Below are positions 1 to 64,000 of a stretch of DNA of 64,000 nt, piece by piece. This stretch comes from Citrus sinensis. Lineage: Eukaryota > Streptophyta > Magnoliopsida > Sapindales > Rutaceae. Below the pieces are notes generated by a model. That model was not told the origin of the DNA, did no database searches, and was given only the letters and a program-made list of their open reading frames with translations. Location: contig NC_068562.1 of the NCBI RefSeq assembly GCF_022201045.2, positions 26,618,501 through 26,682,500 on the forward strand. Reading direction: 5' to 3'. A program made the position numbers and the translations under genes. The stretch's first letter is position 1; the number at the start of each line of letters is the position of its first letter.

Positions 1-1345
1 GCAGAATCCCAAGCTTTGAAGAAATTACCTAAGGCATGCAAAGGCTCACCAAGTCTCAAAGCCTGTTTTATGGCGAGACAGAAGCCAAGCATGCCAGGAT
101 CTGCTCGGCCACGAGAAGGCTAGCAGAATCCCAAGCTTTGAAGAAATCATCTAAGGCATGCAAAGGCTCACCAAGTCTCAAAGCCTGTTTTATGGCGAGA
201 CAGAAGCCAAGCATGCCAGGATCTGCTCGGCCACGAGAAGGCTAGCAGAATCCCAAGCTTTGAAGAAATCATCTAAGGCATGCAAAGGCTCACCAAGTCT
301 CAAAGCCTGTTTTATGGCCAGACAGAAGCTAAGCATGCCAGGATCTGCTCGGCCACGAGAAGGCTAGCAGAATCCCAAGCTTTGAAGAAATCATCTAAGG
401 CATGCAAATGATCACCAAGTCTCAAAGCCTGTTTTATGGCGAGACAGAAGCCAAGCATGCCAGGATCTGCTCGGCCACGAGAAGGCTAGCAGAATCCCAA
501 GCTTTGAAGAAATTACCTAAGGCATGCAAAGGCTCACCAAGTCTCAAAGCCTGTTTTATGGCGAGACAGAAGCCAAGCATGCCAGGATCTGCTCGGCCAC
601 GAGAAGGCTAGCAGAATCCCAAGCTTTGAAGAAATCATCTAAGGCATGCAAAGGCTCACCAAGTCTCAAAGCCTGTTTTATGGCGGACAGAAGCCAAGCA
701 TGCCAGGATCTGCTCGGCCACGAGAAGGCTAGCAGAATCCCAAGCTTTGAAGAAATCATCGAAGGCATGCAAAGGCTCGTCAAGTCTCAAAGCCCGTTTA
801 TGGCGAAACAGAAGCCAAGCATGCCAGGATCTGCTCGGCCACGTGAAGGCGAGCAGACTCCAAAGCATTCGAAAAATTTTCAAAGGCATGCAAAGGCTCA
901 CTAAGTCTCAAAGCCTGTTTTATGGCGAGACCAGAAGCCAAGCGTGCCAGGATCTGCTCGACCAAGTGTAGGCGAGCAGACTCCTAAGCATTAAAAAATT
1001 TCCAAGGCATGCAAAGACTCGTCAAGTCTCAAAGCATGTTTTATGGCGAGATAGAAGCCAAGCATGCCAGGATCTGCTCGACCACGTGAAGGCGAGCAGA
1101 CTCCAAAGCATTCGAAAAATTTTCAAAGGCATGCAAAGGCTCACTAAGTCTCAAAGCCTGTTTTATGGCGAGACCAGAAGACAAGCGTGCCAGGATCTGC
1201 TCGACCAAGTGTAGGCGAGTAGACTCCCAAGCATTAAAAAATTTCTAAGGCATGCAAAGACTCACCAAGTCTCAAAGCCTGTTTATGGCGAGACCAGAAG
1301 CCAGGCATGCCAGGATCTGCTCGACCAAGCGAAGGCGAGTAGACC
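1..1345. repeat. 122-bp tandem repeat array (about 11 units)
   Basis: The unit beginning gcagaatcccaagctttg recurs at about 1, 123, 245, 367, 489 and 611, giving a period of 122 bp. Units up to about 730 are nearly identical. Units from about 850 to 1345 are more diverged, with small indels and a second subtype (cattcgaaaa or cattaaaaaa in place of the agctttgaag segment). The array enters the window already in progress, so its left end is not visible. It abuts a putative gypsy LTR on the right. Known plant Tat/Ogre-type retrotransposons carry tandem repeats in the 3' untranslated region next to the LTR, and that is the favoured explanation. Short open frames that repeat with the unit are by-products of the repeat. 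Confidence 0.93.
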
Positions 1346-1402
1346 ACCAAAGTTTCCAGTCTTGATTCGTTTCACTGTCAACATTAGAAACTGGGGGACC
1401 GG

Positions 1403-2260
1403 TGTTTGAGGGAAATACTCCGACGAGATCAGACGTGATGAGCAGATGTTTGGTGGCAGAAGTCTGCGAGCAGGTGTGTCCTGTAAGAGCCAGGTAGCAG
1501 GGGAACAGGGGCAGGAATATCCTGCTCATCCACGAGCACGTCATCCGCGAGGCCAATTTCCTGTAAGAAGCATAAATCCATTCCTGCTGTATTCTTGCTA
1601 AGGGTTTATTCGAGGAGACCCGGTCAACGACAGTTGGCGAGGCACGCTCTCCAGCCCGAGAATCTAGGCACGAAGGCCACGCAACCACCCACGACTATGG
1701 AAAATGGGGAATCCACATCCGAAGGTGGGGAGAATAACGAGCGTAAACTGCGGAAGGTCGAGACTCAGAGGAAGCCTATAAAAAGGTAGCCAACAAAGGT
1801 AAAAGGGTTAGATTTTTTGCTATTTGAACTAAGAAAAGAGAGAAAACAACCTAACAGCCATAAGATTTGTGGCAAGCGTTCCCCGAACCTTCATATCTGA
1901 CTTGAGCGTCGGAGGGTTTGCGCCGGGAAAACAACCGGCGTACTCTGACCTGTCTGTGTGCGCAGGAACCTCTGGAGAAGAAGCTTTACGAGGAGAGATC
2001 CTGGTCGTGGTGAAGTTGATCGAGCAGAGACCCTGGTCGTAGAACGAGGATAACCAGAATCTCGCATCAACAGTAAACTTTATAGACTTGGTACTTATGT
2101 CAATTGTTTCATCGAAGGGTCTTCGCCGTAATCAATCCCATCACGGCAGCACCCTTACTTTGTTATTTTCTTTGTCTTGCAAATCATGGCACTCGATTTC
2201 TGAAGTCATATAGCATTGTCCCAACAAAATTTCACATCCCAATCTCCACAAAACCCGATC
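1403..2260 (+). mobile_element. Putative Ty3/gypsy (Tat-like) LTR, solo or 3' copy
   Basis: A purine-rich stretch resembling a polypurine tract (aaactgggggac, about 1388-1399) is followed by TGTTTGAGGG. The interior has a TATA box (cctataaaaagg, about 1775-1786) and a segment typical of plant gypsy LTRs (cttgagcgtcggagggtt, 1901-1920) followed by an imperfect GCCGGG...CCGGCG inverted pair. No gag-pol frame is present after it, so this looks like a 3' or solo LTR facing right. Both boundaries are approximate: the right end lies somewhere at 2245-2260 and no matching second LTR is inside the window. Confidence 0.5.
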
Positions 2261-2330
2261 GCATCGTTTAGCCAAATTTTGGGATCAAAGTAAATAGGGC
2301 GTGCCGTATTTACTTTTATAAAAAAAATTA

Positions 2331-3486
2331 AATCATTTTTTGCAATATGTACCCACTATTTTGAGCAAAACAAGCAAGTGCTTAAAGGAAACCTTAGGTG
2401 AAAGAAAAGGGCCTAAACAAGCATACGCCGTAGCATCCTTTTTTAAGCATCAATAATAATCTGATTACACCCCTGCTAATGAAGAACAATTGTTGTTGTT
2501 GTTGTTGTTATTTTCACTTTTCCAGGCCAACGTATGCAGCTCGTTCATGAATACATGTGTTTTTAAATTAAGATTCTTAACTTGAAAAGTTTTTACTTTA
2601 TCTTAATTGAAGAAATAAGAGATTTGTATTGTTAAATTTTTATTCTAATTAATGCAAACGGATTTAATTATCAACATAATCAATACGATTACTATCATGA
2701 TCATCAAACATTTGAGAATTTGCAATGTCGTAACTCATATCGACATTTCACAATTTCTTTTAGGATTATTATGACATACCGTTTCACTATCTTATCACAA
2801 AATCTTACATTTTATTATTATTTTTTTATTACCACTTACTAAAATTATGACATCAACATAATGTTATAGTGGTAAAACAACTTTGTACCCAATTTTAACT
2901 AAACTTGTTATATCATAAAATTTGAAAAACAAAATTGTTTTTTCAACCCCAGATGTTAATTTACTAATTTTCTTCACACCCTCTATATGTCTCATAATTC
3001 AAACTCTAATGACTTATCAAGTAAAATTACTTGAAAACTAATTAGCCAGACTTTTGGAGATTTTCATTTTGTATTGGTAAAATCATAATGCTAAATGTTA
3101 AAAATAAAATTTTAGAATCTAAGATTTCATTTAAAAAATATCGGCCTCTATCATTACTAAAATAAATAACAGGTTTTTTTAAAATAAATAATATACAACA
3201 TTTTTTGGGTAAAAGAAGATTATATCTATTTAATACAGTATAAAGATTAAAAACCTAGATGAGAATTTTAAAGAATAATCTGGTTGAGAAAATACTTTTG
3301 TTAAAAGTGCACAGAACTTGCAACGTCAGCTAGGCAGAGGACAGAGCAGCTCCGCGATAATCGAGGCGAACGTGTTCCGTCACTCACTGACAGCAACAGA
3401 TCCACGATGCGCACGTGTACAGAGGAACCCTGTTCGCCTCAGGGAAATAATATTTAGATCCCTTTTGTTTATCGTTTTTACAAAAC
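2331..3486. other. AT-rich intergenic spacer
   Basis: No convincing coding frame, RNA gene or complete transposon was recognised. It contains a (GTT)n-like tract near 2490-2510. A short GC-rich island at about 3305-3440 includes a cgcacgtgtac (G-box-like) site and stands out from the very AT-rich surroundings. A 72-codon frame across the island has no recognisable domain. Confidence 0.6.
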
Positions 3487-3488
3487 GG

Positions 3489-3682
3489 AACATATTTGGT
3501 CCATTTATATCAAACAAGTTCTACTTTTTTTTTTAAAAAAAAAAAAGACTAAATATCGTTTCCACTAAAAACTTTGAGGGATGACGAAATTTAGCAACAT
3601 ATTTGATCCATTTGTATCAAAAAAGTTCTACTCTTTTTTTTTTAAAGACCAAATATCGTTTCCACTAAAAATTTTGAGGGAT
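3489..3682. repeat. Two-copy direct repeat, about 107 bp apart
   Basis: Copy 1 (about 3489-3581) and copy 2 (about 3596-3682) share the order: catatttg-t-ccattt-tatcaaa, aagttctac, a poly-T/poly-A stretch, then aatatcgtttccactaaaaa and tttgaggga. Copies differ by a few substitutions and by homopolymer length, so this is an old local duplication, perhaps part of a degraded transposon. Confidence 0.75.
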
Positions 3683-3689
3683 TTTCCAG

Positions 3690-5382
3690 AATATTGGCAA
3701 ATTTAGTATTTTAAATTAAAAACAGATTGCGTGGTTGGTTTGGTATTTTGAAAAAAAAACCACATTTTTTTGTAATATCTATATTTTAATTTTAATCATA
3801 AAATTGCATTAAAAATTTAACCATAAAAATATGTAAGTTAAATTTATTGCTCGTGACACCTAGCTCATCGCAGCCGCACTTCCTATGCCTTCTAGTAATA
3901 TAAGATTGATGCAATAAGCTTTTAATAAATATAAATTTTGTATTTTTTAAGTTTAATATTATTGATATTTTATTTTGATCTGATTAATTTTATTTATTTT
4001 ACTTTAATGACCTGAACCTAATGATTGATTAGCAAAGTTGAGTTTTAATTTATTTGATTAAATGTTAACAGTAATTATCCGAAATTTACTTATTAGTATA
4101 GTTGACAATACTTGTATATTAATTAAAAGATAGAGTAAAGCATTAATCTTAGAGATGATGATTTATAACAGAAATATTTTATGTTAGATTGGCATATTTT
4201 GTGTATTTGTATTAATGTTGATGTATTTTGTGCATTTGTTTTATTGCTGAAACTTTAATTTCTCATTTAGATTAATAAAATTTAGAATTAAATTTTTTAT
4301 GCAGATTTTTTAGGTCATTGTTATAAATTTATAGTTTGAATTATATAATTTAAATTTTTACATATTATTGAAGCCATTTTTCTAACATTTGTAATTTCAA
4401 ATCTGTAAATTTCAAAAAAACCACTGTAGGTTGATAGATTTTTTTTTAAAAATAAAAACATGTAGCGGACTACAGGTGGATTTAGGAATTTAATTTTTTT
4501 TTTAGTTTGTGTCTGGTAATGACAAATTCACAATATGCCACACCCATTGTCATCCCTAATTTGAATCTCGGAGGATGCAAAGTAGCTTAATATATTAGAT
4601 GGAAAGCTTTTCACTCACACTATAAACTCGTTAACATGCAAAGCTAATCTAACCAGTTCACGAGCAGCTACAATACAAGAACAACACACATGATGAAAAC
4701 TAAAATATTGAATTTGTTGCAGCCTTTGTAAAACATTTCTAATTACTCAATAAAGGTACTTGTTATCTTATATAATAATGTAAGGTACACAACTGTCCTT
4801 CAATCGTTCGATGAAAATCTAACGGCTGTAATTATTTAATTGTATTTTGATAAAACTAATAAGATTTTAGTATAAATATTTTTAAAAACTTATTAAAAAT
4901 ATTTTTTTTAATCATTAACTCATGCACTTATTGAAGCTCGAACTTAAGGCCTATGCGGCTAAGCTCTAATAAAGCCTTACCATTGGGGTTAGATATTGAT
5001 TTAAAATAAACAATTAAACATGTAAACTTTTCTTTTTAAAAGATATTAAAATATATTAAACTAGTAATACGATTCATTGATAGATTGGGTGAAGCTAAAG
5101 TTTGGCTTCAATGGGAAGGAGCAATCTTCCTAAAATTCAGGTCTTAAATTTAACCCTAAATGGGTATGTGAATTAAAAAATCGACTTAGTATTTTACATT
5201 CTCTATGTGATTATAAATAAATTAGATTTATATCGACCAAAATTAATAGCACAATAACTGGCCTAGCATACGAACTAAAATGCCCACCTTAGGAGTGCGT
5301 TTATAAGATAGGATAAGATTTGTCTCAAATAGTCAAATACTGTGTTTTATCCCACGGTCAAACATGCCTTAAGGGTTAAGTT
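3690..5382. other. AT-rich intergenic spacer, no gene seen
   Basis: This stretch is dominated by A/T homopolymer and dinucleotide-like tracts with stops in all frames. No coding or RNA gene is supported. Fragments such as ttaggagtgcgtttataag near 5290 resemble ends of degraded MITEs but no partner end was paired. Confidence 0.6.
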
Positions 5383-5390
5383 TAGCTCAT

Positions 5391-6258
5391 AGGAGCATTC
5401 ATAATTCAAGTTAATCCGCTCAATCCTTTTAATCCGTAAAAAATTGACTTGTGGATTGGTGAATTGAATTGGATTGAAAATTTAAAAATCCACAGTCGGT
5501 AAATTGGATATGAATTTTCTTTTGTATATTTGCAAAAATCAGTGAAGCCGTAAAAAAATAAAAAATAATTATTTAATTAAAAATAAAACTTATAAATGTG
5601 AGATTACTACTTACTATTAGATAAATAAGTTAAATGTAGTTATATTAACACTATATTATATCTTATACAGTAAAAATATAAAATTAAATAAAAATTAAAT
5701 AATTGAATAATTAAATAAACAAATATAATTTCCTAAACAGTAAAAATTCTAAAGCAAAACAAAAAATTCTAAGCCAAACTAAACACTTTAGCATAAAAAC
5801 CGAACCTTTATCCCATTAAACTCACAGAGCCATCACTTTTTACCTCACCATTTGAGGTAATTAAGTTTAATTTCTTACTTTCTTTTCAAGCTTTTCATAC
5901 ATTGATCTAGATTTATTTTTTCTTTTTATTTATTTTTTCCTTTTGGTGTGTTATATTTTGAAACTTTGAATATATTAATTTTAGCTTTATTTAAAAAATT
6001 AATTTTGAATTTAATCAGTAGTAAAATAATTTTTATATCAATTTTTTAATTGTTTCTTGAATTCGATAAAATTAAAAATTTTTAATCCACAAAATAATGA
6101 ATTAGATATGAATTAGGTCAGACATCGATCCCCAAGCATATGGATTAAATTTATTATTTTACGGATTAGATTAGATTTAAAATTTGTAATCCGCAAAATC
6201 GTATGTTGCATATGCATTAATGTCCGATTTGCAAAATTCGATTTGTGAACACTCCTAG
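5391..6258. mobile_element. hAT-like non-autonomous DNA transposon with 8-bp TSD
   Basis: The element is flanked by perfect 8-bp direct repeats TAGCTCAT at 5383-5390 and 6259-6266. The ends form imperfect terminal inverted repeats: the left end reads AGGAGCATTCATAA, and the right end read in reverse complement gives CTAGGAGTGTTCACAAA. Subterminal sequence is also palindromic in character (aatccgtaaaa and aatccgcaaaa blocks near each end). There is no transposase frame in its 868 bp. An 8-bp duplication and short TIRs are hallmarks of the hAT superfamily; the superfamily assignment is inference, the duplication is directly seen. Confidence 0.8.
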
Positions 6259-6365
6259 TAGCTCATAAGGAGTTACGGGATGGGGACCTATTTGATATTA
6301 ATCGAAAATTATGTTCTTATTTATGGAAATGCAATACTAAAGGGATCAGAGTGTCATCACTCCTC

Positions 6366-6837
6366 CACATATATAAACAAGTTCAAAAATGGAAATTTAA
6401 TTTTTTACAAAATTATCTTCTTCGTCTCTCTTCCATCTTCGAGACCCCCTTTCTACAATTTTCCACCAAAACCCTCGAATCTCTGATACTTCAATCACTT
6501 ATCAGCAAATCACAGCCGTTGATTTGAGTCTATGGTCTCTCGATCTGTATTACCTACCCGAAAATTCCCTCTTATTTGCGTTTCTGCCATCGTGAATTGA
6601 ATTCGTCCTCATCTCAACTGTGTATGTTGCCCTTGATCGTTTACGTTTCTTATTTTATTAAAGTTATGTCTTATTTATTCTTTTTAGCTCTTGAATTATG
6701 AAAATTTAATTTAAATCCTCTTATTTCAGATTCATGTTTAAAGGGTTTAGTTTTTTTCTCTTGTAATTTGGAAATTTTAATTTTATTTAATTTTTCTAAA
6801 TTTTTTGCCTGGTTAATTGAAAAAGAAAAAAGAAAAA
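6366..6837 (+). promoter_or_regulatory. Core promoter and 5' UTR of the SAP gene
   Basis: A TATA-like box (catatataaac, about 6367-6377) precedes a pyrimidine-rich leader (ttcttcgtctctcttcc, from about 6417), a pattern usual for plant transcription starts about 30 bp downstream of TATA. The leader to the ATG at 6838 is about 430 bases. Many SAP genes have a leader intron, but no convincing donor and acceptor pair could be fixed here. Confidence 0.5.
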
Positions 6838-7353
6838 ATGGAGCAAGAATCACAAAAGAGAAAGCTAGAAGAGACTAGCCACGAGACTCAAAACGCTCCA
6901 ATTTATTGTGCAAATAATTGTGGATTTTTTGGAAGTGCAAGCACTAATAATCTTTGTTCGAAGTGTTACAAAGATTATCTTTTGAAGCAATCCAAAAACC
7001 CTAACCCTAGCCCAATTGAAGAGGAAAAGAACAAGAATAAAATGAACATTGAACAAATTGAAGCCAACCCAGTTGGGGGTGTGGTTGAAAATAGAGATCC
7101 GGCTGCCCAAGTTGTTGTTGTTGATGAAGGGGCATCTTCGGAGAACCCTGAAAAGCGGCCTGCTAACCGGTGCAGCTTTTGCCGCAAGAGGATTGGTTTG
7201 ACGGGGTTTAAATGTAGGTGTGAGCAGACATTTTGCTCCTTGCATCGATATTCTGATAAGCACAACTGTGTGTTTGATTACAAGAGTGCAGGGCAGGATG
7301 CCATTGCTAAAGCGAACCCTGTTGTGAAGGCGGATAAGATTGAGAAGATCTGA
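6838..7353 (+). CDS. A20/AN1 zinc-finger stress-associated protein (SAP)
   Basis: This is a single-exon gene of 171 aa. The start is the ATG that opens MEQESQKRK; an upstream in-frame ATG at 6817 only adds a lysine run and is less likely. An A20 zinc finger lies at residues 20-50 with cysteines C24, C28, C40 and C43. An AN1 finger lies at 112-144 with C112, C115, C126, C128, C133, H136, H142 and C144. Between them is an acidic, low-complexity linker. The C-terminus has the family-typical FDYKSAGQDAIAKANPVVKA signature. Plant SAPs of this layout act in abiotic-stress responses, and some bind ubiquitin or act as E3 ligases through A20. Size and intronless coding region fit the family. The exact paralogue cannot be assigned. 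Confidence 0.95.
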   Translation: MEQESQKRKLEETSHETQNAPIYCANNCGFFGSASTNNLCSKCYKDYLLKQSKNPNPSPIEEEKNKNKMNIEQIEANPVGGVVENRDPAAQVVVVDEGASSENPEKRPANRCSFCRKRIGLTGFKCRCEQTFCSLHRYSDKHNCVFDYKSAGQDAIAKANPVVKADKIEKI

Positions 7354-9250
7354 CAAGGAGTTGTGAAATGTGGTGGGCTTTAGGTGGTTCGATGAATGGA
7401 CTATGGTTTTAATGATAATAAGCTGCTAGTACTATTGCTTCGGTATTTATTTGTGTCTGTGTACAGTTGGTTGCTTTATTATTGCATAATGGAACTCAAT
7501 GTCAAAACATTTGGTTTATATATCGTTCAGTGATATTTCATTAGCCTTGAATTGTGCTGAATTGATGTTGTTGTGTATATGTTTCATTGCTTTTACCAGT
7601 TGTTGTTTGGTAGCTATCTGTAGCTTTCGTGTCTTTGTTCAGTTATTGTGCCATAGCAGTAATATCTTTTCCATATATATGGAGACATGAGTTATGTTTA
7701 GAAAATGATATTTGATTGATGAAATTACCACATCTTTGGGATACAATGTGTGTTGTTAATGAATTTGGTTCTCTTCTAATATGAACTTTCTTAGCTGTAA
7801 ATATTGTGCATTGAAAGTCCGTACAAGCAGCGAATTCATATTCTCCATATAATAGTTTAGGAATGGGGTTTAATTAATTACGAACGCAATCATCTTGACT
7901 TTGATGCTGATACAGCAGCAGCTTAGGATCATCTTAAGGGATATCAATTATACAAAGCATCTGTTTCTTGATTTAGCATTTGATGACCTGCGCATTAGAT
8001 CTATATGAAATTCAGTACATGTTATTTCTTTTGCACATAATCCTCTTCTATTGCTTTTATAGTGGAATGATCCGATATCTATGATTGAGCTCTTAGTGTT
8101 GTTGGCACATTGCTTCCGATTATTCCTGCTGTTCCCATTATGCTTTTTTAAGGGATGTTACTATTGGAAGAAAATGCTGATATTTTCAATAATGTTTTTT
8201 AAAACTCTTTCGTCCAGTCTTTAGCTACTGCTTGTCAATGAAACCCAAACTTTACATACCCTGGAAGTTTGAAATAATCTTAAATAAATGAATATTCAGT
8301 TTCTTGTCCCACAAATCACAATGAATGGAAGGAGAGATTTTATATATATATTTATACTAATTTGATTATTTGATTTTATTTTACTTGTCTACTTGGGCAT
8401 GTTTCTTATCTTGTTTAGTATACTACTTTTACGGTAATCCGAGCATGCTTTCAAAAGTCAGAATGTATAATTTGAAAATCAAAATTATGTTTTCATAACT
8501 AAAAATAAAAAATGGTAAAGATACAAAAAATTCTTATTAGTTGTCTAAGCTCATGGCATAAAAGTTTTCGTTTTAGACAATTAGGTGATTTTTTGTTACA
8601 GTGATAAAATAGTCAAATTAAAATTATGTTAAAATAACATTAATGATCAAACAACAGTTGGGAGATTTATGTTAAAAAAATTTAATTACTTAATTGTTTA
8701 AAATTTTTCTTTATTTTAAATTTAAAAACGTAATATGTATTTTTTGTAAATAATTTTTTGAACTGGGTGGATTTACTACACGTATAGTGGAAATATATCC
8801 CTACCTAGTCATAATATGAAGTATGAAAATTTATGGAGGGTAAATTATCATTTGCGTACCTAATTTTTTAGATATGTTCGACCGACTAGTAGAAGTACCT
8901 TTTTTTTCATTTAAGATGATTCAAAATTTTTATTTTTGGAAAAAAATTATTTCCTGAAACAATTCATTTTTTATTATTAAGAACCTTTTAAATATAGATA
9001 TATGCCCGAAGAAATACACAATTAATGTTTAAATCCGAAGCTTAACAAATAAAATTTCTAGAAATATCTTCAGATTAATGTTGTTGTATTAATTTGTCAA
9101 CATAATTTATATCACGAAACCGTATCATTCAATGATCTAATTGCCACGTTAATGAAAAGATGGTAAAAATAAATATCACTTAATACATGCAAATAAATAT
9201 TGACACATAAAATTTATATCAGAATTACTTTTCACTAAATTATAAAAGGA
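7354..9250. other. SAP 3' region and intergenic spacer
   Basis: The first few hundred bases are presumably the 3' UTR of the SAP gene. The remainder is AT-rich with no supported gene. A short TA microsatellite lies at about 8341-8350. Small open frames (for example 7499-7690) have no recognisable features. Confidence 0.55.
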
Positions 9251-9257
9251 ACCAAAA

Positions 9258-11024
9258 ATATTCCCGGGTGATGGACGGCTGAGATCTAACGCCATCATTT
9301 GAAAGTCAGCCAACTGAACGTCCGCCAAAAGGCAGAGATTTTCTGCATGCGGACGCCTCAAACGCATCGTGGTCTAAACAGTGAAATGTCGAAAAAACCC
9401 TTAACTTGCTCGCTCCGCCAGAACCCAGCTTCGAATCCTAAAATTCACGCCCTCTGGCACGCCACTCTCTCCTCCGAGGATCTTCTCAGAAATTATTATT
9501 TTTATTTAAAAGAACGAAATACAAAATCCTTTAAGAGAGAAAAGTTTAAAATTCAAAGAAAGCAAAATAAAATATTGAGAATTTTGTGATTTGCAGCGAT
9601 GGCTTTTGTTCGTTAAACGACAATCCGTTTTAGGCTTCAGGTTCTTTCTCGAATCCTCCTCTATTGCATTTCCTTTTTGAAGTTCAATTTGTTTGTGATG
9701 TGATAGGGTTTTAGTGATGCTTCCTTTTGATTTTCTAACTTCATTTCTGTTATACGATGTTGTTTTGTGCGTATATTTTATATGTATTCGATAACTATCG
9801 ATGACGTAGTTGAAATTTGATTATCCGATTTTAATTTTTTAATTTTCTTTTTTTTTGGCTTCTCAACTGCTCTATTAAGTTTAAAGTACCTTAGCATGTA
9901 TTCAGATTAAGGCTGTGTTTGGTTGCTTAATGCTTAGAAGTGTTGGAAAGTGAAATTAGGTGAGATGTTTAGTTGAGAAAATTAAGAGCTATTGATTATC
10001 ATTTAGTGATATTCAATTGATAAGTAATCATGATTTGTTTGATTGTAGTGTTATTTCTCTAAGCTTGTCATTGGCGGAAAAGGAGAGTTCAGGTACCATT
10101 TGATAGAAAATATGAGTTAAGTGACTGATTTGAATTGTTTTGCAAATTATTTTTTTCAGTAACTGTTTCGTCATATGAAAATGGGAATTAAATTTTGTGC
10201 TTTTCGTGTTAGAGAATTGTATCTCTAAAATGGCAGCAGTTCCTCCTTTTCAGAATACAAAAATTGGTTTTGAGTGTATTACAAGATTTTGGAAAATGAA
10301 ATTCACTAGTGCTTGGAAACTAGTAATAAATGTATAATCTAATTTGCTCGGAGATTCGGAGAAATGTAACACAAGTTTTGGGGATGATAACGAATGCACC
10401 CTAGTGTGTCATTTGCACCTTTCTGTGGAATTAGTAGTTAATGAAATTCAATCAATTATTCTTTTCTGAACTAACATTATTGACGTGTTTTAGAGTGAGT
10501 AGTGAGAAGAATGTTGGAGATAGCTTGTATATAAACAGCCAAACTGTGTAATTGAAAATTTGCATTCCGAAATGAGTCGAACTCAGATGGGTAAAAAGCC
10601 TTTCCAATTGCTGAATTCATGTAAATCAATTCTTATTACATTGGATTACAATATAAGTTTCTCTGTTTGCTATTAAAAAAAAAATTGTTATAACTTTGAA
10701 TTCCATTAAACATTTTAACCTTCTGTTATGAATGATTTCTGATGTAGGTGAAGTGTCTAATTATTTGTTTCTTTGTTATCCCTTCATATCATTTTACTGA
10801 TCAGTACATTTTGACTAACTTGAAATGGTTTTTGACTTTGCCTTATGAATGTAATCTTATGAGTCGTCTCTTTGCATTTATTGGTTCTCAACCGAATTCT
10901 ATTAAAGAGGTTTTCTTTTCTGCTTCACCTTTCCTTGAATGGTATCATGATATTTATGCTGACTATTGCAATCTCAGTTCTCATATTTCATGTTCTGGTT
11001 CCTTTGTTCACTCATAGGATCAAA
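9258..11024 (+). promoter_or_regulatory. Promoter and intron-containing 5' leader of spatacsin-like gene
   Basis: Sequence becomes less AT-rich at about 9258-9480, consistent with a promoter and transcription start. The coding start at 11025 is immediately preceded by a good acceptor (ttcactcatag at 11007-11017, then GATCAAAATG), so a leader intron of over 1 kb is inferred, with its donor probably in the 9600-9700 area. A five-codon upstream ORF starts at 9599. Within the leader intron, the segment starting at about 9909 (ggctgtgtttggttgc) resembles one end of a Tourist-type MITE, but its partner end was not found. Confidence 0.5.
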
Positions 11025-14000
11025 ATGGGTTGTTCTGTTGGGGATGAAGGTATTGCAATACTTCAGTTGCGCAAATGGTGCCCCTCCCAGTTCCCATTCG
11101 ACCTTTCAGAATTTCGTGAAGCCTTTATATCTCCAACGAAAGAGCTATTATTGCTGCTTTCGTATCATTGTGAAGCTTTGCTGTTTCCTCTAATTCCAGG
11201 TAACATTCTTTCCTTACTTTGTCTCTTCCAGACTGTCAATACTTGAACATATGTTTGTTTGTTGCCTGTGATACTACTGCATATATTTTTCACCTAGTTT
11301 GGTTGTACTACTGTTGTTGTTTTATCCATGTCAGCTTCCTGATTTGATTATTTTTTCCCCGTGATTGTCATGTGCAGGGGATTCTGTGGATTGTAACAAT
11401 GTGGAAAATTGTTATGACGGAAGTCTGCAAGATCCATGTTCATCTTCTCTTAGTAGGTCAGATTCAAAGGACGACGCCCCATGCACTTCTGGATCAGTAG
11501 TGGATTTTGATAATGGTTTTTCTCATGAACGTAATTTTTCAAGATCTAATAGTTACTCTTTTGTTTCTGATGTGAACTCACTGGCTTGGGGTGTATGTGG
11601 GGACACCTATAATCAGCACAAGGATACCTCATTTAGAGAGCTTCTTTTTGTGTCTGGCGACCAGTGTGTGACAGTCCATGCTTTTCGTCATCCTAGTGAT
11701 ATCAGTTCAAAGGCCAGACGTGCTATGCAGGATAATTTTGGACAAGGGAGGTGGGTGGAGTGGGGGCCTTCTTCTACTTTAGTTCATAGTGTGGAGGTAG
11801 AAGAGTCTTCTAGTTTATTTTGTGAGGCCCCTGGAGATGCTGACGATGAATACATAACTAATGGAAATAGGGAAAATTCACACGATATGCACATGGAAGC
11901 TAGGGATGATGAGTCATTGAGAGGTGTTGGTTCGAAGAGGTGGTTGAGGTCTTTTTTCACCAAAGCTGAAACCATCAAATCAGATGGTGGCTTTTGGACA
12001 AGGTTTCCTGAGGAGTCTTCATTTCCTGAGTCTGCAAAGGTTGTTTCATTTACGATTTTTGATAGTAATTTATCAAATCTCGAAATCCCCGCTAATGGTA
12101 ACTCTGTATCACTTAAGGAGGATAGGCAGGAGAATGTTTTGGATCTTAAGAAGGATGTGCCTACAAATTCTCATTTGGCTTCATCTAGCCTAAATTTTCA
12201 GTCTGACGTGTTACCGGATCTTTTAGGTATTGACAATAACATTTCATTCAAATGCACCAGAGTGTTTTCTAGGAATTCACATGATTTACTTGGGTTCCTT
12301 TTAGCATTAGTCGATCCTTTGTCTGTAAGTGTTAGGGATGGCAGTGAGAGAAACAGAAGCAAACATGCAGTTCTTGTTTCTAGGTTGAGTAGTTGGGGAA
12401 TCCAATGGGTTTCTGCCGTGAAGCTTGAGGAAAGTTTAAATGGAGGGTCAATGATTGAGTGGACTGATTTCTGCTTTACCGATGAGCTTCTTGTTTGCCT
12501 CAGCTCTTCTGGCTTTATCTTTTTCTATGCTGCTATGTCTGGCGACTATGTGGCAAAGCTTGATATTCCAAGTACCTATGGGCTCAGCCTGTGCTCAAGT
12601 TTGCAGGAGCAAGAGAAGTTATCCACGGCTGCTGATATGCAAGTTAAACAGGAAGATGAAGTTTGTGGCACACCAACTTGTCATCAACATGGCCATTTTG
12701 ATGGGAGGATGTTTAAAAAGTTGATTGCTGCTTCACATACCACCCTCTTAGCTGTGGTTGATGAATATAGTGTAATATATGTCATAGGTGGTGGTGATGA
12801 TATTCTGGAAAAATATAGCACTTCCACGAAACTGCTTGCTCATTCTTCGCAGTTGGGGCTTGGTATGTTGGTTGGTTGGGGGGCTGGTGGTTCTGATATA
12901 GGCCATCAAAGGGTACATTCTTGTTTTTCAAGTTCTCATAATCATGGTTTTAATCAAATCTTTCATGGAAAAGGAAGGCGGAAAGATATCTTTTTGAATG
13001 GATTTTCTGCTGCGTCAAAGACAAATGACCAGACTTCATGCGATTCTGAAGCACAGTTGCACCTTATGCGGAAAATATTTCTCCCCACTGATAGATATGC
13101 TGAGGATGATTGCATCTGTTTTTCATCTTTGGGAATCACTCGGCTCGCCAAGAAGCATCATACTAAGGAGCAAAATGGTGCTAAAGTTGTTCACTTTGAT
13201 CTTCATATGAGTTCAGCAGTTCATGATGACAGTTTTTTAAATCCTGGTTTGGAAACTTTTTCTCTAAAAGGGAGAAAAGAAAGTTCTGTTGTAGAAGCAG
13301 TGGGTTGTACTTTCCAGGGATGTTTTTATTTGGTAACTGAGGGTGGTCTTTCCGTAGTTCTCCCTGCTATTTCAGTTTCACCAAATTTCCTCCCTATTGA
13401 AACCATTGGATATCGGCAGGCATGTATAAATACAGGTGTAGGAAGTCAAATAAAAAGCAATCTCGAAATGGAAGAATTTAAACAGCCCTGGTCGCCTTGG
13501 AAAGTTGAAATTTTGGATAGAGTTCTCCTGTATGAAGGCCCTGAAGAGGCAGATCGCTTGTGTTTGGAAAATGGTGAGAGTAATTCTTCAAGTTTTTGCA
13601 TGTGGTCTTTAATTTGGTGTCTATGAATGTGTTTAGGATCAATGCTTCAATTCCGTAGTTATCATCTAGTAAAGTGTAACTACTTACTCCATATCTGGCT
13701 TTTTGATCTTCATTGAGACTCTGAAGTTAAGAATCTAATGTTGCTAAATTTAGCAGTGGTCAAGTTTATGCCTCGATTTCATTAACACTAAGTGAGATTG
13801 ATGAATTACAATGAACCTATTGTTGACACTAAACAATTGATGAAGTACAATGAACCTACTGTTGACACTAAACAATTTAATTCAATATAATGACACAAAA
13901 AAAGGAGAAAAGTAGATTGAAACTTGACTTTGTTGCTGCTGTTGAAATGATGATTTTAATATCTAGGAGTAGTGACAGGATCATAACGAGGATTGTTATT

Positions 14001-17000
14001 GTGCTGAAAGAGGCTATATACGAGGAACGGTGTGTTCCTTGACTACCAAGTCTCTTAATCTTATTCCTAGGTATATTAAAGAATGATTAGGAGCATGAAT
14101 GCATCTTGGTGTTAATTGGAACGGTTTGGTGCTTGCATTTAGTTTTGTGCACATCACACTTTTGTTCATTAATCTTTGCCATGACTGTCAAAAACGGGTT
14201 GTCTCTTGTATATTCTGAAAAAACTCATCTTGTCTTGGCTGTTGTGGTTAGATATAGTCCAGCAAGCTGCTGTGGACACTTGCATTTTTCTTGTTTTCTG
14301 TTGCAAATTTGTCATTTATGCAAGAACTGCTCGCTCCTCCTGCAGCCTAAAATTTAACATTTGATGTGGTTGATGCTTGCTGTTAGAATTCCTATGCTAG
14401 GAGGAGCTTGATTTTCTTTTCTTAGTTGACAGAGAGGAAGAAAGAACTTGGCTCTCACTGGAGGATCCTCCTTTTCTATTTCATTCTTTACCCTCTCTTT
14501 TCATGTTTTTCATTACTACTCTCCTTTGAAGAGTATGAGACCAAAATTTTCTTAACCATGTTTCCATTTTAATAGTCAAAGAAAAAAATTTCTTAAAAAA
14601 GAATAAGAAAATAAAAATTTCTTGTAAAGCTGGATACAAGCTTTACAGTAATAGGAACTGCTGAGACTTGAAGTGGTCTATATCTGGGGGAGCAGCAATG
14701 TCAATCATTCCTTCTTAATCGCAAATGGATTATAGTGAGGGCAAACACATGATATGAGATCTTTTATCTAATATTCAATTACTGTGAGGTGTAGCTCCTC
14801 TACTGAATTTTTTTTATGTACTAGCATATTGTGATAGATACTTGTTGCTTGGATAGAGTGGCCACTATCAAGCATTTGATACACTGTTTCTCAATGTAAT
14901 CTTGACATGTGTGTTACTGCAATGTCAGGGTGGGAGCTGAAAATTTCTCGTATGCGTCGATTGCAAATGGCATTAGAGTACATGAAATTTGATGAAATAA
15001 AAAAGTAAGATTCTGTGCGAGCATGCATACACTCATTTTTATGTGTGTACATTGTGTGTTTGTATATTCACTCTTTTCTATAACTGCTTTGTCCTGATCG
15101 ATGAAGTGGAAATTTCATTGAATCCTGTTGTTAAGTAGATTTTATATAGGGGAAAAAAATTTACAAAAGGTGAACAAGATGTCCCCTGGCCTCAAAAACA
15201 GCTTAATAAATTAAAATTAAGAGAGCATCTCGAAGACAGTTAAACATTATCAACATCTGAAAGAGAGGCAAAAGCTTCCTGAAAGACAAAATCAATCTAA
15301 CCTTAAACTCCTTACCAATTCAAATGTATGAAATAAAGTGAAGTTATGATATATATCTTTGAATATCATGCAAGAGGCTTCCTTTAAATATGTATTATTT
15401 ATTTATATTTCACTTATTTGAATAATTGTAACTGAATGCTAATAGTGATATGGAGCAGAGGAAGTACTGACTCAGAGAATAGGTAGAATGTTATAGATGA
15501 TATACTGCAGTGACTGTAGAGCGGGTGTTCTTGTAGCTTGCTAAGAATAGTTTATTTGGGACTGCAGCTGGGTTGTTGATCGTAGATTTTATTGTAATAG
15601 TGAATTTGGAAGTGCATCACTTTTAGATTAAATCAGTTGGTACTTTTCAGGATTATTTTTTAGCTTAAATAGGGAATTGTTTTTTCAGGGGCTTTGAATT
15701 GTCTCAGATGGTGTATTTCCTCATAATGTGGTCCAAAAATTTGTCCTCATTCTCCTCCCCTCTTTTTCCTTATAGAAACTTGATTTGAGTGCTAATGCAA
15801 AATGATAAGAGGAGAATGTTTTTACTTTTTAGGTGATAGTTTGTGATAATTATAGAGGTAGTACTCATATAGCTAACTCAAGATAGTTTTGGGACTGAGG
15901 CTGGGTTGATTTTCATAGCGATTGTTGGAATAATGAATTGAGAAGTGCATCACTCTTAGATTAAAGCAGTTATTACAGTCTCAGGAGTACAGTTTTACAT
16001 TAATTTGGGAATTGTTTTCTTGGAGGCTTTCAATTGTCTCCGGCAGTAAATTCTTGAATCCTGTCCTTAAAGAAAATTGATAAGATCAATAAAGCACCAA
16101 TCTGAAAATACTAGGTGAGATAGGGTGGGGTAGACTTGAATATGTTTATCTATTTGTCGTCGTGCATATCTACTTCGCATGCCTTTATATTGATTAAAAA
16201 CTCGGAGTTGGTTGGAAATATAAATTCTGGTCTTGTTTTCTGAAATCCTAATTCTTCTTTTTAATATAACAGACAAGCATTTGATTTTTGAACATCATGT
16301 GCGTAATGGACAAACTGAGCTGTAGGTTTTTACAAGGGCTTGACTAACATTTTTGATTATTTGGTTTTACTATCCTGATAAATGAACAGATCTTTAGAAA
16401 TGTTGGTGGATGTCAATCTGGTAGAAGAGGGCATTTTGAGACTAATCTTTGCTGCAGTTTATCTGATGACTCGTACAAATGGCAATGACAATGAGTCTTC
16501 TACTGCTTCAAGGTAAAGACTTATCATCCATTTTCTTTTGTTGTTGTGGATTTGCTAAGGTCTGCATTTTTGTTATTCATTTGCAAAGCAAGTTAGCAGA
16601 AGCTTCTATCATCTCCTCATGATGACTGTTGAAGGTTTCATAATTTCGGACAAAACTTGTCAACAATTTAGATCTTATCTTGATCAGTGTTTAAATTTGT
16701 GAATAAAATTTTGTTCCACATGGAATCGTCGGTTATTCCTCCTCTAGATAATTCAGGAGAGAGGTGTAGGTACACTGGTGTTTGCCTCCAGATAGAAAGC
16801 CACACAGTCCATCAGGGATTTCTTTTTTTTTTGTAGGTCTGAATGCAACATATTCCTTAAGTTTGCTTCTGTTGATATGAGTTGTTCATTTCTTGTATTT
16901 CTATTACTTTGGTTAAATATTTTTCGGACACATTTGTGTCCCCCTCCCTCTTGGTGTGTGCTGTAGAAAAGAAGTGCAGAAACTTTTAAACCTTTTCCTT

Positions 17001-20000
17001 CATCGTTTTAGTCAAAGTTGTGGAATAGATTACGCAAAGAGGCTAGTATTTTTTCGGTCATCCCGGTTTCTTGTAACTCTCTTCTTATGAAGAATTCCTT
17101 AGCTTTTGGTAAAGGAATAAAGGCTAAAACTCTTTGGAAATGTGCAGTGGCAGCTCTCTTTTGGGGTATTGTGGCAGTAAATATATATATATTTTTTTAA
17201 ATTTTGAGGAGATAGATGTGGATAGTTTAAAGAATTGTGGGATGGAGTCCATCTTCTAGGATTACTTTGTGCTTTAGTTTCTAAGGAGTATCATGTGGGG
17301 GTGGGCAAAGACCAACAACCCACAACTAAGCCCAAACCCAAACCAAATTAGGTTATTGGGGTTGGTTTGGATGGGTTAAAAATTTATTTTGTTTGGGATG
17401 GGTCCAGCTAAATAATCTACTCAGCCCATAATTTTGGGGTCATTGCATTGACATCTAAACTTTCTTGGTTTGATTTGAGTGGAGAAAACTGAAACCAACC
17501 TAATGTTTTTGCAACCCCAGCCAACCCAACCCATTTTAATTTGGTTTGAGTTTCAATTCGAATGACTTTGGTTAACTCACCTATCATATAATATTATTAA
17601 AAACATTATCAATTGTCATGCATTTGAATAATAAATACATATTAAAATTATCTTTTTGTTCAAAAAAATCCAGTAAGGTGACTGTCCCCTCTGGTCTCTT
17701 TGTGTCCCTCTATTTGAAGTCTCTTTTTATCATCAAACTAATGCTTGCTACCTTCTTTCTGTCATCAAATTAATGCATGCTACCTTCACTGTATCCCAAA
17801 AAAAAAAAACAGTGGGCAAATGCCCCCTCTAGTCTATTTGTTGATGTGCGGCACCTTTACCTATATTGAAAATTGATTTTATTAAAAAACCACCAGTAAG
17901 GGCAGTCTGCGCACTGATCTCATTGCGCCATTAATCAGTGGTACCTTCACCTGTATTATGGACTGAGTAAATTTGATGCCTAAAATATTATAATTATTGG
18001 CTGAGTGGTTAAATGGGTTGGACCCAACCCAAACTAAATTAAAAGGGGTTGAACCCAACCCAATCCATATCAGTTTTCAACCCAAACTATCTAATTTTGT
18101 TTGGGTTTGGTTGGGTTATGGGTTGTCGGTTTTTTGCCCACCCTTAATTACTACCAAGATTCTTCTATTGTCTTCATTCATCTAAACTAGGAGGGGGTTT
18201 TTGAGATGGGGTGTAAAGGCTGGTCAAGCTTTGTAGAGGGGTAATCGGATATATTTTTGTATAGAACAGAAATGTTTTAGTTTTTGCTTACTTTGTGGAC
18301 AACTATCCACTTCACTGTATTGATTTTTCATCTTTAACACAATTTTGAGTTTCTAATGCAAAAAATAAGGATCTTTTTTTTGGCTTTTTTTGGTATAGAG
18401 AAGTTCCCCTCCCCTGTTTTTTGTTCCCTTTGTGGATGACTGGTTCTCAGATGTACCTCCTTTTATTTTTCCTGTATTAATACAGCTTTCTTTGTCTCTT
18501 TTAAAAAAGTGAAGAATAACATCTATGAATAGGTGGGAGTGTTTTGGGACAGGTGTCTAGGCTGGTCTAGTATTGTAGAGGGGTGATTAGTATATTTTCG
18601 TACAGCACAGAAAGTTTTTGTTATTTTGCTTTCTTAGCGGACAGCTGATCCACTCCTTGTAATGATTCCTCGTCTTTAATACAATATACAGTTTCTTATC
18701 AAAAGAAAGAAAGAAAAAGGAAAAAAGTCTATCAATCTTAAAAGTTGTCTCAGGTTACAGAATCATGAAGTATATGATTCTGGATGTTAATCAACTTTGG
18801 TATCATAATGCATTAATGATTATCATTATTTTTATTTTGCATTTAGTATTCTAGATATTCCAGTTACTGATGCTCTTTATCACAGGCTTCTTGCAGTGGC
18901 TACTAGCTTTGTAACCAAAATGATTCGCAAATACGGACTACAACAGCAAAAAAATGATGCATACTTACTACAGGGCTTTAATGGAAATGGAATACTTCCT
19001 CTTCCACCAATTTTACCAGATGAAGAACAAAATGAGATGGAAAATTGTAAAAGGCTTTATGAGATGGCTCAATTTTTGGAGATTATTCGCAATTTGCAGA
19101 GCCGACTTAGTGCAAAACTTAAAAAGCCAGGCCAAGGACCGGTATGCTGTTGTTTTATTTCCTACGTGTTGATATAGTTCATACATATATCATTAGAATC
19201 AAGCAATGCGTTTTCATCATGGTACAGGAGGAAAGTGAGGAGGCATTATGTTTGGTGGATCCAAATTTGCCACAGGATGAATCTCAACTGTCTATAGTTG
19301 CAGCAGATGTGGGATTGTTGGATACTGTAAATCAACGTGAAATTCCATTTACACTGTCTGAGGCCGCCGCTAGTGACGTTGAGAACCTTGCATTGATGCC
19401 TCACAGTTCCTTGAGTTCTAAAGCTGTGTTGGAACTGGAAGATTCTGGTGAAACATCTCTTCCAGTGCCACAAGGAGCAGCTCTCAGGAGGAAGGTTCTT
19501 CCCTTGGAAAATCCAAAGGAGATGATTGCACGTTGGAAAATAGATAAATTGGACTTGAAAACTGTAGTCAAAGATGCTCTACTCTCTGGTCGTCTGCCTT
19601 TGGCAGTTCTTCAGCTGCATCTTAATCATTCAACAGAATTTTCCAGCGAAGAAGAGCATCATGATACCTTCACCGAAGTTCGCGACATTGGAAGAGCTAT
19701 TGCATATGACTTATTTTTGAAGGTAGCTTTATTGTTACTCTGAACAAAGCTATAGTAGTTTTTATTTCTGCACTAATGGTACATGAACAATAGGGTGAAA
19801 CTGGACTAGCTGTGGCAACACTGCAGAGACTTGGGGAAGACATCGAAATCTGCCTCAAACAGTTGGTATTCGGTACTGTGAGGAGATCACTACGAATGCA
19901 AATTGCTGAGGAGATGAGAAAATACGGATACTTGGGATCATATGAGTGGAAGATGTTGGAGAGGATGTCACTCCTTCAGGTATGTGATTGTTATAAAGTG

Positions 20001-23000
20001 ATATTTGTAATTCTCTTAATTGCAAGCATGTGCTCCATGTTTGAGGTCCAAAGTCTGATTATTTCTTTGATCTCCCTTCTTTGTGCTTCTCTATCTGGTG
20101 GAAAAGAGGCTTTACCCTAGCAGTAGTTTCTGGAAAACATTTCATGGCAGGCAAAAAGAATTCATAAGTGATTCTTCAGCTTTAAAGTCTCCAGGAGAAA
20201 TATATTTGTGCCTGTTGGATTCACCTTTATTTAACAATCTTACCATTGAGTGTGGTGAGGTGGATGGGGTTGTTTTGGGTTCGTGGACAAATGTCAATGA
20301 AAGTTCATCGAACCCTGTGATTGATGAAGAAAATGCTCATATTGGATATTGGGTTGCTGCTGCAGTGTGGTCAAATGTGTGGGATCAAAGAACCATTGAT
20401 CGTGTAAGTCACTACTTCTGTGTCCTACCATTTAAAATATTACATTTATCCTTTTGAATTTGTAGTGGAAGGAAGTTGTCGTTGTAGTGAGATAGAATCT
20501 GGTCCCTGGTCAAGGTTTCGACTAACTATATTTAAATCGAATGTATGTTTTCACTAAATACCTATGAACAAGAAATTTATTGCACAATAACTTTTAAATG
20601 TTTCTTGTGTATGTGATCAATTGAGAATTTACTAGATATACGATCCACTTATTTTTCTCAATTTGAATTGTAGGATCTTTTAAATTTTAATAATTGCTGT
20701 AATTAAAGTTGAGCACAAAGTACGGTTCATACGATGATTTTAACCTTTTTATGCTTCAGGATAATTACAATAAGCTCATGCTACAAGATATCAAAAAGAG
20801 GCAATAATTGATGCTGTTGAATGAATTCTTTACTTCTCTGTCACCCTACAGTTCTACCATAACTGAATGTTGAGCTTTAGGTATTAGTGTTCTAGATTCA
20901 TATGCTTAAGCATGAAAGAATGGCTCTCTTCTCCTTAAAAGTAAGAGAGCTATTATTTCCTCTGTGCCCCTATAGTGGTACATGTTCTTCACGATATCTA
21001 TAGTATTTCTTTCTCTTTCTACAAAATCAATGGCTTTTTCATTTTTACTTTATAATTCACAATAATCTATACTTTCTCAGTTATTTATTTATTTTTATTT
21101 TTTTGCTTTAAAACTCAGTTTATCTGTCAGTGAACTCATGGTGGTCCCTCAGTGAATGTTTATATTTGAAATTAAGATAAGTGTATATTTGCATTCCATA
21201 CTTATGGTTATTTTCTTTATCTTCTTGCTCATCTTAATCTCCATATCTTTATTGTTGAATACTATTGCTGTATTGCACCGTATTATTATGGTTCTTGCAA
21301 CCATAATTTGGTTTCATTTCTCTATATGGCTTAGTACTTAAATATGAATTTTTAAATATTTTTCTAATAGATTACTTATTTGTACAGATAGTACTGGACC
21401 AACCTTTTCATATGGGTGTTCATGTATTGTGGGAATCACAATTGGAGTACCATATATGCCATAATGACTGGGAGGAAGTCTCCAAACTTCTGGAGTTTAT
21501 TCCTGCGTCAGTGCTATCAGAGGGAAGCCTCCAGATTGCTTTAGATGTTTTGCAGCCTGCTACTGTTGGTTGCAATAGTGAGTTACCTGACTTTGGCAAT
21601 TATATATGTTCTATTGAAGATCTGGATGCTGTTTGCTTGGATGTTCCCAAAATTAAAGTTTTCAGGTTTTCTGCCAATGGTATATGCTCCACGTGGTTAA
21701 GAATGCTCATGGAGCAGGAGCTGGCAAAAAAGTTTGTCTTTTTGAAGGAATACTGGGAAGGCACAGGAGAAATAGTATCTCTTTTGGCCCGTTCAGGCTT
21801 CATTATGAACAGAAATAAAATGTCACCTGAGGATGATTCTATTGAGAGTTTCTCAGATCTGAATTTATCAAATATTGGAAGATCTACTGTTGACACACTG
21901 CACGCTTTGCATAAATTACTCGTACATCACTGTGCAGAACATAACTTGCCAAACCTTTTGGACCTCTACCTTGATCATCACAAGTTGGTTCAAGATAATG
22001 ATTTACTCTGTTCATTACAAGAAGCAGCAGTAAGTGTTTTCTCATTAAATTATCATCTTTTGTGTTGGATTTACTCTGATTATTTCTATCAATCACAATT
22101 TTGCATCCAAATGTTTATTGGCTATAAATTATTTATCATCAAGTCATCATCTTTGAGATTCATGTTAGTTGATGAAATTAATTATTTTTATCTCCAAATA
22201 TTTTTTTTTTCAAGGAAGAGTAGTCCTTATATTTCTGATTCAAGACACAGAAAATAGGTTTTGATAATGATAATCTACCCTTATTATTAAGCTCCATTTG
22301 GTTAGTTGGAGAAAGTCTGAACTAAAGGCATTGGTGTTGGTAAATCTTGGCGTTTTCAGAAAATTAATGAATGAGCCAGCACAAAGCAAGCCCTTCCAAA
22401 ATAAATGTGTTATTTCCAGCTAGAATAGTAATTTTCTTCTTTTATTATTCTTTTTTTTGGTCCAAGCTCAATTCTTTTTTTTTGGTCCAAGCTCACAATT
22501 CTGTTTTGTGCGGACTGGAACATAAAATTGTGTGATACATGCTAATGACAGTCTTAGAGATGGTGATTTCTTAGTTTTCACGCAGAATTACTTTAGTTGA
22601 GCTAAGAGAGTGCTGTCACCATTTAATTTTGCTGAGGAGGGAAACTTGCAGAATGGTGGTTAAACAAAATTCCCCTGCCCTTGCATGCTCAACTTCTTTC
22701 CTAATGCACTCTGAAGTAGACTTCAAGATTAAGTGTAGTTTCAAAACATATCAATATTGAACTGTTTTGAGTGTTATAATCAAGGTGCAGTCTCCACTCT
22801 GTTGTCAATTGGCTTAGGATAAGCAATGTTTAAGCTCCTTGATACCATTCGTGTTTTGCTACTATTTACACATGGCCCTTATGTGACAAATACTTTGTGT
22901 GTGCGCTCTTACCTATGTCTTTGTTTTCTGTAATACAACTGTTCAGGGAAATTGTCACTGGGCCAGATGGTTGCTCTTTTCTAGGGTTAAGGGGCATGAA

Positions 23001-26000
23001 TATGATGCAGCATTTTCTAATGCTCGTTCAACAATGTCGCATAGTCTAGTGTCTGGTAGCAACCTGAGTGTTCCTGAGATTGATGATATAATTCATACTG
23101 TTGATGACATTGCTGAAGGAGGGGGAGAAATGGCTGCTTTAGCAACACTAATGTATGCTCCAGCCCCAATTCAAAACTGCCTAAGTAGTGGTAGTATAAG
23201 GCATAGTAGCTCTTCAGCCCAGTGCACACTAGAGAACTTGAGACCCACCCTGCAACGCTTCCCTACATTGTGGCGCACACTTGTAGCGGCATGTTTTGGA
23301 GAGGAGCCAAGGTGCAATTTTTTGGGTCCTAAAGCAAAGAATGGTTAGCTTTAAAACTCTTATTTTCTTTGGTTCTTTGATTTGTACATGTAAAGATTAA
23401 TCCTTCGGTGGTCTTAATTTGCTAACGCATAATTTTTTTTCTATATTTGTTAATTCAGATTTATCAGACTACCTTAATTGGCGTGACAGCATCTTCTTCT
23501 CTTCTGGACGTGATACTTCACTTTCACAGATCCTGCCTTGCTGGTTTCCGAAGGCTGTAAGAAGGTTGATTCAGCTTTATGTGCAGGTCAGTCTTTTTAT
23601 CTCCTGCTAACATGTTTTTGTGCTCCTCATCTGCTATAGTTATGGAAATGTTTTTTCATGCAAATTCTTTTGGGTTAGGATGCAGAAAATGAGGGCTTTG
23701 ATTTCCTTTGGGATAAAGTGCATTTTCTTGGGTCTCTTTGGTGTTGGTTTCTGCTGAGTTTAGGGGATCTCTTCTTTATTTGTAAAATTGGGAAACTGTT
23801 GTCAAATGATGTTTTTGTTCTGCATTTTGTTCCTGTAACTTTTTTTTTTGGGAGTTGCAACTCTTTTTTATTATTATTATATTTTCCCATTTCTTATTTG
23901 TTTATTTTAAAAAAAAAAAAAATCTCTTATGGTGTTGTCCTTTCAAAGTTATTTTCTAGCTTTTTGGTCAAAATTGGTTTCACAGTTGTTTTCTTACAAC
24001 TCAGTGAAAATATTTATTGTATGCTTATATAATTGTATGGAGGCAGTTTAACTATTACTTCTTACTGATCTAATATGTTTATCTTCTTGGTAATTGGGAA
24101 TGGCCTTTGCGGATTGCAGGGTCCTCTAGGATGGCAGTCACCTTCAGGTCTGCCTACAGAAACTTTGCTGCAAGGGGATGTCGATTTTTTCACATTTGCT
24201 GATGGAGATGCTGAGGTCAGTGCTATTTCGTGGGAAGCAACTATCCAGAAACACATTGAAGAGGAACTTTATGATGCTTCACTCAAGGTATGTACTTTTT
24301 TGCATAAAACAATCAGTTCATGCAATTTAGATGAAACGTGATGAAATACTGTTTTTTTAATCCAATTTTGGCAGAGTTTTCCTTTTTGCCCAAGGATTAT
24401 TTCCTGAAATCCGAGTAGTTAGTATGGTTGCAGATGGAACTATTAGTATTGTTGTAGGTGAAATTTCTTACATGTGTTGAGATATCTTTATTGAGGAGAT
24501 TCCAAGTGGTGTTTATGATTGGTTCCCTATATAAAGGATACTTCTATGATATGCTTGATATTTCACTATTAGTAGAGAGCTTAAGCTTAACCTTTCATGT
24601 CAAGCTAACTTAACATGGAATTAGAGGTATTAGAGGTCTTCTGTTTGAATCTATCTCCCCTCACGATCGCTGTTGTATTTGTTTATATTGTGTGTGTGTG
24701 TGTATTTATCTCTCCTGAGTCTCTTTCTGGGCCTGGTCCACATGATAAGCCCGTTTGGTATGGGTCTTGCGGCCTATTTGAGAGCTTCAAACTATTTTTT
24801 TCTGGCCATCACTGAGCGTAAGCTTGTAGGTTAAGCAAGTTTTCAAACATTTACAATATTATTTTCTATTTATGCAAAATTTAAGCAAATCATATTCCCT
24901 GGTTGTTTAACCACACTGTATTGATTTTTTTTTTTTTAACTCCCCATTCAACTTTGTTAATTTGGCCATATTATAAAAAATATTTAGTTATATTAAAAAG
25001 TTGATTAGAGTTTTATTAGGTAATAATACAAATATTCTGGAGAATGTTTTTAAAAATATTAAGGGGCGATTAAATAAAATTAAAATCATGGTAAAAAAGT
25101 TACATGACTAATAAATGGGTTTGGTTAGTATTTGATATTCTTGACATGATTAATACACGGTCTTAGTACCTGTTGGCTAAAATACGGCATATTACGGATA
25201 AAACTCTATGCCAACCCAAATTACCATGCCTAATCTTTGTGCATTGACCGTCAAATTATTTTTGAACACTATGGGCCCGCAAATGAAAATTTTGAGCTGT
25301 GCCCATGATCTTTTTAATAATCATTTGCCATATTAGAAAGTAGATTGAAGCTATTTATAAAATAATTATCATTGACTCAAATCCTTAGATTAAAGACATC
25401 CTAATAATAAAGAAAAATCATTGTTGAAAGAATATAAAACGATAAAGATTCCTACTGTACAATTCAGCTACAGCAGCATGAACAATGTGTTTCTGCAGTG
25501 AATGAATTGTGTATTTCACTACAGTAGTGATAATCGAAGGCACTATCATTAGCTCAATATTTTTCCTAATCAAAACGTGTAAACACCAAACATGTACAAT
25601 CTATCAATTACTATGGAAATTTCTAAACCCAGATTTCTTGAGGCGGGAAAAAAAAAAGATTAAATCCAACTTGACCTTAAAAATCAAGCTTGCTTTGAAC
25701 TCCTTTGAATGCCCAGGAAGATCTTGCACAGAATCTTAAGTGCTTGAAAGACAAAAATCTGACCAAAAAAGCTCTTTTCATGGCTGCAACGGAATCATCT
25801 GGATGCTGTTACTGTTACTTCTGTTCGGCTCATTGGCTGCTTTCATGTTGCTTGGATCACGTATATGGTTTTGTCACACTTTCCTCCATTACCTTTAGGA
25901 AACTGGAATTGGACTTGAGCATCATTTACATCGTGGTCGTGCACTGGCAGCTTTCAACCAGCTTCTTGGTGTTAGAATTGAGAAGATGAAATCAGAAGGC

Positions 26001-29000
26001 CGATCAAGTTCCTCAGCTCTTGGATTGGCAAATGTTCAATCTGATGTTCAGACACTTCTTGCTCCCATCATAAAAAATGAAGAGTTTCTACTTTCATCCG
26101 TAAGGATCAATTTTCTTATAATCTATATTTAGTCACAACTGAATGAGTTTCTTTTGCTTTTATAAGTTTTATGCTGTTATTATGTTGTAGTCAGGTTACT
26201 TATTTTAGATATATGCAACTTATATTCTGTTTTATGTTACAATAATGTTGTAGTCAGGTTACTTATTTTTAGTTATATGTAACTGATGGCGTGTAAATTT
26301 TTAGGTCATGCCACTTGCTATTTCGCATTTTGAAGATTCTGTATTGGTTGCTTCATGTACCTTTTTTCTGGAGCTTTGCGGTCTATCTGCCAGCTTGCTC
26401 CGAGTGGATGTATCAGCCTTGAGAAGGATATCCTCTTTCTATAAATCTAGCGAAAATGCTGAAAGTTATAAGCAACTTTCGCCTAAGAGTTCTGCTTTTT
26501 ATGCATTACCCCATGAAGGTGACATTACAAAATCTCTAGCTCGAGCACTAGCGGACGAATATCTGCAAGAGGGTAGTGCGACCAAGGCTAAGCAAAAGGG
26601 ATCTCCAAGTTCAGTTGCTAGTGCACGGCCTTCTAGGGCTCTTCTGCTTGTCCTACAGCATTTGGAAAAGGCTAGTCTTCCAGTGCTGTTAGATGGAAAG
26701 ACATGTGGGTCTTGGCTGTTAACTGGCAATGGTGATGGCACCGAATTAAGATCTCAACAGAAAGCTGCAAGTCAGCACTGGGATTTAGTCACAGTTTTTT
26801 GCCAGATGCATCAGCTTCCCTTAAGCACAAAATATCTTGCTGTATTAGCACAAGACAATGATTGGGTATATCTCAACTGTTTTTGATATTTTGTTTTTGC
26901 GAGTGATGAATTGTTTTCCGGCTTCAAATCTTATGTTATCATTCTTCTTTTGTAAGGTTGGATTTTTGTACGAAGCTCAGGTTGGAGGATACCCTTTTGA
27001 AATTGTGGTCCAGGTGGTAAGTTTCACTTCCATTTTTATTATTGTATGATTGTAGGTTAGTTTTTGCTCTGATCAATGAAAATCACAGCTTTACAATGAA
27101 AATATTTACCATTTTGTGTCCTTTTCTGTGGTTCAGGCATCAAAGGAATTTAGTGATCCACGTCTCAAAATTCACATATTAACAGTTTTGAGAAGCCTGC
27201 AGTCAAGAAAAAAAGCTAGCTCTTCATTGAACTCAGGTGCTACAGAAAGCAGTGAAAGTTCCGTATTGGATGAAAATTTATATATCCCTGTTGAGCTCTT
27301 TAGGATTTTAGCAGATTGTGAGAAGCAGAAAAGTCCTGGACAGGCCCTACTGATTAAAGCAAAGGAGTTATCCTGGTCTGTGTTGGCAATGATTGCATCA
27401 TGCTATCCAGATGTGACTCCATTATCCTGCTTAACAGTTTGGCTGGAAATTACTGCAGCCAGGTTACCATCAACATCTTATCATAAAATGATCCTTATTA
27501 GTTCTTATTTTTGAATGATTTTTCAAGTTAGAAATGTTTGAGCTTTAGGTTGCAGCCCCACATGCTTGTTTAATTATTATGCTAAAATGAGTGTTTTTGT
27601 TGCTACTATTTAAGAGTTGTCCTCTCTGTGAAAACATTATATTGCTGATTGCCAAGACTTACATACAATCATGCTCATCAACTTACAGGGAAACTTCTTC
27701 TATAAAGGTGAATGACATTGCTTCCCAGATAGCAGATAATGTTGCAGCAGCTGTGAAAGCTACTAATGCTATACCAGCGGATGGTAGAGCTCTTACATTT
27801 CATTACAACCGACAGAGTCCAAAACGTAGGCGGCTTATAGAGCCAATATCTGCAGATCCTTTGGTTGTCTCATCCGATGTTTCAATTAGTTATCCTAGTT
27901 CAACTGTAGTTATTGCCCAAGGCTCTACTGGGGAAGAAGGAAAAAAAAAAGTTAATCAATGTTTAAATTTTCAAAGTGATTCAGTTGAAGGATCTGCTTC
28001 TCTCTCCAAGATGGTTGCAGTGCTTTGTGAACAACACTTGTTTCTGCCACTGTTAAGGGCATTTGAAATGTTCCTTCCGTCATGTTCTTTTTTACCTTTT
28101 ATCCGTGCTCTTCAGGTTGGTAACCAAACTATACTCAGCTTTTCCATCCATACCCTGGATTGCATTTCTTAATTGGAGAAACTTTTTTTTTTTTTTAAAT
28201 TACGAGTCTTGGCTGTGTCAGATGGATCTACCTCTCTGACGCACTCACCGAATGGTGGTTCATGCATCCTGATCTCTTTGGAGGCAGGCTGTAGGTTTTA
28301 TTCCTTAATGTCTGAACCACTCAATTGAGTGACCAATGATCCTACGAATATAGATGGATATTCGCTTAGCTCCAAAGCAAGTAATTAAAGTACATTATAT
28401 AAAATAATTTTAAAGAATACGATCATCTAAATTCGTTACTTTTCCTTCAGGAAAATAATAAATTAATAAAAATAAAAATATCCAAAAACTCTGCCTTCTT
28501 AGCTCATCTCACCAGATTGTTCACCTTTGCTAATTTCCTTTTATCTATACAATCTGTTTTCTCTTTCTATTGAAAAGGAATGAAGTTTAATTAGTGTTAT
28601 CTACATGCTCCTTTTGGAGTTCAAAGGAGAATACATAATTTCAGATGATGGGTTATTAAGCAGCCCCATTTTCTTGTAGAACAGAACCAAAGCATTAGAC
28701 CTTTTATTTGATAATTTGAGGTCTCTAACCGTTTTGGACCGTAGTGCAACATTTTCATTTAAGTGTTATTGTGGGCAGAAATTTTTAAGTGTTATGTTTT
28801 AAGAATTGCCTAATTGATGGGGTTTTGAGGAAGAAACATAAGGGATTCATTAAAGTCAAAGCTTACATGGAATATACTATTGGCTGACTATAACATACCC
28901 TATATTGCCTGCTTCCTCAGTTATAAGTTTAGGTATTTTCACTTGGGAATAATTATTGACTTGTTTGAGTAACAATAGTTGTTGACAGTGTATTTGCATT

Positions 29001-32000
29001 TGGAAAAGAGTTGAGGATCATTTTCTAATACAACCTCATTTGTTTATTATTTTGTTTAGGCATTTTCACAGATGCGCCTATCTGAAGCATCAGCACATTT
29101 GGGTTCCTTCTCTGCCCGAATAAAGGAAGAATCGAGCCAGTTGCCAGCATATACAGGAAAAGAGGGGCAGATTGGAACTTCATGGGTTAGCTCAACTGCT
29201 GTGCAAGCTGCTGATGCCATGCTTTCAGCCTGTCCATCTCCTTATGAAAAAAGATGCTTGCTGCAACTTCTTGCTGCTACTGACTTTGGTGTTGGAAGTT
29301 CTGCTGCCACTTACTATCGACGACTCTACTGGAAAATTAATTTAGCAGAACCCTCATTGCGGAAAGATGATGGTCTACACCTAGGGAATGAGACTTTAGA
29401 TGATGCTTCGCTTTTAACAGCTTTAGAAAGGAATGGCCAATGGGATCAAGCACGCAACTGGGCAAAGCAGTTGGATGCTAGTGGTGGACCTTGGAAATCT
29501 ACTGTTCATCGTGTTACAGAAAATCAGGTACTATAAATACAAAGGAAATCTTTTCTTCCTTCCGAAAGCTACTGTGTTGCATGACCAATCTCACAACAAA
29601 GGATTTATGATTGGATTTGAAGTAAGAAAGAATAAATAATTTAAAGTGTGGAAGGATGAACTATGAAGTCCACACGAGTATGAATTTAGTGCATTTTCTT
29701 AAAGTATTTTATCCTTACATTCATTAACTCAATAAGGATGGGCTAGACATTTTATTTCCAGAATATCAGGTGATTGGAGGACTTCTATCGATTTCCATTT
29801 GCATTCTTAAAATGACTTTGTTACCTGAAATTGAGAGTGATAGTAGTGATATTATTGGTAAAATGTTTTCCTTAGATGCTGAGTGCATTAAAGTCTCTGG
29901 TATTGTTGAGGCCACCCTGATAGTTGTTTCCATTCTTCTAAAACAGGATTATTATTCCAAGACTTCCCTTATTACCTAAAATTCAACAAGTGGATAATTA
30001 CATTTTTTATGACCCTAGACAGTTCTCTAGTACATTGTTGTTGAATTCTCTTAGTGATGATCTTTTCGTGCATAGTGCTTAAGTTTTTGTTGATGGCAGA
30101 TAAGTTGTATGTTCTTTTGTACATGTGCTTGAAGACGCTTCTAATAAGAAGGTTTCAGGGAAATGTTCATCTCAATGTTTCAATTTTTGAGATGACAGTC
30201 TGAAGTGAAACCCAATGTTAATATTATATAGAGATTGAAGAACAGTGTCATTTACATGCAGTTGGATTGAATAAGTATCATTTACATGTAGTTGAGTTTT
30301 AGTTTGGACACTGTTTGAGGGTAAACTATTTTTCTTTTCTTCTACCTGGAGTTTTCCTTTCTGTTGTTTCCTTTTAATGCTTAAATTCAGATTAATGCCT
30401 CTTTGCTGATGGTTGCTCTGCTACATACCTCCGCATTATTCACGGTTGCATGGATTCTTTACTTTTAAGCTGTAGCTGGTATTATTTTGAACATCCTTAA
30501 TGCCAATTCCTTTCCTATCTTTTCAATTTTTTTTGCTTTTCACACTTTTAGGCTGAATCCTTGGTGGCTGAATGGAAAGAGTTCCTTTGGGATGTCCCAG
30601 AAGAGAGAGTTGCTTTGTGGAGCCACTGCCAGACGCTGTTTATAAGATATTCCTTCCCTCCTTTACAGGTATGTTCGTCTGTGCAATCAATACTCTCCAA
30701 GCAGAATCACAACTTTTCCATCTGCTTGCATATTATTTAAAGGATCAACTGTCATTTGGTTTGCAGGCTGGACTATTTTTCCTAAAACATGCAGAAAAGC
30801 TGGAGAAGGATCTTCCTGCTAAAGAGCTTCTTGAGATGCTGCTGCTTTCACTGCAGTGGCTAAGTGGGATGATAACCCAGTCTAATCCGTAAGTGATTTT
30901 AATGTAGATCCTGTTTCTGTTATGATTCGTAGTGTATAACCATCTTTTCTGACTGCTGTGATGATTAATTTATCAGGGTTTATCCATTGCATCTTCTGCG
31001 GGAAATCGAGACTAGAGTGTGGCTCTTAGCAGTGGAATCAGAAGCACAGGTGAAAAGTGAAGGAGACTTCAGTTTAATCAATTCTACCCGGGAAAATTCT
31101 TCAAATATAATTGACCAGACTGCAAATATAATAACAAAAATGGATAATCATATCAATACAATGAGGAAGAGAATTGTAGAGAAACATGATCTTAGAGAAA
31201 ATAACCAAGCGCATTTCAAGAGCCAATTCTTAGATGTCAGCTCTTCAACCACTGCTGGGGGAAGTTCAAAAACAAAACGGAGGGCCAAAGGCTTTGTTTC
31301 TTCTAGACGACAACTAACGGACTCTGTAGATAGAAGTACTGATTCAGAAGATAGTTCTGGTCCTCCTAACTCCAGGAATGATTCACTGTTGCCAGATGAA
31401 AGCTCGATGGTAGAAATGTCTTTTCCAAAGTGGGAGGAAAGGGTTGAACCTGCTGAGCTGGAAAGAGCTGTTCTTTCATTGTTGGAGGTTGGACAAATAA
31501 CAGCGGCCAAGCAACTGCAACATAAGCTGTTTCCAGCTCACATACCATCTGAATTCATTCTTGTGGATACTGCTTTAAAGCTTGCATCTATCTCCACACC
31601 TAGTAGTGAAGTATCAATATCAATCCTTGATGAGGGAGTGCTTTCTGTCCTTCAGTCATGCAATATACCGCTTGAACGACAATTGATCAATCCATTGCAG
31701 GTTATTGTCCAAATCTATTATTTTCTTTCTTCTGTTACTGGCTGGTCAATGTAAATAAACTACGTTTTCAATGGTAAATACCAGATATTGAGGCCATTTT
31801 AACGTGATAAATGTTGACCCTTTAGTTTCTTTGGTTCTTTACCTTTTGATGGTCTCCTGTTTCTATTTTTTGTTGGACTCTAATATTTGAACGTGCAAAT
31901 ATAGGTTTTAGAGAGCTTGGTGACTTCTTTCCCTGAAGGTAGTGGACGTGGAATTTGTAAGAGGATAATAGCAGTTGTAAAAGCTGCAAATGTCTTGGGT

Positions 32001-34386
32001 CTTCAATTTTCGGAGGCATTCAACAAGCAGCCAGTTCAATTGCTACAGCTTCTTTCTCTTAAAGCACAAGAATCATTTGAAGAAGCCCATCTTCTTGTGC
32101 AAACTCATTCTATGCCAGCTGCTAGTATTGCTCAAATTCTTGCTGAATCCTTTTTGAAGGTGTGTCATGCAAATTTCATTTTCACTGGAATGCTTAAATT
32201 ATGATTCTAGACTTTTGGATTTGCATTAAGAATTGATTTTGGCCAGACAATACTATCCTACTGATATAGACTTTCGAACCAGAAACTTATCACTTTCGTC
32301 TATGATAAATTATGTGCAAACCCATTCCTCTAGTCAATGGGATTTGTAGTCTGCCATATGTTTTGGTTAAACATTTTCCATTTTCTCCAGGGTTTATTGG
32401 CTGCACATCGTGGGGGTTATATGGATTCTCAAAAAGAGGAAGGACCAGCTCCTCTATTGTGGAGATTTTCAGACTTCTTGAAGTGGGCAGAGCTTTGTCC
32501 TTCTGAACCAGAAATCGGCCATGCATTGATGCGGTTAGTAATTACCGGACAGGAAATGCCACATGCATGTGAGGTATGGTTGTTATTTGAGAAGTGTGTT
32601 TTCATTGAGATTTTCACATTCAAAAAGAATTTGTGAAAGTGCCAACCAATTCTGGTGATAATCACTACAAAAGATAAAAAAATGATAACTATATATGCTG
32701 TTTCTCTCTCATCTTGTTTTTGACTTGCAAGTCATCAATTTCGTTGTCAGGTTGAGCTTCTCATTCTCTGCCACCACTTCTACAAATCATCAGCTTGCCT
32801 TGATGGAGTTGATGTTCTTGTCGCCCTTGCTGCAACTAGAGTTGAAGCCTATGTATATGAGGGTGATTTCCCATGTTTAGCTCGCTTGATAACTGGAGTG
32901 GGGAACTTCCATGCTTTAAACTTCATTTTGGGCATTCTCATTGAAAATGGTCAGCTGGATTTACTTCTGCAGAAGTATTCTGCTGCTGCAGACACAAATA
33001 CAGGCACTGCTGAGGCTGTCAGAGGATTCCGAATGGCTGTTCTCACTTCGTTGAAGCATTTTAACTCTAATGACCTTGACGCATTTGCAATGGTTTGTAT
33101 ATGCTTCATTGACTTTATATCTTGGATAACTTTTTACATCTACTTGTGTGGTCGTACATCATACAGATGAGAGTTAGGCACTGATGAGTCGTGGTATCGG
33201 TCTTCAAGAATATAGTTTCTTGTCAGACATGCTGGCCCCTAAATCAGACCATCAATCATTTCTAATTATATATATGTTATCCCTCAATTTCTTCTGTAAA
33301 GCTAGTGTAGGGGATGTTTATATCTGGGTTGGAGATCCTGGGAAATCCAAAGCTATTAGACTGTTTGAAAGATTTTGAGTCAACACAGCTACTTTATTTA
33401 TTATGTTGAGATATGTATGTGGAAAAAATCTTTGCTGAATTATCTAATGAATGTATTCTCCATAAGGATAACCTAGTTGGTTGACCTCTTGCTGCTGAAG
33501 CAAGAGGTCAAGGGTTCAATTCCTCTTTGCATAGGCTCATGCAATATGTCCTTTACTTTTCTTATTTATATTTTGGACCTTTCGGCCATGTATCAGTTTT
33601 TGTCTTATCATCTTTATCCCTTTCTTCCTTTTGCAGGTCTATAACCACTTTGACATGAAGCATGAAACAGCTGCTCTTTTAGAGTCACGAGCAGAGCAAT
33701 CCTCTCGGCAGTGGTTTTATCGTGTCGACAAGGACCAGAATGAAGACCTCCTAGAATCCATGCGCTATTTTATTGAAGCCGCTGAAGTCCACTCTTCTAT
33801 TGATGCTGGCAACAAAACACGAAGAGCTTGTGCCCAAGCTTCCCTTGTGTCCCTTCAAATCCGAATGCCCGATTCTAAGTGGCTCAACCTATCTGAAACC
33901 AATGCCAGGAGAGCACTTGTTGAGCAATCTCGTTTTCAGGAGGCTCTAATTGTTGCAGAAGCCTATGGTCTTAACCAGCCAAGCGAGTGGGCTCTGGTGC
34001 TTTGGAATCAGATGCTCAATCCGGAACGAACGGAAGAGTTTGTGGCTGAGTTTGTGGCTGTACTTCCCCTCCAGCCTTCTATGCTAGGAGAACTGGCAAA
34101 ATTTTATAGGGCTGAGGTGGCAGCCCGAGGTGACCAGTCCCAATTCTCAGTTTGGCTAACTGGCGGAGGATTGCCTGCAGAATGGGCTAAATATCTGGGT
34201 AGGTCATTTAGATGCCTGTTGAAGAGAACTAGGGATCTGAGGTTAAGGTTGCAGTTGGCAACTGTGGCAACTGGGTTCAATGATGTGGTCAATGCATGCT
34301 CGAAAGCATTGGATAGAGTTCCTGAAAATGCTGGGCCACTTGTGCTGAGGAGAGGACATGGCGGGGCATACCTTCCATTGATGTGA
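11025..34386 (+). CDS. Plant spatacsin (SPG11) homologue, 25 coding exons
   Basis: Coding exons: 11025-11199, 11378-13573, 14929-15004, 16390-16512, 18886-19141, 19228-19722, 19794-19979, 20107-20403, 21388-22029, 22947-23343, 23459-23586, 24120-24287, 25899-26099, 26305-26865, 26957-27016, 27137-27462, 27689-28115, 29060-29527, 30552-30668, 30767-30888, 30977-31700, 31905-32159, 32391-32573, 32751-33092, 33637-34386. All junctions are GT-AG with matching phase and total 9675 nt (3224 aa). The C-terminal part (roughly residues 2720-3224) matches the Spatacsin_C family, with landmarks such as SRQWFYRVDKDQ, SEWALVLWNQML and a final GGAYLPLM. The large second exon encodes a region likely to be beta-propeller-like; the middle is helical-solenoid-like. 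In animals spatacsin works with spastizin and AP-5 in late-endosome/lysosome recycling. The plant role is poorly defined. Arabidopsis AT4G39420 is the expected orthologue by recollection. Confidence 0.9.
13574..14928 (+). other. Intron 2 of spatacsin-like gene, with 39-bp tandem duplication
   Basis: The intron runs from donor ATG/GTGAGAG to acceptor aatgtcag/GG. It contains a two-copy 39-bp tandem repeat at 13800-13838 and 13839-13877 (gatgaa-tacaatgaacct), differing at two positions. No other structured element was recognised; small open frames (14106-14357) are not supported as coding. Confidence 0.7.
15528..16065. repeat. Duplicated ~200-bp segment in intron 3 of spatacsin-like gene
   Basis: Two diverged direct copies lie at about 15528-15735 and 15860-16065. 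Shared blocks in the same order include tttgggactg-ggctgggttg, aa-tgaatt-agaagtgcatcac, ttagattaaa-cagtt, gggaattgttt and ggctt-aattgtctc. The divergence indicates an old duplication or two copies of an unidentified repeat. Confidence 0.7.
16990..18720 (+). mobile_element. LINE (L1-type) 3' remnants in intron 4, interrupted by a hAT-like element
   Basis: At about 17010-17290 a decayed frame reads TLWKCAVAALFWGI followed, after frame changes, by FEEIDVDSLK. This resembles the zf-RVT tail that ends many plant L1 ORF2 proteins. Two related 3'-tail segments follow at about 18200-18360 and 18530-18700, sharing agggg-ggctggt-tag-tttgtagaggggt, gtatattttcgta-ag-acagaaa and a cgtctttaatacaat-like end. 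A third tail-like piece (cctgtattaatacagctttc) is near 18470. All frames are broken. The assignment rests on motif resemblance only. Confidence 0.55.
17298..18145. mobile_element. hAT-like MITE inside LINE remnant, intron 4
   Basis: The left end reads GGGGTGGGCAAAGACCAACA and the right end in reverse complement reads AGGGTGGGCAAAAAACCGAC, both followed by an (a)acccA-ac block, so terminal inverted repeats extend about 30 bp with few mismatches. Subterminal regions are rich in cccaaccc/gggttggg blocks that pair between the two ends. No clear target duplication was found. The central part contains two copies of a ctgctacctt/atgcatgctaccttc segment. No transposase is encoded. Confidence 0.65.
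22030..22946 (+). other. Intron 9 of spatacsin-like gene
   Basis: A 917-bp intron. It contains a local repeat of tttttttttggtccaagctca at about 22450-22495 (two copies). No gene or RNA was recognised. Confidence 0.6.
24288..25898 (+). other. Intron 12 of spatacsin-like gene (1.6 kb)
   Basis: This is an AT-rich intron between exons ending DASLK and beginning ETGIGLEHH. It contains a (TG)n tract at about 24690-24704 and a segment at about 24560-24800 with a repetitive-element look (elements resembling a degraded LTR or SINE), but no family could be fixed. The frame at 25705-25989 overlaps exon 13 in another phase and is not coding. Confidence 0.55.
28116..29059 (+). other. Intron 17 of spatacsin-like gene
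   Basis: A 944-bp intron, AT-rich, with no supported gene. The segment at about 28195-28330 is more GC-rich than its surroundings and may be a decayed transposon piece; no ends or duplications were found. Confidence 0.55.
29528..30551 (+). other. Intron 18 of spatacsin-like gene
   Basis: A 1024-bp intron between exons ending VTENQ and beginning AESLVAEWKE. A repeated phrase (ttacatg-agttg) occurs twice near 30250-30300. Nothing else is supported. Confidence 0.55.
33460..33560 (+). mobile_element. tRNA-derived SINE-like segment in intron 24
   Basis: The stretch has an A-box-like motif (ggataacctagttggttg) and, about 40 bp on, a B-box-like motif (gggttcaattcc). The spacing and order match an RNA polymerase III internal promoter. 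It does not fold into a complete tRNA cloverleaf with an acceptor stem. It lies in the intron 33093-33636 in the same orientation as the gene. No target duplication was delimited. Confidence 0.5.
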
Positions 34387-34998
34387 TCTTGATGGGCAAC
34401 TGTTATAATATGAGTGCATGCTTATAATGATGATTTTGAGAGGGCAGTGATACAGCATTTCAGATGTAACACCTTGATCGTGGTGAAATTAAATCTTCGG
34501 AATGACTCTTGAAGAATTAGCAAGAAGATATATGCATAAAAATTAGTACAGATGTATGTAAACTAGTTGATGTGCTCTGAAAATTAGTTTCTTCTTCACG
34601 GATTTCATTGAGTACACCTGAAGGTAGATAAACTGTGGCTTCAAGATTTTGTTCAGATTAGGTTCAGTATGTTTTTGGCTAGCTAAGTCTTTGTAAAGTA
34701 GTTGAGTTCTTTCATTTTTTGACATATCACTTCTTCAGATGACAAGTCAGCGCAAAGTAAAATTCCCATTGAATGAACTATGTAGTGAGGTTATGTCAAT
34801 TTTGTAGCAAATGTACAATATGTAAATATCAGCCTTCAATACAAATAAAATTCATTTGAGTTTTTTTTTTACCTTTTTTTTTTTTTGACCTTTTCTCACT
34901 AGTCTTCAGTAATGTTTCTGTTGTGGAAGATCAGTTTCAACTGCGACCACAGAGCATACTTTATTATAGAAGGTTTAAAAAAACTTCTTTTGGGAGTA
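34387..34998 (+). other. 3' UTR and downstream region of spatacsin-like gene
   Basis: AT-rich sequence follows the TGA stop. A polyadenylation-like signal (caaataaaattc, about 34841-34852) occurs shortly before poly-T tracts. No further gene is seen. Confidence 0.5.
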
Positions 34999-35340
34999 TT
35001 GGCTCTGATACTAAAATAAAGTAAGAAAAACACAAAGGATGATTTTATTACTTGAAGAAAGAATATAAGATTTTACCTAAGTATTTTTACTACAATTTTA
35101 TATTATAAAATTTCAGGACTCGATGCCTCAACACGTTATTAGGGAATCTTTTTTATAGGCACCAAGGGAATCATCTTTTACTATTTACATCATTACACTT
35201 TATCATAAAGGAATCTCCTTTATGATTCATCATAATTTATATTACATCACACAATACACCCTTATCCATATGAAATATACTTTACAACTCATTATAAGTG
35301 ACACCACACACTCGCCACTTATTTATTGGATACTATTTTA
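34999..35340 (-). mobile_element. Ty1/copia-type LTR remnant with primer-binding site
   Basis: Read on the minus strand, a sequence with a TATA box (gcctataaaaaag, near 35150) and a tttattttag end leads directly into TATCAGAGCCAA. That is the initiator-Met tRNA primer-binding motif (TGGTATCAGAGC type) used by plant copia elements; it lies at about 34999-35012. This is the layout of a 5' LTR plus PBS in minus orientation. No gag-pol follows, so it is a truncated or solo relic. The outer LTR end is approximate. Confidence 0.6.
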
Positions 35341-35386
35341 AAGCAATTAACTATTCTGGAGAATTGAATCAAAATTTTTACAATTT

Positions 35387-35395
35387 AGCAAAAAG
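35387..35395. repeat. 9-bp target-site duplication, left copy
   Basis: AGCAAAAAG directly abuts GGACACGGCTA, the left end of the Mutator-like element. The identical 9-mer follows the right end at 42517-42525. Confidence 0.88.
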
Positions 35396-35403
35396 GGACA
35401 CGG

Positions 35404-35538
35404 CTATGATACAGGGACTCAAAGTCCCTGTATCATAGAGGGGGTCAATTTATTGACCCCTTTGTTGTTTGGCTGCCATCTGGCAGCCAAACAACTTTTT
35501 TGACTGGCAGCAACCGGTTTTACAGCCGGTTGCTGCCA
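35404..35538. repeat. Four consecutive perfect hairpins near the MULE left end
   Basis: Four inverted repeats follow one another. (1) 16-bp arms 35404-35419 and 35423-35438, 3-nt loop. (2) 9-bp arms 35441-35449 and 35452-35460, 2-nt loop. (3) 15-bp arms 35464-35478 and 35481-35495, 2-nt loop. (4) 13-bp arms 35505-35517 and 35526-35538, 8-nt loop. All arms pair perfectly. Loops this short on double-stranded DNA favour cruciform or foldback structures. Confidence 0.93.
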
Positions 35539-35769
35539 TTAATATGTTTTTTTTATTTAAATAAATTAAAATAAAAAATATTTAAAACGAATAATATTTA
35601 AAAAATAATAATAATAATAAGTAAAAAATGACAAGTAAAGTAAAAATGAAAAAAATATTTTTTATTATAAATATTTTAAAAAATAAAATAAAATGTGTGT
35701 TAACAAAAAGACAAAAATTTTATTCATTTTCTATGAAATTTATCTCATGTTTAACATTTTAAGTTTCAT

Positions 35770-37480
35770 ATTTTATGTTTTATGTTTCATGTACTGATTT
35801 TTCAAATACCCCAAAATTTTTTTTTTTGCACCCGTTTCATGTTTACGTTCTATATTTCATGTTTGATGTTCTATGTTTCATGTTTTATGTTTCATGTTCA
35901 CTGTTACGGAGGGACTCATATTTTATGTTTGTTGTTGCATATTTTAAGTGATATGTTTCATGTTGGTTGTGCAATGTTTCATGTACTGATTTTTCAAATA
36001 CCCCGAAATTTTTTTTTTTGCACCCGTTTCATGTTTACGTTCTAGGTTTCATGTTTGATGTTCTATGTTTCATGTTTTATGTTTCATGTTCACTGTTACG
36101 GAGGGACTCATATTTTATGTTCGTTGTTGCATATTTTAAGTGATATGTTTCATGTTGGTTGTGCAATGTTTCATGTACTGATTTTTCAAATACCCCGGAA
36201 TTTTTTTTTTTGCACCCGTAACATGTTTACGTTCTATGTTTCATGTTTGATGTTCTATGTTTCATGTTTTATGTTTCATGTTCACTGTTACGGAGGGACT
36301 CATATTTTATGTTCGTTGTTGCATATTTTAAGTGATATGTTTCATGTTGGTTGTGCAATGTTTCATGTACTGATTTTTCAAATACCCCGCAATTTTTTTT
36401 TTTGCACCCGTTTCATGTTTACGTTCTATGTTTCATGTTTGATGTTCTATGTTTCATGTTTTATGTTTCATGTTCACTGTTACGGAGGGACTCATATTTT
36501 ATGTTCGTTGTTGCATATTTTAAGTGATATGTTTCATGTTGGTTGTGCAATGTTTCATGTACTGATTTTTCAAATACCCCGCAATTTTTTTTTTGCACCC
36601 GTTTCATGTTTACGTTCTATGTTTCATGTTTCATGTTCACTGTTACGGAGGGACTCATATTTTATGTTCGTTGTTGCATATTTTAAGTGATATGTTTCAT
36701 GTTGGTTGTGCAATGTTTCATGTACTGATTTTTCAAATACCCCGCAATTTTTTTTTTTGCACCCGTTTCATGTTTACGTTCTATATTTCATGTTTGATGT
36801 TCTATGTTTCATGTTTTATGTTTCATGTTCACTGTTACGGAGGGACTCATATTTTATGTTCGTTGTTGCATATTTTAAGTGATATGTTTCATGTTGGTTG
36901 TGCAATGTTTCATGTACTGATTTTTTAAATACCCCGAAATTTTTTTTTTTGCACCCGTTTCATGTTTACGTTCTATGTTTCATGTTTGATGTTCTATGTT
37001 TCATGTTTTATGTTTCATGTTCACTGTTACGGAGGGACTCATATTTTATGTTCGTTGTTGCATATTTTAAGTGATATGTTTCATGTTGGTTGTGCAATGT
37101 TTCATGTACTGATTTTTTAAATACCCCGAAATTTTTCTTTTTTGCCCCCGTTTCATGTTTACGTTCTCTGTTTCATGTTTGTTGTTCTACGTTTCATGTT
37201 TTATGTTTCATGTTCCATGTTACGGAGGGACTCATATTTTATGTTTGTTGTTGCATATTTTAAGTGATATGTTTCATGTTGGTTGTGCAATGTTTCATGT
37301 ACTGATTTTTCAAATACCCCGAAATTTTTCTTTTTTGCCCCCGTTTCATGTTTACGTTCCACGTTTCATGTTTGCTGTTCTACGTTTCATGTTTGACGTT
37401 GTATGTTCACTGTTATGGAGGTACTCATATTTTATGTTCGCTGTTGCATATTTTAAGTAAAATGTTTAATGTTTGTTGTT
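35770..37480. repeat. 192-bp tandem repeat array (about 9 units)
   Basis: The marker gtactgatttttcaaatac recurs at 35791, 35983, 36175, 36367, 36559, 36722, 36914, 37106 and 37299. Spacing is 192 bp throughout, except one unit shortened by 29 bp (36559-36722) and one of 193 bp. Each unit is itself built of shorter degenerate copies around atgtttcatg and ends in a T-tract followed by gcacccg. The first and last units are more diverged. Because 192 is a multiple of three, one frame stays open through several units; this is not evidence of a protein. Confidence 0.95.
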
Positions 37481-37626
37481 TAATGTTTGTTGGAATGATG
37501 AATGTTGCATCTTGATTTATGTTTTACTACATGGCTTGATATGTTTGTTATTATATGAATTTATGCTTCATGAATTAGATAGCTTGATATACTTGTAATT
37601 TTATGATTTTATATTTCATGCATTAA

Positions 37627-38428
37627 GGGCGCGTTTAGTGCATGGGATTGTGTGGTATTATACCACTATTCACATTAATTTATTACCAAGAAGTTGTTTG
37701 GTAAAATTTGAGACCTCATTATACTGCATTATAATACAGCATAATAAGGCATGGGGTCGCATTACGCAAACCCAAGGGAACCTCGGGTTTGCGTAATGCG
37801 GAAGCTTTTTGCCTCAATTGAGGCAAATTTATTTTATTAAAATATTATAAAAATAAATTATTTTATTATTAAATACTAATATAATGAATAAAATATAAAA
37901 ATAAATTATATGATAATATTATTTTATTTATTAATGATTCATATAAAAATAATATATTAATATTATAATATTATTTACATTAATATTAATTTTAAAATTA
38001 ATATTATTTAAATTTATGCAAATTTCAATATTTATAATTATTTATATTAAATTAAAAATTTATTAATATATTAAAATGTAAAAATAATAATATATTTTAA
38101 ATTAAAATATAATTTAATATTATTGAATAATAATTTATTAATTTATATTAACAATTATAATATTAATTATAATCTAAATTTATTATTTACATATAATATT
38201 AAATTTTATAAAATTTTTTATCATAATTATAATACAAATTTTAAGATTTCTATATTTATTATTTTTCTAAGTATTAATATATATTATTTTTTAATTATTT
38301 AATTTAATTAATCAAACATTCTACAATATTGTTATAATACAATGCTAACGCAATACAACATAATACAATATACCAGCATTAAAATAATACAATACAGCAT
38401 AATACAATATAGTGTGCCAAACTCACCC
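37627..38428. mobile_element. PIF/Harbinger (Tourist-like) MITE nested in the MULE
   Basis: The left terminus GGGCGCGTTTAGTGCA and reverse-complemented right terminus GGGTGAGTTTGGCACA form a 16-bp imperfect TIR. The trinucleotide TAA flanks both ends (37624-37626, 38429-38431), the duplication typical of Harbinger elements. The interior is extremely AT-rich with no transposase. It holds a perfect 16-bp inverted repeat (cgcattacgcaaaccc and its complement, about 37750-37791) followed by ttgcctcaattgaggcaa. Confidence 0.72.
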
Positions 38429-38563
38429 TAAATGGCTTATTGAAAGGTTTTAAATCTCAAAATGATTTAAAATTAAGCAATTTTAAAAGGCCAAAAATAA
38501 AATGGTGTGTGTAATACAAGTATAAGAGCTTACCCAATTAGAGACAAAAAGATTTCCCAAGTC

Positions 38564-38990
38564 TAAACCGGTATACCACTTCTTCTCATCCGGAAAACCG
38601 TTTTTCTTATTGATTTCTCTCGGGACAAATTCCGGATAACCGGATTGTTCAAATCGGTGAGCCGCATTTTCTTTGGTTGCTCTCGGGTCAATATTCGGAT
38701 AACCGGATTATCAATCCGGAAAACCGGATTCGCGTATGGCCTTCACTGGATTTAACCGGATAGCCGGTTCTGTAAATCCGGAAATCCAGATTCGAGCTGC
38801 ACTTTGGCAGCATTCTGGATTCATTCGGCCAACCGGTTAAGGAAACCGGTAAGCCGGTTTTAACGTGCTATCTTCTGGATCCAACCGGCAAGCCGGTTTG
38901 TGATATCCGGAAAACCGGATTCGAGTGAAGGACTTGCTGGAACATAACCGGATTTCCGGTTCAAGTCAAACCGGCAAGCCGTTTACGGCT
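38564..38990. repeat. CCGG-dense palindromic block inside the MULE
   Basis: About 20 CCGG tetramers occur in roughly 420 bp, in recurring phrases such as atccggaaaaccggattcg and aaccggcaagccggttt that are mutually complementary. The spacing is irregular, so it is not a simple tandem repeat. It is set in otherwise AT-rich DNA. No coding potential was recognised. Confidence 0.85.
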
Positions 38991-41300
38991 TGTAAGCTTC
39001 TAGTCACTTTAATTTCGTGCACTGATTTTAATCTTTCAATAGTCATACCTTATACTACAAGTGTTCGTTTTAAACATTCAATAATATTATTTTGTAAACA
39101 TTTTTCATCTAATTTTTTATAAATATAATCACTTTCGAAGTATTTGTATTATGAATAAAGGTAACCAACAAAATAATAATATTCCAATCCGAATTTGCTT
39201 TTAAGTGTTTTAAATCTTTCGTTTGGTCGGAGAACTATCAAAGCCTCTTAGTGTCTTATATTTAATTTTAATCTTTGAAATATAGCACTCGCTTTTTATT
39301 AAAGAAAAGTACAATTGAATATATAAGTGTGCTAAAGCAAAATATGACTTAACTATTAAGTTTGATTAAAAAAAAACTAAAATGAGTAAAATACTAATGG
39401 TTGCAATAAGTGGCCTCACAAATAAATTCGGAAGAGCTCTTATGTTCCACTGGCGCTTTTTATAGCCAAAATCTCCACTATAAATAACCTTGCAACCATT
39501 TTTAATTCTATTAATTCCCACACAAATTTATAGGCTTATTTTCCCATCCGCTAAATCAATTTAATCAATTTATTTTAACTAATTATAGGAAACACAATTT
39601 AATGAAAATAAATCAAATTAACTATTCCTACGTCAAACATAATATTTTCTACATATCATCCTAAAAATCCACCAAAATCTAGTACATTACACCAAGTGTA
39701 TCATCCAACCTTATTACAAGTACCATCTCCGAAAAAAAAAGTGGATTGATATATTGCATAAATTTACGACAAATAAAAAAAGGAAGAAAGGTAAGTAGTT
39801 TTAAAGTAAAAGCTCAGCACAGCTTATTAACAACGTATTTATTTTTTAGCAGTATAACATTTTTTTTTGACATTTTTCAAATAAGTATCTTGTGAAATAA
39901 ACATCCATGCAAATGAAATAAACTAAGCTTTATTAAAATAAATAACAGGATAAATAAATAATTAAAACATATGGTTTCATTCAAAAGTCATCAATTGTGA
40001 TCACCATATCAATTGCAATCATTTTACCATTGAGGGGTAATAACACAACAATTTTCCAGTATCCTGCCTCATGGTCAATACTTATAATTGTTGTATAAAA
40101 TTGAATGTGTTCTATCACTTGCTCAGCAACTACAACGAAACCCAGCAATGTAAATGGAAAAAGAAATTTTTTTTACATAAGCCGTATAAAAGATGCCTTG
40201 CAAATATCAACCTATATTTACTAAAGCCAACCCTAAAATTCTGCAGCCAACAAAATTGCAACAAAGCCGCAGCAAAGTTCATCATCCAACAGATTCTGCC
40301 CCCTCCGAATAATTTCCAGCTATTCCAACTGTAAGACACAAACAAGAAAGCAAAAACCAAATCCCATAACTAGAAGTATAAAAAATCTTGCCAAAATATT
40401 TACTGAACCCACGAATGTAACTTGCTTTCTCATAACTCAGCAACAAAGACACCACCACCAAATCTCGCATCCATAATAAGATACAAAACCAAAGCAAAAA
40501 TGAAACATTTCTTCTTCATGGACGACATTGCCATTTCCACTCTTATTATTTCTCTTAAACTACTTTTCTTTTCCTGTTCCTTAAAATGCAGAGACAAGTA
40601 AGAATTCCAATTCCAGGCAGGCGATGATGCAAGTTCCAAGCACTCACAAAGGGCTTTCGTGGATAAGTTTCTCAATCAAAATCAAATTAAATCAAAATCA
40701 AATTATTGGTGAGTGAATTTTATTTTATATATTACCTCTCCTGCCTAAATAAGATTCTTGTGCCTCAGCATTAAGTCCGCTGCCAAATCCGACCCGGAGC
40801 TTGAACTTTACTTTGTTGGTACTAAACTCGCACTTGATGGACAGTTTGAGAGCGAAGCGGACAGATCTATGACTTCAAAAGCCTTATCCTAACGCGCCAC
40901 AGGGCAATCTCCCAGAATTACTGAGAGAATACCAAAACTTCCCCTAAAACTGCAGCACAAAATATGTAAGAATAAAAAGCTGTAAAAAATAGCAGTTCAA
41001 ATATTCAAATAGGTGCAGATAAAAAATACAAGAAATAATGTAGCGCGGTCCCAATACTCAAAAACATTTTGCCATCACTGCTCCAGAGATGTGCAAGAAA
41101 ATGAAAGACATTAAACTAAATTTCAAGGATTCAGTAATGAAAGGGAAACAAAAGCATGTTGGAAAACCCCCTTAAAAAAAAAAAATTAGTCCCACACTCC
41201 TCCATAACTCTGACCTTATCTATCATTGCATGATAAAAATTCTAACAAGGACACAAACAAAATACTATGAAAGCTTGGGTTAAAAACTGACTATAGACAC
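38991..41300. other. MULE interior, no gene recognised
   Basis: AT-rich sequence with scattered short frames on both strands. A small minus-strand frame (40430-40675) ends in a hydrophobic stretch but has no homologue that I recognise. Whether any host gene fragment has been captured cannot be told without a search. Confidence 0.5.
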
Positions 41301-41329
41301 TCCCTGAGTTGCACAAGTCCGTATATTGA

Positions 41330-41475
41330 ACTATTCAAAACATCTCCTCTCACACTGCAATAAAAGTTTGCAAAAATGAAAGAGAGCTTAAGCGTTCTTC
41401 CTTATAAGAATTACTCAAAACATCTCTTCACAAAAGCCAAAAAAGTTTGCAAAAATGAAAGAGAGCTTAAGCATT
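41330..41475. repeat. Two-copy direct repeat (about 77 bp period)
   Basis: The phrase aaaagtttgcaaaaatgaaa followed by gagagcttaagc occurs at about 41362-41393 and 41440-41472, each preceded by a ctcaaaacatctc-like block. It is a local duplication inside the MULE right arm. Confidence 0.85.
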
Positions 41476-41749
41476 CAAATAAGACAAAATATTACTCACA
41501 TACAGTCTACTCTAAAGCATTCATAGATAGAAGAAAAAAACTAAAGAGAGGTTTTGGGGCGGGGGGAGCTCATTACAGAGAACCCAAGTAGCAAAGTCTA
41601 GATACTCCACATAAACTACGAACTTTCCAACATCACATGCACAAAATAAATAATAATTACTCAAAATTTACCCAAATAGAAGAATAATACCAGTGAGCCA
41701 ATGTCGATTCTCAACATATATGCTCCGATCTCTTTATAGGAGCAACTTG

Positions 41750-42330
41750 AGAGAGAGAGCAGCAGCACCAGTCGAGACAAAGCAGAGACGCAGCAACACC
41801 ACCACCACCAGCCGAGACAGAGCATGGACGCATCAGTAGCAGCATCACAAGTTATTCCTAAAGAGAGATGCAACAGCAGCAGTCGATCCTTAAGAGAGAA
41901 ATTGTAGCAGCAGCACCACCACCACCACCAATCGAGAGAAGCCGAGACACGACAGCAGTCGATTCTGGTTGAAGAACTGTGATGGAGAGGGAGACAGCTG
42001 TGACGAATCGTGGTTGAAGAACTATGACAGAGAAAGAGATGTGAATTTCGATCGGGATAAGGAGATTAGGCTTGGGTTTTGTTTTGCAATTTCTTTTTTG
42101 ATATAATTTCTGATTCATCTGAGAACGTGTTTAACACGAGAGCGAGAGTGAGAGCGGGAGCGGGAGCGGGAGCGGGAGCGGGAGCGGGAACATGAGCGTG
42201 AGCAGGAGCGCGAGAGTGAGCAAGAGCGAGAGCGAGGAAGAATGTGGGGATGGAGAGGGAGAAAGATGAGGATTTTCTGGTTCAATGTTCCGGGGGGGGG
42301 GGGGGGGAGGAGAACAAGGGGGTGGGGGAG
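41750..42330. repeat. Low-complexity right arm of MULE: CAG/CAC runs, GGGAGC hexamers, poly-G
   Basis: Positions 41757-41930 are rich in cagcag and caccaccac runs. A hexanucleotide run gggagc repeats about six times at 42155-42188 within a longer purine tract. A 16-base G run lies at 42292-42307. On the minus strand the segment is pyrimidine-rich with twice-repeated gttcttcaaccacgat / gttcttcaaccagaat phrases at about 41960-42030, which resembles a plant 5' UTR. Minus-strand open frames here are leucine/proline low complexity and are not supported as genes. Confidence 0.8.
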
Positions 42331-42516
42331 AAAGAGAGGGGGATGAAAATGCTTTTCTTCCGGTTGCCCTTCTTTTTTTGCTTTTATTCACGTTTTCTTT
42401 CTTTTTTTTTCAAATTAAAACCTCAACCGTTGGATTCAAATAAACTGAATCCAATGGCTCAATGGCAGCCCCTGCACCATACAGGGGATTTTAGGCCCTG
42501 CATGGTAGCCGTGTCC

Positions 42517-42525
42517 AGCAAAAAG
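42517..42525. repeat. 9-bp target-site duplication, right copy
   Basis: AGCAAAAAG immediately follows the right MULE terminus TAGCCGTGTCC and is identical to the left copy at 35387-35395. Confidence 0.88.
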
Positions 42526-43276
42526 AGGCCGGTTTGAGATTGTTGTAAATTATACACTTATGTCAGTTCATGTAATCAATTCTTCTTTATCCACATTGTC
42601 TTGCGAATGGACCAAAACTCTATATTGAAAAATTATCAAAACTCTACATAAAGTTAAAAAGATATTGATCGTTAATTCCTACATATAGTTTTCTTTAGCT
42701 CACTTTTTAAAATACAGATGTCTTTTGTAAATATTAAGATACAAAAATTATGTATATCGAAGCGTTAACTGTGCAACAAAAATTTGTTCTTTTGTAACTT
42801 TCTGTATAAAAGGGGAAAAAAAAATCAAATCTTCGTACTAACGTAAAATAAATTTCAAAATTCATATTATTCCTCTTGACATTAATCTAGAAAGCATTCC
42901 CAAAACGATTCCTAAATTTAGAAATTCTTTTTAGCCAAAAGACAACTTATTTTCCGCATAAACAACAATGATAGGGAAAAAAAAAAGCTTCCAATTATTA
43001 CCAAGAAAATGAAATTAATTAACAACACAAAAAATAAAAACCTCTATAAAAAGCAAATATTTTTCTAAACTCCCGCTTGGCCTCCCAATATTGTCGTAAC
43101 TTTCTATTGAAACCTCATTAATCGAATTAACCATTCATATTACCATAATCTGTTTAATCCACAAGAAGCTAATAAACCCCCAAAGATTCAATCAATAATC
43201 TTTGTGTTGATCAACCATTAACCACTAGTAATCTCTCTCTCTACAGCCTGGTTACCGAACCGGCCGGCTCAACACC
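42526..43276 (+). promoter_or_regulatory. Promoter region of the GH17 gene
   Basis: AT-rich upstream DNA with a TATA box (ctctataaaaagc, about 43042-43054) placing transcription start near 43080 and a 5' leader of about 200 bases. The leader is pyrimidine-containing (aatctctctctctacagcc) just before the ATG. The MULE right end is only 760 bp upstream of the ATG, so part of the native promoter may have been displaced. Confidence 0.5.
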
Positions 43277-45554
43277 ATGGCTCGAGCCGCGTTCTTTTTC
43301 TTCCTTTTCTTGTTCATCTCTAATCACTTGATATGTCAAGTTTTAGCCCAAGATGACAAAAACAAAGACGATGGGGACAACAAAGATGGAAACGGAAACA
43401 ACAACAACGGCAACGGCAACGACAACAACGGCAATAAAAATGGCAACAATGGTAATAACAACGGAAACAACAACAACGGCAATAGCAATGGCAACAATGG
43501 AAATAACAACAGCAACGGTGGCAACAACGGTAACAATAACAATGGCAACAACAACGGTGACAATGGCAACGGAAACAACAACAACAACAACAATGGCAAC
43601 AATGGCAATAACAATGGCAACAATGGTAATAACAACGGAAACAACAACGGTGGCAATAGCAGTGGCAACAACAATGACAATAACAACAATGGCAACAACA
43701 ATAACAATGGTGACAATAGCAACAACGGCAACAGCAACAACAATAAAAACAACGATGGCAACAGCAACAATGGTAATAACAATAACAACGGTGGGAACAA
43801 CAACAACAACAACAACGGTAACAATAACAACGGCGGCAATCACAACGCCAAGGTCGACAATTTTGACTATGCCCATATTAAACCCGTCGACGTTGGCGTC
43901 AACTGGGGCAACCTTGCATCGCACCCACTGCCGGCGAAGATCATTGTGCAAATGCTCAAGGATAATGGAATCAAGAGGGCGAAACTTTTCGATGCCGATG
44001 AAACGAGTGTCAAAGAACTTGCACACACAGGCATTGAAGTAATGGTTGCCATTCCTAATGGCATGTTATTTGACATGGCTGTAGATTATAGCAATGCCCA
44101 AAATTGGGTCAAAGAAAATGTCACCCGATGGGTCAAGGATGGTTCCGTGAAGCTCAAGTATGCATTTTTTTTTCCTTATCTATTTTTCAATTTCAATTAA
44201 AATAAAATCTGGATAAATTAATCAAGAAAAAAAAGAGCATTTAAATAAGCAAATATTCATTAACTAAAAGTTAAGTAAGACTATATTAAAAAATTCAAAC
44301 TGACGCTGACAACCAAACAATACTATTAAAAAATCAATGCATGTAAATATTGATTATCTTATTTTTTACTAGCATATGATAATATTGACTAATATTTTGT
44401 GCGGTTTTTGAAAAGAAAAATTAATGGTTTTGCATGCATGCAGGTACGTAGCCGTTGGAAATGAACCATTTTTGAAATCTTACAATGATTCGTTCGTCAA
44501 GGACACATTCCCAGCCTTGAAGAACGTTCAACAGGCTCTGGTAGAGGCTGGCCACGGCAAAATGGTCAAGGCCACCGTGCCGTTGAACGCCGACGTGTAT
44601 GAAGGGACTCTGCCGTCGGACGGGATTTTCCGCAAGGACATAAAGCAGCACATCGACAACATTCTGAAAAACCTTCACGACAACGAATCACCCTTCATCG
44701 TCAACATCTATCCCTTCCTCAGTCTCTACGAAAGCCCTGATTTCCCCGTGGAGTACGCCTTCTTCGAGGAGGGTGCCAAAGGCCTTCAGGACAAGAACCA
44801 CCGTTACACCAACGTGCTTGATGGAAATTACGACACCCTTTTGTGGGCGTTGAAGAAAGCCGGTTACCCGGATATCAAGATCATCATCGGAGAAATCGGG
44901 TGGCCCACGGATGGTCACAAGGCGGCCACCAGCCAAAGCGCACAGAAGTTTTATGATGGGTTGTTCAAAAAGTTGGCTAAACGAGATGGCACCCCACTCA
45001 GGCCAGGAACTGAATTTGATGTCTACTTGTTTGGGTTTCTCGATGAAGACGCCAAGAGCATTGCCCCGGGGAAGTTCGAGAGGCATTGGGGGATCTTTCG
45101 ATTTGACGGGCAGCCGAAATTCCCCATTGATTTCACTGGGAGAGGGCAGAATAAGATGCCAGTTGGGGCCAAAGGGGTGAAGTATTATGATCACAAATGG
45201 TGTGTGCTTGATAAAGGGGTCACAAATTTTGAGTTGGTAGACCAGCAGCTGTTTAAAGCTTGCCAAGAAGGAGATTGCACGGCCACTGAACCGGGTTCGT
45301 CGTGCAGCGGCCTTGATAACCTAACAAAAGTTTCATACGCATTTAACATGTACTTTCAAATGAATCAGCAAGTTAATAAAGCTTGTGACTTTGAGGGCTT
45401 GGCTTTGATCACGGATAAGAATGCAAGTGTCGGCAACTGTTTGTTTCCTATACAGATTGATAGTGGTGATGCGGCAAGCTTGGTGAAATTGGCCACTGGG
45501 GCAGCGGCTATGGCAGCTACTGTTGCTGGAATTTTGTTGACAATTCTAATGTAA
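43277..45554 (+). CDS. GPI-anchored GH17 endo-1,3-beta-glucanase with X8 domain and Asn-rich insert
   Basis: Two exons, 43277-44157 and 44444-45554, join with correct phase into 663 aa. An N-terminal signal peptide (residues 1-25, FFFFLFLFISNHLI core) is followed by an Asn/Gly tract (about 26-190, roughly 63% Asn). The GH17 domain starts near VDVGVNWGNLASHPLP. The catalytic acid is E301 in VAVGNEPF and the nucleophile E444 in IIGEIGWPT; both are intact. An X8/CBM43 domain starts at KWCVLDKG and carries the usual cysteines. A hydrophobic C-terminus (AAAMAATVAGILLTILM) suggests a GPI signal. The family hydrolyses callose at cell walls or plasmodesmata. The Asn tract is not a normal part of the family; two N-X-S sequons are visible in it (N77, N127). 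Confidence 0.93.
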
Positions 45555-45827
45555 TCAAAATATGAGTGCATGCTTAGACAAAGTTTAACTGACTTAAGAA
45601 GAGGATGTATCACATTTGTGTATCTTTTAATAACAAAAAAAAAAAAAAAATTGTCTTCAAAGGTTGGAATTGAGTATTCACTGTTTGGTGGTGTAAGCTG
45701 GTAAATGAAACATTATGTATTATCTGTGCATGCGGCTAATTCAATAATAATTAACTTGTTTGTTCTAGTATCTTGTTGAGTTTAACTTCAGACCATCATA
45801 TGTAATATATTATAGCAGCTACGTAAA
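45555..45827. other. 3' region of the GH17 gene
   Basis: Probable 3' UTR; a 16-base A tract at about 45635-45650 and a tcaataataat stretch near 45740 are visible. No other gene. Confidence 0.5.
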
Positions 45828-45830
45828 TTA

Positions 45831-46115
45831 TTTAGGCCCTGCTTGGTGTTAAAATTGGGGTGCCGTTGTAGCTTAATTAAAAGTTATCGCATTAAAATAT
45901 TTGAGAAACATAGGCAGTTGTAAATAGTAGATTAAATTGGTTTGATACACTATTTGTTAATGAAAAATATATGAAATTATTATTATTTTTTATTAAAATT
46001 ATTATTTAAATATTATATTTATTATACAAAATTAATTTTTATTTTATAATTATAATTTTTTTAATACAACTATAACACAAAAATCATACCGTCTCAATAC
46101 CAAATGTAACCTAAA
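45831..46115. mobile_element. Tourist-like MITE, 285 bp, TTA duplication
   Basis: The left end TTTAGGCCCTGCTTGGTGTT and the right end in reverse complement TTTAGGTTACATTTGGTATT form an imperfect inverted repeat. The trinucleotide TTA flanks both sides (45828-45830, 46116-46118). The interior is AT-rich and non-coding. This size, TIR style and TTA duplication fit PIF/Harbinger MITEs. Confidence 0.65.
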
Positions 46116-46118
46116 TTA

Positions 46119-46734
46119 ATCTGAAGTAACAATTTCGGTGACATAATCTAATGTAAGATATGGTGTGTTGTTGATGTTGGAATGAAGCGAATGATAGATC
46201 GATAAATTTCGGGGCCATTGGGCATAAGGTTCATGTTATTTTGACAAAATTTGGTTTCTAAACGTTATAGGGAAATTTATTTTATTTTTATTTTTTTCGT
46301 TTATTTCTTTTGATTTATAGTATTTTATTAAGAAATAATGCTTGGTTATTGTTCGCTTTAATACAAAATTTCAAATTCCGTGAAAATATAAAAATAGTAA
46401 AATTCCCCCTAAATATAATTGAAATTAAATTAAATATCCTGTCCCGCATCCTGCTTCTAATTTTTTATTTTTAAAATTTAAATATATTTCGTTTATCTTT
46501 TTAAAAATTGAAATCTTCACGGGTAAAGCGGCCGCCGCGCAGAGCAGAAATTTGAAACCTCGCGGCCTTTCAGATGTAGTTATTGTTTTACTGGGTTACG
46601 TGGGAATGAAAATCCAAAAAAAATCCATGAGTTTTATCTTTGCTCGTTCGGAGCTCGTGGTCTCCAAGTGTCTGATTAAAATCCTGTAACAAGAAAAAAA
46701 AATAATTTAAGGGAAGAAAGAAATTAAAGTAGGA
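46119..46734 (+). promoter_or_regulatory. Upstream region of the Thg1 gene
   Basis: AT-rich until about 46515, then a short GC-rich patch (gggtaaagcggccgccgcgcagagcag, described here as 46520-46547) that probably marks the promoter or transcription start. The ATG used is at 46735 (aggaATGGCA). Confidence 0.45.
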
Positions 46735-49700
46735 ATGGCAAATAGTAAATATGAATACGTGAAGTCTTTTGAAGTTGAAGACGAAATTTTCTCCCCCAAT
46801 TTGCTCGTTGTTAGAATCCACGGCCGTGACTTTCAAAGGTAAACAACCACACCCTCCCTATCATTTATTGTCGATTTCTTGTGAGATTTGTTTAAGTGGG
46901 TTGCTTTCATTTATTTATTTTCTGCTCTAATACTTTGCTTGGTTATTTTGCGATAGATTTTCTCATGATCATGGCTTTGAGAAGCCAAATGATGAGAGAG
47001 CATTGAATTTGATGAACACTTGTGCAGTTGCCGTGTTAGAGGAGTATCCGGATATAGTATTCTCGTATGGGTATAGTGATGAGTATAGGTTGGTGCTTTG
47101 ATTCGGTATTAATCATGTATCTCAATTTTGTATGGTTTATGCATTTATAACTTATTTTGAGTTGATATCATTTACAGTTTTGTTTTCAAGAGGACGTCCA
47201 AGTTTTACCAGCGGCGAGCCAGGTTTTCAGTTTGCTCTTATTTTAGTTCTCATTATATCTCATTATAAATGATTGTTGGCAGTGTTATTACTGCATCATT
47301 CATGTTATTGAGTCATAATACCGAGAAAAAAGATTCTAAATGTTATTAGTATGGTCTGCTAAAAGGACCGGGCGGGATAGATAACTTTGCTGAAATACCA
47401 TGAGGCTTCAGCCTTCCCCTGGGGTTTGAACTTTTGAAATAGTCAGAGCACCTTGCATATTTTGTCTTCTTACATTTTTCCTAATAGAAATATTGAACTT
47501 GGCATCTAGTTCTACGATCTAGTACTTGGGGCTTGTTTAGCGCCTCATTTCTGTATGTAGGTCTAGCTATGATTTTAATCTAATTTGGCCAAACCATAAT
47601 AATTGTTTTCAGTTCTCCCTGTCCCGATTCATCATAGTGTTTACATGCAGGGTTTCATACAATTCATGTAGATTCCCCACCCCCTTTTCCTCCTTTGTGG
47701 TGAATTTTATGTCATTTATATGCTACTTGAAATTCAATATGCAGCAAAATACTTTCCCTCATTGTATCATTCTTCACTTCTGTGTACGTCACAAAGTGGA
47801 AAGAGTTTTTCCCTCTGAAAGAGTTCAGATATCCCCCTTCATTTCAGTCACGGGTCATAAGTTGTGCATCAATAGAGGTTCTTCAACAATATCTTGCATG
47901 GAGACAAAATGATTGTAAGTACTATTGTTCTGGTTTTCCTATATTATCTTTTTTCATTTTCATGTGATTTATGATCTTATTCTTCCCATAATATCCCTGA
48001 ATTCATGCAAACCTTTTTGAAAATCAAGAGAAAATTTGTTAATAACATGAAATTGGTAATACATAATCATGCTTGATTTGGCAGGTCATGTTAATAACCA
48101 GTATGAAACTTGTCTCTGGATGCTGATTAAACATGGAAAGAGTGAAAATGAAGCGCAAGAAATTCTGAAGGTGCTAATTGCTTGTCCAAATCATGTGTTA
48201 CAAAAATGTTTATAAGTTTTCTGTTTTATGTTTACTTAACAGCATTTGTCAACTCTGTAGGGCACTCAAAAACAAGAGAAAAACGAGCTTCTCTTTCAAC
48301 AGTTTGGTATCAACTATAAGAAAATTCCTGAAATGTTTCGTCAGGGATCTTGTGTTTTTAAAACCGAGGTAATCTTGCCCTTTATCATGCAGACATTCTT
48401 GATTTAAGTTTCATAGTTCAATAAATATCAGTGGCTCGTTTTCATCATTTATCCACCCTATTAGCTTAAAGGTATTACACTCAGATCTTGGCAATCATTT
48501 TGAATATAAAATGATGAATGTTGTTAGGTGTCTTCCTTAAATATATAATAATCTTCTTGTATTTGTGATTGGATTAGTTGCTCTGTTTTGCAGAGTTGAT
48601 CATATTATTTCCTGTTCGAAATTGAATGATGTAGACCCTATTTGGATGGGATTTACATGGCCATCAATTATCTTTAGGTGTTATATGACAAAAAGAAATT
48701 TTGAGAAATCAAGCGAGATTTTTATGCTGCTTTGAGGATCAGATTTTATGTTATGAGGAGCTGCTGGAGGCATTTTAGGCTAGTATTTGGTGTATAGCTT
48801 CTCAATTCAGCTTCATTTCTTAATTTATTTGATATAATGCATTTGAGTTTCGTTGAACTTTTGTAACTGTCAGATGATGCACATGGCTGCCTTGTTTATA
48901 ACTTCTGATCTCCCTGATATTGTTTTTTTGTTTTATGATTTTGTCCTTTCAAAATTCATACAGATGGAAGATATTGTGAAATACAATGAGAACGGTGCTC
49001 CTGTCAAAAGACTGCGAAGAAAAGCAAGAATAGTCCACTCAGAGAACATAGCTGGGAAAAGCTTTTGGAATGGTCACTCGTGTCTTCTAAAGGAGCTTGG
49101 GCGGTTTGATGAGGATGTTGGCAAAATTAAACCAGATTATGTCAGATCATTTGTATTTGAGAACAAGTTAATACCATCTACATGGATCGTAATCAGAATT
49201 GATGGCTGCCATTTTCACAGGTAAAGCTGCAGTTCACATAGCAAATCTCCGTCTTTGGTTATTGAGTCTGTTGAAAATATAAAAATACCATTTCTCAGTA
49301 TTGTATCAATATAGGTAACTTGAGTGGTTATCTTAGGCTTTCACAATCTGAGGTTCGGAAAAAGTGCCTTTCCTCTTATTCTTACATATTGGCTAGGGCA
49401 ATTGGAATATGACATTCAATGTAAAACAGTCTTGACAGTTTAGGATTTCCCCTTAGGATTCTAGGAAATAAGTTTAAAATCAAGTGTGTTCCATCTGGTA
49501 ACTTTCCTTATTCTCCATGAACAGAATATTGTCGCACAGATCATACGTCATAGCATATTGTTCCTTGTTTGCATTGCTAAGATATTGCAATCAGACTCAA
49601 GACATTTTGTGTCTTTTGATAGATTTTCTGAAGTTCATGAATTTGACAAGCCCAATGATGAGCAAGCTCTGAATCTTATGAATTCATGTGCAGTGGCTGT

Positions 49701-52361
49701 GTTGGAAGAATTTGAAGATATTACTTTTGCTTATGGGGTCAGTGATGAGTACAGGTATCACTTCGTTTTTATATATTTTGTAATTTTTTGGCTCAGTTTA
49801 ATTTTTTTACGAAAAGTCTAATCACTTCATTGCTGTCATAACTTCCAGCTTTGTTTTGAAGAATGCATCTATGTTCTATCAAAGACAAGCCAGGTTTCTC
49901 TTGTCTCTTTTTATGTATAAGTTTCTTCAACTTTACATTGCTGCATATGTTATGGGCTGTTATGTGACATGATTATCTAGGTAGATACTCCTTTATGGGA
50001 ACATCTTGTCTGTTGAAAACTACCATCTCTTGATATTTGTCACTTGCATTAGTAGTAGCAGAAACTACATATATTCCATGCTTTTTGCATCACCATCCTG
50101 GAAGATTACTCTAAACAAAACACTTTGAGGGAGTTATTTGTTATCTTTATCTGGAGATGTATATAGTTCATAGCGAAAGTAAATATTGAATTCAGTTTCG
50201 AATTATTGTCAAAAGATTTTATCTTCCATTTGTAGTTTCTGATAGAGAAATAGTTAAATCTTTCAAGATAGGAACACCCAGATCCCACATTGTCTACTAT
50301 AATCTGTTTGAGATCTCTCTGCTTTTCAACAAAATGGGCTTTGAGATGACAATTCTCTTGAAAGCCTTTTGTAACTTATCATCTGCTGTCTCTTCTTGGC
50401 AGAGAAAGGTCACTTTGGCCCCTAGAGTTTTTATTTTTTGTTCAAAGAATTGTGCCAAATGTGATATAAAGCTGTTTCATCCTGACGTATCGCTTGAGAA
50501 GCAGATGTTTAACTTTGAACTTACGTTATCTGTGCAGTGAAATAGTATCAGTCATTGTTTCTTTCTTCACTTCAATGTATGTTGTGAAATGGAAAGAGTT
50601 CTTCCCACAGAAAAAGTTGAATTATCCACCCTCTTTCGATGGACGAGCTGTATGTTATCCATCATCTGACATTATACGAGATTATCTGGCATGGAGGCAA
50701 GTAGATTGTGAGTATACTTTAGTATTTTTCTGAAAGCCAATGATTTTACATTTTGAGGTGTTAATATGAACAGAAAAGTAATCAGTATTCTAAATACTGC
50801 ATTGAAGTTGGAGCATTTTTTATGTCAATATAGACACTATGTCAATGGTCATGTAAATTATTTATTTGCAGGCCACATTAATAATCAGTACAATACTTGC
50901 TTCTGGATGCTTGTTAAGTCTGGGAAAAGCAAAAGCGAAGCTCAGGGCTGTCTAAAGGTGATATTGCTTTTCATACTGTATTAGTAGGACTTGTTCCTTA
51001 CCTAAATATTGCACTACTATAAGTTGCAGATTTGACTATGGATGCTTCTGATGTGTACATTATACTGGCTTTCAAATTCAGTATGATGTATCTTTTCCCA
51101 TGATGTATCAGCTTTTCCATTGCATGAAATACTGGATCTAGAAGACCATTTACTCTTGCAACTTAGACAACTTAGAAATATGTATTTGAAACATTGTAGT
51201 AGTCCTGACGTATTCAGATTTAGAGTGGAGAAGCACTCCCTATTTCTCATTACTTATAGCTGGATGTATTGTAGTTATATTCCTATACCTAGACCATTCC
51301 AATCAGTGCAGTGTGCATGTTGTTAGAGGGAATAGAATCATTTGGTTGATAGTATCATTTATGAGCTGTGATATTTTTAGCGTGTTTGCATATATCAGCT
51401 GTGAATACCCTGAGTGAGAGACAGTATATACTTAACATGTCTCCTTAAGTTCTTGAAATTACTGTCATTATTGTTGTTATTATTATGATTATTATTAATT
51501 GTTACTTTGTCTGCGTTGCAGGGCACCCAAGCACGAGAGAAGAATGAACTGCTAATACAGAAATTTGGTATTGACTACAGCAAATTACCACTCATGTTCC
51601 GACAGGGTTCCTCCATATTTCGCGCCAGGGTTACTTTTTCTCCTTGCTAAATCCATAGTGCTTGTTTATGTTCTATATGCACAAATAACATAGTTGTGCA
51701 CTTAGTACATACTTGGTTAGAACAAGATGGGTTGACATGGCTATATATATTACCTCGTCTAATTATTTTAATCTAGCTTTTAGTAAGCTTTCTTCCAAGC
51801 TCATGGTCCAGTTGGCTGGAGCCAGCTCTTGCTTGAGCTGAGAAGCCATCTTCTTCTTATGGTTTGTTCCACTTGGCCTTCCCTTCTTTTTTACCTTCCT
51901 GTCAATGCTCTCTCTTTCGCACTCATCATCTGATGGGCAATCCCATACAGCAGTGGTCATGAAAATTTTTGATCAATTATGCACCTACCACTTGTGCTTT
52001 GCTCAAAATTATATTCACAGATCGTGTTCATTGCTGGAAAGATCAAATTTAACTCTTCGTGCTTTATTTAGAATTTAGAGGATGAAAGTTTCCTGATAGA
52101 TTTTTTATTATGTCGACTACAGCAAAAAAAAAAAAATGCGTACTTATATATAATGAGAGTGGCAATTTATTCTGTAAGTGTTTTCCTTGACTGGAACTGA
52201 TTGGTTCATATTGTATGCAGACGGAGAAGAGTGTGGCATCTGAGAATAAATCATCCGTTAAAGTATGGAACAAAGTGCTTGTGTCGCATTGTAACATAAT
52301 TGAGCCGAGCTTTTGGATGGCACACCCAAGCATCCTTAATGAGGAGCCCCCTATATATTAA
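46735..52361 (+). CDS. ICA1: Two-domain tRNA-His guanylyltransferase (ICARUS1/THG1 type)
   Basis: Thirteen exons: 46735-46838, 46957-47088, 47178-47222, 47745-47914, 48085-48170, 48261-48368, 48964-49220, 49623-49754, 49849-49893, 50538-50707, 50872-50957, 51522-51629, 52221-52361; total 1584 nt, 527 aa. Thg1 adds the G(-1) nucleotide to tRNA-His by 3'-5' polymerisation. Plants carry a fused tandem-domain form. The N-terminal domain covers about residues 1-215 and the second about 216-527. In the second domain both metal-binding Asp are present: D295 (VIRIDGCHFHR) and D342 (VSDEYSF). In the first, D76 (YSDEYSF) is present but the expected first Asp is H29 (VVRIHGRDF). A basic linker KRLRRKAR (about 230-237) could be a nuclear-localisation signal. 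Arabidopsis ICARUS1 is needed for growth at elevated temperature. The gene symbol is by family, not by proven orthology. Confidence 0.93.
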
Positions 52362-52398
52362 ACTTACGGCATAACTCGACCTGGATTCATGTAACCTT

Positions 52399-52399
<1 letters not shown>

Positions 52400-52429
<30 letters not shown>
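52400..52429. repeat. 30-base poly-C tract just after the Thg1 stop
   Basis: An uninterrupted run of 30 C followed by six T begins 39 bp after the stop codon at 52361. It sits in the likely 3' UTR. Such runs can form i-motif or, on the other strand, G-quadruplex structures. The exact length is prone to sequencing and assembly error. Confidence 0.9.
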
Positions 52430-52435
52430 TTTTTT

Positions 52436-53179
52436 CCTTTGTTCTTGGCGCGCTTCTGCTTCCGTATATTATCTCGCTAATGCTGTGTAGAGATTACGAG
52501 TTTTAAGATTTTGCTTACATGGATTTAAAGATTGGTGGTGTTTTTTTTTTTTTTTGTCATTTAGATAATATTTACTTATTTATTATATTCTTATTTATTG
52601 ACCACCAACTACGATGCTATATTTGCTCAAACAAGAGGTAGGTAGAGAATCATGATAAAAAAAAAAAAGAGTAAAATTATTCCATGTATTTTTTTTTTAA
52701 ATTACACAAAACACCCATGCTACTTTCAAAGAATTTAAGTTCAAATAATTCTAACATGTAATTGGTGAAAAATATATGATAATTAAAAAGATTTTTATAG
52801 AAACTGAGATATAATGGAGTTTTTGGTATATTTTTTGTCAACTAAGTATTCGACTCACTCTAAAGGAGAACATGCTCAATGAAGGGAGTTTTTGACTCAA
52901 GACCACAAGTGGTAAACTGTATATCTTTTGCTCACTAGATTTTTTGTTTGGGTATTTTAGTAATTTAGTTAGTTTTTGAAGAGGCAATTTTTCTCCCTAG
53001 AAGTTAGAATACAAATGAAGTTGTACTCTTTTTTCTTATCTAATTTACTTGTTTGGAGAAAAAAAAAATTCATAGGATTTTATCAGCGAAGGTTTTAACA
53101 AGGATTATTCTGTGGGACATCAAAGGCAAACTCATAAAATAACGAATTTGTTAATTTGTTTTTGAAACGATTAAACAAA
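52436..53179. other. Intergenic spacer between Thg1 gene and tRNA-Gly
   Basis: AT-rich with several poly-A and poly-T tracts; no gene recognised. Confidence 0.6.
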
Positions 53180-53250
53180 GCACCAGTGGTCTAGTGGTAG
53201 AATAGTACCCTGCCACGGTACAGACCCGGGTTCGATTCCCGGCTGGTGCA
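53180..53250 (+). tRNA. trnG-GCC: tRNA-Gly (anticodon GCC)
   Basis: A 71-nt sequence folds as a complete cloverleaf. The 7-bp acceptor stem pairs GCACCAG with CTGGTGC, followed by A as discriminator. The D arm has the A-box motif tggtctagtggta. The anticodon loop CTGCCAC places GCC at 53212-53214. The T arm is CCGGG-TTCGATT-CCCGG and supplies the B box. There is no intron. It is followed within about 15 bp by T-rich sequence (attttctttt), a normal Pol III stop. It is a nuclear-type gene: the CCA end is not encoded. Confidence 0.97.
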
Positions 53251-53480
53251 TAATTTTCTTTTCATTTTATTTTTATTTTTTCGTTTTATTAAGGTTTCCG
53301 GCAAATTGGAACAAAATTTTGTCGAAATCATGAAGCACGAACTTGAACTTGCATTCTTATATATATATATAAAAAAAAAAAAAAAAAAAAAACTTGAACT
53401 TGCATTAAGAACGGAACTTTTTGCTGCTGAAAAGCCTGAAATTAATCTAATTGAATTCAAAAAAGATAATAACTAATTAA

Positions 53481-54487
53481 CTATATCCAAACAGGAGCAT
53501 GTAGGCTGCTAAATTCTCTGGCATCAAACTCCACAACATCCATGCACTCAACACCTTCATTAAACTTGCTGCAGACTAATTCAGATTGAGGCCCCATTTC
53601 AGCAACAAAAATTGTGTTCTGCAAATCTTCATCTAATCCTGAACAAGCACAAGCTCCATGGGGACCAAGAAACAATGTTGCATCTCTCAAGTCCTTCACT
53701 TCTTCCCAAGTTGTAGCCTCATGAGCTATAAAATCATCTCCAAATTTAATTTTGTTTACTTTCTCAGGAATCCCGTTACTCCCTTTCTTCACTGCAAAAA
53801 TTTCTCCGTTATGCTCCACCGGGAACCTGCCCCCAGCTTCCCGAAAGTGCTTCCCGGAAAGCACTCTGTATTCCCAATTCTTGGTGTCAAAAGAACTTAT
53901 TCTTCCCTGCATGTCCGCACAGTAGAAAACCCCATTCTAGGAAACAACGTTGACAACATAACCAAAGACACCAGAGCCAACAGAATATGATGGCGAGTCC
54001 AGGACTTCTCTCTCCCCACGCGCAACACGTCAAAATTGAATTTCCCGTAATAAGGGTCCCTTTCAATGGCGAGCACGGTGCAAGAAGGAGATGTAGGAGC
54101 AGTAGAGAAAGTTGCAGCATTGAAGACGGAGCTTCGATAAGGAAGATCAATCCGTCGGCGGGTTAATGGATCGAAGAAGAAGAGAGAAGTCGTTCTTCGC
54201 GAAAGCAGAAGTAGCCATCCCAGTCCCGAGGCAAGGCATTGGATTTGGAAGCTGAGTTCTGGAAAATCAACAACTGAGAATGCTTTCTTTAGAGGATCAT
54301 AAATTGCATTCTTGGTTTCACCGGAGAATTCACCCAAGAAAAACAGCAAAGGCGACGGAGCTTGATCTTGTTGTAGTTGAAAAGGCTGACCCATGGCTGC
54401 TGCTTTAAGTGGATGTAAGTCGAGTAACAAAGACAATTTTTGAAGTTTTGGCTGGTTGATGTGCGGGAATGCGATATTCAAAGCCAA
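53481..54487 (-). pseudogene. DUF295-like (KIB-type) gene broken by a frameshift and a stop
   Basis: Two minus-strand frames belong to one protein. The 5' part (54487 down to about 53990) reads from MALNIAFPHINQPKLQKL through LFFFDPLTRRRIDLP. The 3' part ends at 53481 and includes YCADMQGRISSFDTKNWEY and VVEFDAREFSSLHAPVW. In the second frame, sequence just upstream of the 3' part (GSGVFGYVVNVVS then a TAG near 53938-53940, then NGVFYCADM) continues the family pattern. So there is one frame change in about 53985-54010 and one in-frame stop. DUF295 proteins have a beta-propeller-like domain, often behind an F-box; no F-box is evident here. It could also be a sequencing error in an intact gene, though two separate lesions argue against that. 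Confidence 0.65.
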
Positions 54488-55124
54488 AAGAAAGAAGGAA
54501 ATTTCACCAGAATTTCTTTCCTGATTTGTTTTGTTCTTTTGTATCTTGTTTCCTTTTTTGTTTTGGTTTCCGGATCAGATGTAATTTTTCTAAAAATTTA
54601 TGGCTGATATTCAAAGTTGAAGATTGTGAAGTTTAAAGACACATGATTAAGCTGCTTATAGACTCCTGTTTGGATTTAGCTATTTGTTAGCATTTTTTCT
54701 TCCTTTCGCAAAGAAATTGATCATCCAATTTTAATTCAAAACCTTCAACTATTGATATCAATTGTGTATAACAATGTATTTAAATTGTTTGCAAACTTTA
54801 TTGATGCAATGGAATTAAATGTCATATACATTCCCTCGTTCCGTCTAAGGTTTGACAAAAAAATAAAAATAATGACACATACATTACAATTTAATTAATT
54901 ACGTACTGACTTTCATTCATGCATAAATATTTTTCCTTCATAATTTCTATATAGCTTATAATTTCACAGAAAAAGGAGAAAGAAAACGTTGCATATTCAA
55001 CAATCTGTGTGGAGTAATTTCCTGATCTACTGATCCCACGATCCATCAGGAGCCGATAAATCATTCATCTGATAGCATTAAAATCAAGATTGAGCGAGGC
55101 TTTTTGCATATGCAGTGCAGCAGC
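54488..55124. other. Intergenic spacer
   Basis: AT-rich; holds the upstream region of the DUF295-like locus and the 3' UTR of the VDE-related gene, which converge in the same minus direction. No further feature recognised. Confidence 0.55.
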
Positions 55125-57346
55125 TTAAGGAAGGTTCAAATTCCGGTCTTTAACATCAATGACAGAATGCAAATTTGAACCGTCTGGAATTCCTAAAGGA
55201 GGATCCTTGCATGAACAATTATCAACAGTAAACAGTTCCCATTCTTTAATTCCACACTTTTCCAGAGCAGCAGCTAATCTCCTGGTGTCTGTCTCTTTCG
55301 GGAGAGCCCCATCCGGGCTAACGAGCACTGCTCCAGTATAAGACTGGCCTGCTACTCGAGCAGCCCCGTGGTAATGAAACAATCCCCAGCTTAAATCATC
55401 GGATACATCAACAATAGTCCAAAACTCATTTGAAACAACCCCATTGTCTAGTACACTGAAGTAAAATGTCCCTGGCATCTTGTTTCTCTTAACTCTATAC
55501 CTCCGCCTTCTCCAAACCAATTTTCCTTCTAGGGTTTTAACCTGAAAAACGGGCTCATACCAAAAAGATCCTTTTGCCTTTCCCCTGTAAAAAAGCTGAT
55601 ACTGGCATGGAAATTGATCATAAGCTGGGTTTTGTCCAGCCACAACACGCCAACTCCAATCTAGATTCCCCAGCCATCCGACAAAGAGATCTTCAGCAGT
55701 TTCATGACACAAGTCTTTTCCTCGAAACTTAACCATTGGAGGCACATGAGGTTTCTCTGGAATGTTAGCATTCAATTCTAGACAATTGTTCTTCTGTAGT
55801 ACACAGAGTGAAAATGCTTCAAGATTTGGACTTTCATAGGAAGCAATACAACGATAATTACACACTTGATCCACTGGACTGCACTGGTTCAAGCACTGAA
55901 GAGCTTTCCTACAGTCAGGATCCAAAAGGCAGTCTAGTATCTGAGGTCCACAGTTCTGTACCATGCAGCTTAGAGTCGAAAAGCCCTTTGATCTCAAGTT
56001 CTGTAGTATTGGCACTGGTCGTATATAAGCATTGATTATGACCAACAAACAGAACCTTATATCATCAGTATTTTTCCGGGCCCAAGCCTCAGATATAGTA
56101 TTGATAACTTCCATAGATTCATTTGCTTTCTTCGGTTGGGAAACACTGATTATTTTGTCGAAAAAGGTACCTTTTGTTTCACTATGAACATAAGATCCTC
56201 CTAGTTTGTTTGTCATATCTGGAGAAGAGTCGAAACTGATTATGTTCGGGATGTTTTTGCTGTTGCTCTGAATCCATTTCACTGATTCCTGATTTGTTAC
56301 GGCAACAGTCACCAAAATTTCTGCATGGCTTAGTTCCCTTTGCAGATTCTTGACTGTTCCTTCATGAGAGCGACTCAGATTGTCAGTGAACACAACCATT
56401 TCATATGCTTCATCAACCCATTTTAGTCTTTTCGCCTGCTTACACAAAAGGAAAATAGCATACACGATATAAGCATTCAACAAATTCTACGACCAAAGCA
56501 AAGTCCATGAGACAAAACACAAATCTGCAGCATTATAAGCAGGAAAATTTTGAAATCCTCTGGTCAAGGGAGGGAAAAAAATCTAACAAAACTTGAAAGA
56601 TTTCACAATAATTCAAACTCAATACCCTTTCATGTGCAACATCGTAGGACACATCCAAAGTCACATAAGATGCTTGAAAGCGCTTTTACGTTTAAAAAAA
56701 AAAAAAAGCTTGTTTAAGAGTACTTTTATGAGAGACAGCCAATCGAGTGCTTTGCACTTTCTAAGAAGTACTCACAACGTGCTTCCAGAAAAAGTATCGA
56801 AGTTTCTGTCTCAAAAAGCACTTTTAATAGGAAGTGCTTTTCGGAGTACGGTTGGGAAAATTATAAACAACACTGAGGCAGAACGACGTCGGATTTGCAA
56901 CCATATAGAAACATCTATAAACTGAAATAACAAACTAGGCGTAACGCTATCAACTGCCTTTAACTTACCGTGTGAAGCATGACCTCCTGCCACGTGGCGT
57001 TATTTAAAGGGCTGACAGAACCTTCACCCACGATGGCCACTATTCTCACCGGCGGGTCAGTTAGCTTCTCAGTCATCGCCCTCTCATTTTTCTCCAAAAC
57101 CGCGGGCACTTTACTTTTAATACGGAGACAGGTTTCACTTTTCGGTTGAGAAAACAAAGCTACTGGAACGGCGATGTATTTGTGGCGGCGGATGAATGGA
57201 GTTGAGCCGGTGGGGGAAATGCTGAACCGGCGGTTTAGTTGGCAAAAACCGCGATTTTGTTTGGTGAAAGGGGGTGTTTCTAGAGACGTGTTCATAATTG
57301 TGGTAACAAATGAAGTGGAGGAGGAGCAAGAAGCTTGGGAACGCAA
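55125..57346 (-). CDS. Violaxanthin de-epoxidase-related protein, chloroplastic
   Basis: Two minus-strand exons, 56969-57346 and 55125-56435, join in phase 0 into 562 aa. The N-terminus (MRSQASCSSSTSFVTT...) is Ser/Thr-rich and looks like a chloroplast transit peptide. Residues about 100-280 form a region specific to the related subfamily. A Cys-rich segment at about 283-344 (SCMVQNCGPQILDCLLDPDC pattern) is followed by a VDE lipocalin-like domain with DLFVGWLGNLDWSWRVVAGQNP and QLFYRGKAKGSFWY, ending near 530. The classic enzyme de-epoxidises violaxanthin in the thylakoid lumen in high light. The VDE-related paralogue is conserved in plants but its substrate is not settled. A duplicated G-box lies upstream at 57571-57664. 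Confidence 0.92.
56650..56870. repeat. Degraded MITE-like segment in the VDE-related intron
   Basis: Phrases such as gcttgaaagcgcttttacg, aagagtacttttatg, aaaagcacttttaatag and aagtgcttttcgg recur with alternating orientation. This agcacttttaagtgctttt style is common to a plant MITE family. A similar segment occurs in intron 2 of the NAT10 gene (about 61200-61400). Ends and duplications were not fixed. Confidence 0.45.
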
Positions 57347-57570
57347 AGAATGTGGGAGCTGAAGCCGTTGGAGAAATAGAACTTAATCGAAGAGTGTCTG
57401 GTCTTCAGATGACGTGGTTACTTTATTTTTTCTATTTTAAGATAAAAGCGTAATTGCCTCTTTAGTCCTTTTAGATATAGCTAATTACATAAGTAGTTCT
57501 CAATTTTTTTTTTTTATAAAATTCTCTAAAATATAGTTGTCATATGATGATAATCTAGCGACCACTAATA
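57347..57570 (-). promoter_or_regulatory. Proximal upstream region of the VDE-related gene
   Basis: This is the immediate upstream sequence of the minus-strand VDE-related gene. It is AT-rich beyond about 57420. No clear TATA box was assigned. Confidence 0.4.
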
Positions 57571-57664
57571 CCTATCATACGATGAACATTTAAACACGTG
57601 GTGCAGTTCTATATCTACCTATCATACGATGAACATTTAAACACGTGGTGTAGTTTTATATCTT
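57571..57664. repeat. 47-bp tandem duplication carrying a G-box in each copy
   Basis: Copy 1 is 57571-57617 and copy 2 is 57618-57664, starting cctatcatacgatgaacatt and each containing aaacacgtggtg. Only a few positions differ. CACGTG is the core bound by bZIP and bHLH (including light-signalling) factors. The duplication lies 225-318 bp upstream of the VDE-related start codon. Confidence 0.85.
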
Positions 57665-58118
57665 CTTGTGAATAATATTAAAACTATAAAATAATCAAAT
57701 AGTGCTACATAATATTATCACTTACCAATATTATCACTTACCATAAGATAAATATTGTCGTCCACTGAATCATTACTCTACTATAACATCAAATTAAATT
57801 ACTCTACCATGAGATTTTGATGTCCATTCAATGTCCAATGCTCATTTTTGTTTGAATTTTAATTGATTATTTGGGGTTCGCCGGGGAAAGAGTGGGAAAA
57901 AGGCTAAAACTAGCAGCGGCTGAAATGTTGTGAATTGTGATATTTCTTTGAGACCAATCGTATCAAAAGAGCTTGTATATTGCCCAAAAATTACACTGTA
58001 CATTACCATCACATAATTTAGCAACTTTTCTCTCTGTTTCTAAAGTTACTAACCTAAAAATATGACAAGCAAGCAGCTAAATCAATAATAAGAGCAAGAA
58101 AAGAAAGGAGCTGGTGCT
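57665..58118. other. Intergenic spacer
   Basis: AT-rich; probably includes the 3' UTR of the SG1-like gene from 58118 downward. No gene recognised; the short minus frame at 57842-58024 is unsupported. Confidence 0.5.
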
Positions 58119-60388
58119 TTATTTCCGGTGTGAGAATGCAGCATCCAAATTCTTCTGAGACCGTTCTCTAGATTTGGTCTTTGCTGTCAAAACCACGTCA
58201 TCGAGAAATCCTCGTTGTGGAAATTCATCAGGTACAAGGCTCCAATAAATCTCAAACTGTTCTGTAGCCTCCTTCTTTTTATCCAACAAACTGTAGATTA
58301 TTCCCTGCCACAAATTTCAACGACTGGTTATTCAGTAAAGACTTCAGAAACAAAATATTATTTCATTTCAATGCGATCACAAATCCCTATATGAGCTATT
58401 GCAGATAGCAATTTCCTAAAATGTGTTAATTTTGCCACAAAATCTGTATATGAATTACAAAAGAAATCTATTTTGGCCTTTTAGCATGTCCTATGTGAAA
58501 ACCATACATTTCAGTGGTAGTCTAAATTGATTTACCAACCCTCTTTCCTGCCAATTTATAAATTCAACAGAACTTTTATCCGAGGGAACCAACACCAGGT
58601 ATGCATAAGGCCTCCCGTCTCCAAAAATTACATGGACACAAATTCCAAGTGTCAATGATTCAAGTTGTCAGAGTATCAACAATCAACATTATCAGTTGTT
58701 ACAGGCCATCGGAGAAATAATAACCCAAGATCCCCTAAGTTCTACTGCTATGCCACTAGGCTTATACTTACTGGTCCAACCCCACAAACTTTCCACCCTA
58801 AGCTAAATTTAGAAAGGATTCATTTTGACAGAAGCAGGTAACAGATAGCAAATTTCTGCAGAAGGTATATTGTTAAAGAACTTTACCTGGCAAAGATAAG
58901 GCCGAAAATCTCGAGGATTTTCTTTTACCAGATCTTGAAATTTCTTCAGCCCCTCCTCCAACTCCCCCTGCAAGAAGTATGGCAACGAATGAGAAGAATT
59001 TAGATTATCTGACCAAAGGTTTACATTCATACTGAATGCAAGAACAATTGATTGCAATGGTTTCAATTGGTGAATATATGAACTTATAGCAAGAATTTCT
59101 TAAGAAGTCACCTCTACAACATGCATTTGTGCAATTAAAATTCTTATGTTCCTCTCTTCAGTGACTCTTTTTTCACGCTGAGCAACTTCTAGAGCCTTTG
59201 ATAGCATCTGAAAGACAGCTGGGCCTTCATGGTTTTTGTGCATCACCAATGCCAGACCCTGCATAAAGAGCACACTTAAGTTAGTAGCTGTTAGCACAGA
59301 AAGGAAACAAATGGGTATGAATTTCATTCATGTCATTGTCCACCAGGCAACTGGGGCAACAGCAATCTTCAACTGAAAGCCAATTGTTGATGGATTGAAC
59401 ATAATATTTGTTCACTATAAATTAAGCATACCCACAAGATAAGAAGATAGTTTCAGTTATCTTCTAGCTCAGAGCTAAACATTACAAAGATAGGAATGAA
59501 ACCACTTCACTCAAAAGTCAACCATCAGCTTGAATCTATGGGTGATCCGAGGATGCATGCTCACATATACGAATCATTCATTTAGAAGAGTGACTGAATT
59601 TGCAAAGTCATACTTACATACCTTCCCAAGTCCTATGCAAACAGGCAAAGCATAGCATACGCACGGCACAATAACACAAAAAACAACCAACAATGAAAAA
59701 AACAATAAAAAAGAGAAAGTAAGAATCATACATGCAGAGCTCTAAGCAAAAGAGGCCTCTCCTTCAAGATATCCTTGAACAATCTCTTTGCAGTACTCAG
59801 CTTCCCCATCAACTCGTAACAAAGCGCTTGTAAAAGCTTCCACTCAACCTCATTCGGCTCGATATCAATCAACCTCTTCACAAACTCTAAAGCTTCCTTA
59901 TTTCTCCCTCTCCTCATATTCCCTTGCATAACCACCTTCAAAGCCTCAACATTTCTTGGCTCTTTCTCTAAAAGCTTCTCAAACATCTCTTCCACTTCAC
60001 TTTTCCCCATCAGGGCATCTCTCTTTTCTTTCAGATTCTCACTAGCCCTCATTTTACCTGGAAGTGCCACACTTGGCCTAAGGTTAGAACCAAAACTCCC
60101 CAAGAAAATTACAGACCCAGCAAGAAAAATGACTGCTTTTTCTTTCAAAACTTTCATAATTTTGTTCTCAGGTGAGAGAGATGAACGCGGTATCTTAGCA
60201 ATGTGGGATTGGGACAAGTTTGTGATGAACAAAGAGTGAAATTTTTGTTTTTGGGTTTGTTGAAATGAGAGAGTGTGATGCTTTTGCTTGTTGGGTGAGC
60301 TTAAGAATGATGATTTGTTAGGGTCTGGGAGTACGGGGCGGTCATAATTTGAGTGCAAGTGAAGAGAAAATGTTTTGATTGAACTCAT
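58119..60388 (-). CDS. SLOW GREEN 1-like chloroplast TPR protein
   Basis: Four minus-strand exons, 59732-60388, 59112-59258, 58887-58967 and 58119-58304, all phase 0, give 356 aa. The N-terminus (about 1-75) is Ser/Gln/Lys-rich with almost no acidic residues, as in a chloroplast transit peptide. A hydrophobic segment at about 84-100 (KAVIFLAGSVIFLGSFG) is a probable membrane anchor. From about 130 on, TPR-type helices are visible (EMFEKLLEKEPRNVEALKVV, ALEFVKRLIDIEPNEVEWKL, TAKRLFKDILKERPLLLRAL, GLKKFQDLVKENPRDFRPYL). This layout matches SLOW GREEN 1, a TPR protein needed for early chloroplast development in Arabidopsis. It is divergent from the NAT10 gene with 392 bp between start codons. 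Confidence 0.88.
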
Positions 60389-60780
60389 TTTGAAGATGAA
60401 TTAGGTTATCAGTTACATGGGGAGTGATCAGGGTAAATGATTGGGCTCTCCACAGAAGAAAGTGCGAGGGTTTAACCTGTTGAAGAAATTGGGTTTTTGT
60501 CTGAAGATGGCAAAGTTGAAACTGCGTCGTTTCATTCTACCTACTTTTAATTTTTAATTTTTTTTTTAAAGAACGGTACCATTTTACCCTTCGTACTGAT
60601 AATTGACCAAACTAGTTTGTTTTCCCGGGTGCCTGCCTCGTTATTCCAAAAACCCTAGTTAAACCCTAAAATCAGAGCAGGCGCAGAGACTGACTCAATA
60701 ACACAAGCGTTTGCTTAATTATTGCTATTATTGTTATAATTTTGATAAGAAACATTATCCATTGATACTATAACAAGAAG
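60389..60780. promoter_or_regulatory. Shared divergent promoter with two telo-boxes
   Basis: The 392 bp between the divergent SG1-like and NAT10 start codons must hold both promoters. Two telo-box motifs AAACCCTA lie at 60650-60657 and 60661-60668, 112-131 bp upstream of the NAT10 ATG. Telo-boxes are typical of plant translation and ribosome-biogenesis genes, which fits NAT10. No clear TATA box was assigned on either side. Confidence 0.7.
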
Positions 60781-63700
60781 ATGAGGAAGAAAGTGGACGA
60801 ACGCATCAGAACTCTGATCGAAAATGGCGTCAAGCAACGACACCGTTCCATGTTCGTCATAATCGGCGACAAGTCTCGCGACCAGGTACGCTTTTTTATA
60901 ATTCTTTTTTCAATTATAAATTTTAAGCTTTTATTTTTTTTAAAGGTTATAAAATGTGATAACTTTGAGTTAGATTTAATAACTGTGTTTGCTTTTATGT
61001 TGTTTCGTGCCATGTTGTGTTATGCAGATTGTGAATCTTCACTATATGCAGAGCAAAGCGGTGGTCAAATCTCGGCCTACTGTTTTGTGGTGCTACAAAG
61101 ATAAACTGGAGCTCAGCAGGTCTTATTTTTAAGTTCAATTCATATTTTCTGTATTTAAAATTTTAATAATTATAATCTATATTACACAAATTTTTAGGTG
61201 CATTTGGGGGATTGGGAGTGCTTTCAATACAAATAATTTTTTTTTGGTTTTCCGAATAGCGAAAACAGTTTTATGTTTGTTTTGTAGTGTTTTTATGAAA
61301 TTTACAAAAGCAGCTTTTCGATAGAAAAGTAACTTCTTATGCTTTCCTGTAAGTACTTCGGAGGTGGTATTTTGGAAAGTGGGTTTCTGTCAAAAATGCA
61401 TTTAAACAATTGATCAGTGCTATCGCAAAAAATTCTCCAAAAGTAATCTCAGGTGTTCCCTTATACCGAAACAAGACTCTGTTTAGTAGCCAAAATAGCG
61501 AAAACCAAAAGAGAGAAAAGAGATATAGTTGGTTTTGGATTTTTATGTTGCATTTGTTGATTCATACCCTAGAATTTTTGTGTGTGAAACAATTACAAAG
61601 TGATTACAATTATACAGTCACAAGAAAAAGCGTCAAAAGCAGATAAAGAAGTTAATGCAGAGAGGACTGCTCGATCCTGAGAAAGTCGATCCTTTTCAAC
61701 TTTTTCTTGAAACTGGAGGATTGACACATTGCTTGTACAAGGATAGTGAAAGGATTCTTGGTAATACATTTGGAATGTGCGTATTACAGGTAAAGCTCTG
61801 TAGATGCTTGTTGCTTTAACAAATTTTGCTGACTCATAATCTTATAAGATCTTCATGTGATTTGATTTTAGGATTTTGAGGCGTTGACACCAAATCTACT
61901 GGCTAGAACGATAGAAACAGTGGAGGGTGGTGGATTAATTGTATTGTTGCTTCGATCTCTTTCCTCTTTAACCAGGTTATGTACGATGGTCATGGTATGA
62001 ATCATTCGCACTTTTTAATTGATTTTGACATTCTCCATTAGGAATTCAGAAAATGTAGCACCTGGCTTAGGTTAGCTATATTTTTATGCTGGTCACTTCA
62101 TTGATCTGCTTGTATATAAAAATAATTATTCCTGAATGCTCGTCTTCGTGCTTTATAATTTCACGACAACTTTGTGGATGCTATCTAGTTGAGATGATAA
62201 AATCTCTTGTGTTGAAGACGAGGATTTGGGTTTGAACCCCACTTCACATGGGTGAGGAGGGGATTGGGTTGCCACTAGGCTAAACAATATATATATATAT
62301 ATTCACAATGACTTTCAGTAATTATTGTACTATTGATTTTCATACTTCACACATATTATCACTATGGAGACTTATAGAAAGCTTGCTGATGTCAGGATGT
62401 TCATGAGAGATTTCGTACTGAATCCCATTCTGAAGCTGCTGGACGTTTTAATGAACGTTTTCTATTATCACTTGCATCTTGCAGAGCATGTGTGGTTATG
62501 GATGATGAGCTGAATGTTTTACCAATTTCATCTCATATAAGGTCAATTACTGCTGTTCCAGTTAAAGAGGTAATCTATGGCAGGACTGTTTTGGTGGTTG
62601 ACTATGATGAAACTTTTTTAGTGTCATAATACTTTGAATTGTACTCCATCTGGGATAAGGCTGTAAAAGAGCTTATCTCGAGTTGCACTATGTTGTTTGA
62701 ATGTGTGTGTGTGTGTGTGTTTTTAAACACAGATTGAACTTGAGGCTGCAATTAATCTCAGACATAGCTCAAATCAGTTTTCAACTTTGGTTTGTTGAAG
62801 TCTGAACCTTCTCACTGCTCAAACCTGTTTGTGAGCTTAGTGGCTATATCACATAAACAAATCTTATGTCTCATTTCAAATTCCTATGTTTTAACTATAA
62901 TATTGCATGTTTATGACAATATGCCGTGTTATAGAGTTTATAAATGGTTATGTATGTTGTATTATTCGTTATGAATATAAGATATATTTCAGTTTTTAAT
63001 AAATTTCATTTATTTCAAATGGTAAAATATATATATATATATATGTAGTACACTCATTAACAAATCAAAGAACTTTGGGACTGTTCTTCCCTGTTTGATA
63101 TTTTAATCAACCATAGATTTCTGTTTGAGCTTGATTAACCAGCGATAAAGTATCTTAAAGAGCTAAACTTTAGCTGTACTGGGAAGCTTGATGCATAGTT
63201 TATTTTCCCTATCCACATATTATTTCTTGGGATGTGTAAAGAATTTTGCTGCATGCCTTATAATTGTGGGAATTAAAATGAAGTTTGTGTATTGTGTTTG
63301 TTAACCAGGGACTGTTTTGTCGTGTGTTGGTTCATTGGTTTTTGACTTTCAAATGTTCTTGTGCTTTTATGTAACTTTTTTCTTTATCTTCTGTTTGGTG
63401 CTTGAAGGACTCTGAAGGGCTTTCAGAAGCAGAACGGGACTTGAAGGATTTGAAAGAGCAACTGTGTGATGATTTTCCCGTTGGTCCTTTGATTAAGAAA
63501 TGTAGTACCCTGGATCAGGTAGAGAATGATTGGCATGTATCAATATTTTTTATTCTTCCTGTGTGGATGACTATTATCTCAATAATACTTTGTTTATGAT
63601 TTGAGATCATATCTTCGTGTTTGAAATAGGGTAAAGCTGTCATTACATTTCTTGATGCAATTTTGGATAAAACTCTACGTAGTACAGTGGCTTTGCTTGC

Positions 63701-64000
63701 TGCTCGTGGCCGTGGGAAGTCGGCTGCACTTGGTTTAGCAATTGCTGGGGCTATTGCTGCTGGGTAATCTGCTGAACATATACAATTAATTGTTTTCCTT
63801 TTCTTGTTTTGACTTTGACCTTTGGTAGATTCTGATGGAAGAAATATATCCTGGTAGGTATTCAAATATTTTTGTGACTGCGCCCAGTCCTGAGAACTTA
63901 AAAACATTATTCGAATTTGTTTGCAAAGGTTTCAATGCAATTGAATATAAGGTAAAGTTGTACCCTCTCCCTTGGTGCATTTTCTTTTATATGATTCTTA
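60781..64000 (+). CDS. RNA cytidine acetyltransferase (NAT10/Kre33 family), 5' part
   Basis: Eight exons are visible: 60781-60885, 61028-61119, 61618-61789, 61872-61994, 62396-62569, 63408-63518, 63630-63763, 63858-63951. They encode 335 residues, about one third of the roughly 1030-aa family length. The last exon ends at a GTAAAG donor, so the gene continues beyond the window. The N-terminus MRKKVDERIRTLIENGVKQRHRSMFVIIGD and KSRPTVLWCYKDKLELSSHKKKR are characteristic. A Walker A motif is at 286-290 (ARGRGKSAALG), starting the RecD-like helicase domain, followed by SNIFVTAPSPENLKTLFEFV. The GNAT acetyltransferase domain would lie downstream. The enzyme forms N4-acetylcytidine in 18S rRNA and in tRNA, in the nucleolus. 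Confidence 0.95.
62185..62300 (+). mobile_element. tRNA-derived SINE-like segment in NAT10 intron 4
   Basis: An A-box-like phrase (tagttgagatgataaaatctc) is followed by a B-box-like phrase (gggtttgaaccccac) about 40 bp later, then a (TA)n tail at about 62286-62302. The order matches a Pol III internal promoter with a simple-sequence 3' tail, as in plant SINEs. It does not form a full tRNA cloverleaf. It lies inside the intron 61995-62395. Confidence 0.55.
62570..63407 (+). other. Intron 5 of NAT10 gene
   Basis: Contains a (TG)n microsatellite at about 62703-62720 and a (TA)n microsatellite at about 63028-63046. No gene or RNA was recognised. Confidence 0.6.

Follow-up and report, generated by a model that had tools for sequence, protein, structure and literature searches.

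Active Mutator-like elements (MULEs) of citrus have reportedly been named CiMULE in earlier work. Another citrus MULE, CitMule, is described as related to Jittery (Terol et al., 2015, PMC4334395), and according to the same article strict TIR-MULEs have inverted repeats of 100–200 bp at ~95%. Jittery itself, a maize element, is given terminal inverted repeats (TIRs) of ~200 bp, and Jittery-like MULEs are characterized by a FAR1-type DNA-binding domain that replaces DBD_Tnp_Mut (both as stated in passages of PMC9569675). Melon and grapevine, too, have Jittery-like MULEs for which ULP is reported (PMC2528002).

We analyzed a window of 64,000 nucleotides from Citrus sinensis (contig NC_068562.1), in which a 7,121-bp element (35396-42516) is bounded on both sides by the 9-mer AGCAAAAAG. 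It is very probably a non-autonomous copy of a Jittery-like Mutator family, with a mosaic interior, that was moved by the transposase of sister copies. Its features are listed below, with the strand where one is assigned.

35387..35395: left copy of the 9-bp target-site duplication (TSD) AGCAAAAAG (direct sequence match)
35396..35406, + strand: left terminal inverted repeat, 11 bp, GGACACGGCTA, within a 48-nt imperfect inverted repeat
35404..35438: hairpin 1, 16 pairs, overlapping the terminal inverted repeat (folding)
35441..35460: hairpin 2, 8 pairs (folding)
35464..35495: hairpin 3, 14 pairs (folding); centre inverted in locus L026 only
35505..35538: hairpin 4, 14 pairs (folding); centre inverted in locus L028 only
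35782..37488, + strand: tandem array of ~192-bp units rich in GTTTCATGT (repeat analysis)
37627..38428: nested MITE, which we take to be of Tourist type, with TAA duplications at 37624-37626 and 38429-38431
~38440..39007: CCGG-rich block, which recurs in other members of the family and at several sites without a listed family end nearby
39004..40322: interior stretch, ~92-100% identical in pieces to several other family copies (genome alignment)
40312..40601: piece matched at 96% identity by C8:4.617 Mb and by C9:29.952 Mb, neither of which has a listed family end close by (genome alignment)
40601..40898: piece 90% identical to mitochondrial contig C10 and 78% to C2:15.78 Mb (genome alignment)
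40902..41609: piece that resembles, at 84% identity, a tandem array at C5:36.32 Mb (genome alignment)
41632..42138: second piece of the C8:4.617 / C9:29.952 locus, 89% (genome alignment)
42140..42516: right-end region, 73% similar to the autonomous copy, with a weak terminal hairpin (alignment and folding)
42506..42516, - strand: right terminal inverted repeat, 11 bp, TAGCCGTGTCC (inverted-repeat comparison)
42517..42525: right copy of the TSD AGCAAAAAG (direct sequence match)

An earlier note on this DNA had claimed a perfect 9-bp TSD and matching 11-bp inverted termini. Both hold exactly: the duplication is correct to the base, and GGACACGGCTA and TAGCCGTGTCC are exact inverted copies of each other. 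A single copy of the 20-mer AGCAAAAAGGGACACGGCTA is present in the window, and 100 shuffles contained none, with up to three mismatches allowed. The 11-bp termini sit in a 48-nt inverted pair with a complementarity of 77%. The element has the terminal inverted repeats and the 9-bp duplication of a MULE, but these repeats are short compared to the 100–200 bp of TIR-MULEs, so that it lies outside the strict definition of that group, and they are also far shorter than the repeats reported for Jittery. In the one genome searched the flanks of the window copy are unique and no empty site for it was found. The only open reading frame (ORF) of at least 150 aa inside the element falls in the tandem array, so that the claimed absence of a transposase holds for ORFs of that size.

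A genome search with the two ends, as the earlier note had proposed, recovered a family of ~30 copies, 2.5-16 kb long, in the 300-Mb genome, and with it an autonomous, transposase-coding copy. The left end gave 30 matches at up to one mismatch (two of them 234 bp apart), compared to none for the control, and the right end gave 40, with 40 of 48 candidates scored. A perfect 9-bp duplication flanks 18 of the 22 paired copies; two others have one mismatch, and two have no duplication, one of these being a copy whose true left end was missed by the script. Two coding copies also have perfect duplications, which brings the total to 20 of 24, and the duplicated sequences of these 20 differ from each other. 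When 20 duplications were reshuffled 10,000 times, 18 or more matches were never reached. Moreover, the joined flanks of one family copy match nine other, paralogous loci, 9/9 across the junction, and thus define its empty site. The window element does not stand alone, nor is it clearly the founder that the earlier note thought it could be: it is one of four near-identical copies (38440-42340 at 99-100%) within the family, and the coding copies are the likelier source. The element may be undescribed, as the earlier note had it. A literature search for the end sequences found no plant-transposon work by title; Repbase, preprints and supplementary tables were outside this search.

The element is, as had been claimed, Mutator-like and non-autonomous; its ends recur throughout the genome, and copies with similar ends encode a MULE transposase. 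Among the 150 matches listed for the MULE-transposase domain PF10551, seven fall in the 32 left/right family pairs, where 0.12 are expected. One intact copy (L061+L062) is 10,491 bp long, has a perfect duplication and contains a 726-aa transposase ORF with MULE (PF10551, 1.2e-28), FAR1 (PF03101, 7.8e-22) and SWIM (3.5e-5) domains; DBD_Tnp_Mut was absent among the matches at E <= 1, the combination described for Jittery-like MULEs. As far as published descriptions allow the comparison, this ORF shares its FAR1-type amino-terminal, MULE and SWIM domains with Jittery. The resemblance of this coding copy to the window element has limits, since its right end is only 73% similar and its inverted repeats differ by one base. 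Comparison of the transposases of L061+L062 and L077 yields a dN/dS of 0.027/0.068, or ~0.39, over 685 aligned codons, which suggests past constraint; we give this ratio little weight because L077, which has a shorter ORF and no SWIM match at E <= 0.01, seems to be decaying.

Downstream of its transposase, the autonomous copy has a gene on the opposite strand with Ulp1-protease exons. PF02902 (Ulp1) was detected in two ORFs (1e-8 and 2.5e-6), whereas the other opposite-strand ORFs scanned, including one of 258 aa, matched no family above the cut-off. The same arrangement, PF02902 on the opposite strand and downstream of the transposase, is described for KI-MULEs and for melon and grapevine MULEs (PMC2528002 and PMC13317346, in the parts that deal with these elements). 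A Ulp1-bearing gene beside the transposase, as in VANDAL and KIU elements, was found in the autonomous copy only; the window element, unlike ULP1-carrying MULEs, has neither gene.

CitMule was considered as the family of the element and rejected. Its published topoisomerase-like motif (eight matches) served to locate it in the genome, as did, at C3, the duplication published for it. Both CitMule and the present family are citrus MULEs with 9-bp duplications, FAR1 and MULE domains and short imperfect inverted repeats. However, the partial CitMule ORF, truncated where the locus ends (364 aa), shares only 33% identity with the family transposase across 317 aa. The end sequence of CitMule is unrelated to that of the family, and its 3-kb locus did not match the autonomous copy at the DNA level.

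The description of the element as hairpin-ended applies to one side only. The left 150 nt fold at -58.9 kcal/mol, compared to -16.5 +/- 2.6 for 200 shuffles (z -16.3), and form four consecutive hairpins. The right end, in contrast, folds weakly (z -1.25), and 20 of 200 shuffles do equally well or better. Among the 30 left-end loci the centre of hairpin 1 is inverted in five and not inverted in 20; five could not be scored. Of the 30 left-end loci, 21 were compared, making up 17 distinct rows; in stems defined by the fold of the window element, not one pair had altered on both sides. The stems are nearly invariant, so that their pairing, at 97.8% of the cells with letters on both sides, is no different from that of shuffled partners. 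The left hairpins are inherited, and these 21 loci yield no compensatory pairs that would point to selection on them. Rfam searches at the gathering score detected no RNA gene in window positions 35000-43000 and no match in family loci L063, L065, L066, L068 and L069.

Next to the hairpins, the GTTTCATGT motif occurs 48 times in forward and never in reverse orientation (35736-37495). The array is common to the window element and the autonomous copy (~94-95% identity), and 29 of the 30 left-end loci, down to the shortest copy, retain its core. Non-coding arrays of short motifs, in one orientation and across copies, are likewise reported for VANDAL21/VANC (PMC5735166, as described there); the motif differs, and the likeness concerns the layout of the array alone, not VANC homology or activity.

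The tandem repeat, the CCGG block and the nested MITE are all present as the earlier note described them. At locus L066 the flanks of the MITE surround a single TAA without insert, which is its empty site. Further to the right, 39844-40292 recurs at two more sites, C2:21.62 Mb with 91% and C9:11.23 Mb with 86% identity, and contig C10 was called mitochondrial from a complete COX1. The four-hairpin end and the patchwork interior are unusual, though the kind of element is known.

The composition of the interior could also be that of a true Pack-MULE, in which captured host-gene DNA makes up part of the interior, mainly a signal-peptide-like exon and a CT-rich leader from the C8:4.617 / C9:29.952 loci. 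We regard this as a possibility of some substance, if a doubtful one. The order of the two pieces matches that of the C8 and C9 loci, where only 25 bp separate them, a short ORF with a start that looks by eye like a signal peptide is common to the element and these loci, and other pieces match the mitochondrial locus and the chromosome-5 array. However, no known gene is tied to the C8 and C9 loci, and, being 96% identical over 1.1 kb with diverging flanks, they could be a repeat. The C5 array, moreover, has short ORFs, none longer than 119 aa within the 2.5 kb examined.

It is very unlikely that the element is of the foldback type and owes its mobility to self-complementary ends rather than to an ordinary MULE transposase. 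The strength of the left hairpins and the inverted centres in some copies would fit such an element, but the weak fold of the right end, the stems without compensatory changes, and the MULE transposase of the coding copies with similar ends and 9-bp duplications argue against it. Chance or an assembly artefact is hardly credible: only one assembly was searched, but the perfect duplications of the paired copies and the empty site seen at other loci refute it for the family.

For a non-autonomous Jittery-like copy, the mechanism is probably as follows. The element keeps both family ends (11-bp repeat, four-hairpin left end, 192-bp array and right end) and lacks a coding interior. The transposase of full-length sister copies most likely binds these ends, and movement would be by cut-and-paste, the target being cut with a 9-bp stagger. 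The mosaic interior may have formed by repair after excision.

In sweet orange, three MULEs are credited with 31 of 40 spontaneous structural variants, according to PMC9832951, and it is therefore relevant to bud-sport mutation to know the MULE families along with the coding copies and cis-acting ends that belong to them. A more far-reaching proposal, which we consider unlikely, is that the Ulp1 gene encodes a VANC-like anti-silencing factor with the 192-bp GTTTCATGT arrays as its platform, that non-autonomous copies are moved and de-silenced in trans, and that the four-hairpin end extrudes in vivo. Such extrusion would explain the inverted centres of some hairpins, and a Ulp1 product acting on the arrays would de-silence the non-autonomous copies in trans. 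The string of hairpins next to a single-orientation motif array, together with the Ulp1 gene of this family, provides a compact system in which trans anti-silencing could be tested outside Arabidopsis.

The 9-mers and 11-bp inverted ends reported in the earlier note lie exactly at the positions claimed, and the element proper spans 35396-42516 (7,121 bp) in a window that is part of contig C7 of the searched assembly (299.7 Mb, 11 contigs). The element sits between a spatacsin C-terminal-domain gene, whose reading frame ends about 1 kb before it, and a glycosyl hydrolase 17 gene. An Asn/Gly-rich low-complexity stretch (43377-43851) is found in the reading frame 43232-44200, which directly precedes the glycosyl hydrolase 17/X8 reading frame. 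Elsewhere in the window, 11 head-to-tail copies of a 122-bp unit occupy the edge (1-1343), and 30 C form an unbroken run at 52400-52429.

The earlier note had proposed a genome search with the element's ends, and searching the whole genome with the left 165 bp (40 of 40 candidates scored) and the right 167 bp (40 of 48 scored) recovered family members as well as coding copies. For a 24-base left-end pattern, allowing at most one mismatch, the genome has 30 matches; for the control, the same pattern read backwards, it has none. When left and right matches among the scored candidates were paired by position, 32 candidate elements emerged that measure 2.5-16.4 kb and together make up 233 kb; in a few of them the left match is only partial. 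For 22 pairs both ends are in hand: 18 have perfect 9-bp duplications, two have one mismatch and two have none, one of the latter being a locus (L021) whose true left end, missed by the script, lies about 2.6 kb further out. Two coding copies that were read later also have perfect duplications, bringing the total to 20 of 24. The duplications vary between copies, as is expected of independent insertions. The family that includes the window element thus numbers about 30 copies.

Eight further places match the 24-base pattern with three mismatches and resemble a related family; two read GGACATGTCTATGGTACAGATTCT, the others are close to it, and the eight are probably a sister family.

Left-end matches with three mismatches to the 24-base pattern
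C1: 6574378 and 23129455
C2: 4785391
C3: 48379648 and 48459468
C5: 26768548 and 26802856
C8: 2608939

A MULE domain search of the genome yielded 899 candidates, and among the 150 scored and listed at least seven matches lie inside family pairs, with 0.12 expected by chance.

MULE-domain matches inside family pairs
C1: 19.705 Mb
C2: 27.894 Mb
C4: 5.415, 20.223, 22.835 and 26.104 Mb
C9: 26.745 Mb

The coding copy on C2 (10,491 bp), a probable autonomous partner, resembles the window element over the left ~1.9 kb (95%) and the right ~380 bp (73%). Its single 726-aa ORF has FAR1, MULE and SWIM domains, with a zinc knuckle under its cut-off, and DBD_Tnp_Mut is absent among the domain matches listed. 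Since PMC9569675 assigns FAR1 to the Jittery transposase and DBD_Tnp_Mut to those of MuDR and TED, we call the family Jittery-like. The opposite strand carries two ORFs that score above the curated cut-off for the Ulp1 protease catalytic domain. In another coding copy, L077, a 685-aa ORF contains FAR1 and MULE but gave no SWIM match at E <= 0.01; that copy retains the first Ulp1 ORF, and a motif scan found no second one. ULP sequences in Jittery-like MULEs of grapevine and melon are already published (PMC2528002), and thus the combination of transposase and Ulp1 is known. The shared ends and the coding sisters with their MULE domain bear out the claim that the element is Mutator-like. The element itself is non-autonomous, and a transposase is encoded by coding sisters.

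The interior (38440-42340) was compared with the genome, 39 of 440 candidates being scored. Among these, at least three other copies contain the entire segment at 99-100% (C4:6.44, C1:2.60 and C4:9.12 Mb), and pieces of it are present within other family copies. Substitutions separating these three from the window copy number 3, 3 and 9 in ~1,650 bp of right end. Over ~1,560 bp of left end they number 9, 9 and 13, counts that are less certain because the tandem array hampers alignment. Assuming 7e-9 substitutions per site and year, these figures correspond to a divergence roughly 0.1-0.6 million years ago. Some pieces of the interior also recur where no family end is listed.

Interior pieces of the window element
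37627-38428: AT-rich nested MITE flanked by a TAA duplication
40312-40601 and 41632-42138: at C8:4.617 and C9:29.952 Mb, no listed family end
40601-40898 (298 bp): at C10:171897-172178 (90%) and C2:15.78 Mb (78%), no listed family end
40902-41609: array at C5:36.32 Mb, no listed family end
CCGG block: several genomic places without a listed family end (39 of 440 candidates scored)

The MITE's empty site is found at C4:4.53 Mb (L066), though no family end is listed nearby. Contig C10 (632.5 kb) holds a complete COX1 and is therefore mitochondrial; its match at 40601-40898 resides in a nuclear transposon. Gap repair after excision, with copying from unrelated templates, can explain mosaics of this kind, and the interior may have arisen in this way.

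Nine loci elsewhere in the genome are paralogous empty sites of the copy at C8:15.81 Mb: they match its joined flanks at 72-81% identity, each match spans the junction, and the best alignment is ungapped there. On the 131-bp query, five matches start at position 10 or earlier and extend to 129; the spans of the remaining four are 1-119 (two matches), 6-118 and 16-118. For the window copy, whose flanks are unique, there is no empty site within this genome.

The left end is a run of four hairpins of 16, 8, 14 and 14 pairs; folding of the right end is weak. When 21 of the 30 left-end loci are aligned, 97.8% of comparable cells pair (some rows have no letters in hairpins 2 and 3), but none of the pairs changed in a compensatory way, so the alignment does not demonstrate selection on the stems. 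Five of the 30 loci (L022, L024, L025, L026 and L028) have an inverted hairpin-1 centre, the reverse complement of the centre in 20 others; the remaining five are not scorable. In L026 hairpin 3 is inverted too, as is hairpin 4 in L028. These inversions suggest that the hairpins either extrude or are copied in hairpin form. Since the five loci are among the more divergent copies, one ancestral inversion may be common to them. The inverted repeat is GGACACGGCTA at both ends of the window copy and GGACATGGCTA at both ends of the C2 coding copy; some further copies are mixed.

The tandem array is oriented. All 48 occurrences of GTTTCATGT in the 192-bp units of the window copy point the same way, as do all 44 in the coding copy. 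Over about 1.66 kb from the left end, both strands counted, GTTTCAT is present in 18-41 copies in 29 of 30 loci and absent from one (L030). In appearance, the array looks like the target arrays of the Arabidopsis anti-silencing factor VANC (PMC5735166).

The published motif of CitMule, a MULE described earlier in citrus, has eight matches in the genome. The one on C3 adjoins the published CitMule_1 duplication TTGTTGAAA at ~6.79 Mb, and PMC4334395 places CitMule_1 at 6,785,326 on clementine chromosome 3. These matches point to a Citrus genome.

The hairpin string, the inverted hairpin centres and the oriented array are unusual features that merit a note, not a new class. The window element joins an already known kind of transposon as a new member, and it has coding sisters within its family.
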